Positions 1-64,000 of a stretch of DNA of 64,000 nt are shown here, piece after piece. Location: NCBI RefSeq assembly GCF_039523335.1, contig NZ_BAAAFC010000001.1, positions 248,001 to 312,000 on the forward strand, written 5' to 3'. The first letter of the stretch is position 1, and every line of letters begins with the position of its first letter. The notes beneath the pieces were generated by a model. The model was not told the origin of the DNA. It saw only the letters and a program-made list of their open reading frames with translations, and did no database searches. The DNA comes from Marinobacter szutsaonensis. GTDB lineage: Bacteria > Pseudomonadota > Gammaproteobacteria > Pseudomonadales > Oleiphilaceae. A program made the translations under genes and the position numbers.

Positions 1-23
1 GGTCACACGTTCATTTAGGGAAA

Positions 24-482
24 TTAACGGGCCCAGAAGGTAAGTTTCATCGGGTTACCACCGACGGGCTCTTCGGCACTCTGCAGGTCAATCCGCCATT
101 CCATCTCGGAGCCGGTGGTACAGAACGGTGCGGTGAACCGGGCGGTCCAGATGTCACCCTCCTGGTGCTTGAGAGGAATCGGGTACTCGCCCATATACAT
201 GGATTCACCCCTCAATACCGCGAGAAAACGGCTGGGAGCTTCAGGCGCATTTACCGTGAGCTGGAATTCCGTGCCCTGGTCCTCTTCGCCGAGTGGCTCC
301 AGTGCCACCAGCCAGCTGCCCTCTTCCCCTTGCCACTGGCAATCCCGCTCCAGCAGATCGCACCGGGGCTGATCAGCGCCTGACACTTCGCCCGGCTCGG
401 GAGAACTCAGGAAGCGGGGGCCAAACACCAGTAACGCCACCAGCCCGATAATCAAACCTGTAACCGCAATCGCCCGTATCAT
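24..482 (-). CDS. Hypothetical membrane-anchored protein, 152 aa
   Basis: I do not recognise a family. Residues 1-22 form one hydrophobic segment (uncleaved anchor or signal peptide), followed by a hydrophilic domain that would lie in the periplasm. It has a Cys pair near residues 41-47 (CDLLERDC) and another Cys near residue 120, so a disulfide is possible. It is transcribed away from the ABC transporter that starts at 618. No function is proposed. Confidence 0.7.
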   Translation of the reverse strand: MIRAIAVTGLIIGLVALLVFGPRFLSSPEPGEVSGADQPRCDLLERDCQWQGEEGSWLVALEPLGEEDQGTEFQLTVNAPEAPSRFLAVLRGESMYMGEYPIPLKHQEGDIWTARFTAPFCTTGSEMEWRIDLQSAEEPVGGNPMKLTFWAR

Positions 483-617
483 TAGCCACCTCTTTTTGCC
501 AAAGGCGCATTATGGGTATTTCCCCTGCCAAGGCAAAGGTTTCTAAACAGGCGCCAGTCGTGAGAAAATACTGCGCCTCCTAACTTATGGTTCCACCTTC
601 TGACACAGGACACGCCC

Positions 618-1538
618 GTGCAACCGGATATTTCCGTCAGGCACCTGAACAAAACCTATGGTGATGGCTTCCAGGCGTTGAAAGACATCAACCTGGAGAT
701 CGAACGCGGCGAGATCTTCGCCCTGCTTGGCCCGAACGGCGCCGGCAAGACCACCCTGATCAGCATCATCTGCGGCATCGTCAACCTGACCAGCGGTGAG
801 GTAAAGGCCGCCGGCTATGACATCGTCAAGGATTACCGCAAAGCCCGGGAAACCATCGGCCTCGTGCCCCAGGAGCTGAATACCGACTCCTTTGAGACCG
901 TCTGGGATGCGGTTTCCTTCAGCCGCGGGCTGTTCGGCAAGGCACCGAACCCGGACCACATCGAGAAGACCCTCAAGGCCCTGTCACTCTGGGATAAGCG
1001 CAACAACCGGATCATGTCCCTCTCCGGCGGCATGAAGCGGCGCGTGATGATCGCCAAGGCACTGTCCCACGAACCCCAGATCCTGTTCCTGGATGAGCCG
1101 ACCGCTGGCGTGGACGTGGAACTGCGGCGGGATATGTGGGAGATGGTACGCAAGCTGCGGGAGAGCGGCGTCACCATCATCCTCACCACCCACTACATCG
1201 AAGAAGCCGAGGAAATGGCGGACCGAATCGGGGTGATCCGGCAGGGAGAAATCATCCTGGTGGAAGACAAGGCCCAGCTGATGACCAAGCTCGGCAAAAA
1301 GGAGCTCCGCCTACAGCTCCAGCACAAGCTCGATCAGGTGCCCGGGGAACTGACCCTGGAACCGGTGGAACTGGCCAACGACGGCTGGGAACTGATCTTC
1401 ACCTTCGATTCCCAGCAGGAGCAGGCCGGCGTGGCGCGGCTGTTGCGCACCCTGGGCGACCTCGGCATCGAATACCGGGACCTGCAAACCCGGGAAAGCT
1501 CCCTGGAAGAGATTTTTGTCGGGCTCGTTCACGAGTAG
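618..1538 (+). CDS. ABC-2 type exporter ATP-binding protein (YadG-like)
   Basis: Cytoplasmic ATPase of a two-gene ABC exporter. The sequence shows Walker [10 protein letters not shown] near residues 38-46, the signature LSGGMKRR near 130 and Walker [13 protein letters not shown] shortly after, then the H-loop context [10 protein letters not shown]. The length of 306 aa fits YadG/CcmA/NodI-type ATPases with a short C-terminal extension. Translation starts at GTG (MQPDIS), which gives the normal N-terminus for the family. The permease follows 21 bases later in the same direction, so the two should form one operon and one transporter. The substrate cannot be read from the sequence. Confidence 0.93.
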
Positions 1539-1559
1539 CCCGACCTGACGGAGAATTGA

Positions 1560-2321
1560 ATGAACCTCTACGGTATCCGCGCAATCTACAAGTTCGAAAT
1601 GGCCCGGATGAAGCGCACGGTGATGCAGAGCGTACTGTCACCGGTGATTTCCACCTGCCTGTACTTCGTGGTGTTCGGCTCGGCCATCGGCTCACGCATG
1701 GGTGATATCGATAACATCAGTTATGGCGCCTACATCATTCCGGGCCTGGTGATGCTGTCGCTGCTGATGCAGAGTATTTCCAACGCGTCTTTCGGCATCT
1801 ACATGCCCAAATTCTCGGGCACCATCTACGAGGTGCTCTCGGCGCCGGTCTCCTACGTGGAGGTGGTCATCGGTTATGTCGGTGCGGCCGCAACCAAGTC
1901 GGTGATCCTTGGCCTTATCATCCTGGCCACCGCCAAACTGTTCGTGGACTACACCGTGCTGCATCCTTTCTGGATGCTGTCGTTCCTGGTGCTCACCTCA
2001 ATAACCTTCAGCCTGTTCGGTTTCATCATCGGCATCTGGGCAGACGGCTTCGAGAAACTACAGATCGTGCCCATGATGATCGTCACGCCCCTGGTCTTCC
2101 TCGGCGGCACCTTCTACTCCATCGACATGCTGCCGGAGATCTGGCAGACCATCAGCCTGTTCAACCCGGTGGTGTACCTGATCAGCGGATTCCGGTGGGC
2201 GTTCTACGGGGTGTCTGATGTGCATGTGGGCATCAGCGTGGGCATGACCATGGTGTTCCTGGCCCTGTGCATGACCGCCGTCTGGTGGATCTTCAAGACC
2301 GGCTACCGGCTGCGCTCCTGA
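1560..2321 (+). CDS. ABC-2 type transporter permease (YadH-like)
   Basis: Integral inner-membrane partner of the preceding ATPase. It is 253 aa with about six hydrophobic segments and the ABC-2 permease pattern near the C-terminus ([15 protein letters not shown], then [12 protein letters not shown]). This architecture matches E. coli YadH and NodJ-type permeases. The stop codon overlaps the start of the next gene by one base (TGATG), so the DUF192 protein is probably translationally coupled. The exported substrate is unknown. Confidence 0.93.
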
Positions 2322-2821
2322 TGGCCGCTTTTCGATGGGCCAGCCTTGTGCTGGCGTTTGCCCTGGTTACCGGGTGCGGAGTAAGCGCCACCCCGGCCCA
2401 GACGGATCTGCCCGTAACCAATGCGTGCTTCGTGACCGAATCCGACTCTGTTCCGGTGGTGCTGGAAGTGGCCAGCACGTCGGAACAGCGACAGGTCGGG
2501 CTTATGGGAAGAACAGAACTGCCGGCAAGCCACGGCATGTTCTTCCAGTATGAGGACCGAAGGGAGCCAAGGAACGGTTTCTGGATGTACCGCACCCTGC
2601 TTCCCCTGGATATCGCTTTTCTGGACCAGGAAGGGATCATCCGCAATATCCGCGCCATGGTGCCCTGCTCCGCCTCACAAGGCAGAAGCTGCCCCATCTA
2701 CCCGGCAGGGGTGCCTTACTGGTCCGCCGTGGAGATGAACGCCGGTTTCTATCTCGCCAACGGCATCGAGGTAGGCGACCGATTGGTTCTGGCTAGTGAG
2801 GACTGCCCGGAGGCCGACTAG
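2321..2821 (+). CDS. DUF192 family lipoprotein
   Basis: A 166-aa DUF192 protein. I chose the ATG at 2321, which overlaps the permease stop, because it gives a clean lipoprotein signal peptide: a hydrophobic stretch ending in a lipobox VTGC at residues 17-20. An upstream in-frame start would add 18 residues that run through the permease gene. The DUF192 core is recognisable (EQRQVGLMGR, then GMFFQYED, FWMYRTLLPLDIAFLD). The family is poorly characterised. Its stop codon shares bases with the stop of the convergent enoyl-CoA hydratase gene. Confidence 0.88.
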   Translation: MAAFRWASLVLAFALVTGCGVSATPAQTDLPVTNACFVTESDSVPVVLEVASTSEQRQVGLMGRTELPASHGMFFQYEDRREPRNGFWMYRTLLPLDIAFLDQEGIIRNIRAMVPCSASQGRSCPIYPAGVPYWSAVEMNAGFYLANGIEVGDRLVLASEDCPEAD

Positions 2822-3609
2822 CTGTCCTTCCACTCCGGCTTGCGCTTTTCCAGGAAAGCACAGATGCCTTCCTGGGCGTCGTTGGCCTGCATATTTTCCG
2901 CCATGACCGTTGAGGTGTACTCGTAGGCCTCCGCCAGTGGCATCTCCAACTGGCGGTAGAAAGCACTCTTACCGATCTTCAAGGTGTGGCCGGACTTCTC
3001 CGCAATGGTGCGCGCCATCTGATAGACGGTTTCATCCAGAACCTGCTCGTCCACCACGCGATTAACCAGCCCCATCTGCTCCGCCCTCGGTGCACTGACC
3101 AGCTCGCCCGTCAGCAGCATCTCCATCGCATGTTTGCGGGAGACATTCCGGGACAGCGCGACCATCGGGGTGGAACAGAACAACCCGATATTCACGCCCG
3201 GGGTGGCAAAGCGCGCGGTATCGGCAGCAACCGCCAGGTCACAGGACGCCACCAGCTGGCACCCGGCTGCCGTCGCCACCCCTGCCACCCGGGCAATCAC
3301 CGGCTTGGGCAGGTTCACAATCTGCTGCATCACCTTGCTGCAGAGGTTGAACAGGCCAAGCTGGAAGTCATGACTGTCGAACTGATCCCGAATCTCCTTC
3401 AGATCGTGCCCGGCGCAGAACACATTACCGCGCGCGGCAAGAACCACAACCCGAGTCTCCGCATCATCCGCTACCCGCTCAAGCTCCTCCGACAGGGCCT
3501 CCAGCATGGCCACGGACAGGCTGTTGCGGCGCTCCGGCTGATTCAGCGTGAGCGTGGTGATACCGTTTTCGGAATAATGCGTTACCAACGCATCGCTAAC
3601 CTCGGTCAT
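2818..3609 (-). CDS. Enoyl-CoA hydratase/isomerase family protein
   Basis: A 263-aa crotonase-fold protein. The oxyanion-hole motif is seen as FCAGHDLKE near residues 64-72 and the second as VAGVATAAGCQL around 109-120, which has Ala where many hydratases have the first catalytic Glu region. It resembles ECHDC3-type hydratases rather than a bifunctional FadB. A role in acyl-CoA metabolism is likely, but the exact substrate is not predictable. The ATG is preceded on its strand by AGGAGGTTAATGTC, where AGGAGG gives a good ribosome binding site. It stands alone and is convergent with the DUF192 gene. Confidence 0.87.
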   Translation of the reverse strand: MTEVSDALVTHYSENGITTLTLNQPERRNSLSVAMLEALSEELERVADDAETRVVVLAARGNVFCAGHDLKEIRDQFDSHDFQLGLFNLCSKVMQQIVNLPKPVIARVAGVATAAGCQLVASCDLAVAADTARFATPGVNIGLFCSTPMVALSRNVSRKHAMEMLLTGELVSAPRAEQMGLVNRVVDEQVLDETVYQMARTIAEKSGHTLKIGKSAFYRQLEMPLAEAYEYTSTVMAENMQANDAQEGICAFLEKRKPEWKDS

Positions 3610-3795
3610 GACATTAACCTCCTGAACGTGTTGTCATTCTTTTGATTCAGTATCAGCCAGGAGTAGAGCTCTGTCGAAGGGACTTTGGTCGGATTCATTC
3701 GGGGATAGCACCGATTAACCCGCTAACGGTTGCAAATGCTGTTTCCATCCGCAGGATTACAGGTAGACACTCGTTAAAAACGGGAGGAGGACCGG

Positions 3796-3939
3796 ATGTC
3801 CAAATCACTGATTCTCAGGATAATCGTGGCTATTGCCATCATCGGCGGCGGTATCTTCGTCATAATCAAAGACGAACCACGGCCGCCGACCGGCGACATC
3901 AACAGCATTCAGCCGCTGCCAGAGCAGGATAACCCATGA
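3796..3939 (+). CDS. Small single-pass membrane protein, 47 aa
   Basis: A short gene translated from ATG at 3796 with a strong Shine-Dalgarno (GGGAGGAGG at 3782-3790). Residues 5-24 are strongly hydrophobic (LILRIIVAIAIIGGGIFVII), followed by a polar Pro-rich tail. Its stop overlaps the start of the deoxyribosyltransferase gene in an ATGA, which argues for real translation and coupling. The function is unknown. It could be a genuine membrane microprotein or a leader that controls translation of the downstream enzyme. Confidence 0.68.
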   Translation: MSKSLILRIIVAIAIIGGGIFVIIKDEPRPPTGDINSIQPLPEQDNP

Positions 3940-4478
3940 CCCAACCCAAACGCGTCTACCTGGCCGGCCCGGAGGTTTTCTTCCCGGCAACCAAACACCA
4001 CACCATCGTGACCGAGAAAAAACGCATCCTCCGGGAGCTGGGCCGGGAAGGCGTGGATCCCCTGGATACGAAGCTGGAATTCGGCGATACCGAATCCCCG
4101 CAACAACGCGGCTTCCGGATCTACCGCGCCAACCGGGAGCTGATGGACAGCTGCGATGCCGTTATTGCCAATCTAACGCCTTTTCGCGGCATCAGCGCCG
4201 ACCCCGGCACCGTGTTCGAAGTGGGATACATGATCGGCCAGGGCAAACAGGCGATGGGCTACAGCCTCAACCCCCTCACCTACCGCCACCGAGCCGGAAA
4301 CCGAACCCATGACGATCTGGGCCATGCCATCGAGGATTTTGGCCTGGCGGATAACCTGATGATCGAGTTCGGAATCGTCGAATCCGGTGGCCAGCTCTTT
4401 GTGGCCGAGCACCGGTCGGAGTTGGAGTTCTTTGAAGCGGAGCTGTTCGAGAAGTGTGCGCGGGCCCTTGGAAACTAA
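3936..4478 (+). CDS. Nucleoside 2-deoxyribosyltransferase
   Basis: A 180-aa enzyme of the NDT/DRTase family, which exchanges the base on 2-deoxyribonucleosides in the cytoplasm. Family features include the N-terminal VYLAGPEVFFP, the NRELMDSCDAVIANLTPFRG stretch around residues 66-85 with its conserved Asp, and SADPGTVFEVGYMIG, which holds the catalytic-Glu region near residue 94. The start overlaps the upstream 47-aa gene (ATGA). It may take part in purine or pyrimidine deoxynucleoside salvage. A DNPH1/Rcl-like N-glycosidase activity is an alternative. Confidence 0.88.
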   Translation: MTQPKRVYLAGPEVFFPATKHHTIVTEKKRILRELGREGVDPLDTKLEFGDTESPQQRGFRIYRANRELMDSCDAVIANLTPFRGISADPGTVFEVGYMIGQGKQAMGYSLNPLTYRHRAGNRTHDDLGHAIEDFGLADNLMIEFGIVESGGQLFVAEHRSELEFFEAELFEKCARALGN

Positions 4479-4529
4479 GGCCCTGAAACTGGTGAAAGAC
4501 CCCATCGAAGAGCAGTAAGGAATAGCGTC

Positions 4530-5402
4530 TTGCAGACCACGCGGATCAAAGGCCTGACCATTGCCGCCCTGGGCGTCCTGTTTATTGTCCCGGACGCCCT
4601 ACTGGTAAAAATCACCTCGGTACCGCCGATAGTCTTCCTGTTCTGGCGAGGCCTGCTGCTGGCCTTCAGCTTCTGGCTGATCAGCTGGCTGAGATACCGC
4701 GACCGCCTGACGACAGAGATCAGGCGCTGTGGCTGGAAAGGATTATTCTGCGCGGGAGCCTTCGCGGTCAGCACTCTGGGCTTTGTCGTAGGCATGAAGA
4801 ACACAGCCGCCGGCAACGTGCTGGTCATCCTCAACACCGCACCCGTCATCGCCGCGCTGATTGCCTGGCTGATCTGGAAGGAAACCCTGCCCTGGAGAAC
4901 CTGGATCGTTATCCTGGTGTGCGTCACGGGCGCAACCTTCATGGCCGTCGGCGAACTGGGTAAAGGCGACCCACTCGGCCTGATCATGGCCGGCATCGCC
5001 GCCACCGCCCTCGCCTCCAACCTCAACGTCGCCCGCTCCCGCCCCGACTGCGACATGAGCGTGATGCTCATGTTCGGCGCCCTCGCGCTGGCCATTGTTG
5101 CGGCATTCATGGGCGGCGCCGAGTCACTCTCCGCAAGGGACGCCTTTTACATCGGCCTACTGTGCCTGGTCTTCCTGCCCATGGCCTGCATTCTGATCCA
5201 GATCGGGCCGCGTTACATACCAGCGGCGGAGGTCAGTTTGATGCTGTTGCTGGAAACGGTGCTGGGGTCTTTTCTGGTTTGGCTGTTTCTGGGCGAAGTG
5301 CCGCCGAGGCTTAGTTTGATTGGTGGGGTGATTGTGTTTTCCGCGCTGGCTGGCCATGGGTGGATTGAAGTTAGACGGTATCGCAAAGCGCGGGTGGCAT
5401 GA
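4530..5402 (+). CDS. EamA/DMT family permease
   Basis: A 290-aa inner-membrane protein with ten hydrophobic segments in two EamA repeats, the second repeat holding AAEVSLMLLLETVLGSFLVWLFLGE. Translation starts at TTG at 4530, preceded by AAGGA at 4517-4521. This start places the first membrane segment (IAALGVLFIVPDALLV) at the usual distance from the N-terminus. It belongs to the drug/metabolite transporter superfamily. The substrate is not predictable. It lies 51 bases after the deoxyribosyltransferase gene and may be cotranscribed with it. Confidence 0.88.
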   Translation: MQTTRIKGLTIAALGVLFIVPDALLVKITSVPPIVFLFWRGLLLAFSFWLISWLRYRDRLTTEIRRCGWKGLFCAGAFAVSTLGFVVGMKNTAAGNVLVILNTAPVIAALIAWLIWKETLPWRTWIVILVCVTGATFMAVGELGKGDPLGLIMAGIAATALASNLNVARSRPDCDMSVMLMFGALALAIVAAFMGGAESLSARDAFYIGLLCLVFLPMACILIQIGPRYIPAAEVSLMLLLETVLGSFLVWLFLGEVPPRLSLIGGVIVFSALAGHGWIEVRRYRKARVA

Positions 5403-5414
5403 GCCACAGAGTTA

Positions 5415-5501
5415 TGGTGCCCGGAGCCGGAATCGAACCGGCACGGCCTTGCGGCCGAGAGATTTTAAGTCTCTTGTGTCTACCAATTTCACCATCCGGG
5501 C
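5415..5501 (-). tRNA. tRNA-Leu (anticodon TAA)
   Basis: An 87-base class II tRNA with encoded CCA. Acceptor arms GCCCGGA and the complementary TCCGGGC pair, the T-loop is GTTCGATTC, and the anticodon loop CTTAAAA carries TAA, which reads UUA leucine codons. The long variable arm (GGCCGCAAGGCC) is typical of tRNA-Leu. Confidence 0.98.
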
Positions 5502-5528
5502 ATTCGGAGGGAGGTTTTGAGGGGCAGA

Positions 5529-5557
5529 ATTGTATAAGGGCATGTGCCGTAACGCAA
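5529..5557 (-). promoter_or_regulatory. Predicted sigma-70 promoter of tRNA-Leu
   Basis: On the minus strand TTGCGT (5552-5557) and TACAAT (5529-5534) are separated by 17 bases. Transcription would begin about 20 bases before the mature tRNA 5' end. Confidence 0.55.
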
Positions 5558-5575
5558 TTCTGAATCCCGCTGCCG

Positions 5576-6217
5576 TCAGATCTCTGCTGGCTTCACTGCC
5601 CTGCCCTTGTAGATATAGCCCGCGATCTTCGGGGCGCTGGGGATGTAGAGGTTTTCCAGTTCCCGGATCTCGAAGCCGGCTTCGCGGATGAGGTCGGCGA
5701 TGTGTCGGTTCAGGTGGCAACCGCCGGCAACTTTCTTCCAGGCCGGGGTGATGCGGTGCTGCCATTTCTTTACGCCATGATGGTCGGATTCCCCGTGTTC
5801 CAGGAAGATCAGTTCGCCGCCCGGTTTCAGGACGCGCTTCATCTGTTGCAGCGCGGCGTGTGAGTCGGGAATGGTACACAGGGTGAAAGTGAGCAGCACG
5901 GTGTCGATGGTGTTGTCTTCAAGTGGGATCTTTTCACCTGGCAGGTCCAGCCATTCGACCTTGATGTTGGAGCGCCGCAGGTTTGGCTGGGCTTTGCGGC
6001 GCATTCCTTCGGAGGGTTCGAGGCCGTAAACCAGGTCGACTTTGTCGGAATCGTAGAATTCCAGGTTGATGGCCGATCCCATGCCCACTTCCAGCACAGT
6101 TCCCCGGGCGTGTGGCACCACCTGGCTTCGCAACTTCATCACCTGGCCCATGGAACAGGCCTTGTCTATGATGTGTGGGAGTATCCGGTCTTCGTAAAAG
6201 CTCATTGGTGTCACCAT
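5576..6217 (-). CDS. Class I SAM-dependent methyltransferase
   Basis: A 213-aa methyltransferase. Motif I (VLEVGMGSAINLEFY) is near residues 41-55 with Glu/Asp acidic residues following (VYGLEPSEGM). Motif III is seen in VLKPGGELIFLEHGES. The EPSEGM and LEHGES pattern resembles the METTL7/phosphatidylethanolamine N-methyltransferase-like group, but the substrate is unknown. A second in-frame ATG four codons in (6205) has a GGTGA stretch at suitable spacing and may be the true start. It is transcribed towards tRNA-Leu. Confidence 0.88.
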   Translation of the reverse strand: MVTPMSFYEDRILPHIIDKACSMGQVMKLRSQVVPHARGTVLEVGMGSAINLEFYDSDKVDLVYGLEPSEGMRRKAQPNLRRSNIKVEWLDLPGEKIPLEDNTIDTVLLTFTLCTIPDSHAALQQMKRVLKPGGELIFLEHGESDHHGVKKWQHRITPAWKKVAGGCHLNRHIADLIREAGFEIRELENLYIPSAPKIAGYIYKGRAVKPAEI

Positions 6218-6391
6218 AATTGTTATAAATCAAGCGGTGCGACAATCTGCCCTATCGGTTTTACCGTGCTATTGGGTAGCATGGTATTCATCTGCCGGTA
6301 ATTACAACATAACAATATGAGCTAAGGCAGCGGCTGGGCGAGACAGTGGCGCTCGCTCTAATTGTGATGTGTGGGTTTACCGGAGGTTCCC

Positions 6392-7819
6392 ATGGAACTA
6401 GATCCCCTCTTACTATCGCGAATCCAGTTCGCGTTTGTGGTGTCATTTCACGCCATCTTTCCTGTCTTTACCATCGGTTTGGCCTCCTATATTGCGGTAC
6501 TGGAAGCCCTGGGCTTCAAGACCGGCAATCCGGTGTGGCTGAAACTCTCGGGCTTCTGGACCAAGGTCTTTGCCGTGGTGTTCGGCATGGGCGTGGTCTC
6601 GGGCATCGTGATGTCGTTTCAGTTCGGTACCAACTGGAGCAATTTTGCCCAGGCGACCGCCAACTTCCTCGGGCCGGTACTCAGCTATGAGGTGATCACC
6701 GCCTTCTTCCTGGAAGCCGCGTTCCTGGGTGTGCTGCTGTTCGGCCGCAACAAGGTCCCGGCCGGCGTGCATCTGTTCGCGGCCATCATGGTGGCCACCG
6801 GCACCTTCATCTCGTCGTTCTGGATTCTCTCCGCCAACAGCTGGATGCAGACTCCGGCCGGCTTCGAACTGATTAATGGCGTGTTCCATGTCACTTCCTG
6901 GAGTGAGGCGATCTTCAACCCCTCCTTCCCGTACCGGTTCATGCACATGGGCCTGGCCTCATTCCTCACCGGCAGCTTCGTGGTGGCCGGTGTCAGCGCC
7001 TGGTACATCCTCCGGGGCCGGGAAGTGGAGGCCAACCGCAAGGCGCTGTCCATGTGCCTGTGGCTGATCCTGTTCATCGCCCCGGCCCAGCTGGTGGTGG
7101 GTGATTTCCACGGCCTGAGCACTCTGGAGCACCAGCCCACCAAGGTGGCGGCGATGGAAGGCAACTGGGAAACCTCCTCCAACGTGCCGCTACTGTTGTT
7201 TGCCATTCCGGATCAGGAAGCCCAGACCAACCATTTCGAGATCGGCATTCCCAGCCTGGCCAGCATGATCCTGACCCATGAGTGGGACGGGGTGGTGCCC
7301 GGCCTGAAGGACGTGCCCCGGGAGGAACAACCGCCGGTGGCCATTGTGTTCTGGTCGTTCCGGATCATGGTCGGTATCGGTACCCTGATGATCCTGGTGG
7401 GTCTGACCGGCCTGGCGCTGCGTCGCGGTGGCCGCTACTTCCAGTCCACCTGGTTCCTGCAGGTGCTGCGGGTGATGAGCATTGCACCGTTCATTGCGGT
7501 CCTGACCGGCTGGTTTGTGACCGAAGTGGGCCGGGCTCCTTGGCTGGTGTACGGCATCATGGACCAGGCTGCGGCGGTAACGCCGTCCCTCACCGGGGGC
7601 ATGGCGCTTTTCACCCTGATTGGCTACATCGTGGTTTATGCTCTGGTGTTCTCCGCCGGTGTCTACTACCTGATGCGAGTGCTGTACGTGGGTCTGGAAG
7701 ACCAGGATGACGAAGAGCACGAAGCCGACCGTCCGGCACGGCCGCTCTCCGCCGCCCACGTGCCGTTCGAATACGGCGAAGACAAACACCGCAACCCGGC
7801 CAAGCAGGGAGGTCACTGA
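6392..7819 (+). CDS. cydA: Cytochrome bd ubiquinol oxidase subunit I
   Basis: A 475-aa integral membrane subunit that carries the hemes and the quinol site of a bd-type terminal oxidase. Visible landmarks are His20 (heme b595 ligand), YEVITAFFLEAAF with the two proton-channel glutamates, FMHMGL (heme b558 His), FRIMVG (Met ligand) and the GRAPW motif. The region after PDQEAQTNHFEIGIP lacks the long Q-loop insert of E. coli CydA, so this is the short-Q-loop, CioA-like type. Start ATG 6392 follows GGAGG at 6382-6386; an upstream in-frame start has no such site. It is the first gene of cydABDC. Confidence 0.95.
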   Translation: MELDPLLLSRIQFAFVVSFHAIFPVFTIGLASYIAVLEALGFKTGNPVWLKLSGFWTKVFAVVFGMGVVSGIVMSFQFGTNWSNFAQATANFLGPVLSYEVITAFFLEAAFLGVLLFGRNKVPAGVHLFAAIMVATGTFISSFWILSANSWMQTPAGFELINGVFHVTSWSEAIFNPSFPYRFMHMGLASFLTGSFVVAGVSAWYILRGREVEANRKALSMCLWLILFIAPAQLVVGDFHGLSTLEHQPTKVAAMEGNWETSSNVPLLLFAIPDQEAQTNHFEIGIPSLASMILTHEWDGVVPGLKDVPREEQPPVAIVFWSFRIMVGIGTLMILVGLTGLALRRGGRYFQSTWFLQVLRVMSIAPFIAVLTGWFVTEVGRAPWLVYGIMDQAAAVTPSLTGGMALFTLIGYIVVYALVFSAGVYYLMRVLYVGLEDQDDEEHEADRPARPLSAAHVPFEYGEDKHRNPAKQGGH

Positions 7820-7821
7820 TT

Positions 7822-8823
7822 ATGGAACTCTTCGATCTGCCCCTGATCTGGGCATTCATTATCGGCTTCGGCATCATCATGTATGTGCTGATGGACGGCT
7901 TCGACCTGGGGGTCGGCATCCTGTTTCCGTTCGCCCCGAGCGAGGGTGACCGGGACACCATGATGAACTCCGTGGCCCCGGTGTGGGACGGCAACGAGAC
8001 CTGGCTGGTGCTGGGTGGTGCCGGCCTGCTGGCCGCCTTCCCGATGGTCTACACCATCTTCCTGCCGGCGCTGTACATCGGTGTGTTTCTGCTGCTGGCC
8101 GGCCTGATTTTCCGGGGCGTAGCCTTCGAGTTCCGGTTCAAGGCCCGGACCTCCCGCTACCTGTGGAACTGGGCCTTTGCCGGTGGCTCCACCATCGCCT
8201 CCTTCGCCCAGGGCGCGGTGGTCGGTGCCTACATCCAGGGCTTCAATACCGTTGATGGCGTTTACGTTGGCGGCGCCCTGGACTGGCTGACGCCGTTCAC
8301 CGTCCTGACTGGCCTCGGCATGCTGGCCGGCTACTCCCTGCTGGGTTCCACCTGGCTGATCATGAAGACCGAGGGCCGGCTGCAGGAATGGGCTTACAGG
8401 ATCACCCTGCCATTGCTGGCAGCGGTGCTGATCGTCTTCGGCATCATCAGTGTGTGGACGCCGTTCGTGGACGACCTGGTGCGCGAGCGCTGGTTCTCCA
8501 ATCTGACCGTGATCTGGGTCCTGCCGGTGCTGACCCTGCTGTGTGCGTTCCAGATCTTCCGGTCGGTACGCAACCGCTTCGAGGGTATGCCGTTTGTGGC
8601 CACCATGGGGCTGTTCATCACCACCTACCTGGGACTGGTGGTCAGTCGCTGGCCGTACGTGGTACCGCCGGAGTATACCCTGTGGGATGCGGCCTCGGCC
8701 TATGGCTCCCAGATGTTCCTGCTGCTGGGGACGCTGCTGGTGGTGCCTATCGTGATCACCTACACCGCCTGGACCTACTGGGTGTTCCGCGGCAAAGTGC
8801 GGGCTGGTGAGGGATATCACTAA
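7822..8823 (+). CDS. cydB: Cytochrome bd ubiquinol oxidase subunit II
   Basis: A 333-aa membrane protein with about eight to nine hydrophobic segments, typical of CydB/CioB. The conserved N-terminal signature is present (YVLMDGFDLGVGILFPF, then PVWDGNETWLVLGG). It pairs with CydA to form the oxidase heterodimer. It begins two bases after the cydA stop and the next gene starts directly after its own stop, so all four genes look cotranscribed. No separate CydX/CydS small subunit is visible between cydB and cydD. Confidence 0.96.
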   Translation: MELFDLPLIWAFIIGFGIIMYVLMDGFDLGVGILFPFAPSEGDRDTMMNSVAPVWDGNETWLVLGGAGLLAAFPMVYTIFLPALYIGVFLLLAGLIFRGVAFEFRFKARTSRYLWNWAFAGGSTIASFAQGAVVGAYIQGFNTVDGVYVGGALDWLTPFTVLTGLGMLAGYSLLGSTWLIMKTEGRLQEWAYRITLPLLAAVLIVFGIISVWTPFVDDLVRERWFSNLTVIWVLPVLTLLCAFQIFRSVRNRFEGMPFVATMGLFITTYLGLVVSRWPYVVPPEYTLWDAASAYGSQMFLLLGTLLVVPIVITYTAWTYWVFRGKVRAGEGYH

Positions 8824-10515
8824 GTGACAGCTCCGGAGCAGCGAAACGTTCGCCGCTGGCTCACGGAGCTTGCCGCCGGCAATCGTCGGTGGGTGCAGGG
8901 TGCCGTCTTGAGCGGCACCCTGGCCGGCCTTGCAACCATCGTTCAGATGATCCTGCTGGCACGCATCGTTCACCTCGGGGTGATCGAGGGGGTTGCTGTC
9001 TCTGAGCTGACAGGCCTCTTTATCGCCCTGATCATTACACTGGTTATCCGGGCGCTGTTCCAGGGACTGCAAACCCGCCTTGCGGCCCAGTGCAGCAAGC
9101 GGGTTCGCCGGACCGCCCGCCGCCAGATTCACCGCCATTGGCAGGCCGCCGGCCCGGTTGCCATGGGTCAGAAGTCCGCCGGGGCGCTTGCCCGGGAATG
9201 GATTGACCATGTGGAAGCCCTGCACGGCTACTACGCCAGGTTCCTGCCCCAGATGCAGCTCTCGGTGGTCGTGCCCCTGCTCATCCTGGCGCTGGTGTTC
9301 TGGCTGGACTGGCTGGCCGCAGTCTTTCTGTTGCTGTCCGCACCGCTGATTCCCCTGTTCATGGCCCTGGTGGGAATGGGCGCGGAGAAGCTGAACCAGC
9401 AGCACTTCGAGACTATCAGCCGGCTGTCTGGCCAGTTCCTGGACAAGGTGCGTGGTCTCACCACCCTGCAGCTGTTCGGCCAGACCGAATCCGCCGCGGA
9501 CCTTCTTGCACGCCGCTCGGACCGCTACCGGGTAGTCACCATGAAAACCCTGAAGATTGCGTTTCTTTCCTCGGCTGTCCTGGAATTCTTCGCGTCGGTG
9601 GCCATTGCGGTGATCGCCATTTATATCGGTTTCGGTCTGCTGGGGTATATCACCTTCGGCCCCGCCGATGAGCTTACCCTGTTCACCGGCTTGCTGATCC
9701 TGCTATTGGCACCGGAATTCTTCCAGCCGCTGCGCACACTGTCCCAGTATTACCATGACCGGGCCGCGGCGCTGGGTGCCGGTAGCGAGATTCTGGCCCG
9801 CCTGCAGGACTATGGTGCCGGAGTGCCGGAAGTAAAATCGGAGCCTCCCACTGCTCAAAACGATGGCGCGGCGAACATCATCACACTCGATCAGGTGAAC
9901 TATACCCACCCGGGCGAAGCTACCCCCTGGTTCAGTGATTTGAACCTGGAGGTTACAAAAGGCCACGCCGTGGCCCTGACCGGCCCCTCCGGCGGTGGCA
10001 AATCCACCCTGCTCTATCTGCTGGCCGGTTTCCTGACCCCGGAATCGGGGGAGATCCGGGTCTTTGGTCAGGCGCCGGGTAAAGCCGGTTTTGGCTGGCT
10101 GGGCCAGAAGGGTTTCCTCGTGCACGGAACCTGGGCCGATAATCTCCGGCTCACTTGCCCGGACGCTTCCGACATTGCCATTGACGCGGCACTCCGGCGG
10201 GTTGGCCTCGGCGATCTGGTGGACAGCCGGGCGGACGGGATCTACAGCGCGGTGTCGGATCAGGGCCGGGGGCTGTCCGGCGGCCAGGCCCGGCGCCTCA
10301 GCCTGGCCCGGATTTTCCTGGCGGACTACGACCTGATCCTGCTGGACGAACCGACCGCCGGTCTCGATTCAGCCAGTGAGATCTTCATTCTGGAGAGCCT
10401 TCGAAAGCTGTCAGAGGCGGGCAAGACCCTGATTTTCTCGACCCATCACCACGCCCTGCTCACCCTTGCAGACCGCGTTCTGACCGTCGACAACGGGGAG
10501 GTTGCCAATGCGTGA
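8824..10515 (+). CDS. cydD: Thiol reductant ABC exporter subunit CydD
   Basis: A 563-aa fused exporter half. Membrane segments occupy roughly residues 20-310, and the nucleotide-binding domain follows with Walker A GPSGGGKST near 387, signature LSGGQARR near 484 and Walker B LILLDEPTAGLD near 505. In E. coli CydDC exports glutathione and cysteine and is needed to mature bd oxidases. The GTG start comes directly after the cydB stop, and no better start is visible nearby. The end overlaps cydC by 8 bases. Confidence 0.93.
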   Translation: MTAPEQRNVRRWLTELAAGNRRWVQGAVLSGTLAGLATIVQMILLARIVHLGVIEGVAVSELTGLFIALIITLVIRALFQGLQTRLAAQCSKRVRRTARRQIHRHWQAAGPVAMGQKSAGALAREWIDHVEALHGYYARFLPQMQLSVVVPLLILALVFWLDWLAAVFLLLSAPLIPLFMALVGMGAEKLNQQHFETISRLSGQFLDKVRGLTTLQLFGQTESAADLLARRSDRYRVVTMKTLKIAFLSSAVLEFFASVAIAVIAIYIGFGLLGYITFGPADELTLFTGLLILLLAPEFFQPLRTLSQYYHDRAAALGAGSEILARLQDYGAGVPEVKSEPPTAQNDGAANIITLDQVNYTHPGEATPWFSDLNLEVTKGHAVALTGPSGGGKSTLLYLLAGFLTPESGEIRVFGQAPGKAGFGWLGQKGFLVHGTWADNLRLTCPDASDIAIDAALRRVGLGDLVDSRADGIYSAVSDQGRGLSGGQARRLSLARIFLADYDLILLDEPTAGLDSASEIFILESLRKLSEAGKTLIFSTHHHALLTLADRVLTVDNGEVANA

Positions 10516-12121
10516 GCTGGCGCCCTGGCTTGCCCTGATCTTCCAGCGGCCCTGGCGACTGGTGCTGGGCGGAGTGCTGATTCTGGCGACCCTGGTATCC
10601 GGCATCGGTCTGCTGGCGCTGTCCGGGTGGTTTATCACGGACACGGCTATTGCCGGCATCCTGCTTGCGGCCGGCACCCAGGTGGCAGTCAACCTGTACG
10701 TGCCCGGCGGCGGGATACGGTTCTTTGCAGTCTCCCGGACGGTAGCCCGGTACCTGGAGCGGGTCTATAACCACGATACCGTGCTGCGGCTGCTCACGGA
10801 CATCCGGGTGGCGCTGTTCCGCAAGCTGGCCGGGGCCAACCGGAGCGGCCAGTCGAAACTCTCCGGCGCCCAGTGGCTCTCGCGCCTGACCAGCGATGTA
10901 GATGCCCTCGATACCATTTACCTCAGGGTGATCGCACCTGCGGCCCTGGCCGGAGTTATCACGCTGCTGGTGGCCTTGCTCGCCTGGGTGCTGTTCAGTG
11001 GCGCGGTGGCGCTGGGCCTGCTTGCCATAACCGCCCTCGCCTTCGTGCTGGCCACCGTCGCCGTCTATGTTCGTACCCGCGAACCAGCCTATCGCCAGGC
11101 TGACCGTCAGGAGGAGCTGCGTACCGCGGTGGTCGAGCACATAGAAGGCTTCGCGGAATTGCGGGCTGCCGGGCGCACCGGGCGGCACGGAGCCTGGCTG
11201 CTTCGCCAGGCCCACCAGATGAACTCGGAGCAGGTTGAGGTGGACTCGAAGGTTGGCTGGCATCAGGCCACCAGCCACCTGCTGATCAATCTGTGCGCCG
11301 TGCTTGCACTCTGGACCGGCTACAGCCTGTTTGAGACCGGTGCCATCTCGGGCCCGGTCCTGGTGCTTCTTCCCATCGCGATCCTGGGCCTGGCAGAGGT
11401 CTATTCCATGCTGCCGGAAGCCTTCGGCAAGCTAGGCAGTACCGTATCTTCCGCCGCCCGCCTGAATCGGGATGCCATGCCGGCCGGGGAGGAAACCAGG
11501 GCTGAAACCCTGACGCCGGCTGACGATCTTGCCCTGGTGGCTCGGGATATTGCCGTTCGGCACGAGGGATTCGCGCCTGTTCTGACCCATTTCGACCTCA
11601 CGCTCACCCGGGGCGAACGGGTCGGCATCCTGGGCCGCTCCGGCAGCGGTAAATCGTCCCTGGCGGATACCCTGGCAGGCCTGTTACCGCCATCCCGGGG
11701 AGAACTCGCCCGGCAACCCTGTGCCTACCTGACCCAGCAGACGGTGCTCTTTGACGACACCTTGCGGGCCAACCTGGTACTCGGCAACCCGGCGGCTACC
11801 GATGCGGAGTTGTGGCAGGTACTGGAACTGGTGGGGCTTGGGGATCGGTTTGCCCGTGAACCGGAGCAGCTGGATACCTGGCTGGGCAGTTCCGGAAGCC
11901 GGCTTTCCGGAGGGGAGGCCCGCCGGGTGGCGCTGGCACGGGTACTATTGAACCCGGCGCCCCTGGTAGTCCTGGACGAACCGTTTACCGGACTGGACGC
12001 GGATACCAGAAGCCGTATCAGCAAAGGATTGGAACGCTGGCTGGAAGGCAAAACGGTGATCAGTCTGGCCCACGGATCGGAGGCCCTGCCGGCCACCGAC
12101 CGCGTGGTCCACCTGGAGTAA
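10508..12121 (+). CDS. cydC: Thiol reductant ABC exporter subunit CydC
   Basis: A 537-aa partner of CydD. The N-terminal membrane domain (to about residue 320) contains the CydC-like FFAVSRTVARYLERVYNHD stretch. The ATPase has Walker A GRSGSGKSS near 376, signature LSGGEARR near 467 and Walker B VVLDEPFTGLD near 488. I prefer ATG 10508 over a TTG two codons upstream. The overlap with cydD implies translational coupling. It converges with the SCCPDH-like gene across a 7-base gap. Confidence 0.93.
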   Translation: MRELAPWLALIFQRPWRLVLGGVLILATLVSGIGLLALSGWFITDTAIAGILLAAGTQVAVNLYVPGGGIRFFAVSRTVARYLERVYNHDTVLRLLTDIRVALFRKLAGANRSGQSKLSGAQWLSRLTSDVDALDTIYLRVIAPAALAGVITLLVALLAWVLFSGAVALGLLAITALAFVLATVAVYVRTREPAYRQADRQEELRTAVVEHIEGFAELRAAGRTGRHGAWLLRQAHQMNSEQVEVDSKVGWHQATSHLLINLCAVLALWTGYSLFETGAISGPVLVLLPIAILGLAEVYSMLPEAFGKLGSTVSSAARLNRDAMPAGEETRAETLTPADDLALVARDIAVRHEGFAPVLTHFDLTLTRGERVGILGRSGSGKSSLADTLAGLLPPSRGELARQPCAYLTQQTVLFDDTLRANLVLGNPAATDAELWQVLELVGLGDRFAREPEQLDTWLGSSGSRLSGGEARRVALARVLLNPAPLVVLDEPFTGLDADTRSRISKGLERWLEGKTVISLAHGSEALPATDRVVHLE

Positions 12122-12128
12122 TTGCTGC

Positions 12129-13370
12129 CTAGCGGGTCTCGACCACCTCGAAGGTCAGGCCCGCTTTTTCGGTCAGCCGCTTCTGCAGGTCTCCGTCGAG
12201 CAGCGATGCCGGCGTCCAGAAACCACCGGGCTTGTCCGCAGGCACATCAAACGCCAGGCACATACCGGCTTCGCCGAGCATCTTGGCGGTGGAGCCATAA
12301 CCCGGATCGCGATCGCCGGTCACCTTGGTGATCATGGTCTTGCCATCTTCCGTGCGCCCGACAAATCGGATATCGAAGAAGCCGGTACGCTGCTCTTCCG
12401 GGCTCGGACCCTCACCGGGTTTGGGGACCAGTTTCTCCACCACCCAACGGGTGGGCTTGATGGCGGAGGCCGTGAAGAAGGTTCCCAATGCCGCCGTCAT
12501 TGCGTAAGCACTGGCCCTGCCCTTCAGGCCGCGACCCGTCATCATCGCTTCGTCGTAGGTGAACTCCTTGCCGTAGCGGGCATCCTGCAGGGCGTTGGAA
12601 CGGTGCACGACACGGGTGTTGATGGCACCCATCACGAACGGCGCCAGCCAGACCTGAAAGTCCTTGTCGAACTCGGCGGTTTTCAGGCTCGGCTGGCGGG
12701 TTTGCGAGCGGTGTTCCGAGGGGCTGATGGAAAAGGGATTGGCCAGTTCCTTGCGCAACGCCGGATCGGAGCCCGCTTCTTTGGCAATATTGATCATGGA
12801 CGCCACGGTTCCGCCGGAAAGCCCGCCCTTGGCCGCCTTGACCCGCATGCGCACATCCTTGCAGGGGGCACCGAAAGTTTCCTCGGCCTGCTGTTGCAGG
12901 TACCAGACCCCGAGATCCGAGGGAATCGAGTCAAAACCACAGCAGTGTACGATGCGGGCGCCGGAGGACTTCGCCTCCTCCTCGTACCGTTCGATCATCT
13001 TGCGAATCCACTGGACCTCGCCGGTCAGATCACAATAGTCGGTACCGGAGCGGACGCAGGCCTGCACCATGGGCTCACCGTAAAGCGCATAGGGGCCGAC
13101 GGTGGATATCACCGCCCGGGTCTGGCCACACAGGGCTTCCAGGGAGCTCTGATCCGACACGTCCGCCAGGATGATCGGAAGATCGTTAGCCTTATGGCCC
13201 AATTCGCCTTTCACCCCTTCCAGCTTATGGCTGGAGCGGCCGGCAATGGCCCAGTTGACCGATTGCCCGACGCCGTAGGTCTCGAACAGATAGCGGGTCA
13301 GAATCTGCCCGACAAAACTGGTGGCCCCGAATACGACGAGGTCATAGTTGGTATTCGTTGTCTTTGCCAT
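12129..13370 (-). CDS. Saccharopine dehydrogenase-like (SCCPDH-type) oxidoreductase
   Basis: A 413-aa protein with an N-terminal Rossmann domain (LVVFGATSFVGQILTRYL near residues 11-28, then WAIAGRSSHKL). It matches the family of human SCCPDH and of the mycobacterial trans-acting enoyl reductase, rather than true lysine-pathway saccharopine dehydrogenase. The conserved CGFDSIPSDLG stretch, typical of this family, is seen around residues 144-154. Its reaction in bacteria is mostly unknown; lipid-linked roles have been proposed. It appears to be a single-gene unit. Confidence 0.85.
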   Translation of the reverse strand: MAKTTNTNYDLVVFGATSFVGQILTRYLFETYGVGQSVNWAIAGRSSHKLEGVKGELGHKANDLPIILADVSDQSSLEALCGQTRAVISTVGPYALYGEPMVQACVRSGTDYCDLTGEVQWIRKMIERYEEEAKSSGARIVHCCGFDSIPSDLGVWYLQQQAEETFGAPCKDVRMRVKAAKGGLSGGTVASMINIAKEAGSDPALRKELANPFSISPSEHRSQTRQPSLKTAEFDKDFQVWLAPFVMGAINTRVVHRSNALQDARYGKEFTYDEAMMTGRGLKGRASAYAMTAALGTFFTASAIKPTRWVVEKLVPKPGEGPSPEEQRTGFFDIRFVGRTEDGKTMITKVTGDRDPGYGSTAKMLGEAGMCLAFDVPADKPGGFWTPASLLDGDLQKRLTEKAGLTFEVVETR

Positions 13371-13401
13371 CGGAGTTCCTCTCCTTGCATTCAGAAAGTG
13401 A

Positions 13402-13818
13402 TTATAGGGTTGAGGCGTTCGGGCGCGTGCCCATCAGGCGCATCAGAATGGCAACGCCCAACCCCCAGAATCCGTTGAGTATCAGGCCGCCTGTCCAGGT
13501 CTGGGCGGTAACTTCCAGACCTTTGAGTGGAAACACCACAAGCATGGCGACTGCAGTCGACGCCAGGGCGCCAAGCAGGATGTGACCGAGCCAGAAACCG
13601 ATTCCCGCCAGTCTCCCCAGGATCAACCAGAGCACCATTCCCCACAGGCCGCCAAAAAAAGCCAGGGAGACGATTTGAGGGACGCCAAAGGGTGGTACCG
13701 GCGACATGTTGAATGGTTCACTGGGCACCATGCCTGCGAGGTAAAACACCATGAACAGTCCCTGGTGAAAAATCAGTGTTGCCAGAAATCCGGCTATAAA
13801 CGCCTTGATCCAGACCAT
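13402..13818 (-). CDS. Hypothetical four-segment membrane protein, 138 aa
   Basis: An unrecognised, very hydrophobic protein with about four membrane spans (residues 4-28, 47-68, 72-95 and 106-126) and a short polar C-terminal tail. It lies upstream of and in the same direction as the SCCPDH-like gene, 31 bases away, so the two may be cotranscribed. The start ATG is preceded on its strand by AGGAAACCAGC, a usable ribosome binding site. No function is inferred. Confidence 0.75.
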   Translation of the reverse strand: MVWIKAFIAGFLATLIFHQGLFMVFYLAGMVPSEPFNMSPVPPFGVPQIVSLAFFGGLWGMVLWLILGRLAGIGFWLGHILLGALASTAVAMLVVFPLKGLEVTAQTWTGGLILNGFWGLGVAILMRLMGTRPNASTL

Positions 13819-14020
13819 TGCTGGTTTCCTTTTTTATGAAGTTCCGCTAACCGATTGATTCTCCGAATATGACGCAACAGGTGCAAATCAAGGTAGCAGC
13901 TTTGTGCATTGCTTCCAGTTTCCGAGTTTCTTTGTGGGTCCCGTCGGCTCGGCCAATCGTTTGGCTTGCCGGTTGCTGCACACTGGCGGCTGACCCCGAA
14001 AATCAAGCTGGAGGCCTCCG

Positions 14021-14350
14021 TTGCTGACATTATTACTGGTTCTCAGCGTTATCCTGGTGCTGTTCAGCGGCTTTTTGTACTGGCAGATCCTTGAGCAGAG
14101 AAAAGTCATACGCCAGATCATGGAACAGGACAGGATCGATGAATCCGGTGCCGACCCGGAACTGGTGCTTACGCTCAAAGTGCTCGACCCGATTGCCGTT
14201 GCCAAGCGGGAATCCCGCTCTGCCCGCATCCTGGCGGACCGGCTGCCGGTGATGGTCAGCAAGATGGTGTACCAGGAAGTGATGAAAGAGCTCGAACAGG
14301 AGCTGCAGGAACGGGAAATCGACATTCATATGCAGCTGGAGTACCGCTGA
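14021..14350 (+). CDS. Hypothetical protein with N-terminal anchor, 109 aa
   Basis: Translated from TTG at 14021 with GGAGG at 14010-14014, six bases upstream; there is no nearby ATG that keeps the membrane segment. Residues 1-20 are hydrophobic, followed by a charged, helix-rich cytoplasmic domain likely to coil. It is followed 11 bases later by a second anchored protein in the same direction, suggesting a two-gene operon. I do not recognise the family. Confidence 0.72.
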   Translation: MLTLLLVLSVILVLFSGFLYWQILEQRKVIRQIMEQDRIDESGADPELVLTLKVLDPIAVAKRESRSARILADRLPVMVSKMVYQEVMKELEQELQEREIDIHMQLEYR

Positions 14351-14361
14351 AGGTTACGGGC

Positions 14362-14841
14362 ATGGTGACTGAACTGCTTATTGCTTTTCTCCTGCTGGCA
14401 GCCGCCGTTTCACTTGGGCTGATTTTCCGGCAGCTGCAGGCGTGCCGTGTCATGCTCAGGCGGGTCAACACCCACCGCATTGCCGCCCGCAGTGCCGTTC
14501 AGAAGCGCCGGATGGACCTGATGGAAGTCCGCAACCGGACGAAACTCCTGGAAGAGACCGTCTCCGGCGGAACCAGTGCCGTGGAGAAGGTGCACAAAAC
14601 CATTTCGAGCACCACATTCGGGCTGATTGACCTGTTCTCAAGGGACGAGGATTTCAGGAAGAATGCCTTGAAGGCCCGGACCACCCACGATCAGACCAGC
14701 AGCGAGATATACAGCGCCGTACGAACGACCAACCGGGCCCTGCATATTCTGGCGGACACCCTCATCATCAGTAAGGTTGAGAAACGCATCATCTCCCGCC
14801 ACACCCGACGGCCCCGGAACGGCGATGATCAGTCCGGGTAA
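14362..14841 (+). CDS. Hypothetical anchored helical protein, 159 aa
   Basis: Residues 3-22 form a hydrophobic segment, and the rest is charged and predicted helical, with a Ser/Thr-rich middle (SGGTSAVEKVHKTISSTTFG). The topology resembles the preceding gene: one N-terminal span with a cytoplasmic helical domain. The pair is probably one transcription unit. It converges with the CapA-like gene across a 9-base gap. No family was recognised and no function is proposed. Confidence 0.72.
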   Translation: MVTELLIAFLLLAAAVSLGLIFRQLQACRVMLRRVNTHRIAARSAVQKRRMDLMEVRNRTKLLEETVSGGTSAVEKVHKTISSTTFGLIDLFSRDEDFRKNALKARTTHDQTSSEIYSAVRTTNRALHILADTLIISKVEKRIISRHTRRPRNGDDQSG

Positions 14842-14850
14842 ACTGGCGGG

Positions 14851-15963
14851 CTACCAGACAAGCTCGAACGATCCGTTTGCCGTCCTCTCCAGGGCCGTGC
14901 CGTAGTCTCGGCAGACTTCGTTCAGCCGGTCCTGCAACCACATCACCTCCCCCTCGTTTGCGTGGTTCAAACGGAACCGCTCCATACGCATCGGAACCAT
15001 CTGAAGGCTTTTCAACAGACCGGTGTCGGCATCAATCGTCGGCAGGTACAGCAGGGATAATTCGGGGTGAAACCCCTCGTAGCCACGGATGCCCTCGTAG
15101 TCGTTGAGCAGGTCCCCGCACCCATAGAGGATCAGTCGGCCATTCCACACTTCCATGCCCCGGGGATGGTGGGAGGAATGTCCGTGGACCACATCTGCAC
15201 CGGCCTCATCAATCAGGCGGCGCGCGAACGACCGGTCTTCATCCTCCACGTAATAACCCCAGTTGCCGCCCCAGTGGACCGAAACCAGAACCCGGTCGCC
15301 GGGTTGCCTGGCCTGTTCGAAGATCCGGGCGATCGCTTTTACCGACTGATTGTCGAGACCCGGGAGCAGGAACACGCCACTGCGGCCGGGCCCAGCAGCC
15401 CAGTCCTCGGGGATTCCGCTCGACGCAAGGCCGCAGGCAACTACCAGTAGCCTGCCCCCGCCGGGAAGCCGGAAAGCCGCCGGAGACCGGGCCTCCATCT
15501 CATCCAGCCCGGCACCGGGCGTGAGTAATCCGGCGGTATGGAGCACTCTCAGTGTTTCCGCAAGTCCTTCCCGGCCCCAGTCGAGCACGTGGTTATTGGC
15601 CAGGCCACAAATGTCCAGGCGCGCAGCCGAAAGGCAGGCCAGGTTGTCCGGGTGCATTCGGTAGTGAATTCCTTTGCCAGGCCAGGGTTTACCGGCGGTA
15701 GTGACACTGGTCTCAAGGTTTACGATGCGAACGTCAGGGTTGAACCGATCCAGTTCAGCCAGGGCATCGCCCCAGATATAGTCACCGGAAACCTGCCTGG
15801 GGATCGGGCCGGCCTTCCCTTCTGCCAGGGCGATATAGTCCCTTGCGTCGATCACGCAGGATTCGTAAAGCCTTGGCTTCGAGGGAACGGGCATGATCTG
15901 ATCAATGCCTCGCCCGGTCATTACGTCCCCGGCCAGAAAGAGTTTAAGCAGTTGCTTTTTCAT
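14851..15963 (-). CDS. CapA/PgsA family metallophosphatase-fold protein
   Basis: A 370-aa CapA-family protein (PGA_cap domain). Family motifs are FLAGDVMTGRGID near residues 9-21, NLETSVT, LANNHVLDWGREGL and VHGHSSHHPRGME, which carry the metal-binding Asp, Glu, Asn and His residues of the calcineurin-like fold. In Bacillus, CapA/PgsA belongs to the poly-gamma-glutamate machinery, but no CapB/CapC partners are present here. No signal peptide is visible, so a stand-alone cytoplasmic phosphoesterase is possible. Confidence 0.85.
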   Translation of the reverse strand: MKKQLLKLFLAGDVMTGRGIDQIMPVPSKPRLYESCVIDARDYIALAEGKAGPIPRQVSGDYIWGDALAELDRFNPDVRIVNLETSVTTAGKPWPGKGIHYRMHPDNLACLSAARLDICGLANNHVLDWGREGLAETLRVLHTAGLLTPGAGLDEMEARSPAAFRLPGGGRLLVVACGLASSGIPEDWAAGPGRSGVFLLPGLDNQSVKAIARIFEQARQPGDRVLVSVHWGGNWGYYVEDEDRSFARRLIDEAGADVVHGHSSHHPRGMEVWNGRLILYGCGDLLNDYEGIRGYEGFHPELSLLYLPTIDADTGLLKSLQMVPMRMERFRLNHANEGEVMWLQDRLNEVCRDYGTALERTANGSFELVW

Positions 15964-16024
15964 CGTCCATCCATCAGCTATTGTCTATAAAGTAGACGAT
16001 GAATGATCATTGGAGGGATCGCTC

Positions 16025-16411
16025 ATGCTCGACGTCAACCCGGATACCGTTTGCCATCTGGTCCAGCTGGCGCGGGAATTTCATGCTCAGGAACAGGTGG
16101 TCATTCCGACCGACTCCGGTGATGCCAGCGAGGACTGGCACGTCCAGATGCTTGCTTCCCATGCCGGAGACTCCACGCTGGAAGAGTTCCGCTCGGTGAT
16201 CTTTGACCTGGAGCCTGATCAGCAGCAGCAAGTGGTGGGGCTTCTATGGCTCGGGCGCGGCGATTACGATCTCGGGGAATGGAAGGAGGCACTCGCCTAT
16301 GCGGCAGACGTATGGAACGATACGACCGCCGATTACCTGATCGCCCACCCACTGTTGCCGGATTACCTGCTCGAGGGTCTGTCCCTGCATGGATACTCCT
16401 GCGACGAGTAA
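16025..16411 (+). CDS. DUF3775 family protein
   Basis: A 128-aa small acidic protein whose sequence fits DUF3775 (VCHLVQLAREFHAQE, then LGRGDYDLGEWKEALAYA). The ATG at 16025 has GGAGGG at 16013-16018 upstream; an in-frame TTG at 16010 would lie over that site. The function is unknown. It converges with rtcB across a 4-base gap, and the upstream CapA-like gene is divergent. Confidence 0.8.
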   Translation: MLDVNPDTVCHLVQLAREFHAQEQVVIPTDSGDASEDWHVQMLASHAGDSTLEEFRSVIFDLEPDQQQQVVGLLWLGRGDYDLGEWKEALAYAADVWNDTTADYLIAHPLLPDYLLEGLSLHGYSCDE

Positions 16412-16415
16412 ACGC

Positions 16416-17846
16416 TCAGCCTTTGACCACGCCCAGAGGGCGTAGCCGGGCAACGCGCCGGGCCAGCCCGGCCATCTCGGCGGATTCCACCACCTCGTTC
16501 ACGTCCTTGTAGGCATCCGGTGCCTCCTCTGCCACACCACGCATACTCGGGCTCCGGACATGGATGCCCTTCTCCCGGAGGTCATCGACCAGTTTACGCC
16601 CCTGCCACAACTGTCTCGCATGCCTCCGGCTCATGGCCCGCCCCGAGCCGTGGCAGGCTGAGCCGAACGACTTTTCCTCATTCTCCGGCACGCCCGCCAG
16701 AACGTAGGAAGCCGTTCCCATGGAGCCGCCAATCAGCACCGGCTGGCCGGTCTGCTGGAACTCGGGCGGCAATTCTTCGTTGCCGGGTCCAAATGCACGG
16801 GTTGCGCCTTTCCGGTGCACCAGCAGCCGACGTTGCCTGCCATCGACGGTATGGGTTTCTTCCTTGCAAGTATTATGTGAGACATCGTACAGCAGCGTCA
16901 GGTCGGCCTCCGGCAGCATCTCAGCGAACGTCTGGCGTGCCAGATGCGTAATGATTTCGCGGTTTGCCAACGCGCAGTTGGTTGCCGCGCGCATCGCGCC
17001 CAGGTAGCGCTGCCCCACCTCGGAGTTTGCCGGAGCGCAGGCCAGTTCCCGATCGGCAAGCGCAATCCCGGAAGCCTTGGCCGCTTTTGCCATTTCCACC
17101 AGGAACTCGGTGCCGATCTGGTGCCCCAGGCCTCGGGACCCGCAATGAATACTAATCACGACGTCTCCGGGATTCAGACCGAAACGTTTCGCGGTTTCGG
17201 TGTCATACAGATCACTCACCTCCTGCAGTTCCAGGTAGTGATTGCCGGAACCGAGCGTGCCCATTTCGTCGCACTGACGGCGCCGGGCATGCCCGGACAC
17301 ATGTTCCGGCATGGCACCAGCCATGCGCCCGTGTTCCTCGATGTGGTCGAGATCTTCCGGCCGGCCCCAGCCCTGCTCAACGGCCCACCAGGCGCCGCCC
17401 CGCAGCATTTCGCTCATGCTCAGATCGGTCAGATGAATCTGGCCGACACTGCCAACGCCGGCGGGAATCGTGTTAAACAGCGCGTCCATCAGATCAGGAA
17501 GAATTGGCCGAACCTGTTCGATATGCATACCGGTGTGCAACAGGCGCACACCACAGGAAATATCAAAGCCAACACCTCCGGCGGAGACTACGCCGCCTTC
17601 CTCCGGGTCAAATGCCGCCACCCCGCCTATGGGGAAGCCGTAGCCCCAATGAGCATCGGGCATGGCATAGCTTGCGCCCACAATGCCTGGCAGGGTCGCC
17701 ACATTCCGGACCTGCTCGTACACCTTCTCGTCCATGGCTTCGACCAGCGCCCGGGAGGCATACAGTATTCCGGGCACCCGCATGTTGCCCTTTTGAGGCA
17801 ACTCCCATTCGTAGTCGCCACGTTGGATCAGCCTGGATAGATCCAT
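16416..17846 (-). CDS. rtcB: RNA-splicing ligase RtcB
   Basis: A 476-aa GTP-dependent 3'-phosphate/5'-OH RNA ligase that reseals RNAs broken by nucleases. The sequence shows MPDAHWGYGFPIGG near the N-terminus, FDISCGVRLL (metal-binding Asp and Cys), GTLGSGNHYLE, HCGSRGLGHQ, and near the C-terminus CHGSGRAMSRRHA, which contains the His that becomes guanylylated. Its length is normal. The upstream cotranscribed gene encodes archease, its turnover cofactor. RtcA cyclase and the RtcR activator are not seen in the window. Confidence 0.96.
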   Translation of the reverse strand: MDLSRLIQRGDYEWELPQKGNMRVPGILYASRALVEAMDEKVYEQVRNVATLPGIVGASYAMPDAHWGYGFPIGGVAAFDPEEGGVVSAGGVGFDISCGVRLLHTGMHIEQVRPILPDLMDALFNTIPAGVGSVGQIHLTDLSMSEMLRGGAWWAVEQGWGRPEDLDHIEEHGRMAGAMPEHVSGHARRRQCDEMGTLGSGNHYLELQEVSDLYDTETAKRFGLNPGDVVISIHCGSRGLGHQIGTEFLVEMAKAAKASGIALADRELACAPANSEVGQRYLGAMRAATNCALANREIITHLARQTFAEMLPEADLTLLYDVSHNTCKEETHTVDGRQRRLLVHRKGATRAFGPGNEELPPEFQQTGQPVLIGGSMGTASYVLAGVPENEEKSFGSACHGSGRAMSRRHARQLWQGRKLVDDLREKGIHVRSPSMRGVAEEAPDAYKDVNEVVESAEMAGLARRVARLRPLGVVKG

Positions 17847-17876
17847 TTCAAGCCTCCCGGTTCCAGTTTGATGCGT

Positions 17877-18287
17877 TCAGACGTCCACCACGCACTGGGC
17901 TTGCCAGTGCCCGCCTTTCTGCCCGACAAACAGCTCCGTTGCCGTGGCGCCCTTGACCTCCACCGCCGGTTGATGCCGCCCGATATCGACCGGCTCACCA
18001 TGGGCGATGCCTCTCAGCTCAGAGCCCTCGATGGTGACGTCAACATGGTGAAACAGCATGCGGCGGACTGCCATCTCGTAAATGATGGCGTTCAGGAAGG
18101 CGAGAAAGAGGAATTCGGGGTCGTTGTCAGTGGCTTCGATGATGACGGGTATACGGGGAATAACCAGTTCGGGCTCGGTAACAACCGCGGTAAGGGCAAC
18201 AGCAGCCTGCTCGAAGGCCTCGGCAAGGGTCTCACCCGCTCCCCGGATACCTTCATCAGCTTCGTGGTAGAAAAGTTCCCAGCTCAT
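17877..18287 (-). CDS. Archease
   Basis: A 136-aa archease, which lets RtcB perform multiple turnovers by speeding RtcB guanylylation. Family signs are FYHEADEGIRGAGETLAEAFEQAA at the N-terminus, with the metal-binding Asp in HEADEG, and a C-terminal segment ending in CVVDV with the conserved Asp. It is placed 30 bases upstream of rtcB in the same direction, giving an archease-rtcB operon, an arrangement known in bacteria and archaea. Confidence 0.9.
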   Translation of the reverse strand: MSWELFYHEADEGIRGAGETLAEAFEQAAVALTAVVTEPELVIPRIPVIIEATDNDPEFLFLAFLNAIIYEMAVRRMLFHHVDVTIEGSELRGIAHGEPVDIGRHQPAVEVKGATATELFVGQKGGHWQAQCVVDV

Positions 18288-18352
18288 TACAGGTGGCTCC
18301 CTGCCATCTCTGTCTCAGGCCATTATTGATACCCGGGAAGGAAAAGATCAAT

Positions 18353-18380
18353 AAAAAAGGCGCCCGGAGGCGCCTTCTTT
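18353..18380 (-). terminator. Rho-independent terminator after etfA
   Basis: Perfect stem GGCGCC-CGGA-GGCGCC (18359-18374), extended by AA/TT pairs. On the minus strand it is followed by TTTTTT, so it ends the etfBA transcript. The plus-strand side is also T-rich but weaker. Confidence 0.88.
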
Positions 18381-18396
18381 CAAGCCTTTCAGAAAG

Positions 18397-19338
18397 TTAC
18401 AGAACTTTCTTCAGCTCTTCTTCCAGCTGCGGAACTGCTTCGAACAGGTCCGCGACCAGGCCGTAATCGGCCACCTGGAAGATCGGGGCTTCTTCGTCCT
18501 TGTTGATCGCAACGATCACCTTGGAGTCAGACATACCCGCCAGGTGCTGGATGGCACCGGAGATGCCCACGGCAACGTACAGCTGCGGAGCAACGATCTT
18601 ACCGGTCTGACCCACCTGCATGTCGTTCGGCACGAAGCCGGCGTCAACGGCGGCACGGGACGCACCCACAGCGGCGCCCAGCAGATCAGCCACGTTCTCC
18701 AGCATCTTGAAGTTCTCGCCGTTCTGCATGCCACGGCCACCGGAGATCACGATGCCGGCAGAGGCCAGGTCCGGACGATCGGACTGAGCCAGCTCTTCCT
18801 TGACGAAAGAAGACAGGCCGGCGTCTTTCACTACGTCCAGCTGCTCAACGGCGGCGGAACCACCTTCAGCGGCAACCGGATCGAACGCGGTCGGACGAAC
18901 GGTGATGACCTTGATGCTGTCGCTGGACTTCACAGTCGCGATGGCATTACCGGCGTAGATCGGACGAACGAAGGTGTCGTCAGATTCGACGCGCATGATG
19001 TCGGACACCTGGGCAACGTCCAGCAGCGCAGCAACGCGCGGCATGAAGTCCTTGCCAGTGGTACCGGCAGCGGCCAGCACGTGGCTGTAGCCCTTGCCCA
19101 CTTCGGCGACCAGCTCACCCAGGTTCTCACCCAGGAAGTGACCATAAGCAGCGTTGTCGGCAACCAGAACCTTGTTCACGCCCTCGGCCTTGGCAGCAGC
19201 TTCGGCAACGGCACCACAGTTCTCGCCGGCAACCAGCACGTCGATGTCACCGCCAATGGCCTTGGCAGCCGCTACAACATTCAGGGTAGCCTGCTTCAGG
19301 CTGCTGTTGTCGTGTTCAGCAATTACCAGGATGCTCAT
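18397..19338 (-). CDS. etfA: Electron transfer flavoprotein subunit alpha
   Basis: A 313-aa alpha subunit that binds FAD in its C-terminal domain. The FAD-domain signature is visible: [12 protein letters not shown] near residues 204-215, then [38 protein letters not shown]. With EtfB it passes electrons from acyl-CoA dehydrogenases to ETF:quinone oxidoreductase, encoded divergently at 20507. It starts directly adjacent to the etfB stop and ends at a clear terminator. Confidence 0.97.
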
Positions 19339-20088
19339 TTAGATCACCTTCGCTTCGTTCTTCAGTTTATCGACCAGCTCAGCTACGTCAGCCACCTTGA
19401 CACCCGCCTGGCGCGCGGCCGGGGCTTCGACTTTCAGGGTGGACAGGCGCGGGGCAATGTCGACGCCCAGATCAGCCGGGCTCATGTTGTCCAGCGGCTT
19501 CTTCTTGGCCTTCATGATGTTCGGCAGAGACGCGTAACGCGGCTCGTTCAGACGCAGGTCAGTGGTGACGACGGCCGGAAGGTTCAGGGAAACGGTCATC
19601 AGACCACCGTCTACCTCGCGGGTTACGTTGACCTTGTCGCCCTCAACAACCACTTCGGAAGCGAAGGTGCCCTGACCCATACCGGTCAGCGCGGCCAGCA
19701 TCTGGCCAGTCTGGTTGTTGTCGGAATCGATGGACTGCTTGCCGAGAATAACCAGCTTCGGCTCTTCCTTCTCAACAACAGCCTTCAGCAGCTTGGCCGC
19801 TTCGAGAGACTGGACCTCTTCGTCGGTCTCGACGTGGATACCACGGTCAGCACCCAGGGCCAGAGCGGTACGGATTTGCTCCTGTGCAGCCTTCGGGCCG
19901 ATGGAAACCACCACGATTTCACTGGCAACACCCTTTTCTTTCAGACGAACCGCTTCTTCAACAGCGATTTCGCAGAACGGGTTCATTGCCATCTTGACGT
20001 TGGCGAGGTCAACACCGGTGTTGTCCGGCTTGACGCGCACCTTCACGTTGTAGTCGATAACTCGTTTTACAGCGACCAGAACCTTCAT
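19339..20088 (-). CDS. etfB: Electron transfer flavoprotein subunit beta
   Basis: A 249-aa beta subunit of ETF, which also binds AMP. It begins [22 protein letters not shown] and contains [18 protein letters not shown] and the adenine-site region [14 protein letters not shown], all standard for EtfB. A GAGGAA ribosome binding site lies five bases before the ATG. It is the first gene of etfBA, which serves fatty-acid and amino-acid oxidation. Confidence 0.97.
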
Positions 20089-20336
20089 AGATTCCTCGTT
20101 CTTCTACGATGGGTTTAATGACTCGCAGTCCCCCGCGGAGCCTGCCGAAATTCAGTGCGCACTAATGATGGAGGCAATGGTCAGCAGAATCAATAGCCTC
20201 AAACGACGCGCAGGGACTGCTTTAAAAGCCAATTCGACGGTGTTGACCCGGATTGGCAATGAGACGATACTAAAAATCGACTCAAAACACACGATGTTTC
20301 GGTGCACACGTACAATGCCAAAGCTCAGGGAGAATT

Positions 20337-20356
20337 TCAAACAAACGTTTGTTTGA
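20337..20356. promoter_or_regulatory. Perfect 20-bp palindrome, probable TetR-type (PsrA-like) operator
   Basis: TCAAACAAACGTTTGTTTGA is a perfect inverted repeat built from CAAAC/GTTTG half-sites. Such half-sites are described for PsrA, a fatty-acid-responsive TetR regulator that controls etf and beta-oxidation genes in several Gammaproteobacteria. Placement between etfBA and the ETF oxidoreductase fits. The regulator itself is not in the window. Confidence 0.65.
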
Positions 20357-20376
20357 TTTCTCAAATACGGTATGCT
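20349..20376 (+). promoter_or_regulatory. Possible sigma-70 promoter of ETF:quinone oxidoreductase
   Basis: TTGTTT (20349-20354) and TATGCT (20371-20376) are separated by 16 bases. The -35 element lies inside the palindrome, so a bound regulator would block it. The -35 match is moderate. Confidence 0.4.
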
Positions 20377-20506
20377 TTCGGTTAAATTAGCCGGGGTATT
20401 CGGCTCGGGGCAGTCGTCTATAGGCAGTTTTACCGGTATGATGACGCCCCTGTAAATCGGCCTGCGGGCAAATAATTTCCAATAGAAGCTGTTTGAGGAG
20501 ACCAAC

Positions 20507-22159
20507 GTGGAACGCGAATCGATGGAATTTGATGTTCTGATCGTCGGCGGCGGCCCTGCGGGCCTGTCGGCAGCCTGCCGCGTCATGCAACTGGCGCAGG
20601 AAGCCGGCGAAGAACTGACCGTGTGTGTGGTAGAAAAGGGGTCTGAAATCGGTGCGCATATCCTCGCCGGTACCGTATTCGAGCCCACTGCCCTGAACGA
20701 ACTCTTCCCGGACTGGAAAGAGAAAGGCGCTCCCCTGAACACGCCGGTTACCCGGGACGACATCTTCCTGCTGAAGAACCAGGAAAACGCCACCAAGATC
20801 CCGAATGCCTTTGTGCCCAAGAACATGCACAACCACGGCAACTACATCATCAGTCTGGGCAACCTGTGCCGATGGCTCGCCGAACAGGCCGAGCAGCTGG
20901 GCGTTGAAGTATACCCGGGCTTCGCCGCGGCCGAGACCATTGTTGAAGATGGCCAGGTCAAGGGCATCATCACCGGTGATATGGGCGTGGCCCGTGACGG
21001 TTCCGAGAAAGACGGCTACATGCCGGGCATGGAACTGCGCGCCAAGTACACCTTGTTCACCGAAGGTTGCCGCGGTCACCTGGGCAAGCGCCTGATCAAC
21101 GATTTCAAACTGGATGAAGGCAAGGATCCGCAGCACTACGGTATTGGCATCAAGGAGCTGTGGGACATCGATCCGGCCAAACACGAGCCGGGCCTGGTCG
21201 TCCACACCACCGGCTGGCCGCTGAACGAATCCGGCTCCACCGGCGGTTCCTTCCTTTATCACCTGGAAAACGGCCAGGTTTACGTAGGCCTGATCACCGA
21301 TCTGTCCTACAGCAACCCGCACCTGAGCCCGTTTGAAGAATTCCAGCGCCTCAAGCTGCATCCGGAAATCAGCAAGTACCTGGAAGGCGGCAAGCGCGTG
21401 TCCTACGGCGCCCGTGCCATTGCCAAGGGTGGCTACAACGCCCTGCCGAAGATGAGCTTCCCGGGCGGCCTGCTGCTGGGCTGTGACGCCGGCACGCTGA
21501 ACAGCTCCAAGATCAAGGGTTCCCACACTGCCATGAAGTCCGGCCTGCTGGGTGCGGAAGCGGTGTTCGAGGCGCTGAAGGAAGGAAAGAGTGGTGAGGA
21601 AATCACCAGCTTCCAGCAGCGCTTCGAGGACAGCTGGCTGTACAAGGAGCTCTACGCCGAGCGGAACTTCGGCCCGGCCATGCACAAGTTCGGCAACGTG
21701 GTTGGCGGCGCCATCGCCTTCTTCGAGCAGAACATCCTGCGCGGCAGCCTGCCGATCACTTTCCACGATACCACTCCGGACTATGCCACACTGAAGCCGG
21801 CGTCTGAGGCCAAGAAGATCAACTATCCGAAGCCGGATAACAAGCTGACCTTCGACCGCCTGTCCTCGGTGTTCATCTCCAACACCAACCACGAGGAAGA
21901 CCAGCCGGTTCACCTGAAGCTGACCGATCCGGATATCCCGCTGAAGGAGAACCTGCCGAAATACGACGAGCCCGCGCAGCGCTACTGCCCGGCCGGCGTA
22001 TACGAAGTCGTCGAAGCGGAAGACGGCAGCGGCAAGAAGTTCCAGATCAACGCCCAGAACTGTGTTCACTGCAAGACCTGTGACATCAAGGATCCTGCCC
22101 AGAACATCAACTGGGTGACCCCGGAAGGGGGCGGCGGCCCGAACTATCCGAACATGTAA
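20507..22159 (+). CDS. Electron transfer flavoprotein-ubiquinone oxidoreductase
   Basis: A 550-aa membrane-associated flavo-iron-sulfur enzyme that moves electrons from ETF to ubiquinone. FAD-binding FDVLIVGGGPAGLSAA is at residues 8-23. The C-terminal ferredoxin-like domain provides the 4Fe-4S ligands, Cys in RYCPAGVYE and in NCVHCKTCDIKDP. The start is GTG at 20507 with GAGGAG at 20495-20500; the ATG five codons later has no such site. It is divergent from etfBA and would complete the pathway from acyl-CoA dehydrogenases to the quinone pool that also feeds the bd oxidase. Confidence 0.96.
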   Translation: MERESMEFDVLIVGGGPAGLSAACRVMQLAQEAGEELTVCVVEKGSEIGAHILAGTVFEPTALNELFPDWKEKGAPLNTPVTRDDIFLLKNQENATKIPNAFVPKNMHNHGNYIISLGNLCRWLAEQAEQLGVEVYPGFAAAETIVEDGQVKGIITGDMGVARDGSEKDGYMPGMELRAKYTLFTEGCRGHLGKRLINDFKLDEGKDPQHYGIGIKELWDIDPAKHEPGLVVHTTGWPLNESGSTGGSFLYHLENGQVYVGLITDLSYSNPHLSPFEEFQRLKLHPEISKYLEGGKRVSYGARAIAKGGYNALPKMSFPGGLLLGCDAGTLNSSKIKGSHTAMKSGLLGAEAVFEALKEGKSGEEITSFQQRFEDSWLYKELYAERNFGPAMHKFGNVVGGAIAFFEQNILRGSLPITFHDTTPDYATLKPASEAKKINYPKPDNKLTFDRLSSVFISNTNHEEDQPVHLKLTDPDIPLKENLPKYDEPAQRYCPAGVYEVVEAEDGSGKKFQINAQNCVHCKTCDIKDPAQNINWVTPEGGGGPNYPNM

Positions 22160-22182
22160 GCTTCGGAGTTCGAGGTGAACAT

Positions 22183-22219
22183 GGGGTCAGATGAAAGCTT
22201 TCATCTGACCCCTTTTTTT
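22183..22219 (+). terminator. Palindromic repeat copy 1, forming an intrinsic terminator
   Basis: A 30-bp perfect palindrome (22183-22212; arm GGGGTCAGATGAAAG) followed by seven T residues, 23 bases after the ETF oxidoreductase stop. It belongs to the same repeat family as the following copies but is the only fully symmetric one, and its T-tract makes it a good rho-independent terminator. Confidence 0.75.
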
Positions 22220-22242
22220 GCCTGAAATTTGGGAGTAACTCA

Positions 22243-22272
22243 GGGGTCTGAAGAAAGCCTTCTTCTGACCCC
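22243..22272 (+). repeat. Palindromic repeat copy 2
   Basis: Left arm GGGGTCTGAAGAA and right arm TTCTTCTGACCCC pair except at arm position 7, where T faces T. Its left flank on the complementary strand reads CTGAGT, shared with copies 6 and 7. Confidence 0.85.
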
Positions 22273-22303
22273 ATCTTCAACCTTGCCCCCAATTATTCCA
22301 GAC

Positions 22304-22336
22304 ACAAAAAAACGGCCCACAAGGGACCGTTTTTCG
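22304..22336 (+). terminator. Stem-loop terminator between repeats
   Basis: ACGGCCC and GGGACCGT pair with one bulged A around an ACAA loop, flanked by A-rich and T-rich tracts. It could terminate from either side, serving the ETF oxidoreductase or the FKBP gene. Confidence 0.6.
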
Positions 22337-22375
22337 CAGAGGCGGGAGGAGGATCCAGGTTGGGGTCAAACCCCA

Positions 22376-22405
22376 GGGGTCTGAAGAAAACCTTCTTCTG
22401 ACCCC
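22376..22405 (+). repeat. Palindromic repeat copy 3
   Basis: Same arms and same T-T mismatch at arm position 7 as copy 2, and the same right-hand flank (a TT(G/C)AA(G/A)AT-type sequence and CAAGG on the complementary strand). Copies 2 and 3 have the same orientation. Confidence 0.85.
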
Positions 22406-22461
22406 ATTTTGAACCTTGCCCGCGTTTCCAGCAGGCTTGGTTTCGGGGATGGCCTTAAGTT

Positions 22462-22492
22462 GGGGTCAGATGAAAAAATTTCATCAGACCCC
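22462..22492 (-). repeat. Palindromic repeat copy 4
   Basis: Arms GGGGTCAGATGAA and TTCATCAGACCCC with an A-A mismatch at arm position 7, so it is inverted relative to copies 2 and 3. It shares flanks (CTTAAGTT before, CCCCGTTGCCAT after) with copy 5, 68 bases downstream. Confidence 0.85.
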
Positions 22493-22529
22493 GTTGCCAT
22501 GGGACCCGGCTTGGGGGAGGCTTTAAGTT

Positions 22530-22559
22530 GGGGTCAGATGAAGGCTTTCATCAGACCCC
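22530..22559 (-). repeat. Palindromic repeat copy 5
   Basis: Same arms and A-A mismatch as copy 4. The flanks (TTTAAGTT and CCCCGCTGCCAT) show that copies 4 and 5 arose as a tandem duplication with a 68-base period. Confidence 0.85.
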
Positions 22560-22601
22560 GCTGCCATACCCCATTGCCCTTCCTCGCCTTCAGGCGCGAC
22601 T

Positions 22602-23063
22602 TCAGTGCACGTGGCCGTGCTCTTGCTCTTCTTCGGTCGCGTCGCGGGTCTCGACTACCTCCACGTCGAAGTGCAGGGTCTGACCAGCCAGCGGGTGGTT
22701 GGCATCGATGGTGACGGTCTCGTCACCAACTTCCACTACACGTACGATCTGGGGGCCGCCCGGAGTCTGTGCCTGGAACTGCATTCCCGGCTCGATGGTG
22801 TCAACGCCTTCAAAGGCAGAGCGAGGAACCGGCTGGATCAGTTCTTCGTTTACTTCGCCGTAGCCTTCTGCCGGCTCAACGGAAACCTTCACCTGATCAC
22901 CAGAGTCCTTCTCGGTCAATGCACTTTCCAGACCACCGATGATGTTCTGTGCGCCTTCCAGGTAAGTCAGCGGCTCACGACCTTCTACACGGGAGGAATC
23001 GAGTTGCTCTCCCTGGTCGTTGGTGAGGGTGTAATGAATGGTAACAACACGAGGTTGGGCCAT
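22602..23063 (-). CDS. FKBP-type peptidyl-prolyl isomerase (SlyD-like)
   Basis: A 153-aa cis-trans prolyl isomerase and chaperone. It has the FKBP strand pattern at the N-terminus (VVTIHYTLTNDQGEQLDSS), the insert-in-flap region (QPVPRSAFEGVDTIEPGMQF) and a C-terminal NHPLAGQTLHFDVEVVE, the hallmark of SlyD/FkpB-type proteins. The tail is short and acidic, ending in HGHVH instead of the long His/Cys-rich metal-binding tail of E. coli SlyD. A TAAAATGG start context with AGGAGA upstream supports this ATG. Confidence 0.92.
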   Translation of the reverse strand: MAQPRVVTIHYTLTNDQGEQLDSSRVEGREPLTYLEGAQNIIGGLESALTEKDSGDQVKVSVEPAEGYGEVNEELIQPVPRSAFEGVDTIEPGMQFQAQTPGGPQIVRVVEVGDETVTIDANHPLAGQTLHFDVEVVETRDATEEEQEHGHVH

Positions 23064-23264
23064 TTTATCTCCTTGCGTGTCGCAATGACTGCATTTATGA
23101 ATTAAGGCAATCGAAAGTGATCATGAACAGCCGGACTGCACAGAGGGACTAACGACCACCGGGCCTCGTTAGAGAGCCAGGCTCGATAACAAGTAAGAAA
23201 ACATAGTCTAACAAGTGACAGGTTTCGTTTTCTACCGTGATTGATGGGGGCAGGCCGGAGTTTT

Positions 23265-23831
23265 TCAACCGCCCTGCCCGACTTTCCAGAACTTTCCGTG
23301 ACTCAGGACGCCATAAATGGTTTCACCGGCGTCTTCCTTCTCGACCACGAGGTCCGCCAGCTCGTAGAAAGCCGCGGTAACAACCCGCGCCTCGACACCG
23401 TGACGAACCTTGATGACCGGCCGCGGCTCGCCTGAATCCGGATACTGCCCCACTTCCAGCGGATGCTCGTCACTGATCTCCAGTGTTTCGCCCACGTTAG
23501 TGGTTAGGGTCAGCACCTGATCATCGCGAGTGCCCTGCACCTCCAGGGAATGCGCCAGCAGCGGTGTATCCTCTACCTGGATGCGCCATTTCTCCACCGG
23601 CGTCACGAGGTAGAACTCCCCGTCCTCCTCACGCCGCAGGATGGTGGAGAACAGCCGGACGATGGCCTCGCGGCCCAGGGGCTCGCCCTTGAAAATCCAC
23701 TGGCCGTCCCGGCGAATCACCATGTCCATGTCCCCGGACAGCTCCGGGTGCCACTGATCCAGTGGCGGGAGTCCCGGCTTCTTGACGGTCTCCTCGACTT
23801 CTTTGGCAAACGTTTCCGGATTCTTGCCCAT
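23265..23831 (-). CDS. DUF1285 family protein
   Basis: A 188-aa cytoplasmic protein fitting DUF1285 (DMVIRRDGQWIFKGEPLGREAIVRLFSTILRR region, then EKWRIQVEDTPLLA). The start at 23831 follows TAGGAGG on its strand; a longer upstream frame would run through the radical SAM gene. The function is unknown. It is 13 bases downstream of the radical SAM gene in the same direction and likely shares a transcript with it, sixA and gpsA. Confidence 0.85.
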   Translation of the reverse strand: MGKNPETFAKEVEETVKKPGLPPLDQWHPELSGDMDMVIRRDGQWIFKGEPLGREAIVRLFSTILRREEDGEFYLVTPVEKWRIQVEDTPLLAHSLEVQGTRDDQVLTLTTNVGETLEISDEHPLEVGQYPDSGEPRPVIKVRHGVEARVVTAAFYELADLVVEKEDAGETIYGVLSHGKFWKVGQGG

Positions 23832-23844
23832 GGCTCGGTGCCTC

Positions 23845-24741
23845 CTAGAGTCCACGCATCCATTCTGCCCGCAGCGGCGCGGCGCCTGGATTGCTGATGG
23901 CGAGATTGACCTGGTCCAGCAGCTTTGGCTTGTCCCGGCCGAGAATGCCCTTGAGCACCAGGTAGTTGGAGGCGTGATCGCTCCGGAACACGGTTTTCTC
24001 CAATTCAAGATGCTCAAGGAACAGGCGGATTTCCTCAAACAGTCCCTGCTGGGACAGCGGGACAAAGTCATCCCCGAAGCCGGCGCGAAAGCGTTCCTCC
24101 CCCTGGGGGAAGCTCACCACCAGGGTCGAGAGGTAATCCGGCAGGGTTTCGTTGCATAGCAGCGCCGTGTTGATGGCATGCTGCCGGGACAGGACTTCAC
24201 CACCCAGACCGTTCAGGACCATCACAGAGCTGGTAAGCCCGGCTTCCCGGATCTTGACCAGGGCCGAGCGGGTGGACTCCCAGGTTTCGCCCTTGTTTAC
24301 CCGGCGAAGCACCTCGTCATCACCGGATTCCATGCCAACGTACAGGATAGCCAGTCCGGCTTCCCGGAGTTCCGCCAGCTCCTCGACGCTTTTCTTCGCC
24401 AGGTTCCGTGGCAGGCAGTAACTGGACACCCGCTGCAAATCCGGGAACGCGGCCTTGAGGTCGGCGAGAATCTCGAGCAGCCGCCGGGTTGGCAGAACCA
24501 TAGCATCGCCGTCGGCCAGGAATACCCGCCGGACGCCGCCCAGGGTTTTCGCCGCGTTTTCGATATCCCTGTGAATGTCTTCCGGCTTGCGGGCCCGGAA
24601 CTTCTTCTGGGGCTGGGTGTACATCTCGCAAAAGGTGCACTTGTTCCAGGAGCAGCCGTTGGTCACCGGCAGTATCAGGGATTTGGCTTCACTCGGTGGA
24701 CGAAACACCGGCTCGACATAGTCGATGGGAAAGCTGTACAT
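23845..24741 (-). CDS. Radical SAM protein
   Basis: A 298-aa radical SAM enzyme. The cluster-binding cysteines are at NGCSWNKCTFCEMY near residues 28-41, that is C-x4-C-x2-C, one residue longer than the classical C-x3-C-x2-C spacing. The SAM-binding region shows GGVRRVFLADGDAMVL, and GMESGDDEVLRRVNKG is the conserved Elp3/HemN-like segment. The substrate is unknown. It heads a probable operon with DUF1285 downstream. Confidence 0.88.
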   Translation of the reverse strand: MYSFPIDYVEPVFRPPSEAKSLILPVTNGCSWNKCTFCEMYTQPQKKFRARKPEDIHRDIENAAKTLGGVRRVFLADGDAMVLPTRRLLEILADLKAAFPDLQRVSSYCLPRNLAKKSVEELAELREAGLAILYVGMESGDDEVLRRVNKGETWESTRSALVKIREAGLTSSVMVLNGLGGEVLSRQHAINTALLCNETLPDYLSTLVVSFPQGEERFRAGFGDDFVPLSQQGLFEEIRLFLEHLELEKTVFRSDHASNYLVLKGILGRDKPKLLDQVNLAISNPGAAPLRAEWMRGL

Positions 24742-24778
24742 AGGTGCTTCCGAAATCAGAAAGTGTTTGTGGGTAAGA

Positions 24779-25228
24779 TCAGGGCAAAAACTGGGCTTTC
24801 AAGTCCGCGCAACCCGGCCCCACCACGGGCATGTCCAGACACACCGCCTGGGCCGTCATGAAGGGAATACCGCGGCGGTGGCCATCCACCAGCAGAGTGG
24901 ACAGGCTGCCGACAAACGGCATGTGGGAGACGATCAGCAACCGGGATTCCCGAACTTCCAGAAGGGCATCCAGGCAAGCACCGGGGTCATCATCCGGGGT
25001 GATGAAATCCTTCTCGTCAATCCGGCAGTTGAGGATCTCGGACATGATTCCCGCAGTCTGACGAGCCCGGACAAAGGGGCTGCTCCAGATCAGGGACGGC
25101 CGCCAGGGGGATTCCGCAATACGGTGAGCAACGGCTCCGACCCCTTCCCTACCGGCTTCTGTCAGTTCCCGCTCCTGGTCCAGAGTGTGCCAACCGGCCT
25201 CGCCGTGGCGCATGATGATCAGTTGCAC
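24779..25228 (-). CDS. sixA: Phosphohistidine phosphatase SixA
   Basis: A 149-aa histidine phosphatase superfamily protein. The catalytic MRHGEAGWH is at residues 6-14 and the second-half His motif VSHMPFVGSL near 99-108. SixA dephosphorylates phosphohistidine on HPt domains or on the nitrogen PTS protein NPr. It lies 21 bases downstream of gpsA in the same direction, a gpsA-sixA arrangement I also know from pseudomonads. Confidence 0.9.
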   Translation of the reverse strand: MQLIIMRHGEAGWHTLDQERELTEAGREGVGAVAHRIAESPWRPSLIWSSPFVRARQTAGIMSEILNCRIDEKDFITPDDDPGACLDALLEVRESRLLIVSHMPFVGSLSTLLVDGHRRGIPFMTAQAVCLDMPVVGPGCADLKAQFLP

Positions 25229-25249
25229 GGGAACCTCCGATCCTTCCGG

Positions 25250-26323
25250 TTACTGGCTGATGGTGCGGGGCAGGATGAACTCCACGTCGGAATTCTGGAC
25301 TGCCATCATCAGGCTGTTGATTACCGCCTTGATCGACGCCGTGCCGTAGAGGATTTCGTAAAGCCCGCGTACCAGCGGCATGTAGATGCCGATCGCCTCG
25401 GACTTTTCCTTCACCAGCTTCAGGGTATAGATACCCTCAGCCACCTGCCCCAGCTCCTTCACGGCATCATCCAGGTTCTGGCCCTTGCCGATTGCATAGC
25501 CGACCCGGAAGTTACGGCTCTTGGAGGAAGTACAGGTCACGATCAGGTCGCCCACGCCGGCCAGGCCCATGAAGGTCATGGGGTTGGCGCCCAGGCTCAC
25601 GGCGAAGCGGCTCATTTCCGCCAGCCCGCGGGTAATCAGCATGGCCTTGGCGTTTTCGCCCATATCCAGCGCCGAGGCCAGGCCTGCGACAATGGCATAG
25701 ATGTTCTTCAGTGCCCCGGCCAGCTCAACGCCGTAAACATCGACGTTGGCGTAGACACGGAAATACTCGCAGCCGAGCAGATCCTGAACGGTACGGCGCA
25801 CATCCGGATCCTTGGCGGCAATCACGGTGGCCGTTAAATCCCGGGCCGCAATTTCTGCTGCCAGGTTCGGACCGCTCAGTACACCAATCTGGCAGCGGGG
25901 AATTTCTTCCTGCAGGATCTCGCTCATCAGCTTGAAGCCGTGCTCTTCAATGCCCTTGGTAAGGCTGACCACGATCTGGCCATCGCGAAAATCGTTGCTG
26001 TGCTCACGGATAACCGCCCGGAAAGCCTTGCTGGGTATGGCGACAAAGACAACTTCCGCCTTGCTCACAGCGTGGACCAGATCGGTCGTGGGCTCGATAT
26101 CGCCCTCGAGTTTCACGCCTGGCATGTAGCGGCTGTTGATGCCGGTTTTGCGGATTTCGTCGGCCTGGGCCTGGTCCCGCATCCAGAAATGTACCCGGTG
26201 GCCATTTTCACCCAGTACCTTGGTCATGGCGGTTCCGAAACTGCCGCCGCCCAGTACTGCAACGTCATGTGGCGGGTTCTGGGCCCCTGAATCGCGGGAC
26301 GCATTGGTATCAGACATAGTCAT
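25250..26323 (-). CDS. gpsA: Glycerol-3-phosphate dehydrogenase [NAD(P)+]
   Basis: A 357-aa soluble enzyme that reduces dihydroxyacetone phosphate to sn-glycerol-3-phosphate for phospholipid synthesis. Rossmann motif [12 protein letters not shown] is near residues 23-34, and the catalytic-Lys segment [12 protein letters not shown] and the [14 protein letters not shown] segment are present. A second ATG two codons in (26317) has better spacing to the weak GGA site and may be the real start. The STAS gene lies 17 bases upstream in the same direction. Confidence 0.96.
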
Positions 26324-26340
26324 TCCGTGTTGTTATCGGA

Positions 26341-26832
26341 TCAGCCGTGCTCTTCGCATTCCAGGGCACGCACCAGATTCTTGAACTCTTCCCGGTTCTT
26401 CCGGTTCATGCCCATCAGCACTTTGTGGGCGTCGAGAACCTTGTCGCGAACCTGCTGTTCGCTGGCTTTAAGTACCGGAATCTCTTCCAGTTCCTCAATA
26501 CGGGAGGCGGGTTCCCGAACAATGATGAAAATCTTGTCGAACCCCATGGAGGTAATGATGCGGGTAATATCGGGATTGGTGGAAATCAGCGTTGGCAGGA
26601 AATGGCTCTGTTTCTGTGCGGCCATGGCGATCTTGGCGAGCAGACCGAGGGTGGTGCTGTCGATGATCTCGGTCTCGGTCAGATCGATAACCACGGTCTT
26701 GAACTGAGGATCCTGGGTAATAGACTCAACGAGATTGTCCAGCGTCGAACAAAGGTTCAGCCGGATTTCACCGATAAACTTGAGGACATAAATGCCCTGT
26801 TGTTCAGCTTGCAGGATCTTGTAACCAGCCAT
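26341..26832 (-). CDS. STAS-domain anti-anti-sigma factor (RssC-like)
   Basis: A 163-aa protein with a STAS domain in residues 1-105. The phosphorylatable Ser/Thr region is IIDSTTLGLLAK near residues 56-67. The C-terminal extension (residues 110-163) is helical and charged. It follows a response regulator-PP2C phosphatase gene by 14 bases, the arrangement of Pseudomonas rssB-rssC, so this phosphatase probably dephosphorylates it in a partner switch. A matching anti-sigma or kinase gene is not in the window. Confidence 0.86.
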   Translation of the reverse strand: MAGYKILQAEQQGIYVLKFIGEIRLNLCSTLDNLVESITQDPQFKTVVIDLTETEIIDSTTLGLLAKIAMAAQKQSHFLPTLISTNPDITRIITSMGFDKIFIIVREPASRIEELEEIPVLKASEQQVRDKVLDAHKVLMGMNRKNREEFKNLVRALECEEHG

Positions 26833-26846
26833 GTTTCACACTGCCA

Positions 26847-28055
26847 CTATTTAGGGGACGTGCTGTCTGACCTTTTAATGGTATCAGTTACCGATACGAT
26901 AGCGATATCGTCCGGAAGTTCTGTTATGCCGTCCAGACTCAGCGCCTCGTTGAGAGATGCGATAGTGTGACTACCTCCCGATACGAGTTCAAGTAGCGTC
27001 TTCTCCTTTTCATCAAGGGATTTGGCCCGGATTACCTCCAGAATGCCATCGGAAAACAGCAGAAGCCGGAACGGCTTGTCGAGCGCCACCTCATAAACCT
27101 CCCACTGGGGCGCCTCGAACAGCCCCACCGGCAGGCCGCTGCCCTCCAGGAAAGCAGTACTTCCGCCCTCGAAGGAAAGGATCGGCATCGGGAAATGGGC
27201 GCCCACCGCGTACCGGAGCTTGCGCTCGGATTCGGAGATAATACCCACAAAAACCGTCACATGCTTGCCCAGCCCGGTGTCCAGCAACTCCGAGTTGATT
27301 CGTTCCAGGAAGCGCTCCGGATACAGGATGTCATCACTGGATTGGCGCCGGAGGTTGCGCTGCAATCGGTTGGTCAGGTTCTTCAGAAGAACGGTTACAA
27401 AGGCCGAACTGGCGCCGTGGCCGGACACATCCGCGATGTAGACCAGCAGCTTGTCTTCCGAAATCCGGAAATAGTCGAGAAAGTCACCGCTCAGATACAG
27501 GGAGGGCTTGATCAGGTGGTCCACGTGCAACCCACCCATCATCTGTTCCCGGTCCGGCAGCATCCGCAGCTGGACCTTGCGCCCTGCCCTCTGGTCGGCC
27601 CTGAGCTCAGCGATGCCGTCTCGCAGGTCCCGGTTGGCCTCTTCCAGCTCCTGGCGGTAGAGCTGGTTCAGCCGGTTGACCCGCACCCGGTCCAGCAACT
27701 TGCCGATCACATCGTCCAGGGCGCCCTTGTCGTCACTGCACGGTTTGAGCACGAAATCGGCAGCGCCCGCCCGCAGGGCTTTTACCACATCGGCGCTGGA
27801 TTCAGTGCTGGAACAGGCAACAATCGGGGTGAATGTCTCCGACTCCTCGAGCCTGCCGGCCAAACCCCGGATGGCCTCGGGATCCAGGTCTGCAAAGATG
27901 ACATCCGGAGTGTTATCGTCAAACAGGCTCTTGGCTGCAGCCACGTCGCGAAAGCCGGTCACGTAGAATCCGCGCGCCTCGAGATAGCGGGAGAGGTCTG
28001 CACGGGCCTTTTCATCGGCGTCAATAATAAGAATGCGCTCGGTGCGCGATGCCAT
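26847..28055 (-). CDS. Response regulator with PP2C phosphatase domain (RssB-like)
   Basis: A 402-aa two-domain protein. The N-terminal receiver (residues 6-125) shows IIDADEKARA, the phospho-acceptor Asp in VIFADLDPEA and FVLKPC with the conserved Lys. A coiled linker (130-165) joins it to a PP2C/SpoIIE phosphatase domain with metal-binding SGDFLDYF, IADVSGHGASSAF, and DDIAIVSV at the C-terminus. Phosphorylation of the receiver would control dephosphorylation of the downstream STAS protein. The sensor kinase is not nearby. It is divergent from the HD-hydrolase gene. Confidence 0.9.
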   Translation of the reverse strand: MASRTERILIIDADEKARADLSRYLEARGFYVTGFRDVAAAKSLFDDNTPDVIFADLDPEAIRGLAGRLEESETFTPIVACSSTESSADVVKALRAGAADFVLKPCSDDKGALDDVIGKLLDRVRVNRLNQLYRQELEEANRDLRDGIAELRADQRAGRKVQLRMLPDREQMMGGLHVDHLIKPSLYLSGDFLDYFRISEDKLLVYIADVSGHGASSAFVTVLLKNLTNRLQRNLRRQSSDDILYPERFLERINSELLDTGLGKHVTVFVGIISESERKLRYAVGAHFPMPILSFEGGSTAFLEGSGLPVGLFEAPQWEVYEVALDKPFRLLLFSDGILEVIRAKSLDEKEKTLLELVSGGSHTIASLNEALSLDGITELPDDIAIVSVTDTIKRSDSTSPK

Positions 28056-28169
28056 GGCTGTTGCCCTAAACTACCATCGATAAACGATAAATTGGCTTGA
28101 TAAAGCCTATTCTGGCACGACCCTGTGATATAACAAGGCCAGTTTCGCGAATTGGGGAGAATCCTGACC

Positions 28170-29654
28170 ATGAGACGTGCGGTAAACGATTTACTCGGGG
28201 CTTATGACAAGCTGATCATGGATCCGGTTCACGGTGGGATTCCCTTATACCGGCATGAGATACAGGTCATCGACCATCCCCTGTTCCAGCGCCTGCGCAA
28301 TATCTGCCAGAACGATATCCTGAGCCTGGTGTTTCCCGGTGCTACCCATTCCCGCTTCCTGCACAGTGTCGGGGTAATGCATGTGGGCACCCGGATGTTC
28401 CGTTCGATGATCGATGCCTACCTGCGGGAGCGCCAGCTGAGCGAGCAGACCGATCTCACCCTGAGCCAGCTCGATGCCATCGATTACCTGGCGAAAACCA
28501 TCCGCCTGGGCTGCCTGCTGCACGACAGCGGCCACTCCAGTTTCTCACACCAGTTCACCCAGGCCCGGCGTATCCGCGAGCTGATGTCCCGGCCGGACCG
28601 GTTCCGCAACCTCTGGACCGGTGTGGATTTCTCGCAGTACCACGCTGACGAGCCGGAAGAGCTTGAACACGAACACTACTCGGTACGGGTTGCTCACGAG
28701 GTGCTGTCTGCTGTTGATCTGGAAGCGGCCGGCCTGGACCGCAGGGATGTGATTGGCATTATGGAAACCACCGACGTGCGGCCCAGCGAGACCTTCCGCC
28801 GCCACGCCGAAACCTTCTGGAACTTTATCGCCGGGGACGAGGCGAAATCCGGCTCCATGCCGGACGAAAACATTCCTGGTCTGGTCATGGACCTGCTTTC
28901 TTCCATCGTTTCCGGAGAAATCGACGCGGATCGCGCCGACTACATGCTCCGGGACGGCTTCCATTCCTCGGTGACAATCGGTGGCCTGAACCTGGATCAC
29001 CTGCTGACCAACTTCCGTTTCGGCTGGGACGTCTCCGAGCCCTGGCTGGGCCTGGCCATCACCCACAAAGGCCTGGGCGCCCTGGAGGACTTTGTCTACA
29101 GCCGGCACCAGATGTACCGGAAGGTGTACGCCCACAAGACCGCGCTCGGGTTCGACTGGTTGCTCCGCGAAGCGATCAATGAGGTCCTGGAGGACCAGGA
29201 GAATTTCGAGTGGATCGACACCTGCCTGAGTGACATGCGCTTCTTCGCGGAGCTGACGGACAGTTTCTTCTGGGAAGCCTTTCGTAAGGTGGCGCGTCAG
29301 AACCCCCAGAGTTACTCCTTCTGCATCGTCAACCGGGTGAAGCTTGACCACCTGGACACGCGGGAGGATCTCAGTGACAAAGGGATTAACCGCCACAGCG
29401 AGTGGCTGGCCCGGGAACTGGGGCTGAACCCGGCGCACGTGGTGACCTGCTCCATGCGCGCCCGATTCTCCAACATCCAGGACAACTTCAACGGCATCAA
29501 GGTGCTGGTGCGTGACCCCATCAACCGGACGCGGTCACTCCGCAAGATCACGGAAGTGAGCGCGTTCTTCAGCAAGTTCAGCGACGGCACCATCACCCAT
29601 TTCTACACCCGACCGAATATCACTCTCGGTCCGGTTGAAGACATGACGGAATAG
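28170..29654 (+). CDS. HD-domain phosphohydrolase
   Basis: A 494-aa protein of the SAMHD1/YwfO-like HD superfamily. Metal ligands are in HSRFLHSVGVMHVG (His), CLLHDSGHSSFSH (the HD pair) and EIDADRADYMLRDG (the distal Asp). Such enzymes hydrolyse dNTPs or other nucleotides, but this substrate is unproven. ATG 28170 has a GGGGAGA site 10 bases upstream and starts at the conserved region; an earlier in-frame TTG would overlap that site. It ends 5 bases before the convergent renalase-like gene. Confidence 0.88.
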   Translation: MRRAVNDLLGAYDKLIMDPVHGGIPLYRHEIQVIDHPLFQRLRNICQNDILSLVFPGATHSRFLHSVGVMHVGTRMFRSMIDAYLRERQLSEQTDLTLSQLDAIDYLAKTIRLGCLLHDSGHSSFSHQFTQARRIRELMSRPDRFRNLWTGVDFSQYHADEPEELEHEHYSVRVAHEVLSAVDLEAAGLDRRDVIGIMETTDVRPSETFRRHAETFWNFIAGDEAKSGSMPDENIPGLVMDLLSSIVSGEIDADRADYMLRDGFHSSVTIGGLNLDHLLTNFRFGWDVSEPWLGLAITHKGLGALEDFVYSRHQMYRKVYAHKTALGFDWLLREAINEVLEDQENFEWIDTCLSDMRFFAELTDSFFWEAFRKVARQNPQSYSFCIVNRVKLDHLDTREDLSDKGINRHSEWLARELGLNPAHVVTCSMRARFSNIQDNFNGIKVLVRDPINRTRSLRKITEVSAFFSKFSDGTITHFYTRPNITLGPVEDMTE

Positions 29655-29659
29655 CCGGC

Positions 29660-30691
29660 TCAGGACGCCATGGCCTGGACCAGCCCGCTGGCACTGTTGA
29701 AGGCGCCCTCGACCCGACCTCCATCGAGCCAGTCGCCGGCCAGGCCGATGCCCAGCTGACCGAACCACAGGTGGCCGGGAAGATTCTCGCCACCGGAGCG
29801 GGCGTAGAGCCAGCGGTGCGGCACCAGATCATCCGGCTGAGCATCAGAGCCGGTGAGTTGCTGAAATGCCTTCACCAGCTCTGCACCCACCTGTTCGGGC
29901 GATGCATCCACGTGGGCCCTGGTCCACTCGGCATTCCCGTGCAGGACCCACCATTGCCCGGTGTCCTCACGGCCGGGCTTGCTGGAATTGTTGGCGACCC
30001 AGTACAACACCGGATGCTGGCAGCGAATGCCGTCAAACCCCGGATCCAGAGGCTGGCTGAAATGCGCCGCCACCGCCCAGCAAGGCACCACCGCCGATAC
30101 CGAATGCTCCAGCCGGCCTGCAACCTCCTCCAGAGCACTCGCCTGCATGAGATCCCTGGCCTGGGCCGGCGGTGCGGTTACGACCACCCGGTCGAAGCGG
30201 CCCACCATGTTGCCGCCGGTATCGACCAGTTCCCACTGACTGTCTTTACGGGCCATTCTTTCGATACGGGTCTCGGTGACCAGCTCAACATGGGCTGACA
30301 ACGCCCGGCTGATGGCTGTCATGCGGGGGGTTCCGACATACCGCTCTTCCTCCGGGAAAGGCTCCCTGCTTCCGTCCTGGTGCTGGAATACCAGGCGCCC
30401 CTGCCAGGTGGTGAAACTGCTGCCCCCGGCGTACCGGGTCAGGAAGTCCCGAAAAGCCGGGTTTCTGGCGGTAAAATACTGGGCGCCGATATCCGCAGAG
30501 CCTCCGGGAACCCGTTTCGCAGCCAGGCGTCCACCGGGGCCACGGCTCTTCTCGAACACGGTAACCGCATGCCCCTGTTCATTGAGTAAGATCGCTGCAG
30601 TCAGCCCTGCAATCCCTGAACCGATGACGGCAATACGGCGTATAAGGTGTCTGTCGGGTGCTTCATTAAACATCGTGTCTGGTGCATCCAA
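29660..30691 (-). CDS. Renalase-like FAD-dependent oxidoreductase
   Basis: A 343-aa flavoprotein with the dinucleotide motif IAVIGSGIAGLTAAILL near residues 20-36 and the following EKSRGPGGRLAAKR, typical of renalase/amine-oxidase-like proteins. It also has GAQYFTARNPAF and the C-terminal GDWLDGGRVEGAFNSA, where FAD and Gly-rich loops occur. Bacterial renalases oxidise off-form dihydro-nicotinamides, a possible role here. A second Met at residue 7 (30673) is another start option. It is divergent from the lipid-modification operon and may share its control region. Confidence 0.87.
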   Translation of the reverse strand: MDAPDTMFNEAPDRHLIRRIAVIGSGIAGLTAAILLNEQGHAVTVFEKSRGPGGRLAAKRVPGGSADIGAQYFTARNPAFRDFLTRYAGGSSFTTWQGRLVFQHQDGSREPFPEEERYVGTPRMTAISRALSAHVELVTETRIERMARKDSQWELVDTGGNMVGRFDRVVVTAPPAQARDLMQASALEEVAGRLEHSVSAVVPCWAVAAHFSQPLDPGFDGIRCQHPVLYWVANNSSKPGREDTGQWWVLHGNAEWTRAHVDASPEQVGAELVKAFQQLTGSDAQPDDLVPHRWLYARSGGENLPGHLWFGQLGIGLAGDWLDGGRVEGAFNSASGLVQAMAS

Positions 30692-30779
30692 TTTGAGTAA
30701 CGATTACGTAAAACCCCTCGAGCGTTGAGCGATGCTTCGCCGACTTGGTTTCACACAGAAGTAGAAGGGCAATCAGGGT

Positions 30780-31736
30780 ATGACCCGAGTGCAACACTGG
30801 TTTATAAACATTCTGAGGTGGTTCGACTCTGACGCGGGTTCGGATCACATCGACACGAGCTCCCGCTCCTTCAATTTCATCCGGGTAGTGCCATTCATTT
30901 TGCTGCATCTGGTATGCCTGCTGGCATTCTACACCGGGGCGAGTGCGTTCGCCGTCGGCTTTGCCGTGGCCTTTTTCCTGATCCGGATGTTTGCCATCAC
31001 GGGGTTCTATCACCGTTACTTCGCCCACAAGACCTTCAAGACCAGCCGCCCCGCCCAGTTCATCTTCGGTTTGCTGGGCGCCAGTGCTGCCCAGCGCGGT
31101 CCGCTCTGGTGGGCGGCCCACCACCGTCATCATCACCAGCACTCCGACCGTGAGGAGGACCTCCATTCTCCCCATCATGGCGGCTTCTGGTGGTCACACG
31201 TGGGCTGGTTCACCTGCGATGCCGGCTTTGCCATGGACGAACGGCGGGTGCGGGACTGGATGAAGTACCCGGAGCTGCGCTTCATCAACCGTTTCGATTC
31301 CCTGGTGCCGGCCCTCGCGGCGGTGGGCATCTATGGCCTTGGCGAGGCTCTGGCGGCCTTTGCGCCTTCCCTGGGCACCAATGGTCTGCAGCTGCTGGTG
31401 TGGGGCTTCTTTATCTCCACAGTGATGCTCTTCCACGCCACCGTCTCGATCAATTCGTTGTCCCACGTCTGGGGCAAGCGCCGCTTCGACACCAATGACG
31501 ACAGCCGCAACAATTTCTGGCTGGCCTTGATGACCCTGGGTGAAGGCTGGCACAACAATCACCACCGCTGGCCCCAGTCGGTCCGCCAGGGTTTCCGCTG
31601 GTACGAAATCGACATTACCTGGTACGGGCTGTGGTTGCTGTCCCGTCTGGGCATCATCTGGGATCTGAACCCGATACCGCAGCACATTCAGGAGGAAACC
31701 CGCAAGCTCGATGCGATGAGGAGGAAGCAGTCATGA
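30780..31736 (+). CDS. Membrane fatty-acid (acyl-CoA delta-9-type) desaturase
   Basis: A 318-aa integral membrane diiron desaturase. The three His boxes are HRYFAH near residues 78-83, HRHHH near 115-119 and HNNHH near 257-261, with paired membrane segments between them. Such enzymes introduce a cis double bond into acyl chains. It is the first gene of an eight-gene operon and its stop overlaps the next start (ATGA). The unsaturated chain it makes could be the substrate for the methyltransferase and flavoprotein encoded downstream. Confidence 0.92.
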   Translation: MTRVQHWFINILRWFDSDAGSDHIDTSSRSFNFIRVVPFILLHLVCLLAFYTGASAFAVGFAVAFFLIRMFAITGFYHRYFAHKTFKTSRPAQFIFGLLGASAAQRGPLWWAAHHRHHHQHSDREEDLHSPHHGGFWWSHVGWFTCDAGFAMDERRVRDWMKYPELRFINRFDSLVPALAAVGIYGLGEALAAFAPSLGTNGLQLLVWGFFISTVMLFHATVSINSLSHVWGKRRFDTNDDSRNNFWLALMTLGEGWHNNHHRWPQSVRQGFRWYEIDITWYGLWLLSRLGIIWDLNPIPQHIQEETRKLDAMRRKQS

Positions 31737-32200
31737 GCACAGCCTCAGCAATTGAAGTAGGTAGCAAGAACTCGGCCGTTCCGGCGACGATCGAACACTT
31801 CAAGGAGCTGTTCAACGAGCTGGACAAGGGAAACCTGAACAAACTCCAGGGGGTCTATAGCGAGGACATCCGGTTCCAGGACCCTTTCGGTCAGGTTATC
31901 GGTCTTGATGAGCTGACCCACTATTTTGCGGGTGCCTACAAGAACGTCATTTCCTGCAGGTTCGAGTTTGAACCTGCCGTCGCCAACGGAGCCTCGGTCG
32001 CCCTGCCCTGGGTCATGAAACTGCGCCACAAACGGATTCGTGGCGGTCGCGAAATTTCCGTGGATGGCATCAGCCATCTGGAGATCGAGGACGGCCGGGT
32101 GAGCTTTCACCGGGACTATTTTGATGCCGGCCAATTGCTTTATGAGAACCTCCCGGCGCTGGGACGGATCGTCCGCTGGATAAAAGGGCAAGCGGGATGA
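31733..32200 (+). CDS. NTF2-like (SnoaL-type) protein
   Basis: A 155-aa protein with an NTF2-like fold signature (FKELFNELDKGNLNKLQGVYSEDIRFQDPFG, then DGISHLEIEDGRVSFHRDYFD). The ATG at 31733 lies within the desaturase stop (ATGA), and the next gene also overlaps by ATGA. Small SnoaL-like proteins are regular members of this gene cluster type. The fold supports cyclases and isomerases as well as non-catalytic binding proteins, so its exact role is open. Confidence 0.87.
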   Translation: MSTASAIEVGSKNSAVPATIEHFKELFNELDKGNLNKLQGVYSEDIRFQDPFGQVIGLDELTHYFAGAYKNVISCRFEFEPAVANGASVALPWVMKLRHKRIRGGREISVDGISHLEIEDGRVSFHRDYFDAGQLLYENLPALGRIVRWIKGQAG

Positions 32201-32997
32201 GTACGCGATTGCAAGGACCGTCCAATATCTGGATCACGGGCGCCAGCTCCGGTATCGGCGAAGCGTTGACACAATCTCTTGCCCGTGGCGGACATCATCT
32301 GGTGATCACCGGGCGCCGGGCCGAAGCGCTGGAAAAACTGCGTGAACTGGCGCCTGAGCGGATCGTACCGGCCGTGGCGGACACCACCAGCAAGGAGGAC
32401 CTGGCCGCGATCGCCCCCGATCTGGATTCGGAGAAAAGTCTGGATATGGCGATCCTCAACGCCGGGACGTGCGAGTACCTGGAGATTGAGCACTACAGTA
32501 GTGACGTAATCGAAGCGAACATCGTGACCAATGTGCTCGGTACCGCCCGTTCGCTGGATATCGCCCTGCCCGCGCTGCGCCGCACCCGGGCAATGGGGCG
32601 GCCAGCCACGCTGGTAATTGTCAGCTCTTCAGCCTGGTGGTTTCCTTTTGGCCGGGCGGAAGGCTACGGTGCCTCCAAGGCAGCACTCAGTTATTTTGCC
32701 CATTCCCTCCGGGCCGATCTTGCCGCCGAAGGCATTGATGTTGTGGTGGTATCGCCCGGCTTCGTGAAAACGCCACTCACCGACCGAAACGATTTTCCCA
32801 TGCCCTTCCGGGTTTCCGCCGAGGACGCCGCCGAGCGTATCGTCAGCGGCCTGGCCAAGGGTCATAACGAAATTGCCTTTCCTAAGCGGTTCACCTGGAT
32901 GCTGAAGATCCTGGGCTCGCTGCCCGGGGCACTGGTTGACCGCATGGCCGCAAACATGGCGCGCAAGAATTCTGATCAACAGGAAAAAACCGAATGA
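32197..32997 (+). CDS. Short-chain dehydrogenase/reductase
   Basis: A 266-aa SDR. Cofactor motif WITGASSGIGEAL is near residues 12-24, NAG is seen as LNAGT near 88, and the catalytic Ser and YxxxK are in VSSSAWW and GYGASK (near 150-165). It probably acts on an NAD(P)-linked alcohol or ketone in the lipid pathway encoded by this operon. ATGA overlaps link it to both neighbours. Confidence 0.92.
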   Translation: MSTRLQGPSNIWITGASSGIGEALTQSLARGGHHLVITGRRAEALEKLRELAPERIVPAVADTTSKEDLAAIAPDLDSEKSLDMAILNAGTCEYLEIEHYSSDVIEANIVTNVLGTARSLDIALPALRRTRAMGRPATLVIVSSSAWWFPFGRAEGYGASKAALSYFAHSLRADLAAEGIDVVVVSPGFVKTPLTDRNDFPMPFRVSAEDAAERIVSGLAKGHNEIAFPKRFTWMLKILGSLPGALVDRMAANMARKNSDQQEKTE

Positions 32998-34259
32998 CCA
33001 ACGAACGTCAGCGTATTGCTGTCATTGGGGCCGGCGTCTCCGGCCTCACCGCGGCCTGGAAGCTTGCGGAGACACACGATGTTCAGCTGTTTGAAGCCGG
33101 CGGCTATGCCGGTGGCCACACCAACACCGAACAGGTGGAATCCGACGGCCGGACCTGGCCCGTCAATACCGGCTTCATCGTCTACAACGACTGGACCTAC
33201 CCGAACTTCATCAAGCTGATGGACCGCCTGGGTGTGGCCTCCGAAATCAGCGACATGAGTTTCAGCGTGGATTGCTCCTCCACCGGGCTGCAGTACAACG
33301 GCACCAGCCTCAACACCCTGTTCGCCCAGCGCAAGAACCTGCTAAACCTGCCGTTCCTGCGCATGATCCGGGAGATCCTGAGGTTCAACCGGGAAACCAG
33401 AAAGGATTTGTCCGACGGCAACATCAGTGACGCTGAAACCCTGGGTGAGTACCTGAACCGTAACGGTTACTCCCGGTATTTCCGCAACTATTACATCGTG
33501 CCCATGGGCGCGGCGATCTGGTCGGCCCCCGAGATTGTTCTGGAACAGTTCCCGATCCGGTTCTTCCTGCAGTTCTTCAACAACCACGGCATGCTGTCGG
33601 TGGACGACCGGCCGACCTGGCGGGTGATTAGCGGAGGTTCCGCCGAGTATGTGAAGAAAATGATGGAGCGGATCGGCGACCGCACCCACCTGAACAGCCC
33701 GGTCAGTGCCGTGCGCCGGCATGAGAACGGTGTGACCGTCGAGGTGAACGGTCAGAGCCACGAATTCGACCAGGTCATCCTGGCCTGCCACAGCGACCAG
33801 GCGCTGGCCATGCTGGCCGATCCGACCGATCAGGAGCGTGATGTCCTGGGCGCCATCGCCTACCAGAACAACGACGTGGTGCTGCATACCGACAGCCGCC
33901 TCCTCCCCTCCAACCGTCGGGCCTGGGCGGCGTGGAACTATTTCATGCCGCAACACAGCACCCAGCCTGTGTCAGTCACCTACAACATGAACATCCTGCA
34001 GAACTTCCACGACGCCCGGGAAACTTTCTGCGTGACCCTGAACCGCAGCCAGGATATCCATCCGGACAAGGTCATCAAGCGCTTTGAATACGCCCACCCG
34101 GTGTTTACCCTGGAGGCGGTCGCCGCACAGCAGCGCTACCATGAGATCGGCAACCGCAACCGTACCCATTTCTGCGGGGCCTACTGGTTCAACGGCTTCC
34201 ACGAGGACGGTGTGCGCAGTGCGGTTCGGGTACTGGGTGATTTCGGGATGGAGATCTGA
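32994..34259 (+). CDS. FAD-dependent oxidoreductase (amine-oxidase-like)
   Basis: A 421-aa flavoprotein with FAD motif IAVIGAGVSGLTAAWKL near residues 8-24 and the ensuing EAGGYAGGHTNT. The sequence PVNTGFIVYNDWTYPNF and the C-terminal GAYWFNGFHEDGVRSA are typical of the COG2907-like flavoprotein found next to DUF1365 and CFA-synthase-like genes. A related Rhodobacter gene in a similar cluster has been tied to furan fatty acid formation; transfer of that role here is inference. Confidence 0.9.
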   Translation: MTNERQRIAVIGAGVSGLTAAWKLAETHDVQLFEAGGYAGGHTNTEQVESDGRTWPVNTGFIVYNDWTYPNFIKLMDRLGVASEISDMSFSVDCSSTGLQYNGTSLNTLFAQRKNLLNLPFLRMIREILRFNRETRKDLSDGNISDAETLGEYLNRNGYSRYFRNYYIVPMGAAIWSAPEIVLEQFPIRFFLQFFNNHGMLSVDDRPTWRVISGGSAEYVKKMMERIGDRTHLNSPVSAVRRHENGVTVEVNGQSHEFDQVILACHSDQALAMLADPTDQERDVLGAIAYQNNDVVLHTDSRLLPSNRRAWAAWNYFMPQHSTQPVSVTYNMNILQNFHDARETFCVTLNRSQDIHPDKVIKRFEYAHPVFTLEAVAAQQRYHEIGNRNRTHFCGAYWFNGFHEDGVRSAVRVLGDFGMEI

Positions 34260-34261
34260 GC

Positions 34262-35146
34262 ATGGTCAGCCAGTGGCTTGAAGGGTCCGTCCGCCATCGC
34301 CGAATGCAACCGATAAACCATGGGTTCGAGTATGGCACCGGGATGCTGGCGCTTGATGTGGACGAATGGGACAGAATTACCGGCATCAGCCGGTTCTTCT
34401 CCCTGGAACGCTTCAACTGGATGTCCCTGCGCCGTGACGATTATTTCCGGCCGGAAGTCCGCAACCTGTCCGCCGCCATTCGCGATTATGTGCAGGATGC
34501 GACCGGCTGGTACCCGGACGGGACGGTGGAACTGATCACCCATCCCCGCTACTTCGGCTACGTGTTCAATCCGGTCAGCTTCTACTTTTGCTACGAGCAT
34601 GGAGAAGATCCTGCCGAGGGTGCGGTGCCCCGGGTGATCGTGGCGCAGATCACCAACACGCCCTGGCATGAACGGCACGTCTACTGCCTGGAGACCACGG
34701 GTGCGAAAGCCAATAGCGCGGGCTGGCGAACCGAGCGCTTCGGCTTCTCCAAGCGTTTCCATGTGTCGCCGTTCAATGGCATGGAGCAGGAATACCAGTG
34801 GACCTTCAGTTTCCGCGGCCCGGAGCTGCGCATCCACATGAACGTGTTCCAGGAACAACACAAGCATTTTGACGCCACTCTGGTGGTCCAGCGTACCCCC
34901 CTCACTCGTAAAGAATTGCACAGAAGCCTGCGCCGTTTTCCGGTCGAGGCGATCAAAGTGGTCGCAGGAATCTACTGGAACGCCCTGCGCCTGAAGCTGA
35001 AAGGCGCCCCGTTCTATACCCATCCGGACAAACTGTCCGGAGACGATCCGGCCTATCGCCGGGGAACCGAAGATGCCGGACTGGATGTGACCACCGGCAA
35101 TGACGTAAATACCATTGGTGGAAGGGTAAGCTCATGGAGAACCTGA
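34262..35146 (+). CDS. DUF1365 family protein
   Basis: A 294-aa protein with the DUF1365 core PRYFGYVFNPVSFYFCY near residues 97-113 and HERHVYCLE thereafter. The family is almost always found beside the FAD oxidoreductase and the CFA-synthase-like methyltransferase, as here. Its biochemical activity is not known to me. It begins two bases after the flavoprotein stop and overlaps the next gene by 13 bases. Confidence 0.9.
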   Translation: MVSQWLEGSVRHRRMQPINHGFEYGTGMLALDVDEWDRITGISRFFSLERFNWMSLRRDDYFRPEVRNLSAAIRDYVQDATGWYPDGTVELITHPRYFGYVFNPVSFYFCYEHGEDPAEGAVPRVIVAQITNTPWHERHVYCLETTGAKANSAGWRTERFGFSKRFHVSPFNGMEQEYQWTFSFRGPELRIHMNVFQEQHKHFDATLVVQRTPLTRKELHRSLRRFPVEAIKVVAGIYWNALRLKLKGAPFYTHPDKLSGDDPAYRRGTEDAGLDVTTGNDVNTIGGRVSSWRT

Positions 35147-36411
35147 ATACATCCGTCGATACACGCGAACATGCCGACTCGGGCAACTTGCCATTGATGA
35201 GTCGCATCGCCCGGCAACTGGTTCTTCAGCAGCTCAAGATCCTCCAGCACGGCGTGTTGACCATCAGGGAGGCGGGTGCCGAGCCCCTCGTCTTTGGCGA
35301 CGGCGATACCCGTTACGCCCCGGCCGAACTGGTCATCCACGACCACAGCACCTGGCGGGATCTGCTGACCGGCGGTGGTGTGGGTGCCGCCGAGGCTTAC
35401 GTGGCCGGCGACTGGTCCACCCCGGATCTGGTGTCGCTGTTGCGCTTCTTCACCCGCAATGTCGACCGGATGAACGAATTCGAGGACCGGTTCAGCTGGG
35501 TCACCAAGCCGGCGCTCAAAGGCCTGCACTGGCTCAACCGCAATACCAAAGAAGGTTCCCGTAAGAACATCAGTGCCCATTACGACCTGGGCAATGACCT
35601 GTTCGAAACCTTCCTGGACGCGACCATGATGTACTCCTCGGCCATCTATCCCCGCGAGGATGCCACCCTGGAAGAAGCGGCGGTACACAAGCTGGATACC
35701 ATCTGCCGGAAACTGGATCTCGGCCCGGACGACCGCGTGATTGAGATCGGAACCGGCTGGGGCGGCTTTGCCATTCATGCCGCAAAGCATTATGGCTGCC
35801 ATGTCACCACCACGACCATTTCCCGGGAACAGCTGGAGTTGGCGAAGGCCCGAGTAAAAGCTGAAGGACTGGAAGACCGCATTACGCTGCTGTTCGACGA
35901 TTACCGGGATCTCGAGGGCGAGTTCGACAAGCTGGTCTCCATCGAAATGATCGAGGCGGTCGGACCGCAGTTCCTGGACAGCTATTTCCAGCAGATCAAT
36001 GCCCTGCTCAAACCCGATGGCCTGGCCCTGGTGCAGGCCATCAACATGCCCGAGCAACGGTACGCGCGCGCCCTCAAGAACGTGGATTTCATCCAGCGCT
36101 TCATCTTCCCTGGCAGCTTCATTCCCTCGTTCGGTGCCATGCTGGAATCGGTGCGCAACGGCTCGAACCTGGTACTGACCCATTCGGAAGATATCGGTTT
36201 CCATTACGCCCGAACCCTGCGTGACTGGTGCGAGCGTTTCATGGCAAAGAGAGACACTCTGGAGCAGATGGGCTACGACCAGGCGTTCCGCCGCTTGTGG
36301 CATTTCTACTTCGCCTACTGCGAGGCCGGATTCAGCGAGCGGGCCATCGGCGTTTCCCAGCTGGTGTTTGCCAAACCCGGCAACAAGCGTGCGAACATCC
36401 TGAGCGTATGA
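35134..36411 (+). CDS. Cyclopropane-fatty-acid-synthase-like methyltransferase
   Basis: A 425-aa SAM-dependent enzyme of the CFA synthase family, acting on unsaturated phospholipid acyl chains at the membrane. SAM motif I is VIEIGTGWGGFAIH near residues 207-220, with the family segments ISAHYDLGNDLFETFLD before it and FIFPGSFIPS after it. Where characterised CFA synthases carry Cys in YSCAY (E. coli Cys139), this protein reads MYSSAIY, giving Ser169. The group may methylate a double bond rather than form a cyclopropane ring. Its stop overlaps the DUF2878 start. Confidence 0.9.
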   Translation: MENLNTSVDTREHADSGNLPLMSRIARQLVLQQLKILQHGVLTIREAGAEPLVFGDGDTRYAPAELVIHDHSTWRDLLTGGGVGAAEAYVAGDWSTPDLVSLLRFFTRNVDRMNEFEDRFSWVTKPALKGLHWLNRNTKEGSRKNISAHYDLGNDLFETFLDATMMYSSAIYPREDATLEEAAVHKLDTICRKLDLGPDDRVIEIGTGWGGFAIHAAKHYGCHVTTTTISREQLELAKARVKAEGLEDRITLLFDDYRDLEGEFDKLVSIEMIEAVGPQFLDSYFQQINALLKPDGLALVQAINMPEQRYARALKNVDFIQRFIFPGSFIPSFGAMLESVRNGSNLVLTHSEDIGFHYARTLRDWCERFMAKRDTLEQMGYDQAFRRLWHFYFAYCEAGFSERAIGVSQLVFAKPGNKRANILSV

Positions 36412-36929
36412 TTGCCTCGGAAACCTCCCGCAATGTTCTGAACTTCGTCCTGTTCCAGGCAGGCTGGCTTCTTTGTGTGCTGTATCCGAACCGGCTGGTG
36501 GTTCTGATCATAGGCGTGTTCCTGATTCTGCACTTCGTGCTGGTCAGCCAGAGGCGCTTCAGTGAACTGCAATTTATCGGCTTCGGTACCGTGGCCGGTG
36601 CGGCACTGGACACGCTCTGGTTCCAGACCGGCGTGCTCTATTCGGAGACCGCCGAGCTGCTGATCGTGCCACCGTGGCTGGTGGCGATCTGGGCCATTTT
36701 CATGACCACCCTATGCCATTCCCTGGACTGGATCAGCCGGAATCGCTGGTTGCCCTTTGTGCTGGCGCCTATTGCCGGTCCCTTTGCCTACTGGTCAGCG
36801 AGCAAGCTCGGTGCTGTGTCCCTGCCCGACCAGACTCTGTCACTGCTGGCGCTCGCGGCGGGCTGGCTGGTGGTGTTCCCGCTGCTGCTGTTCATTCGCA
36901 GGTACCTCTATCCGGAGCTTGCACAATGA
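36408..36929 (+). CDS. DUF2878 family membrane protein
   Basis: A 173-aa integral membrane protein with about five to six hydrophobic segments, fitting DUF2878 (FQAGWLLCVL, GTVAGAALDTLWFQTGVL, PPWLVAIWAIFMTTLCHSLD). The start ATG 36408 overlaps the preceding stop (ATGA); a longer frame would run inside the methyltransferase gene. It is part of the lipid operon by coupling on both sides. The function is unknown. Confidence 0.86.
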   Translation: MIASETSRNVLNFVLFQAGWLLCVLYPNRLVVLIIGVFLILHFVLVSQRRFSELQFIGFGTVAGAALDTLWFQTGVLYSETAELLIVPPWLVAIWAIFMTTLCHSLDWISRNRWLPFVLAPIAGPFAYWSASKLGAVSLPDQTLSLLALAAGWLVVFPLLLFIRRYLYPELAQ

Positions 36930-37669
36930 AAGGGATGCGTACGCCTGTCCTGGCCCTGTTGTTAGTGGCTGCCTCCGGAGCCTGTTACGGAAAAATCTTC
37001 CAGTTCTCCGGTGAGGCCCGGGCGGAGAATGGGGAAGTGCTCTACACCGAGCACCATCAGGTTGAAGGCGAATGTACCCAGGGCCAGTTCCGCCCCCTGA
37101 ATCACCAGGTGGAATATCTTGAACCAAATCAGAATGACAGCTTTGCGGAGAAATCACTCCGGTACGAACGTTCCCCCGTTCAGCCGGAAGTGGATTTCAA
37201 CCAGCCCCGTTTTGATGAATCGCTCCGAATCAGCTACCCGGGCGAAGGCATCATAGAGGTTGACTGGGTAACACCCTCAGGCGAAACCCAAGCGTTCAAT
37301 GTGCCGATTGAGGGGCGTGCCGTGGTTGATGCCGGGTTTGACAACCTGGTTCGCCAGAATTGGTCCGCCCTACAGGACGGCCGCTCAGTGGAATTCCGGT
37401 TCCTGGGCCCGACCCGGGGCGAACTCTATGGCTTTGTTCTTGAGCCGAGCGACCATCCCGATCTGGAAGCGGACCTCGAGGTCGCCATCCGACCCACCAG
37501 TATGCTCCTGCGCTTCCTGGTGGATCCGATACAGCTCGGCTATAACGATCAGGGCGCTCTCACCCATTACCTGGGCCTGACCAATATCCGCAGAAACTCC
37601 GATAGCAATTACCAGGCCCACATCCGCTACGACATCACCAGTTACCCGGAATGTGAACTGACTCCCTGA
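36926..37669 (+). CDS. Hypothetical exported protein, last gene of lipid operon
   Basis: A 247-aa protein with a signal peptide (hydrophobic PVLALLLVAASGACYG, residues 6-21; a cleavage near SGACYG is possible), so it should be periplasmic. The mature part is acidic and beta-rich, without a motif I recognise. Start ATG 36926 overlaps the DUF2878 stop (ATGA). Its position suggests a role in handling or sensing the modified lipid, but this is only an inference from context. Confidence 0.8.
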   Translation: MKGMRTPVLALLLVAASGACYGKIFQFSGEARAENGEVLYTEHHQVEGECTQGQFRPLNHQVEYLEPNQNDSFAEKSLRYERSPVQPEVDFNQPRFDESLRISYPGEGIIEVDWVTPSGETQAFNVPIEGRAVVDAGFDNLVRQNWSALQDGRSVEFRFLGPTRGELYGFVLEPSDHPDLEADLEVAIRPTSMLLRFLVDPIQLGYNDQGALTHYLGLTNIRRNSDSNYQAHIRYDITSYPECELTP

Positions 37670-37750
37670 TCCTGTCTGTGCTGCCAAGGCAGCAACCCCG
37701 TACCAGTATGTTAAACTCCGCCGGAACCTACGCCGGAGACCTATGCAGCC

Positions 37751-38563
37751 ATGATGTTTGTATCCTTCAACGTCAACAGTATTCGCACCCGTTTGCACCA
37801 GCTTGAAGCCGTAATCCGGGATCTGAATCCCGACGTGATCGGGCTGCAGGAAACCAAGGTGCAGGATGAGAACTTTCCGGTGGAGGAAATTCATAAGCTG
37901 GGTTACCGGGTCCATTTCCACGGCCAGAAGACCCACTACGGCGTTGCCCTGCTCTCAAAAGAAGAGCCCGAGAAGGTGCTCAAGGGTTATCCCTGGGACG
38001 GCGAGGACTCCCAGCGCCGACTGATCACCGGCCAGTTCACCGTCAACGGCGAAAAGCTGACGGTCATCAACGGTTATTTCCCCCAGGGCGAGAACCGCGA
38101 CCATCCGGTGAAGTTTCCTGCGAAGGAAAAATTCTACGCCGACCTCATGCGATACCTGGATGAGCTGAAGCAGGAAGGCGGCCACGTGGTGGTGATGGGC
38201 GACATGAATATCTCACCCACCGACAGGGATATCGGGATCGGAGCCGACAATGCCAAGCGCTGGCTGCGCACCGGCAAAACCAGCTTCCTGCCCGAGGAGC
38301 GGGAATGGCTCAGCCAGGTCGAACAGCGCGGCTTTACCGATGTGTTCCGGCACCTGCACCCGGAAGAGGACAACACCTTCAGCTGGTTTGATTACCGCAG
38401 TCGCGGCTTTGAACGGGATCCGAAGCGGGGCCTGCGCATTGACCTGATCATGGCCAGCGACCGCCTGTTGCCCAAGGCCCGTGCGGCCGGGGTTTCCTAC
38501 GACATTCGCGCCATGGAACGGCCCTCGGACCACTGTCCGGTCTGGGCCAGTTTCGATCTCTGA
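37751..38563 (+). CDS. xthA: Exodeoxyribonuclease III
   Basis: A 270-aa AP endonuclease/3'-exonuclease for base-excision repair. Family motifs are FVSFNVNSIRTRLHQL (residues 3-18), GLQETKVQD with the metal-binding Glu, GDMNISPTDRDIG, and the C-terminal SDHCPV with the catalytic Asp-His pair. The length matches ExoIII. There is an adjacent second ATG at 37754. It is followed after 18 bases by a TetR-type regulator gene. Confidence 0.95.
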   Translation: MMFVSFNVNSIRTRLHQLEAVIRDLNPDVIGLQETKVQDENFPVEEIHKLGYRVHFHGQKTHYGVALLSKEEPEKVLKGYPWDGEDSQRRLITGQFTVNGEKLTVINGYFPQGENRDHPVKFPAKEKFYADLMRYLDELKQEGGHVVVMGDMNISPTDRDIGIGADNAKRWLRTGKTSFLPEEREWLSQVEQRGFTDVFRHLHPEEDNTFSWFDYRSRGFERDPKRGLRIDLIMASDRLLPKARAAGVSYDIRAMERPSDHCPVWASFDL

Positions 38564-38581
38564 GGCGCGGCCGGGCGCGAC

Positions 38582-39211
38582 ATGAAAAAAATCAAAACCC
38601 GCGACCGCATCCTCGATACCAGCCTGGCCCTGTTCAACTGCGTCGGGGAGCCGAATGTGACCACCCTGCTGATCTCCGACGAACTGGAGATCAGTCCGGG
38701 CAACCTGTATTACCACTTCAAGAGCAAGGGCGACATCGTCGGGGAATTGTTCGGGCGATTCGAGGCTGAAATGCTCGATCTGCTGGCGGTTCCGGAAGAT
38801 GCGGACATCAGCCTCGACCAGAACGGCTTCTTCCTGCACCTGATGTTCGAGACGGTGGCGAGGTACCGCTTCCTCTACCAGGACCTGGTCAATGTGCTGT
38901 CGCGATACGATCAGCTGCAAGCGAGATTCAAGCGACTGCTGAAAAAGAAGACCGCCGCTTTCCGCGTTATCTGCGAAAGCTTCCTGCGCCAGGGGATGAT
39001 GGAAATTGAAGAGGAAGAACTTGAGTCTTTGTGTGAACAGTTAACACTAACCGCTTGTTACTGGAGCAGTTTTGATACGCTTTCACACCTTGAGGATCGG
39101 GAATCCGTGGACCCGGGCCGCGGGGTTTACCAGATGATGCACCTGGTTCTTCCCTACCTCGCTCCCGAAGAGCAGGACGAAGCCCGGCTGATGAGCCGGG
39201 ATTATCTCTGA
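38582..39211 (+). CDS. TetR-family regulator (PhaD-like)
   Basis: A 209-aa regulator. The N-terminal helix-turn-helix reads KTRDRILDTSLALFN, then GEPNVTTLLISDELEISPGNLYYHFKSK. This is very close to my memory of Pseudomonas PhaD, which controls phasin and polyhydroxyalkanoate genes. In keeping with that, it converges on a phasin-like gene with a one-base gap, as phaD faces phaF/phaI in pseudomonads. PHA synthase and depolymerase genes are missing nearby. Confidence 0.82.
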   Translation: MKKIKTRDRILDTSLALFNCVGEPNVTTLLISDELEISPGNLYYHFKSKGDIVGELFGRFEAEMLDLLAVPEDADISLDQNGFFLHLMFETVARYRFLYQDLVNVLSRYDQLQARFKRLLKKKTAAFRVICESFLRQGMMEIEEEELESLCEQLTLTACYWSSFDTLSHLEDRESVDPGRGVYQMMHLVLPYLAPEEQDEARLMSRDYL

Positions 39212-39212
39212 C

Positions 39213-39629
39213 CTATTCTTCCTCGTCACTCCCGGCCTGGTTACGAAGGCGATTCAGCTCGGTTTCCAGAATCTCGACGCGGCGCTCCAGCGCCTCGATC
39301 TCTTCACGGCGATGAATGCCGAGGCGGCGCAAAGCACCTGACACCCGCTCGTCAAACATGTTTTCGAGCTTGTCCCAAGTCCCGGTGGCCCGTTCACGAA
39401 CGCCCTCGACCCGGTCCTCCACGGACTTGATCTGCTTGCCGACCACGCCGCGGGTTTTGCTTTCCAGTTGCTCGCCTTCCTGCACCAGACGATCGAAAAA
39501 CTTGCCGGTGTCCTCTTCGGCCTTGGTGTAGGCACCCAGCCCCGCCAGCCAGATTTGCCGTGCAGAACCCTTGATCCTGGCGGCCAGCTGCGCGTCGGTC
39601 TCCGGCTTTGTGGATTTTTCGTCTGACAT
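39213..39629 (-). CDS. Phasin family protein
   Basis: A 138-aa PhaF/PhaI-like phasin. The N-terminal domain (residues 14-110) has the family pattern RQIWLAGLGAYTKAEEDTGKFF and a long amphipathic helix, followed by a short Leu-zipper-like coil (EIEALERRVEILETELNRLRN). It lacks the Lys/Ala-rich histone-like tail of PhaF, so it resembles PhaI. Phasins coat PHA granules, but granule-independent roles are possible here because no PHA synthase gene is in view. Confidence 0.87.
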   Translation of the reverse strand: MSDEKSTKPETDAQLAARIKGSARQIWLAGLGAYTKAEEDTGKFFDRLVQEGEQLESKTRGVVGKQIKSVEDRVEGVRERATGTWDKLENMFDERVSGALRRLGIHRREEIEALERRVEILETELNRLRNQAGSDEEE

Positions 39630-39976
39630 TTATCAACCTCGGGGTGGAAATTTCGCTTCAGGCCCCTATTGTATTACACCCCCGGCGGGATTGCAGTGGC
39701 GCTGAAACCCGCACAGGGAAAGGCCGCAGTATAAACACGCATTCGATATGAAAAAATGTTTTCAAACGAAACGGGCTCTCGCTTGAAGTGTTCAAAATAT
39801 GGTCAATACTTCACCATACCGGTGTCCCTGCTGATGCCGGTTTGTCTGGAAGTCTTTCATGGATACTACTCGCACGCCTCTGCCCGGCATCCCTTGCCGG
39901 GCTTTTTTCGTGGTATTATTGCCCGCCCTTATAAGCTTATTCCTGTAATCAAACACCTGTCCTCACGGAGTAGTAA
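39630..39976. other. Intergenic region between phasin and YeeE genes
   Basis: A 347-base region without a convincing protein-coding gene. It contains a strong plus-strand terminator (39882-39908) with no plus-strand gene upstream of it for over 600 bases, and a TATTAT -10-like sequence at 39914-39919 that might serve the YeeE genes. An unannotated small RNA ending at the terminator is possible. Confidence 0.5.
39882..39908 (+). terminator. Rho-independent terminator without an evident upstream gene
   Basis: Perfect 7-bp stem GCCCGGC (39882-39888) and GCCGGGC (39896-39902) followed by six T residues. Plus-strand orientation; the closest upstream plus-strand gene ends at 39211 with the phasin gene in between. 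Confidence 0.8.
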
Positions 39977-40414
39977 ATGATCGAGATTGCCTGGAGTAAT
40001 TTCACTCCCTGGTCGGCTCTGGCCGGCGGTATCCTGGTTGGCCTCGCAGCCGCCAGCTTTCTGTTGCTCAACGGCCGCATCGCAGGCATCAGCGGCATCC
40101 TCGGTGGCCTGCTGACACCCCTGAAGGGCGACATCGCCTGGCGGGTGGCCTTCATGCTTGGCCTGCTGGGGGCGCCTGCAGTATGGCTTCTGGCCGCTGA
40201 TATGCCCGCCATCGAAATCAATGCCGGCTACCCCGCCCTGATCATTGCCGGCCTGCTGGTGGGCGTCGGTACCCGTTACGGCTCCGGTTGCACCAGTGGT
40301 CACGGCGTATGTGGTCTGTCCCGCCTGTCCCTGCGCTCGCTGGCGGCCACTCTTAGCTTCATGGCCACCGGCTTTATTACCGTATTCGTTATCCGTCACG
40401 TGCTTGGAGTCTGA
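39977..40414 (+). CDS. YeeE/YedE family transporter half, N-terminal type
   Basis: A 145-aa membrane protein with about four spans and the conserved [20 protein letters not shown] near residues 99-118, where Cys residues are thought to handle the sulfur substrate. YeeE-family proteins import thiosulfate or other sulfur compounds. This is one half of a split two-gene form (PmpA/PmpB type); the other half starts 6 bases downstream. Confidence 0.9.
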
Positions 40415-40420
40415 TTAAAT

Positions 40421-40846
40421 ATGAAGTATTCCCTTGCATCCCTGTTTGCCGGCCTGATTTTCGGCTTCGGCCTGATTTTGTCCGGCATGGCCAACCCGGA
40501 AAAGGTACTGGGCTTCCTCGATATCGCCGGCCTTTGGGACCCGTCCCTCGCCTTCGTCATGGGTGGCGCCATCATCGTCGGCGTTGTGGCGTTTGCGGTT
40601 GCCCGTCGCCGGACCCTGTCATTCCTCGGCTTCAACATGAAGATTCCGTCCCATACCCATATCGACAAGCGCCTGGTCATCGGCAGTCTGATGTTCGGCA
40701 TCGGCTGGGGGATTGCCGGCATCTGCCCGGGTCCGGGCATCGTGGCCCTGGGCGCTGGCGAAACCAAGGCAGCGGTATTCGTTGTCTCAATGGTGGCCGG
40801 CATGGCGATTTTCGAATTAATTGAGCGGAACCGGGCAAAAGCCTGA
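40421..40846 (+). CDS. YeeE/YedE family transporter half, C-terminal type
   Basis: A 141-aa membrane protein with about four spans. It has GMANPEKVLGFLDIAGLWDPSLAFVMGGA (two short family segments around residues 23-51) and GIGWGIAGICPGPGIVALG with the conserved Cys near residue 103. It pairs with the preceding gene to make a complete YeeE-like unit. The DUF442 sulfurtransferase gene follows after 45 bases, which supports a shared sulfur-compound role. Confidence 0.9.
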   Translation: MKYSLASLFAGLIFGFGLILSGMANPEKVLGFLDIAGLWDPSLAFVMGGAIIVGVVAFAVARRRTLSFLGFNMKIPSHTHIDKRLVIGSLMFGIGWGIAGICPGPGIVALGAGETKAAVFVVSMVAGMAIFELIERNRAKA

Positions 40847-40891
40847 ACGATTTCTGGTAACTTAGCCCCACCAAGATTGCGGAGGTTTTCC

Positions 40892-41323
40892 ATGGATATC
40901 CGAAAGATTGACGACACCATTTCCGTAGCGCCACAGATCAGCGTGGAAGACGTGGCCGAAGCGGCTCGACTGGGCTTCAAGACCCTCGTTGCGAACCGCC
41001 CGGACCACGAAGAGCCCGGCCAGCCGTCCATGGCGGATATCGAGGCCGCCGCAAAGGAACAGGGACTTGAGTGGGTCTACATGCCGGTTGAATCCGGCAA
41101 TATCACTGATGACGACGTGGATCGGTTTGCACCAATGATCCGTGACGCCGCAAAGCCCGTACTTGCTTTCTGCCGTTCCGGCACCCGTTGCACCGTCCTC
41201 TGGGCGCTGAGCGCTGCCCGCTCCAACCCAGCCCAGGAGATTTTCAGCAAGGCCCGGAACGCTGGCTACGACATCAGCGGCCTGGCACCGAGGATGGCGC
41301 AACAGGCACAGAACAAAGGGTAG
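40892..41323 (+). CDS. TIGR01244 / DUF442 family sulfurtransferase-phosphatase-like protein
   Basis: A 143-aa protein of the beta-lactamase-hydrolase-like (BLH/DUF442) family. The active loop is FCRSGTRCTVLW near residues 97-108, a rhodanese-like CRSGTR with the presumed persulfide Cys. ATG 40892 has GGAGG at 40881-40885; a longer frame starts within that site. Similar domains are fused to persulfide dioxygenases or YeeE units elsewhere, so a sulfide/persulfide role fits its neighbours. Confidence 0.87.
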   Translation: MDIRKIDDTISVAPQISVEDVAEAARLGFKTLVANRPDHEEPGQPSMADIEAAAKEQGLEWVYMPVESGNITDDDVDRFAPMIRDAAKPVLAFCRSGTRCTVLWALSAARSNPAQEIFSKARNAGYDISGLAPRMAQQAQNKG

Positions 41324-41359
41324 CCGCCCGCCCATAAACCAGAACAGGGACCGACTTGA

Positions 41360-42469
41360 ATGAAATACAAAGGCTCAGAGAATTTCAGCCATAACCAGCC
41401 CGAAAGGCTGGGCGTACTGGTGACCAACCTTGGCACCCCGGACGCCCCCACCACTTCAGCCCTTCGACGCTATCTGGCCGAGTTCCTCTGGGATCCCAGG
41501 GTGGTGGAGGTTCCCCGCCCCCTGTGGTGGCTGATTCTGAACGGCATCATCCTGCGCATCCGCCCGAAGCGCAGCGCCAAGGCCTACGCCGGTGTATGGG
41601 AAGCCGAGGGCTCTCCCCTACTGCTGCATACCGCCAAACAGGCCGAAGGCATCCGCGAGGCGCTGAAGCAGAAGTACGGGCCGAATGTTGTGGTCGGGTT
41701 CGCCATGCGCTATGGCAACCCGTCTATCAGCAAGGTGCTGGATGAAATGCAGGAACAGGGCGTGCGCAAGCTACTGGTGCTGCCGCTCTACCCCCAGTAC
41801 TCGGCCTCGACCTCGGCCTCCACGTTTGATGCGGTCGCCAGGGACTTCACCAAGCGCCGCTGGCTGCCGGACCTGCGCTTTGTTTCGCATTACCCGGACT
41901 ACCCGCCCTACATCGAAGCCATGGCCCGTCACATCGAGGCGCACTGGGCCAACCATGGCCGCAAGGACAAGCTGATCCTGTCCTACCACGGGGTTCCCCT
42001 GAAGTATCTCCTGAAAGGTGATCCGTACCACTGTGAATGCCACAAGACCTCACGTCTGTTGGCCGAGCGCCTGGGGCTCTCGCCGGAGGACTACATGACC
42101 ACCTTCCAGTCCCGTTTCGGGCGCGAGGAATGGCTGAAGCCCTACACGGACGAGACGTTGAAATCGCTTCCGGGCAAGGGCGTCAAATCAATAGATGTGT
42201 TCTGCCCGGGATTTTCCTCCGACTGTCTGGAGACGATCGAGGAAATCAACGAGGAAAACCGCGAGTATTTCATGGAAGCCGGTGGCGAGGGATTCAGTTA
42301 TATCCCCGCTCTGAATGCGACGCCGGGCCACATTGAGGCACTGGTAAAGCTGATTGAGGACAACATTGCGGGCTGGCAGATTCCGACCAACGACCCGGAG
42401 AGTCTGGCCCAGCGTCAAAAGCGCGCGGACCAGCAAAAAGAAATGACCTACCCTGGTAGATCCCTCTGA
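41360..42469 (+). CDS. hemH: Ferrochelatase
   Basis: A 369-aa enzyme that inserts Fe2+ into protoporphyrin IX, the last step of heme synthesis. Motifs include GVLVTNLGTPDAPT at residues 18-31, the catalytic His in LSYHGVPLKYL near 210-220, TFQSRFGREEWLKPYT with the conserved Glu-containing loop, and CPGFSSDCLETIEEI. The length is typical of gammaproteobacterial HemH. It converges with a small gene 20 bases away. Confidence 0.95.
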   Translation: MKYKGSENFSHNQPERLGVLVTNLGTPDAPTTSALRRYLAEFLWDPRVVEVPRPLWWLILNGIILRIRPKRSAKAYAGVWEAEGSPLLLHTAKQAEGIREALKQKYGPNVVVGFAMRYGNPSISKVLDEMQEQGVRKLLVLPLYPQYSASTSASTFDAVARDFTKRRWLPDLRFVSHYPDYPPYIEAMARHIEAHWANHGRKDKLILSYHGVPLKYLLKGDPYHCECHKTSRLLAERLGLSPEDYMTTFQSRFGREEWLKPYTDETLKSLPGKGVKSIDVFCPGFSSDCLETIEEINEENREYFMEAGGEGFSYIPALNATPGHIEALVKLIEDNIAGWQIPTNDPESLAQRQKRADQQKEMTYPGRSL

Positions 42470-42489
42470 GTAATCCGGCGCACCAGCGA

Positions 42490-42720
42490 TCAGTCAGATG
42501 ACTGCTGGCGGCCGGAGTCCGGTTCGGTTCTGGCCGTCTTTTCCTTCTCCCCATCCTGCAGATCCGGAACGGACTGGCAGAAGGTGCATTCCTCGGTATC
42601 GACCAGTGCCCCACCGGTTTCCACATAACGAATCCGGTGGCTGGCCTGGCCACGGTTTGCCGAGACGGCGAATTTCCGGTCTTTGCGACGGTCTTCGGTG
42701 TTTTTGGTGGTATCAGGCAT
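42490..42720 (-). CDS. Small hydrophilic CxxC protein, 76 aa
   Basis: Start ATG at 42720 is preceded on its strand by AGGAGG at proper spacing; a longer frame lacks such a site. The protein is charged and has one ECTFCQS motif (Cys46 and Cys49), which might bind metal or act in thiol redox. The C-terminal third is low-complexity (Glu, Lys, Arg, Ser, Gln). I do not recognise the family and no function is proposed. Confidence 0.65.
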   Translation of the reverse strand: MPDTTKNTEDRRKDRKFAVSANRGQASHRIRYVETGGALVDTEECTFCQSVPDLQDGEKEKTARTEPDSGRQQSSD

Positions 42721-42798
42721 AAATCCTCCTGGTTTGCTACTGATCCCATTATGGGGGCTGCATGGTGGCAACCCCAGTAAGCACATACCGCGGCACGT

Positions 42799-43803
42799 TT
42801 ACAGCGCAAACCTGTCCACCAAACCCTGTCCCTCCGCGAGTTCCGCTGCCAGCGATGCAACGGCCAGGTCCTGCAGCCCCACCCCGGTACCGTCAAACAG
42901 GGTAATTTCGTGCTCTGCTCTCCGGCCCGGATGCTTTCCGTTGATGACGTCGCCGATCGAGATAATCCGTTCCGGCGACAGGATCCCGGTTGCCACCGCA
43001 TGCTGGGATTCACCAATACTGGTGGCCTGGGCGACTTCGTCAGTGAAGATGGTTGCCCGCGAATACAGCATCGCATCAACCTCCTGTTTACCCTTGGTAT
43101 CTGTTCCCATACACGAGATGTGGGTACCCGGTTTGACCCAGTCAGACATCAACAGCGGTTCGAATGCCGAGGTGATGGTAACGATCACATCGGACCGGGC
43201 TGCAAGGTCCGGTAATGAAACCGCTTCAAACGGAATATCCTGCTCCTCACACACCGCCGCCAGGTGCGCCAGTTTTTCCGGATCCCGGTTCCAGCCGACC
43301 ACCTGATCAAAATTACGCTGCTCAAGCGCCGCTCTGAGCTGGAACGTGGACTGGTGGCCAGCGCCCACCATGCCCAGAACCCTGGCATCCTTGCGCGCCA
43401 GATGAGCAATGGACACTGCCGCAGCAGCCGCTGTCCGGACCGCAGTCAGGTAGTTGCCACCTACCAGCGCCGCTAATCGGCCGGTATCAGGGTCAAACAG
43501 AACGACCGTGGACTGATGATTGGTCAGCCCCTTCTGGACATTGCCCGGCCAGTAACCCCCGGACTTCACGCCAAGGACCATACCCGCCCGATCAAATCCG
43601 GACTTGAATCCATAGAGGGCATCGGCATGCCCGATCGCTTCCCTGACCACCGGAAAATTGCGGGCGGACCCGCTTGCCATGGACGCGAACACCGCCTCGA
43701 CTGCCTCAAAGGCCTGTGTTCGACCGATCACCGCCTTGCAGGCCTCTTCCGAAACCACGATTACCTTATGACCAGCGTTGCCCAAACTGATTGAAGTCTC
43801 CAT
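42799..43803 (-). CDS. bhcD: Iminosuccinate reductase of the beta-hydroxyaspartate cycle
   Basis: A 334-aa protein of the ornithine cyclodeaminase/mu-crystallin family. The Rossmann motif VLGMVGAGHQSTFQLRAA is in the middle, preceded by GGNYLTAVRTAAAAAVS. By context it is BhcD, which reduces iminosuccinate to aspartate and thereby regenerates the amino donor for BhcA. Start ATG 43803 follows GAGGAGG; a longer frame would overlap the bhcC end. It is the last gene of bhcABCD, 10 bases after bhcC. As an isolated gene it would only be called an ornithine cyclodeaminase-like reductase. Confidence 0.88.
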   Translation of the reverse strand: METSISLGNAGHKVIVVSEEACKAVIGRTQAFEAVEAVFASMASGSARNFPVVREAIGHADALYGFKSGFDRAGMVLGVKSGGYWPGNVQKGLTNHQSTVVLFDPDTGRLAALVGGNYLTAVRTAAAAAVSIAHLARKDARVLGMVGAGHQSTFQLRAALEQRNFDQVVGWNRDPEKLAHLAAVCEEQDIPFEAVSLPDLAARSDVIVTITSAFEPLLMSDWVKPGTHISCMGTDTKGKQEVDAMLYSRATIFTDEVAQATSIGESQHAVATGILSPERIISIGDVINGKHPGRRAEHEITLFDGTGVGLQDLAVASLAAELAEGQGLVDRFAL

Positions 43804-43813
43804 CGTTACCTCC

Positions 43814-44983
43814 TCAGAAAGCCTTGCCGCGGGCACTGACGGGCCACAGGGTTTCAACTTTTCCGTTGCGCAGCCCCACATACCAGTCATGAACATTACA
43901 GGTGGGATCGCAGTGTCCCGGCACCAGTTTCAGCTTCTCGTTGATGGCCAGAATGCCTTGGGGATCGGCAATGACTCCGTGTTCGTCCGAGCACTTGATG
44001 TATTCCACATCGTCCCGTCCGAAGATGAACGGCAGACCGCTGTCCACCGACTGGGCCTTGAGGCCGGCATCGCAGATGGCCTTGTCGGACTTGGCGTGGC
44101 TCATGACGCTGGTCAGGATGAACAGTGCGTTTCGCCATTCGCCCTGGTCGATCCGATTGCCCTCCTGGTCCTGGATTCGACCGTAATCCGCATCCATAAA
44201 GGCGTAGGAACCGCACTGGAGCTCGTTATAAACGCCCGAATTGCTTTCGAAATAATAGGACCCGGTTCCCCCGCCGGACACCAGTTCCGGCTCAAGCCCG
44301 ACCTCTTTCAGTGCGGCTACGGCCTCACGGACCATCCCGATCGCGGCGTCCAGCTTGGCCCTGCGATCCTCATAGGAAGTCATGTGCTGCATCGCGCCCT
44401 GGTAGGCCTGGATTCCGGCAAACCGGAGGTGCGGTGCTTCATCGATCGCCTTCGCTATATTGACGACCTCCTCAGTCGTGGTGACACCGCAGCGCCCGGC
44501 CCCACAATCAATTTCCACAAAACAGTCCAATTGAGTGTCATGGCGCTGAGCGGCCGCCGACAGCTCCGGGACGTTGTCAGGGTCGTCTACACAGACAATG
44601 GTCCGTGAGCCCAGTTTCGGGATCCGGGCGAGCCGGTCAATTTTGCCGGGGTCCCGAACCTGGTTGGATACCAGGATGTCCTTGATGCCGCCCCGGGCAA
44701 AGACCTCCGCCTCAGAGACCTTCTGACAACACACTCCAACGGCGCCACCGAGTCGTTCCTGCAGTCGGGCGATATCCACGGACTTGTGCATCTTGCCGTG
44801 AATTCTGTGGCGCATGCCGTGGGCCTTGGCGTACTCCCCCATTTTCTTGATGTTGTATTCCAATGCATCCAGATCCAGCACCAGGCACGGGGTTTGTATT
44901 TCGCTTTCATCCATGCCAATCGCTGCCGGAATGTCATAGCCCACTTCCAGGCCGTCAGTGGTTTTCAGGTTCATGTTGGTCAT
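43814..44983 (-). CDS. bhcC: Beta-hydroxyaspartate aldolase
   Basis: A 389-aa fold-type III PLP enzyme like D-threonine aldolase. The PLP Lys is probably Lys64 in HGKMHKS, and the metal-binding HCD site is in PGHCDPTCNVHD near the C-terminus. BhcC joins glyoxylate and glycine to (2R,3S)-beta-hydroxyaspartate. ATG 44983 has GAGGA upstream at good spacing; the longer frame lacks support. It is placed between bhcB and bhcD. Confidence 0.9.
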   Translation of the reverse strand: MTNMNLKTTDGLEVGYDIPAAIGMDESEIQTPCLVLDLDALEYNIKKMGEYAKAHGMRHRIHGKMHKSVDIARLQERLGGAVGVCCQKVSEAEVFARGGIKDILVSNQVRDPGKIDRLARIPKLGSRTIVCVDDPDNVPELSAAAQRHDTQLDCFVEIDCGAGRCGVTTTEEVVNIAKAIDEAPHLRFAGIQAYQGAMQHMTSYEDRRAKLDAAIGMVREAVAALKEVGLEPELVSGGGTGSYYFESNSGVYNELQCGSYAFMDADYGRIQDQEGNRIDQGEWRNALFILTSVMSHAKSDKAICDAGLKAQSVDSGLPFIFGRDDVEYIKCSDEHGVIADPQGILAINEKLKLVPGHCDPTCNVHDWYVGLRNGKVETLWPVSARGKAF

Positions 44984-45008
44984 TACCGATATCCTCGTTG
45001 ATTGTTGT

Positions 45009-45971
45009 TCAGGTCCAGGGAAGCGCGTCCAGGTCCACATTGCCGCCGGTTATGATCACGCCGACCCGCTTGCCACGGAACAGATCGGGGTTCTTCAGAA
45101 TGGTCGCCAGGGGCACGGCAGAACTCGGTTCCATGACAATCTTCATTCGCTTCCAGATCAGTTTCATGGCATCGACAATCTCTTCCTCACTGGCGGTCAG
45201 GATGTCCGATACGTGATTGCGCACGAAGTGCCAGGTCAGTTCTTTCAAAGGGACTTTCAGGCCGTCGGCGACTGTGTCCGGCGCATCGTCCGCAATGATG
45301 TGACCTGCCCTGAACGATCGGGCTGCATCGTCCGCATTGAGCGGCTCGGCGGCATAGATCGCCACATCCGGCGCCACATTGGACAGCGTCAGGCAAGTAC
45401 CCGATATCATGCCTCCGCCGCCGATTGGCGCGATCACCGCCTCGAGGCCCGGTACCTGCTCATTCAGCTCCATGGAGCAAGTGGCCTGGCCGGCTATTAC
45501 CCGCGGATCGTTGTATGGGTGAACAAAGTCCGCACCGGATTGCGCCACAACCTCGGCAAAAACCGCCTCACGCGAACTGGTTGAAGGCTCACACTCAACA
45601 ATGGTGCCGCCGTAACCCAGCACGGCCTCTTTCTTCGCTCGCGGTGCCGTATGCGGCATGACGACGGTTACCGGAATGCCGCGCTGGCCAGCCGCATAGG
45701 ACAGGGACAACGCGTGGTTACCGGAAGAATGGGTGGCCACACCAACCCGCGCCTGGGCCTCGCTCAGCCCGAAAACCGCGTTGCAGGCACCCCGCACCTT
45801 GAATGCGCCGGCCTTCTGAAAGTTCTCGCACTTGAAGAACAGCTCGGCCCCGGTCAGTTCGTTGAGGAACCGGGAGGTCAGCACCGGCGTGCGATGAATG
45901 TACGGCTCTATGCGCTCCCTGGCGGCCAGCGCGTCTTCAAAGGTGGGTATCTGTTGGATTTGATCGTTCAT
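45009..45971 (-). CDS. bhcB: Beta-hydroxyaspartate dehydratase
   Basis: A 320-aa fold-type II PLP enzyme of the serine/threonine dehydratase family. The PLP Lys is Lys58 in AGAFKVRGA, and the phosphate-binding glycine loop is PIGGGGMISG. In the cycle, BhcB dehydrates beta-hydroxyaspartate to iminosuccinate. ATG 45971 is preceded by CGAGGTA at suitable distance; earlier in-frame codons overlap bhcA. Alone it could be mistaken for threonine dehydratase or serine racemase; the operon context decides. Confidence 0.9.
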   Translation of the reverse strand: MNDQIQQIPTFEDALAARERIEPYIHRTPVLTSRFLNELTGAELFFKCENFQKAGAFKVRGACNAVFGLSEAQARVGVATHSSGNHALSLSYAAGQRGIPVTVVMPHTAPRAKKEAVLGYGGTIVECEPSTSSREAVFAEVVAQSGADFVHPYNDPRVIAGQATCSMELNEQVPGLEAVIAPIGGGGMISGTCLTLSNVAPDVAIYAAEPLNADDAARSFRAGHIIADDAPDTVADGLKVPLKELTWHFVRNHVSDILTASEEEIVDAMKLIWKRMKIVMEPSSAVPLATILKNPDLFRGKRVGVIITGGNVDLDALPWT

Positions 45972-45990
45972 GGTATACCTCGCCGACTCG

Positions 45991-47160
45991 TCAGCTTGCT
46001 GTCTTTCGGAAATAGTCCTGGGCAGCACGGACGCCGGCTCCCAGTTCAATCGGATAGTTCAGATCGGCCATCGCCATTTCTATGGTTGCAAGCCCGGAAA
46101 GCACCATGACGTCAGTGAGTGAGCCCAGGTGGCCGATACGGAATGCCGCGCCGTTCATTTCGCCCAGCCCCACACCAAAGGAGACGCCGTATTTTTCAAA
46201 GGCGTGGTCGGTCAGCTCATTGCTGTCAAAGCCTTCGGGTACCAGAATCGCACTGACCGTATCCGAATAGAGGTCGGGAGATCTGGCGCAAAGCTCCAGT
46301 CCCCACGCACGGGCGGCGCACCGAACCCCTTCTGCCAGCCGATGATGACGGGCATACACATTGTCCAGCCCCTCCTCGAACAGCATCCTCAGGCTTTCGC
46401 GCAGACCATGAATCAACTGCAGCGGTGGTGTGTAGGGATAACCGCCCTGCTCGTTGGCTGCCCGCATAGCCTGAAAATCGAAAAACGCCCGTGGCAGAGT
46501 TGCGCTCTCCATGGCAGTCAGCGCCTTTTGGCTGACACCGAGGATGGCCAGACCGGTGGTGAGCATGAAGCCCTTCTGCGAACCGGCGACCGCGACATCT
46601 ACACCCCAGTCGTCCATGACAAACGGCATGGACGCCAGCGAACTGACGCAGTCGACAAACAACATGGCCGGATGGGAGGCGCTGTCCAGAGCGTTTCGCA
46701 CAGCAGCGATATCGCTCTTCACACCCGTGGCGGTTTCGTTATGAGTGACCAGCAGGGCTTTTATCTCGTGCCCCGTGTCAGCCCGGAGCAATTCCTCAAA
46801 CCAGTCCGCCGGCGCACCGCTGCCCCAGGTGCATTCAATAACTTCAACCTCCAGCCCGTGCCGGCGGCACAAATCAATCCAGCGCTGGGAAAACATTCCG
46901 TACCGGGCAACCAATACCTTGTCGCCGGGAGACAGCGTGTTACAGATCGCCGCCTCCCAGCCGCCGGTTCCGCTTGCGGGGAAGATAATGACTTCGCCAC
47001 TATCGGTGCCGAAGACCGATTTACACTGGTGCAATACCGGCCGAAGCATTTCCACAAAGTCCGGGGCGCGGTGGTCGCGGGTCTGAAGCTGCATTGCAGA
47101 ACGCAACCGGTCGGGAATATTGGTGGGGCCGGGTATGAAAACGGGATTCTGATCCGACAT
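45991..47160 (-). CDS. bhcA: Aspartate-glyoxylate aminotransferase
   Basis: A 389-aa fold-type I PLP aminotransferase of the alanine-glyoxylate/serine-pyruvate group. The PLP Lys is in VAGSQKGFML near residue 197, and the start region FIPGPTNIPDRLR is typical. BhcA converts glyoxylate plus aspartate to glycine plus oxaloacetate, the entry and exit step of the cycle. Start ATG 47160 gives the normal N-terminus. It is the first gene of the operon, divergent from the IclR regulator. Confidence 0.9.
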   Translation of the reverse strand: MSDQNPVFIPGPTNIPDRLRSAMQLQTRDHRAPDFVEMLRPVLHQCKSVFGTDSGEVIIFPASGTGGWEAAICNTLSPGDKVLVARYGMFSQRWIDLCRRHGLEVEVIECTWGSGAPADWFEELLRADTGHEIKALLVTHNETATGVKSDIAAVRNALDSASHPAMLFVDCVSSLASMPFVMDDWGVDVAVAGSQKGFMLTTGLAILGVSQKALTAMESATLPRAFFDFQAMRAANEQGGYPYTPPLQLIHGLRESLRMLFEEGLDNVYARHHRLAEGVRCAARAWGLELCARSPDLYSDTVSAILVPEGFDSNELTDHAFEKYGVSFGVGLGEMNGAAFRIGHLGSLTDVMVLSGLATIEMAMADLNYPIELGAGVRAAQDYFRKTAS

Positions 47161-47251
47161 TGATTCCACTCCGTTTTTTGTATTTATGTCCGGTGGCGGG
47201 GTCTGCATTGCTGCTTACCGCCCACGAATCCACCGTAGGAGCGGGCCATAA

Positions 47252-47268
47252 TTTGCGCAATCCGCAAA
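47252..47268. promoter_or_regulatory. 17-bp palindrome upstream of bhcA
   Basis: TTTGCG-CAATC-CGCAAA, a perfect 6-5-6 inverted repeat directly beside a second palindrome of identical geometry. It is a candidate operator for the adjacent IclR-type regulator or another factor. Confidence 0.5.
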
Positions 47269-47269
47269 G

Positions 47270-47286
47270 ATTCCACATTATGGAAT
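47270..47286. promoter_or_regulatory. 17-bp palindrome, candidate BhcR operator 1
   Basis: ATTCCA-CATTA-TGGAAT, a perfect 6-5-6 inverted repeat. Thirteen of 17 bases recur at 47366-47382, closer to bhcR, which is why I favour it as the regulator's site. Confidence 0.6.
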
Positions 47287-47365
47287 ATTCGGAAAATGAT
47301 ATTTGCTTTGTTTTTTTCTACCAGATTTTCAGTAATTTAAATCCAATATAAATAGCTAACGACTC

Positions 47366-47382
47366 ATTCCGTATTGTGGAAA
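47366..47382. promoter_or_regulatory. 17-bp imperfect palindrome, candidate BhcR operator 2
   Basis: ATTCCG-TATTG-TGGAAA, matching operator 1 at 13 of 17 positions, with arms TTCC/GGAA intact. It lies about 75 bases before the bhcR start, as expected for autoregulation. Confidence 0.55.
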
Positions 47383-47456
47383 GTGCCTCCATATGACAAA
47401 ATAAGCGGCATAAATTTCCTGCAAACCGTTGTTGCCCAAAGGGACAAAATCACTTC

Positions 47457-48233
47457 ATGATGGACACGAAAACGGAATCGAGAATCCAGGTAATCGACCG
47501 GGCAGCCATGCTCATGGAAGCCATCTCCCGCTACTCCAAACCGGTAAGACTGAAAACCCTGAGCGCCGATACCGGGCTCGCACCGTCCACGGCTTATCGA
47601 ATCCTGCATTCGTTGATCAGCAATCGTTTTGTCGAGCGCGATTCCAACGGCGATTACCGGTTGGGGCAGCGGCTACTGCAGCTGGGCAACCGCCTCCACA
47701 CCGACATCGATCTGCGAGCGGTCTCCCTGCCCTACATGGAAGCTCTTTGTAAGCAGCTGGGTGAAACGATCAACCTCACCATCCGCGAGGGCGATGTCGT
47801 GATCTACTTCGAGAAGGTCACCCCGAACCGGATGATGCATGTAAACCAGATAGTGGGAAGCCGGGCCCCTTTGCACGTGACAGCCGTGGGAAAACTGATG
47901 CTGGGCCTGGCGGGAGAGGAAGCCATCCAGGCCTATGCAAACCGGACCAACCTGCCAGCCTATACCCGGAATACCCTGTCGTCCTTACCGGAGCTCGAGG
48001 AGGCCTGTATCAAAAGCATGCGCCAGGGCTATGCCCTCGATAACGAGGAAGCCGAGATTGGTGTTGGCTGCATCGGGGTGCTCATCTACGACCGGTCAGG
48101 AAACGTGAGTGCGGGGTTATCGGTTTCGGCGCCTATCGAACGACGCAAGGACGAGTGGATTGCGGAACTGAAACGCGCGGGAGAGGATATTTCAAGGCAG
48201 CTTGGCTATCGGCCTGACAGACAGGACCACTAG
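47457..48233 (+). CDS. bhcR: IclR-family regulator of the bhc cluster
   Basis: A 258-aa IclR-type regulator. The N-terminal winged helix (residues 8-75) includes KTLSADTGLAPSTAYRILHSL, and the effector domain (90-250) has the family segments LHVTAVGKLMLG and CIGVLIYDRSGNVSAGLSVSAP. In Paracoccus, BhcR responds to glyoxylate and controls bhcABCD; the divergent placement here is the same. The start has two adjacent ATG codons (47457 and 47460). Confidence 0.88.
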   Translation: MMDTKTESRIQVIDRAAMLMEAISRYSKPVRLKTLSADTGLAPSTAYRILHSLISNRFVERDSNGDYRLGQRLLQLGNRLHTDIDLRAVSLPYMEALCKQLGETINLTIREGDVVIYFEKVTPNRMMHVNQIVGSRAPLHVTAVGKLMLGLAGEEAIQAYANRTNLPAYTRNTLSSLPELEEACIKSMRQGYALDNEEAEIGVGCIGVLIYDRSGNVSAGLSVSAPIERRKDEWIAELKRAGEDISRQLGYRPDRQDH

Positions 48234-48301
48234 AAGACGACCAGCAGGGATGCTGTGCAAGCTAGAAAGCTAGGGAAATTTTTGGGGAAACTGGAGAAAA
48301 A

Positions 48302-48392
48302 TGGCGGTGGGCCAGGGATTCGAACCCCGGGACGGCTACTAACCGTCGGCGGTTTTCAAGACCGCTGCATTCAGCCACTCTGCCAGCCCACC
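48302..48392 (-). tRNA. tRNA-Ser (anticodon TGA)
   Basis: A 91-base class II tRNA with encoded CCA. Acceptor GGTGGGC pairs with GCCCACC, discriminator is G, T-loop is GTTCGAATC, and the anticodon loop CTTGAAA carries TGA for UCA codons. A long variable arm (GACGGTTAGTAGCCGTC) is present as expected. Confidence 0.98.
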
Positions 48393-48429
48393 TTTCAAAA
48401 CCATTGCTGCCGTTGCGACAGCGAGGTGC

Positions 48430-48457
48430 ATGATACCGGAATTGCCTGTGCTGTCAA
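48430..48457 (-). promoter_or_regulatory. Predicted sigma-70 promoter of tRNA-Ser
   Basis: On the minus strand consensus TTGACA (48452-48457) and TATCAT (48430-48435) with a 16-base spacer. Transcription would start about 30 bases before the mature tRNA. Confidence 0.65.
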
Positions 48458-48538
48458 CGCCCTGCATAAATCCCGCCGCACTTTTCAACATTAACGGGGT
48501 TTAATGGAATCCGCGGAGCACTTTATTGTCGTAAATGA

Positions 48539-48566
48539 TTGAAAGTTGCGTATTCGACATTATGAT
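48539..48566 (+). promoter_or_regulatory. Predicted sigma-70 promoter of the YccA gene
   Basis: TTGAAA (48539-48544) and TATGAT (48561-48566) with a 16-base spacer, about 40 bases before the start codon. Confidence 0.6.
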
Positions 48567-48605
48567 TGGGGACAGTATCCAGTCGTTACACAAACGGAGA
48601 TGACA

Positions 48606-49304
48606 ATGGAAAACAGAAGATTCGGCGCTCAGAACCAGCAGGGTGCCTATTCCGCGCCTCAGGCTGAGCGAGCGACTACTGGCATCAGCGCGGATGCAAT
48701 GAATGTGCTGCGCAACACCTACATGCTCCTGGGCATGACTCTGGCCTTCTCGGCCCTCACTGCATTCCTGAACATGAACGGAACCCATCCGGGCTTCCTG
48801 ATCACTATTGTGGGCTACATCGGTCTTCTGTTTGCCACCTATAAACTGAAGAACAGCCCCTGGGGCATTGTGACCACCTTCGCCCTGACCGGCTTCATGG
48901 GTTACACCCTGGGTCCGATCATCGGTGCCTTCGTGGCCGCAGGTGCGTCCCAGATCGTTGCCCAGGCGCTGACACTGACAGCTGTCGCCTTCGTTGGTCT
49001 GTCCGCAACCGCGATCATCACCAAGAAGGACTTCAGCTTCATGTCCAGCTTCCTGACTGCTGGTGCATTCGTGCTGATCGGTGCCATGGTTCTGGCGTTC
49101 ATCATGGAAAGTTCTGCCCTGCACCTGGCGGTGTCCGCAGGCTTCACCATCTTCGCCTCCATCATGATCCTGTTCGAGACCAGCCAGATCATCAAGGGCG
49201 GCGAGCGCAACTACATCATCGCTACCGTTGGCCTTTACGTCTCCATCTACAACCTGTTTGTCAGCCTGCTACACCTGCTGTCAGCGTTCAGCGGCGAAGA
49301 TTGA
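48606..49304 (+). CDS. yccA: Bax inhibitor-1/YccA family protein
   Basis: A 232-aa inner-membrane protein with seven hydrophobic segments. Family features are RNTYMLLGMTLAFSALTAF at the first span and the last segments FETSQIIKGGERNYIIATVGLYVSIYNLF (conserved Asp/Glu region). E. coli YccA interacts with FtsH and slows its proteolysis of SecY. I chose ATG 48606 because CGGAG is 7-8 bases upstream; ATG 48600 is the nearest alternative. It has its own promoter and terminator. Confidence 0.92.
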   Translation: MENRRFGAQNQQGAYSAPQAERATTGISADAMNVLRNTYMLLGMTLAFSALTAFLNMNGTHPGFLITIVGYIGLLFATYKLKNSPWGIVTTFALTGFMGYTLGPIIGAFVAAGASQIVAQALTLTAVAFVGLSATAIITKKDFSFMSSFLTAGAFVLIGAMVLAFIMESSALHLAVSAGFTIFASIMILFETSQIIKGGERNYIIATVGLYVSIYNLFVSLLHLLSAFSGED

Positions 49305-49328
49305 TCGCATCTGAATCCAGGTTAACCG

Positions 49329-49354
49329 AAGCCCCGGCCTTGCCGGGGCTTTTA
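49329..49354 (+). terminator. Rho-independent terminator after yccA
   Basis: Perfect 8-bp GC stem GCCCCGGC (49331-49338) and GCCGGGGC (49342-49349) with a CTT loop, then TTTTA. Confidence 0.85.
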
Positions 49355-49394
49355 CTTTGAGTAAACTGAAACCGCTATCAACACGGTACCGGCC

Positions 49395-49811
49395 ATGCAG
49401 GATTCCACCCCGTTCTCCTTCACTCTCGTTATCACCGGAGCGCCCTACAGCTCCCAGGCACCCCAGAGCGCACTGAGCTTTGCTGCGGCCGCCATAAGAG
49501 CCGGCCATCGGGTAGACCGGGTGTTCCTGTACGGGGATGGCGTACAGCTTGCCTCCGCCCTCGCCTCGCCACCTTCCGATGAACCTCACTGGCCCCGGGA
49601 GTGGAGCACTTTTCTTGAGGAACACGGCATTCCCGGCGTTGCCTGCATTGCCTCGGCGCTGAGGCGCGGCCTGGTGGATGAAGGCGAGCAGAAACGGTAT
49701 GAGCTGCCCGCCAGTAATCTCCTGGCACCGTTTACCATCGCGGGCCTGGGCGAGTGGGTTGAGGGTCGGATGGCGTCATCACGAACCGTCTATTTTCACG
49801 GGAGCGACTGA
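49395..49811 (+). CDS. tusD: Sulfurtransferase complex subunit TusD
   Basis: A 138-aa DsrE-fold protein. The N-terminus FTLVITGAPYSSQAPQSALSFAAAA and the active Cys in GVACIASALRRGLVDE near residues 83-90 match TusD, which takes persulfide sulfur from TusA for 2-thiouridine formation at tRNA position 34. It starts the tusDCBE cluster, with the next gene 2 bases after its stop. Confidence 0.93.
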   Translation: MQDSTPFSFTLVITGAPYSSQAPQSALSFAAAAIRAGHRVDRVFLYGDGVQLASALASPPSDEPHWPREWSTFLEEHGIPGVACIASALRRGLVDEGEQKRYELPASNLLAPFTIAGLGEWVEGRMASSRTVYFHGSD

Positions 49812-49813
49812 CC

Positions 49814-50164
49814 ATGAGCACTTTGATTGTCATCGACCAGCCTCCCTATGGCAGCTGGGCCGGCCGGGAAGCCCTGGATATGGCGTTTTCGCTGGCTGCG
49901 TTTGATCAGCCGGTATCACTGCTGTTCTGTGGTGCCGGAGTAAACTGGCTTCGCAAGGGACAGGAGCCCGGAACGATCCGTCAGAAGTCGGTGGAGAAGA
50001 ACCTGGCCGCCGCACCCATCTTTGGCGTGGAAGCCCTGCTTGCCGATGGTGGCGACTGCAACCGCTACGGACTCGAGTCCGAACAGTTGCTGGATGGCGT
50101 GACCCTCGTTCAGGCCGACTCGCAACTGTTCACAAAATACAGCCACACCGCCTTTGCCGGATAA
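49814..50164 (+). CDS. tusC: Sulfurtransferase complex subunit TusC
   Basis: A 116-aa DsrF-type subunit of the TusBCD hexamer. It shows VIDQPPYGSWAGREALDMAFSLAAFDQPVSLLF in two short family stretches at residues 6-38, typical of TusC. TusC has no required catalytic Cys; the complex hands sulfur to TusE. It lies between tusD and tusB with minimal spacing. Confidence 0.92.
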   Translation: MSTLIVIDQPPYGSWAGREALDMAFSLAAFDQPVSLLFCGAGVNWLRKGQEPGTIRQKSVEKNLAAAPIFGVEALLADGGDCNRYGLESEQLLDGVTLVQADSQLFTKYSHTAFAG

Positions 50165-50168
50165 CACC

Positions 50169-50450
50169 ATGACCGAGATCCAGACCCTGCACATTCTGAA
50201 CAAATCCCCGGAACACCAGAGATTTGCCCGTTGTCTATCGATGGCGGGCCCCGACGATGCAATCCTGCTCATCGAGAACGGTGTCCTGGGACTTGGTGCT
50301 GCGTCCGCCCGCGCCTCTGGCAGACTGATGGCGCTGGCGCCGGACATGGCGGCACGTGGAATGAACGACAGTGGCGAATCGGCGGAAACCATCGACTATG
50401 AGCGCATGGTCGAGCTGACCACCCGCGCACAACAGGTAATCAGTTGGTAA
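50169..50450 (+). CDS. tusB: Sulfurtransferase complex subunit TusB
   Basis: A 93-aa DsrH-type subunit (TLHILNKSPEHQRFARCL, then ILLIENGVLGLG). ATG 50169 is 4 bases after the tusC stop; a TTG within tusC would lengthen it by five residues and is less likely. With TusC and TusD it forms the sulfur relay that supplies MnmA. The stop is 3 bases before tusE. Confidence 0.9.
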   Translation: MTEIQTLHILNKSPEHQRFARCLSMAGPDDAILLIENGVLGLGAASARASGRLMALAPDMAARGMNDSGESAETIDYERMVELTTRAQQVISW

Positions 50451-50453
50451 ACC

Positions 50454-50780
50454 ATGAGTGAGCAGCAGATCCCACAGCGGAACAACGAAGGCTTTCTGGA
50501 GGATGCCTGGGCCTGGACCCCGGAGGTAGCGGAGGTCATTGCATCCGAGGACGGCATTGATCTTTCAAAAAATCACTGGGAAATCATAGAGTTTCTTAGA
50601 GGTTTTTATAAGCAACACGAAGTCTCGCCACCCTCGAACCGGCTCTTCGTCAAGGCCGTGAAGGAAGCCTTCGGAGAGGAGAAAGGAAACAGCATTTACC
50701 TGATGCAGTTGTTTCCGGGCACGCCAGCCAAGACCGCCTGCCGGATCGCCGGACTGCCCCGCCCGACCAACTGTCTGTAA
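50454..50780 (+). CDS. tusE: TusE/DsrC-family sulfur carrier protein
   Basis: A 108-aa DsrC-fold protein ending in the flexible arm ACRIAGLPRPTNCL. The penultimate Cys (Cys107) is the universal sulfur-carrying residue. A second Cys lies 11 residues earlier (Cys96), the spacing of CysB and CysA in true DsrC; as I recall, E. coli TusE lacks the first. The gene position after tusDCB argues for tRNA thiolation, but a DsrC-like redox role is possible. Confidence 0.9.
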   Translation: MSEQQIPQRNNEGFLEDAWAWTPEVAEVIASEDGIDLSKNHWEIIEFLRGFYKQHEVSPPSNRLFVKAVKEAFGEEKGNSIYLMQLFPGTPAKTACRIAGLPRPTNCL

Positions 50781-50790
50781 CGGAGGGTTC

Positions 50791-51990
50791 TCACAACACC
50801 AGGTAGGTGAGACTCAGGAACTGGATGAGTCCAGCCAGGGCACCGAACACGCCACCCACGATCATCAGCTGCAACTCTTCCTCGTGAAAGGCCGGGCGCA
50901 GGATGCCCTGAAACTCTCTGGGGCCGAGGGATTTCATCTGTCCGGCCAGGACCTCCGTTACCACCGGTGCCCGCTCCCGATTGAACGCCGGGTCTGAGAA
51001 GACATCCCCGGTGGCTACCACGGCTTTCTGGTACAGCGCTTTCTTCAGCTCGGTATAGCCGGTGACGCCGACCGACACCTGCGCCGTCAGCTTCATCACC
51101 GGCGAGCTGTCCAGCAGTGGCCGCAGGTGCTTCTGGATGATCGCCCGGGTCCGGTCACCATGGGCACCGTTGATCATGGCATCGGCCACCCGCTCGACGG
51201 TAATTAGCTCCTCCGCCACCAGTCGCGCCCAGACTTCGCTGATCTCAGGTTGCCGGCGCAGGAACAGGCCCTGGATCTTCCAGAACAGGAAACGGCGAGG
51301 TTCAACCGGCGTGAAGATCAGGTTGATGGCCAGCCAGTTGGTCAGGAACCCGACGGCAAAGCCGCCGAGGGGAAGTAGCCAGGGCTCGGGGTAGCGAACC
51401 CACAGCGGTACGAGTGCCGCGCCCAGTAGTCCCCCGATGATCGCCCCTAGATTGATTACCGATTGCAATTCCACCGATCCCGCCTGCTTGAAGATCCGGT
51501 TCATGAGGTCCGGATGGCGCTGGAGCTCACGGCTTAGCAGCGCCTTGAGGTCTACCAGTTCATCGAGGTCGTCACCGAAGTCCTCGACCAGTTCCTCAAC
51601 CCGTTCCGGCAGCGCTTCCCTTGCCCATTTATAGATCCGGTTGCGCACGAACAGGGGCACGTTATCCCACAGGACCGGGTGATTCTCGTACATGATTTCA
51701 TCGATGTACTCATCTACCCTCGGGGTCACCTGTGAGATCACCTGCTCCACGATGCGCTGGGGTTCAAGTTTTTCGTAGACGGAATTCAGATCGCCGAATT
51801 TCTGCAGGGTATGGTCAATGCAGATGTGAGCCATTTTCTCTGCTTTCCGGGGAATAACCCCCTGCCAGCCAATCACACCGAAGCCGACGAACCGGACCGG
51901 ATAGAAGGACATCTGGATTGCCAGCCAGTTGGTCACCCAGCCGGTGACAGCAGCCATGACAGGCACAGACAGGAGTGCTAGGTCGATCAA
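50791..51990 (-). CDS. DUF445 family membrane protein
   Basis: A 399-aa DUF445/YheB-like protein. Membrane segments occur at both ends and in the middle (residues 5-22, about 185-225 and 375-395). It has a duplicated signature: TGWVTNWLAIQMSFYPV near residue 16 and VGFLTNWLAINLIFTPVEP near 214. The soluble parts are helical. The function is unknown. It converges with tusE across a 10-base gap. Confidence 0.88.
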   Translation of the reverse strand: MIDLALLSVPVMAAVTGWVTNWLAIQMSFYPVRFVGFGVIGWQGVIPRKAEKMAHICIDHTLQKFGDLNSVYEKLEPQRIVEQVISQVTPRVDEYIDEIMYENHPVLWDNVPLFVRNRIYKWAREALPERVEELVEDFGDDLDELVDLKALLSRELQRHPDLMNRIFKQAGSVELQSVINLGAIIGGLLGAALVPLWVRYPEPWLLPLGGFAVGFLTNWLAINLIFTPVEPRRFLFWKIQGLFLRRQPEISEVWARLVAEELITVERVADAMINGAHGDRTRAIIQKHLRPLLDSSPVMKLTAQVSVGVTGYTELKKALYQKAVVATGDVFSDPAFNRERAPVVTEVLAGQMKSLGPREFQGILRPAFHEEELQLMIVGGVFGALAGLIQFLSLTYLVL

Positions 51991-52156
51991 GTGTTACCCC
52001 GGTTAAGATTGCGGCCAAAGGCCGGCGAGAATTCGGTTCGTAATGCCTGCCAACAGTGTAGTGGCCCGGCATGTCAGTTTATGTGACCGATGATGAAGTA
52101 ATTGAAATGTCACAACATTGGCCGTGAAGCCATGGGGTGCGGGGAATTGCGGCAGC

Positions 52157-52185
52157 AAAAACCCCGGCCTGGTGGCCGGGGCTTT
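52157..52185 (-). terminator. Rho-independent terminator after nfuA
   Basis: Perfect stem CCCCGGCC (52162-52169) and GGCCGGGG (52174-52181) with TGGT loop. On the minus strand it is followed by TTTTTGC, ending the nfuA transcript. Confidence 0.85.
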
Positions 52186-52195
52186 CAGAGACGGC

Positions 52196-52783
52196 TTACT
52201 GGTAGTAAGCGTTTTCGGTGTAGGAGTGATCCGTTACGTCGCGCACGGCCGTAATTTCCGGCACGCGCTCTTTCAGGGTGGATTCAACGCCCTGCTTGAG
52301 AGTCAGGCTGACGGCGGAGCAGCCCTGGCAACCACCGCCGAAGCGCAGCACGGCAACGGATTCGTCCACGATCTCGACCAGGGACACATCACCACCATGA
52401 GCCGCGAGGTTCGGGTTGATCTCGGACGCCAGCACGTAGTTCACGCGATCCGGCAGCGGTGCGTCGTCATCGATCTTGGGCACCTTGGCGTTCGGAGCCT
52501 TGATCGTCAGCTGACCGCCCATCTGGTCCTTGGAGTAATCAACGTACGCCTCCTCCAGGAACGGCACCGAGTTATGGTCCAGGTACAGGGTAAACTTGCC
52601 GAGATCCAGCTGCTCGTCCGTCGGGACGACTTCATTGGGCGGGCAGTAGGCCAGGCAGGTCTCGGCATTCTTGGTGCCGGGCTGGGTGACGAAGATCCGT
52701 ACGCCCATGCCCTCTACATCCTGCTTTTCAATGAGTTGCGCGAGGTAATCCCGCGCGGAATCTGTCACGGTAACCAATGCCAT
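52196..52783 (-). CDS. nfuA: Fe-S biogenesis protein NfuA
   Basis: A 195-aa iron-sulfur carrier. The N-terminal degenerate A-type domain (residues 1-95; it keeps one Cys in [10 protein letters not shown]) precedes the C-terminal NifU-like domain with [19 protein letters not shown], whose CxxC near residue 152 holds the shared 4Fe-4S cluster. It delivers clusters to apo-enzymes, especially under stress. A terminator follows the gene. Confidence 0.95.
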
Positions 52784-52964
52784 GTTTCCTACCCGTTTGG
52801 AAGTTTGATTCCTATTTTAAGAGAGTTCGCGGGAACATGAAAGACCAAGTAAAATAGTCGGGATTTAATCAGGTAATGAATTTCCCGTATGACCGCCTGC
52901 TGCAAGCGCCGAAAACACGGCACTTGATATTGATCATTCGGACTAAGACGGAATCCGGCATTTT

Positions 52965-52973
52965 TGCTATGAT
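52965..52973 (+). promoter_or_regulatory. Extended -10 promoter element of metH
   Basis: TGCTATGAT combines the TGn extension and a near-consensus TATGAT, 55 bases before the metH start. The -35 region (AAGACG) matches only partly. No cobalamin or SAH riboswitch motif is apparent to me in this leader. Confidence 0.45.
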
Positions 52974-53027
52974 CCCGCGCCATTGACTGAAATACGACGT
53001 TAGCCACGACACCCGGAAGATTTCCCT

Positions 53028-56726
<3,699 letters not shown>

Positions 56727-56743
56727 ACGGGACGAAGCACGCA

Positions 56744-56983
56744 ATGACCGACACAACCGACAATCAAAGCAACAAGAAAGATCGGAAATCGGGCTCACCG
56801 GGCGTTTTGAAAATAATGCAAAGCATCCTGGCCGGCGCTTTCGGGGTTCAGTCCGACAAGCGCCGGCAAGAGGATTTCTCCAGCCACAGTCCCTTGCCCT
56901 ATATCATTGCCGGACTATTGTTCACCGCGGCCTTTGTGGGCGGACTGATTCTGGTGGTACAGGCTGTGCTCTCCAGCCAGTAG
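56744..56983 (+). CDS. DUF2970 family small membrane protein
   Basis: A 79-aa protein with a polar N-terminal half and one C-terminal membrane span (residues 53-75, YIIAGLLFTAAFVGGLILVV). The segment VLKIMQSILAGAFGVQSDKRRQEDF is the DUF2970 core. Its place directly after metH is conserved in pseudomonads as I remember it. The function is unknown. Confidence 0.85.
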   Translation: MTDTTDNQSNKKDRKSGSPGVLKIMQSILAGAFGVQSDKRRQEDFSSHSPLPYIIAGLLFTAAFVGGLILVVQAVLSSQ

Positions 56984-56984
56984 G

Positions 56985-57089
56985 CTATTGGCCCGAGACC
57001 CAGACAACGGCGAAGGCGACCACCAGTACGACTACCAGAACTGCAGCGATGGCGTCTGCCTGACTGTCTGAACGCATGCTCTTCTTCAT
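56985..57089 (-). CDS. Small single-pass membrane protein, 34 aa
   Basis: ATG 57089 is preceded on its strand by AAGGGGT at workable distance. The product is a basic/polar N-terminus (MKKSMRSDSQADA) followed by a Val/Ala-rich span of about 18 residues ending in VVWVSGQ. It converges on DUF2970 with a one-base gap. No family is recognised. The typical membrane microprotein layout and ribosome binding site make it plausible, but coding is not proven. Confidence 0.5.
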   Translation of the reverse strand: MKKSMRSDSQADAIAAVLVVVLVVAFAVVWVSGQ

Positions 57090-57281
57090 GGAAGTACCCC
57101 TTCTCATTTTTTCAGGTCATTGTTGTTGTCTTTTCAGTTAAGCAGGAAATTGATATTCGTCCAGCCTGCGCCCCGCCCACTTATCGCCTGAATCGATAAA
57201 CATATTTTGAAATAATCATTTTGGAAATAAAAACCTGGTGATATCCTGCGATCCAGATATAAGAGGCAGGACATTACCCCT

Positions 57282-58934
57282 ATGTACGTATACGACGAAC
57301 ACGACCGGCAAATGGCAGCGGAACGGGTAGCCCAGTTCAGGGACCAGACCCGACGTGCCCTGGCGGGCGAACTCAGCGAGGAAGAATTCCTTCCGCTGCG
57401 CTTGCAGAACGGACTCTACGTCCAGCGCCATGCTCCGATGCTGAGGATCTGTGTGCCCTACGGCATGCTGCGCTCCGACCAGTTGCGTCGTCTCGCCCGT
57501 ATCACCCGGGATTACGACAAGGGCTACGCCCATTTCACCACCCGGCAGAACGTGCAGCTTAACTGGCCGGCCCTGGAAGATGTACCGGACATTCTGGCCG
57601 ACCTGGCGGAAGTGGAAATGCATGCCAACCAGACCAGCGGCAACTGCATCCGGAACACCACCACGGACCAGTTTTCTGGCGTACAGGCCGATGAAATCAC
57701 TGATCCCCGGCCCTATTGCGAGATCATCCGCCAGTGGTCAACGTTCCATCCGGAATTCGCGTTCCTGCCCCGCAAGTTCAAAGTGGCAGTAAACGCCTCC
57801 GAAAAAACCGACCGCGCGGCAATCCGCATCCACGACATCGGGCTTCAGATCGTTCGCAACGACGCCGGCGAACTGGGTTTCCGGGTCCACGTGGGGGGCG
57901 GCCTCGGCCGGACACCGATGGTTGGCCCGGTGATCCGCGAATTCCTTCCGGAACTGGATTTGCTGACCTACCTGGAAGCGGTCCTGCGGGTCTACAACCG
58001 CTATGGCCGCCGGGACAACAAGTTCAAGGCGCGGATCAAGATTCTGGTCAAGGCCCTTACTCCGGAAGGTTTCGCCGAGAAAGTGGAAGCAGAATGGGCG
58101 CACATCAAGGATTCGCCCACCCGTCTGACGCCGGGAGCCATTGAGCGGATGAAGGGGTTCTTTACCGAACCGCCGTACGAGGCCCTCGACAACGCTACCG
58201 ACCTGCTGGCCCGGCAACGGTTCGAGAACCGCGGTTTTGACCAGTGGCTGAGCCACAACCTGGACGTGCACAAGAAGCCCGGCTACGCCATTGTGACCCT
58301 GACCCTGAAGAAGACCGGCACACCGCCAGGCGACGTCACTGACCAGCAGCTCGAGCAGATTGCCGACCTGGCTGACGAGTTCAGCTTCGGAGAGGTGCGG
58401 GTAACCCACCACCAGAACGTGGTGCTGGCCGATGTGCGCCAGGACCGGCTGCTGGAATTGTGGGAAGCCGTCACGCCCATGGGCTTCGGGACCGCCAACC
58501 TGAATACCCTGACCGACATCATCTGCTGCCCGGGCGGCGATTACTGCGCCCTGGCCAACGCCAAGTCCATCCCGGTGGCCGAGGCCATCCAGCGCCGGTT
58601 CGAGGACCTGGATTATCTGTATGACCTGGGCAACATCGATCTCAATATCTCCGGGTGCATGAACGCCTGCGGTCATCACCATGTCGGCAACATTGGTGTT
58701 CTGGGTGTCGACAAGAAAGGCGAAGAGTTCTACCAGGTCAGCCTGGGCGGCTCCTCCCACCATGATGCGGATATCGGCAAGATTCTCGGGCCCTCCTTTG
58801 CCCGGGAAGACATGCCGGAGGTTATCGCGAAGATTATCGATGTGTACGTCGACCAGCGTACCGAGGAGGAAGAATTCCTCGATACCTATCGCCGTATTGG
58901 CATCAAACCTTTCAAGGAGCGGGTCTATGCCTGA
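57282..58934 (+). CDS. cysI: Sulfite reductase hemoprotein (nitrite/sulfite reductase family)
   Basis: A 550-aa siroheme and 4Fe-4S enzyme reducing sulfite to sulfide for cysteine synthesis. The duplicated ferredoxin-like halves are visible, with FTTRQNVQLNW near residue 86 and VRVTHHQNVVLADV in the second half. The cluster and siroheme Cys are in DIICCPGGDYCALA near 414 and NISGCMNACGHHHVG near 456. A nitrite substrate is the usual alternative, but linkage to DUF934 suits sulfite. The stop overlaps the next start by 8 bases. Confidence 0.93.
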   Translation: MYVYDEHDRQMAAERVAQFRDQTRRALAGELSEEEFLPLRLQNGLYVQRHAPMLRICVPYGMLRSDQLRRLARITRDYDKGYAHFTTRQNVQLNWPALEDVPDILADLAEVEMHANQTSGNCIRNTTTDQFSGVQADEITDPRPYCEIIRQWSTFHPEFAFLPRKFKVAVNASEKTDRAAIRIHDIGLQIVRNDAGELGFRVHVGGGLGRTPMVGPVIREFLPELDLLTYLEAVLRVYNRYGRRDNKFKARIKILVKALTPEGFAEKVEAEWAHIKDSPTRLTPGAIERMKGFFTEPPYEALDNATDLLARQRFENRGFDQWLSHNLDVHKKPGYAIVTLTLKKTGTPPGDVTDQQLEQIADLADEFSFGEVRVTHHQNVVLADVRQDRLLELWEAVTPMGFGTANLNTLTDIICCPGGDYCALANAKSIPVAEAIQRRFEDLDYLYDLGNIDLNISGCMNACGHHHVGNIGVLGVDKKGEEFYQVSLGGSSHHDADIGKILGPSFAREDMPEVIAKIIDVYVDQRTEEEEFLDTYRRIGIKPFKERVYA

Positions 58935-59433
58935 CGTAATCAATGCAGACGGCACTGTCCGTCAGGACGAATGGGTTGTGGTTCCGCGTCCGGAGGATGG
59001 CGAGTCTCTCGACATTCCATCGGACCAGCCGGCACTGATCCCGGCCGATCTGTGGCTGGCCGGCTACGAGCATTTCACCGGTAACGACAGGATCGGTGTC
59101 TGGTTTGATAGCCATGATGAGCCGGAAATCATTGCGGATAAGGTCAACGAACTGCCGCTGATTGGAGTGAACTTCCCCCGCTTTGTGGATGGGCGTGGCT
59201 ATAGCATTGCCCGGCTACTGAGGGAACGGTTTGGCTATCAGAACGAGCTGCGGGCGATCGGGGATGTGCTGCTGGATCAACTGCAGTTCATGAAGCGCTG
59301 CGGGTTTGACTCGTATGTGCTGCGGGCCGACAAGGACATCAGCCAGGCGGCGAAGTGCCTGAACTTCTTTAGTCAGGGGTACCAGGCGGCGACGGATACC
59401 GATTTGCCGCTGTTTCGGCGGCGGGCCGGGTGA
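58927..59433 (+). CDS. DUF934 family protein
   Basis: A 168-aa protein of DUF934 (IGVNFPRFVDGRGYSIARLLRERFGYQNELRAIGDVLLDQ in several short conserved stretches around residues 78-118). It overlaps the end of cysI by 8 bases. DUF934 nearly always accompanies this form of sulfite reductase and is thought to assist it; the mechanism is unknown. A palindromic repeat cluster begins 20 bases after its stop. Confidence 0.9.
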   Translation: MPDVINADGTVRQDEWVVVPRPEDGESLDIPSDQPALIPADLWLAGYEHFTGNDRIGVWFDSHDEPEIIADKVNELPLIGVNFPRFVDGRGYSIARLLRERFGYQNELRAIGDVLLDQLQFMKRCGFDSYVLRADKDISQAAKCLNFFSQGYQAATDTDLPLFRRRAG

Positions 59434-59453
59434 TTTGGAGTCTGGATGAAGAT

Positions 59454-59484
59454 GGGGTCAGATGAAGGGACTTCATCAGACCCC
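59454..59484 (-). repeat. Palindromic repeat copy 6
   Basis: Arms GGGGTCAGATGAA and TTCATCAGACCCC with an A-A mismatch at arm position 7 and a short centre GGGAC-like. Flanks GATGAAGAT before and CTGAGT after are shared with copy 7 and with the inverse of copy 2. Confidence 0.87.
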
Positions 59485-59522
59485 TGAGTGGGGCTGGGCG
59501 ATTGGGGAGTTTGTTTGAAGAT

Positions 59523-59552
59523 GGGGTCAGATGAACAAGTTCATCAGACCCC
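59523..59552 (-). repeat. Palindromic repeat copy 7
   Basis: Same arms, the same A-A mismatch and the same flanks (TTTGAAGAT before, CTGAGT after) as copy 6, 69 bases downstream of it. Confidence 0.87.
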
Positions 59553-59582
59553 TGAGTTGAATCAGACGCCGGGTTTGAACAT

Positions 59583-59612
59583 GGGGTCTGATGAACTTGT
59601 TCATCTGACCCC
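59583..59612 (+). repeat. Palindromic repeat copy 8
   Basis: Arms GGGGTCTGATGAA and TTCATCTGACCCC with a T-T mismatch at arm position 7. Its flanks (TGAACAT before, CCCCTT after) match copy 1 at 22183. It lies 15 bases before the stop of the convergent reductase gene. Confidence 0.87.
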
Positions 59613-59627
59613 TTCTTAGGCCTCACC

Positions 59628-60626
59628 TCACCGGCTATGATCCAACACAATCTTGCCGGCGGACTCCCCCTTCAAGAACGCCTTCAGCGCCTCATCCAGC
59701 TCCGCACGGCCGATATCCCGGGCGGAGGCCTCGGTCTTCGGGCACTTCCACTCACCGGCGAATTTCTCCCACACCGCCTGCTTGTCAGCCAGCGGAATCT
59801 CCACAGAATCCACACCCAGCAGGTTCACGCCCCGCAGGATGAATGGCAGCACGGTAGTAGACAGCTGGGGACCAGCCACCAGGCCGCAGCAAGACACAGA
59901 CCCACCGGGCTGGATCTGCTTGAGCAGTTCCGCCAACGGTGTGCCCCCCACGGTATCGACCGCATTGGCAAAGACTGGCTTGAGCAGCGGCTTCTTTTCT
60001 TCCGCCAGAGCGTCACGGCCGACTACTTCACTGGCGCCCAGATCCTTGAGACTGTCGGCATGGTCCGCCTTGCCACTGATGGCCACCACGTCAAAGCCCA
60101 GGTTGGCCAGCAACTCGACGGCAACGCTGCCAACAGCACCGGAGGCGCCACTGACAGCCACCTTGCCCTGTTCCGGGCTGGCGCCCATTTTCAGGAGCTT
60201 GCTGACGCACAGGCCTGCAGTGAGGCCAGCAGTGCCGTAGATCATCGCAGTACGGGCATCCCAACCAGAAGGCATCGGCACACACCAGGCGGCAGGCACA
60301 CGGATGTACTCACCAAAACCGCCATCGGTGTTCATGCCCAGATCGTAACCGGTAACTATGACCTGACTGCCTACCGCCGGTGCGCCGGTTGCGGACTCCA
60401 CCACTTCGCCGGCAGCATCGATGCCCGGCGTATGGGGAAACGAGCGGGTAACGCCCTTGTTGCCGGACGCAGACAGCGCGTCCTTGTAGTTCAGTGACGA
60501 ATGACTGACCCGGATCAGAACCTCACCCTCTGGCAAATCGGCCGTAGTGAGGGTCTGTTCGCTACCCTGGTATTCGCCATCTTTCTCTTCCACTCGCCAG
60601 GCTTTGAATTCGCTGTTCGTTGTCAT
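59628..60626 (-). CDS. YhdH/YhfP-family quinone oxidoreductase (AcuI-like)
   Basis: A 332-aa zinc-less medium-chain reductase. It shows SHSSLNYKDALSASGNKGV and FPHTPGIDAAGEV near the N-terminus, TAGLTAGLCVSKLL, and the NADPH motif VSGASGAVGSVAVELLANLG near residues 153-172. The family includes AcuI, the acrylyl-CoA reductase of DMSP metabolism, which would suit a marine bacterium; this is not proven. ATG 60626 gives the normal N-terminus, and a longer frame overlaps sohB. sohB lies 23 bases upstream in the same direction. Confidence 0.9.
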   Translation of the reverse strand: MTTNSEFKAWRVEEKDGEYQGSEQTLTTADLPEGEVLIRVSHSSLNYKDALSASGNKGVTRSFPHTPGIDAAGEVVESATGAPAVGSQVIVTGYDLGMNTDGGFGEYIRVPAAWCVPMPSGWDARTAMIYGTAGLTAGLCVSKLLKMGASPEQGKVAVSGASGAVGSVAVELLANLGFDVVAISGKADHADSLKDLGASEVVGRDALAEEKKPLLKPVFANAVDTVGGTPLAELLKQIQPGGSVSCCGLVAGPQLSTTVLPFILRGVNLLGVDSVEIPLADKQAVWEKFAGEWKCPKTEASARDIGRAELDEALKAFLKGESAGKIVLDHSR

Positions 60627-60649
60627 GGTGTTACCCCGTTTATTGTCAG

Positions 60650-61714
60650 CTACTGAATCTTCTGGTTCCGGAAAGCACTGAGCACGCGCCATACGGTGTG
60701 TTCCAGGGCTGCGCTAGTGGCCAGCCCCAGTTTTTCCGGCAGTGTCCGTTTGCGCTGGAATGTTACTGACACTACGTCGCCACGATCACAGGCCTCAATG
60801 AGATATTCGTCGGAGGTCTTGATCTCGTCGATCAGATTGACGTCCAGGGCCCGCTTGCCAAACCAGATGTCGCCGTTGGCCACCTTGGCAATATCGACAC
60901 TGGGCCGGCGCTCGGTGACGTACTCCTTGAACAGCCCATGGGTATCTTCGAGATCTTCGAGAAACTTCTGCCGGCCTTTCTCGGTATTTTCCCCGAAGAT
61001 GGTCATGGTTCGCTTGTGCTCGCCGGCGGTCAGCACCTCGAAATCCACATCATTCTTCTTGAGAAAACGGTGGAAGTTCGGCAACTGGGCAACCACCCCG
61101 ATGGACCCGAGAATGGCGAAGGGAGAGGCGACGATCCGGTCCGCCACACAGGCCATCATGTAGCCGCCACTGGCAGCCACCTTGTCGACGCAGGCCGTCA
61201 CCGGGATACCCTTGCTACGAATCCGATCGAGTTGGGCGGCAGCGAGGCCATAGGAATGCACCAGTCCTCCCCCGCTTTCCAGGCGAATGACCACTTCGTC
61301 CTGCTCCGGCTTGGCAACGCTCAGGACTGCTGAAATGGACCGACGCAATTGATCGGTATCGCTGGCCTTGATATCGCCGTCAAAGTCGAGCACGTAGACT
61401 CTCGAGCGAGCTTCCTGCTCTTCCTTCCCACTCTTGGCCTTGGCTTTTGCGGCCTTTTTCTCGGCTTTGTCTTCCTTTTTACGTGCTTTCTGGAAAGCTT
61501 TGCGCTCGCCTTCGTCCATCAGGCGCGCCTGAATGGTTTCCCGCAACTTCTGGTATTTGTCGTTGAGTTTCCGGATTCTCAACTCGCCCTCACCTTCGTG
61601 ATCCTCACGCTCTTTCTGGGCAGCAGAGAGGATGACGGAAATGATCACGAGGGCGGCAACCACGAAGGTAACGACCTTGGCCAGGAACAGGCCGTATTCT
61701 GTCAGAAACTCCAA
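60650..61714 (-). CDS. sohB: Protease SohB
   Basis: A 354-aa inner-membrane S49 peptidase with the active site in the periplasm. The first span is residues 8-31, followed by a Lys/Glu/Ala-rich coiled linker (residues 60-105) and the protease domain. The Ser nucleophile is in FAILGSIGVVAQ and the general-base Lys in WFGKRALDVNLID. VASGGYMMAC is another conserved family segment. The length matches E. coli SohB. Confidence 0.93.
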   Translation of the reverse strand: MEFLTEYGLFLAKVVTFVVAALVIISVILSAAQKEREDHEGEGELRIRKLNDKYQKLRETIQARLMDEGERKAFQKARKKEDKAEKKAAKAKAKSGKEEQEARSRVYVLDFDGDIKASDTDQLRRSISAVLSVAKPEQDEVVIRLESGGGLVHSYGLAAAQLDRIRSKGIPVTACVDKVAASGGYMMACVADRIVASPFAILGSIGVVAQLPNFHRFLKKNDVDFEVLTAGEHKRTMTIFGENTEKGRQKFLEDLEDTHGLFKEYVTERRPSVDIAKVANGDIWFGKRALDVNLIDEIKTSDEYLIEACDRGDVVSVTFQRKRTLPEKLGLATSAALEHTVWRVLSAFRNQKIQ

Positions 61715-61897
61715 AATGGCTTCTCCAAATGGTTATGCAAAGACGAGAGTGTAACTTACCGAATTGACACTGATAAGCGGAGCAAAAAAATTAAAACAAG
61801 CGTTCGATCGAGCTTGACACGACCCTCTGCTGACCATAAAGTCGAATTGCGAGATCGGCTTCGCCACGACAAGACAACCATTCAGAAGGGCAAGATA

Positions 61898-62212
61898 ATG
61901 TCTGTAGCTCAGGTATTTGAAAAACTCGAACAGAATTTCAACGCAGACGCAGCTCAAGGCCTCGATCTGGTGTTCCAGTTCGACATTGAGGACGACAAGA
62001 ACTACCACCTGGCCATCAACGACGGCTCCTGCAAGCTGCACGAAGGCTCTCATGAAGACCCTTCCGTTACCCTGATCATGAACTCCGATACTCTGCAGGG
62101 CATCGTTTCCGGCGAAACCGACGGTATGCAGGCGTTCATGGCTGGTCAGCTGCGCGCCGAAGGCGACATGATGCTGGCAACCAAGCTGGGCGAGCTGTTC
62201 AACATGGGCTGA
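61898..62212 (+). CDS. SCP2 sterol-binding domain protein
   Basis: A 104-aa stand-alone SCP2 domain. It shows AAQGLDLVFQFDIEDDKNYHLAINDGSC and DPSVTLIMNSDTLQGIVSGETDGMQAFMAGQLRAEGDMMLATKL in short conserved stretches, which form the lipid-binding cavity and final helices. ATG 61898 has an AGAAGGG site upstream; a longer frame runs through sohB's opposite strand. It probably binds fatty acyl-CoA or similar lipids. A strong terminator follows. Confidence 0.9.
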   Translation: MSVAQVFEKLEQNFNADAAQGLDLVFQFDIEDDKNYHLAINDGSCKLHEGSHEDPSVTLIMNSDTLQGIVSGETDGMQAFMAGQLRAEGDMMLATKLGELFNMG

Positions 62213-62228
62213 AGCCCCGCCCCGCTCA

Positions 62229-62261
62229 TAAAAAAACCTGCGCGCGTCGCAGGTTTTTTTA
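62229..62261. terminator. Bidirectional rho-independent terminator
   Basis: A long stem AAAAAACCTGCG paired with CGCAGGTTTTTT around a short GC loop; T-tracts on both strands. It can end the SCP2 gene and also the convergent 215-aa gene. Confidence 0.88.
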
Positions 62262-62277
62262 TGCCTGAGTTTGAGGC

Positions 62278-62925
62278 TCACTCATCCCAGAGCTGCACCG
62301 CCTGCCGTGCCGCTTCATTCTGGGGAGTCGCCACCAACCCTGACGCTGATAACCTGACATCGAACAGGGCGCCGTCGCGCATGGGCATGAAGGTGGCATT
62401 ACCATAGACCCCCTCCACAAACGGCAGATTGAATTGCCGGTCCAGCTCCCAGAGATCGGGCCACTTCTGTTCACTCAGCCCGATTACCGTCCTGGGCATG
62501 CTCTGTTCATTCTCGAGCGAGGTATAACGACCACTCAAGCGCTCGAGCCGGTATCCCGGTGCAATGCCTAGCCAGCGAATGGGGCCGGCAAAGCGGATGA
62601 TACGGGCATCCAGCTGCCACTGGTCGCCCCTGACCGACTGGATGACCGGTGCTTGCTCTCCGGTCTGCAGGGTCACAACCCAGAGCTGCTCACCCTGGCG
62701 TTGAGTGGAGACTGTGGCGACGGTTTTCATTCCTTCCAGCGACTGGTAGCCCATCAGGTTCACGGCGATCACCAGGGTGTAGATTCCGATGACCAGCACG
62801 GAGAATACCGCCATGCCTTTGAGCCAGCCCAGTAACCATCGCGGACGCAGGAAAAACAGGAGGCTCGCAATTACCAGCACCGCGCCGACGACCGCCAGTA
62901 CGATGGTTGCGAGCTCATGGGACAT
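62278..62925 (-). CDS. Hypothetical membrane protein, 215 aa
   Basis: Two membrane spans at the N-terminus (residues 5-26 and 34-58), followed by a beta-rich soluble domain of about 150 residues (RWLGIAPGYRLERLSGRY, then GVYGNATFMPMRDG). I recall similar proteins next to FimL in pseudomonads, loosely annotated as efflux-related, but I see no transporter motif. The start is 5 bases after the stop of the FimL-like gene, so they should be cotranscribed. Confidence 0.8.
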   Translation of the reverse strand: MSHELATIVLAVVGAVLVIASLLFFLRPRWLLGWLKGMAVFSVLVIGIYTLVIAVNLMGYQSLEGMKTVATVSTQRQGEQLWVVTLQTGEQAPVIQSVRGDQWQLDARIIRFAGPIRWLGIAPGYRLERLSGRYTSLENEQSMPRTVIGLSEQKWPDLWELDRQFNLPFVEGVYGNATFMPMRDGALFDVRLSASGLVATPQNEAARQAVQLWDE

Positions 62926-62930
62926 GGGGA

Positions 62931-64000
62931 TTACAAACCAACGTCGTCGAGGGAGGATTCAGCCAGCTTGAGCAGATCAGGGTTGCGGTCTTCCCGCTTG
63001 CCGATGCTTTCGATGTAGTACTCAAGTGACGTCAAAGCATCCGCCAGCGCTTCGAGCACCTGATGCTGAGGAGCCTGGCGGGCATCCAGGAGACGATCCT
63101 GGATCGAGGCGGCCACTCGTTTAAGTACGTTTGCAGCGCCGGGATCATTGACCATCTGCAGACCACCCCAGATGCTGTGCAGGGTTGCAGGCAGATTGGC
63201 CAGGTGCAGCTTGTCGTAATCCGACTCGATGAATGCCGTAATGGCCCGTTTGGCGAGGGTAAGCGCGCTTCTGGCCTCATCCGCCACCACGAACATCGCT
63301 TCCTGGAGATAGACCGATTCATCCCGGTTGCGCCGGCTGCCGGCCAGGGCGTCCGTTTCCGAGGTGATACCGCGAGTGACGATCTGCATCACCGCATCCT
63401 CTACCCCCAGCACGGAGTCGGCCAGGCGGTAGAGCTCGTCATCCCCGGGAAGCCGGTTATCTTCTTCCCACTTGCGCAGCTTGGCCGCCTCATCGCGGGA
63501 GATACCCGCAAGCTTGTTAAGATCCAGCATCACAAGGGTATTGGCGAGACGCTCAAGGGCGTCCGCAATGGACGAAAGCTCAGCCAGATCCGGCTCGATA
63601 CCCCGCTCGATGATGTCGAGTTTGTCCTTGAGCTGGTTGAGCTCATCCTGGAGTGCATCCGACAGGGACTTGAGAACATCGCTACCCGGGCCGTACAGGC
63701 GACGGGCATGGGCTTCCAGCATGGCATCCGGAAATTCCGCGGGCGCCAGTCGATAAGCAGAAAGAATGCGCGTTACTTCCGGATTCGCAGAGCCGCTGCG
63801 GTAAAGCATGTAGATGAGATCCCGAATCAGTGAATCCGGGGCATCCTTGGCCGTGGCCACCTTGCCGACGTAAACCACTTCCCGGGCGTACCGCTCTATA
63901 CGCATGAACATGCGCTTGCGGGCCTTGGTGAAAATCATGGCCCGGTCAAGCATGGTATCCGCTACGATCGCCAGCAGGCACCACATCTGCCCCATGGGCG
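62931..64000 (-). CDS. FimL/ChpA-like scaffold protein, C-terminal part (cut by window edge)
   Basis: At least 356 residues remain; the 5' end lies beyond the window because the frame is open to the edge. The sequence is almost wholly helical and resembles the Hpt-like N-terminal part of ChpA and the related FimL, a scaffold for type IV pilus twitching and cAMP signalling. No phosphorylatable His motif is clear in the visible part, as in FimL. Conserved order to metH and nfuA supports FimL. Confidence 0.72.
   Translation of the reverse strand, partial: PMGQMWCLLAIVADTMLDRAMIFTKARKRMFMRIERYAREVVYVGKVATAKDAPDSLIRDLIYMLYRSGSANPEVTRILSAYRLAPAEFPDAMLEAHARRLYGPGSDVLKSLSDALQDELNQLKDKLDIIERGIEPDLAELSSIADALERLANTLVMLDLNKLAGISRDEAAKLRKWEEDNRLPGDDELYRLADSVLGVEDAVMQIVTRGITSETDALAGSRRNRDESVYLQEAMFVVADEARSALTLAKRAITAFIESDYDKLHLANLPATLHSIWGGLQMVNDPGAANVLKRVAASIQDRLLDARQAPQHQVLEALADALTSLEYYIESIGKREDRNPDLLKLAESSLDDVGL

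Follow-up and report, generated by a model that had tools for sequence, protein, structure and literature searches.

A predicted furan fatty acid operon with a leading desaturase gene in Marinobacter szutsaonensis

In marine food webs furan fatty acids serve as antioxidants, and to our knowledge few bacterial sources of them are defined. An eight-gene operon of Marinobacter szutsaonensis raises the question of which lipid it makes and which sigma factor turns it on. The operon lies in the window analysed here, a stretch of 64,000 nucleotides (positions 248,001 to 312,000 of contig C1, NZ_BAAAFC010000001.1). As a whole, including switching by an ECF sigma factor, it is best explained as a putative furan fatty acid (FuFA) operon, with a probability of about 0.85. 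The support for this reading comes from sequence. The preliminary description had left the product open; the amended prediction is a methylated furan fatty acid, which the extra desaturase may alter.

Operon layout and conservation

The features are, in window coordinates:

29660-30673, minus strand: divergent FAD/amine-oxidase-like gene, outside the operon, with a common intergenic region
30684-30710 (C1:278684-278710), plus strand: ECF-type promoter candidate, -35 GCATCC, N17, -10 CGTA
30780-31736, plus strand: gene 1, SCD1-type membrane fatty acid desaturase (PF00487)
31733-32200, plus strand: gene 2, NTF2/SnoaL-like protein (PF12680)
32197-32997, plus strand: gene 3, short-chain dehydrogenase/reductase (SDR), YGASK motif intact (PF00106)
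32994-34259, plus strand: gene 4, FAD oxidoreductase, UfaD-like, predicted desaturase of the methylated chain (PF01593)
34262-35146, plus strand: gene 5, UfaO-like DUF1365 protein, predicted furan-forming step (PF07103, 1.4e-76)
35134-36411, plus strand: gene 6, CFA-like, UfaM-like, SAM-dependent fatty acyl methyltransferase (PF02353)
36408-36929, plus strand: gene 7, DUF2878 protein (PF11086)
36926-37669, plus strand: gene 8, predicted exported protein, no Pfam match

The seven junctions comprise five ATGA overlaps (genes 1-2, 2-3, 3-4, 6-7 and 7-8), a 2-base gap between genes 4 and 5 and a 13-base overlap between genes 5 and 6. The coupled set given in the preliminary description is thus recovered exactly from the ORF coordinates, and Pfam backs its family labels for seven of the eight genes, gene 8 being the one with no match. 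Genes 2, 7 and 8 start further upstream at GTG in the ORF list, and the overlap ATG starts are preferred here; for the divergent gene the listed start is TTG 30691, with an ATG at 30673.

An orthologue of the gene 1 desaturase is found in 59 of 61 sampled genus genomes. Among the 15 genus loci mapped for gene order, 14 keep the order desaturase-NTF2-SDR-ufaD, and the divergent FAD/amine-oxidase-like gene is head-to-head with the operon in 14 as well. Outside the genus, ufaD and ufaO are adjacent in all 60 loci sampled (from the nearer two sets), with ufaM downstream in 58. The order kept within the genus and the ufaD-ufaO adjacency outside it argue that the arrangement is not due to chance. 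DUF2878 is a frequent companion in the sampled clusters, and gene 8 has weak relatives in five sampled loci (L080, L083, L194-L196), directly 3' of DUF2878 in the last three.

The furan core and the desaturase

In the proven Rhodobacter/Rhodopseudomonas pathway, UfaD is a FAD protein and UfaO a DUF1365 protein, and the acids formed with UfaM are 11Me-12t-18:1, 11Me-10t,12t-18:2 and then the furan acid (PMC7380195). Genes 4, 5 and 6 match these UfaD, UfaO and UfaM families one to one, and gene 6 also carries the residue change of the UfaM group, which upholds the furan fatty acid lead of the preliminary description as a prediction. Measured against relatives at like loci, which stand in for the enzymes of R. 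sphaeroides and R. palustris, gene 4 is 40-42% identical to UfaD at five Rhodobacteraceae loci, and gene 5 is 28-32% identical to UfaO at the four of these loci that also hold ufaO. Against a wider set, 41 of the 76 Rhodobacteraceae UfaO sequences extracted, gene 5 shows a low identity of 27-34%. At 76 of 80 named Rhodobacteraceae loci chrR-rpoE is divergent from ufaD-ufaO, which is followed by sdr; this layout fits the R. sphaeroides RSP1091-1087 operon.

The bicarbonate ligands of canonical CFA synthases are C139, E239, H266, I268 and Y317. Gene 6 departs from this set, having S, E, Q, I and Y at the five aligned positions (C139 to S and H266 to Q in E. coli Cfa numbering), whereas E. coli Cfa and the two canonical CFA synthases encoded elsewhere in the same genome have C, E, H, I and Y. 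Q replaces H266 in 67 of 69 UfaM-group sequences and C139 is absent from 60, in a group defined by likeness to the gene 6 protein and with no proven UfaM in the alignment. The change of H266 to Q may mark the UfaM reaction rather than cyclopropane closure, and it may separate UfaM from CFA synthases, which databases lump together.

The membership of gene 6 in the CMAS family, with CFA synthases as its best solved relatives, would agree with an operon that makes cyclopropane or simple methyl-branched acids and no furan, the other genes tuning membrane fluidity. This is highly improbable, given the replaced C139 and H266, the two canonical CFAs that the genome already has, and the co-conservation of UfaD and UfaO with gene 6. 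The predicted furan product is the best reading.

Methylation, diene formation and ring closure have been demonstrated in Rhodobacter and Rhodopseudomonas (PMC7380195), and from homology, gene order and active-site residues we infer the same three steps for this operon. UfaM (gene 6) would use SAM to methylate the cis double bond of a phospholipid acyl chain, UfaD (gene 4) would turn the methylated chain into a conjugated diene by desaturation, and UfaO (gene 5) would put one oxygen atom from O2 into the chain, closing the furan ring. The NTF2, SDR, DUF2878 and exported proteins are probably accessory. The resulting furan lipid would scavenge reactive oxygen in the membrane.

SCD1-type acyl desaturases have nine His and one Asn as di-iron ligands. 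All ten are present in gene 1 (H78, H83, H115, H118, H119, N225, H229, H258, H261 and H262) and invariant in gene 1 and 12 cluster-linked desaturases; gene 1 also aligns to PDB 4ymk. Assignment of gene 1 to the DesA family (NF049918) was rejected at 87 bits, below the curated score of 400 bits. The most likely role of gene 1 is to provide unsaturation, or to extend it, in chains entering or leaving the route in aerobic cells.

It is quite unlikely that the substrate of the desaturase is the methyl-diene or the chain with its ring already closed, giving a further unsaturated FuFA in place of 9M5-FuFA as the main product. SCD1-type enzymes normally take saturated acyl chains. Such a late step would account for the desaturase gene preceding ufaD in 12 of 40 class loci despite the presence, in the same genome, of FabA for ordinary unsaturation and four other PF00487 genes; unsaturated FuFAs also occur naturally, in latex (PMC10558370). 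A role in supplying or extending chain unsaturation is preferred. Titles and abstracts of the open-access literature yielded no published desaturase tied to a ufa cluster, and the union of the desaturase with the NTF2-SDR genes is found in none of the 60 loci sampled outside the genus.

The promoter candidate and its sigma factor

An ECF-type motif before 30780 is present as GCATCC-N17-CGTA, separated by 69 bases from the first ATG of gene 1; RpoE-ChrR is favoured as its reader, with a SigK/RskA-type sigma as the rival. Of the 59 genus desaturase loci, 41 have the exact GCATCC-CGTA motif, 40 of these with a spacing of 17 and one with 16, and three more have it with a different first -35 base. 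The remaining 15 lack the motif, though rpoE is present in all 15 genomes. Genome-wide, GCATCC-N15..18-CGTA is not enriched (22 matches vs 23 in the control), and 21 of the 22 fall inside heuristic ORFs, the sole exception being the operon's own; the weight of the motif therefore lies in its conservation and position alone. The genome-wide count for TGATCC is 19 vs 1 in the control; upstream of the operon in this genome an exact TGATCC promoter is absent.

The earlier statement that no ECF sigma or anti-sigma gene adjoins the operon holds, yet rpoE-chrR is present about 2.5 Mb away in the same genome (C1:2818.7-2820.1 kb), identified by TIGR02451 above cut-off, PF12973 and sigma-70 r2/r4. An RpoE orthologue (E < 1e-100) is found in 58 of 61 genus genomes. 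Against RpoE as reader stand the operon -35, GCATCC and not TGATCC, and the spacing of 16 in genus rpoE promoters. These follow NNATCC-N16-CGTA in 28 of 30 examined, with TGATCC in 21, AG, CA or AA replacing TG in the other seven, and GCATCC in none. Upstream of ufaD in 80 Rhodobacteraceae, TGATC(C/T) occurs in 32 and GCATCC in six. Even at promoters that RpoE is expected to read, bases one and two of the -35 are not fixed. The ChrR-dependent consensus of Vibrio cholerae, as given in the consulted part of PMC5241685, is TGATC-N18-CGTAT, that is, TGATCC with 17 bases, the spacing of the operon.

It is unlikely that the same enzymes belong to a rewired regulon in which the operon is read by a SigK-like ECF sigma beside an RskA-type anti-sigma (C1:2010.4 kb). 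This sigma has GCATCC-N16-CGTA upstream of its own gene in 7 of 16 orthologues examined (65-100% identity), at 62-77 bases in six and 120 in one; nine lack the exact motif, and the spacing there is 16 vs 17 at the operon. The exact operon motif is held by 28 of 32 genomes with the SigK-like sigma (E < 1e-80) vs 13 of 27 without it (Fisher p 0.0016, not corrected for kinship). One genome (G049) combines the SigK-like sigma with the operon motif but lacks an RpoE orthologue (best E 4e-12), and its only Cupin_7 protein is short (130 aa). The 13 genomes that keep the motif without the sigma are scattered over the tree, so the motif can be maintained in its absence. The first two -35 positions also differ among promoters linked to RpoE, some of which have GCATCC. 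In four of the 59 genus loci (L279-L281, L284), where GCATCC is absent, TGATCC-N16-CGTA lies 65 bases 5' of the desaturase and inside the divergent gene; these sites may reflect coding constraint and, if real, speak for RpoE. The sigma survey, the tree and the Rhodobacteraceae calibration have weakened SigK/RskA rewiring from a first reading to a rival. An ECF sigma would turn the operon on at 30684-30710, more likely RpoE freed from ChrR under oxidative stress.

Tentatively, and with a probability well below even, the operon may represent a separate bacterial branch of furan lipid synthesis, in which the cluster SCD1-type desaturase alters the product under an ECF promoter drifted or rewired from RpoE-ChrR. 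The altered product may be a furan acid with added unsaturation, or else a positional isomer whose starting chain is not cis-vaccenate. The operon points to the desaturase as a candidate for a fourth enzyme tied to the furan route, and the singlet-oxygen link becomes testable in non-phototrophic bacteria.

Comparison with known systems

The R. sphaeroides ufa operon contains an SDR gene, as does the Marinobacter operon; 77 of 80 Rhodobacteraceae loci have one too. E. coli Cfa (PDB 6bqc) resembles gene 6 in belonging to the CMAS family and in using SAM to transfer a methyl group to an acyl double bond. It differs at two residues of the bicarbonate site, C139 and H266, where gene 6 has S and Q. 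In Shewanella oneidensis, cfa is part of a unit predicted to be under RpoE2, with -10 CGTA, within the RpoE2-ChrR regulon (PMC4336711, in part), and the CFA-type gene VC1122 of Vibrio cholerae is induced by blue light (PMC5241685, in part). Likened by promoter and not by gene, these systems have -10 CGTA in common with the operon, and in Vibrio also the 17-base spacing, whereas the -35 is TGATC(C) there and GCATCC here.

The furan pathway itself is already known, Halomonas included. UfaM from the consecutive ufaM/D/O set of Halomonas sp. YLGW01 gives 11-methyloctadec-12-enoate in E. coli; the three genes are consecutive as here, and the part of the source consulted mentions no desaturase in the cluster, unlike the Marinobacter operon (PMC12089945). 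The three core enzymes of R. sphaeroides and R. palustris are of the same families as here, with ufaD adjoining ufaO; ufaM lies beside them in R. palustris, as in this operon, and outside the operon in R. sphaeroides (PMC7380195). Compared with that pathway, the Marinobacter operon adds the desaturase, NTF2, DUF2878 and exported-protein genes, its rpoE-chrR is not adjacent and its -35 differs. What is new is an SCD1-type desaturase as the first gene and its union with the NTF2-SDR genes.

Gene content and upstream modules

Three features of the window are considered together.

29660-30673, minus strand: divergent amine-oxidase-like FAD gene from the ORF listing, starting at 30673 (ATG) or 30691 (TTG)
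30684-30710, plus strand: candidate ECF-type promoter, GCATCC-N17-CGTA, upstream of the operon
30780-37669, plus strand: eight-ORF operon from the ORF listing

The gene junctions of the preliminary description are borne out by ORF coordinates and sequence. Genes 1-7 match, in order, Pfam families for FA desaturase, SnoaL-like protein, SDR, amine-oxidase-like FAD protein, DUF1365, CMAS (the CFA synthase family) and DUF2878, and the eighth protein has no match in the Pfam search. The pathway of R. sphaeroides and R. palustris begins with methylation of cis-vaccenoyl phospholipid by UfaM; the FAD protein UfaD then forms the 10,12-diene and the DUF1365 protein UfaO adds O2-derived oxygen to give the furan, RSP1087-1089 being dispensable (PMC7380195). 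By sequence, genes 4, 5 and 6 match as family counterparts of UfaD, UfaO and UfaM, respectively.

UfaO relatives occur in 53 of 185 genomes of the class, Gammaproteobacteria, and UfaD matches (E < 1e-80) in 72 of 249 phylum-level genomes, by a tally made by hand; both counts include the window's own genome. Gene neighbourhoods were compared in 40 of the 52 other UfaO-bearing class genomes and in 40 genomes chosen by UfaD, split evenly into near loci (L193-L212, with L206 from outside the class) and more distant loci (L213-L232), 20 of each. ufaO follows ufaD in 60/60 class and near loci and in 18/20 distant loci, and ufaM lies downstream within 6 kb in 58/60 and is found in 11/20, respectively. 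A desaturase stands upstream of ufaD in 12/40 class loci (two further loci end just upstream of ufaD), in none of the 40 near and distant loci, and has no match in 80 Rhodobacteraceae loci; NTF2 is upstream in 8/40 class, 17/20 near and 0/20 distant loci. The window's genus has both genes, which occur together in 0/60 class and near loci: two alternative upstream modules are combined in the genus operon. The desaturase orthologue is present in 59 of 61 genus genomes, the exceptions being G033 and G057 (62% and 82% complete), and in genome G036 it is in two pieces, with a TGA. The divergent FAD gene is head-to-head with the operon in 14/15 mapped genus loci; at one sampled locus, L098, its relative lies directly upstream of ufaD.

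Residue signatures of the enzymes

C139, E239, H266, I268 and Y317 are the bicarbonate ligands of E. coli Cfa. The window methyltransferase aligns S, E, Q, I and Y with them, whereas the other two strong CMAS proteins of the same genome (320 and 300 bits) have CEHIY. Q replaces H266 in 67 of 69 UfaM-group sequences (the window protein and 68 with at least 34% identity to it and a score >140), and the two CEHIY exceptions may be true CFAs swept in by the selection rule. The change fits a methylase whose reaction would end in an alkene, not a ring. C139 is less telling than the H266 position, because 9/69 keep it and 11 of 15 members of a second, shorter CMAS group lack it, H266 being kept in 15/15. 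These shorter methyltransferases, 22-28% identical to UfaM, lie near the furan cluster in 15 loci (L075-L083, L085, L088, L091, L092, L095, L206). R. palustris FufM, which adds the second methyl, is 26% identical to UfaM (PMC7380195), so by analogy dimethyl furans are possible in those loci.

In the window desaturase the SCD1 ligands are intact. Its identity is 48-57% with 12 desaturases linked to such clusters, but 24% with a second desaturase encoded in the same genome; it would alter or feed the furan acid predicted for the host. The structural model of UfaO (34262-35146, plus strand) is a beta-barrel whose similarity to nitrobindin is borderline. H12, R14, D60, R138, H139 and NPVSF (103-107), invariant in 42 UfaO sequences, are candidates for a cofactor site.

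The candidate operon promoter and its probable sigma factor

The exact GCATCC motif is found in 41 of 59 genus loci, with spacing 17 in 40; three more differ in the first or second -35 base and 15 lack it. Of the 15 loci without it, 12 have a desaturase match that starts at most 30 bases from the divergent gene, and four have TGATCC-N16-CGTA inside that gene. On the desaturase tree, midpoint-rooted, three changes suffice and the motif looks ancestral.

RpoE-ChrR, encoded elsewhere in the genome with TGATCC-N16-CGTA upstream, probably reads this promoter (about 0.6). In its favour, TGATCC precedes named Rhodobacteraceae rpoE in 78/79 upstream regions, and ufaD in that family has NNATC(C/T)-N15..18-CGT in 77/80, only 32 being TGATC(C/T) and 6 GCATCC; NNATCC alone gives 66 matches vs 3 in equal background. 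Genus rpoE promoters are likewise variable at -35, none with GCATCC; the operon's 17-base spacing is also that of the V. cholerae consensus (PMC5241685). Genome G049, which has the operon motif without an RpoE orthologue, counts against RpoE and carries the sigma of a rival reading, in which a SigK/RskA-type factor recognises the promoter. The same -35 precedes 7 of 16 orthologues of that sigma, but the motif is kept in 13 genomes without it. In the window's genome, a SigK-like ECF sigma with an RskA-type anti-sigma (L295, G000:C1:2010369-2010923) adjoins a divergent DUF4331 gene, and GCATC-type -35 elements are seen by eye both ways in the shared intergenic region.

TGATCC-N16-CGTA also occurs at 41136-41161 (plus strand), about 200 bases upstream of an ORF read by eye as ferrochelatase and inside the preceding ORF (40877-41323); Shewanella ferrochelatase is in a predicted RpoE2 unit (PMC4336711). 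Another copy (G000:C1:1436436-1436461, L122) lies 77 bases upstream of an ORF judged photolyase-like by eye, a likely RpoE-ChrR target.

Comparison with known furan fatty acid systems

ufaM, ufaD and ufaO are consecutive in Halomonas sp. YLGW01, whose UfaM yields 11-methyloctadec-12-enoate in E. coli (PMC12089945), and R. sphaeroides FuFA-gene mutants show no rise of sigma-E activity under singlet oxygen (PMC6852236). Searches of an open-access literature library did not turn up the desaturase-bound variant; its gene content, order, co-conservation, residue signatures and promoter conservation are established here, and the Marinobacter host would be expected to make furan acids. The pathway, its tie to RpoE-ChrR and furan acids in Shewanella, Marinomonas and Pseudomonas (reviewed in PMC3528120) are already known.
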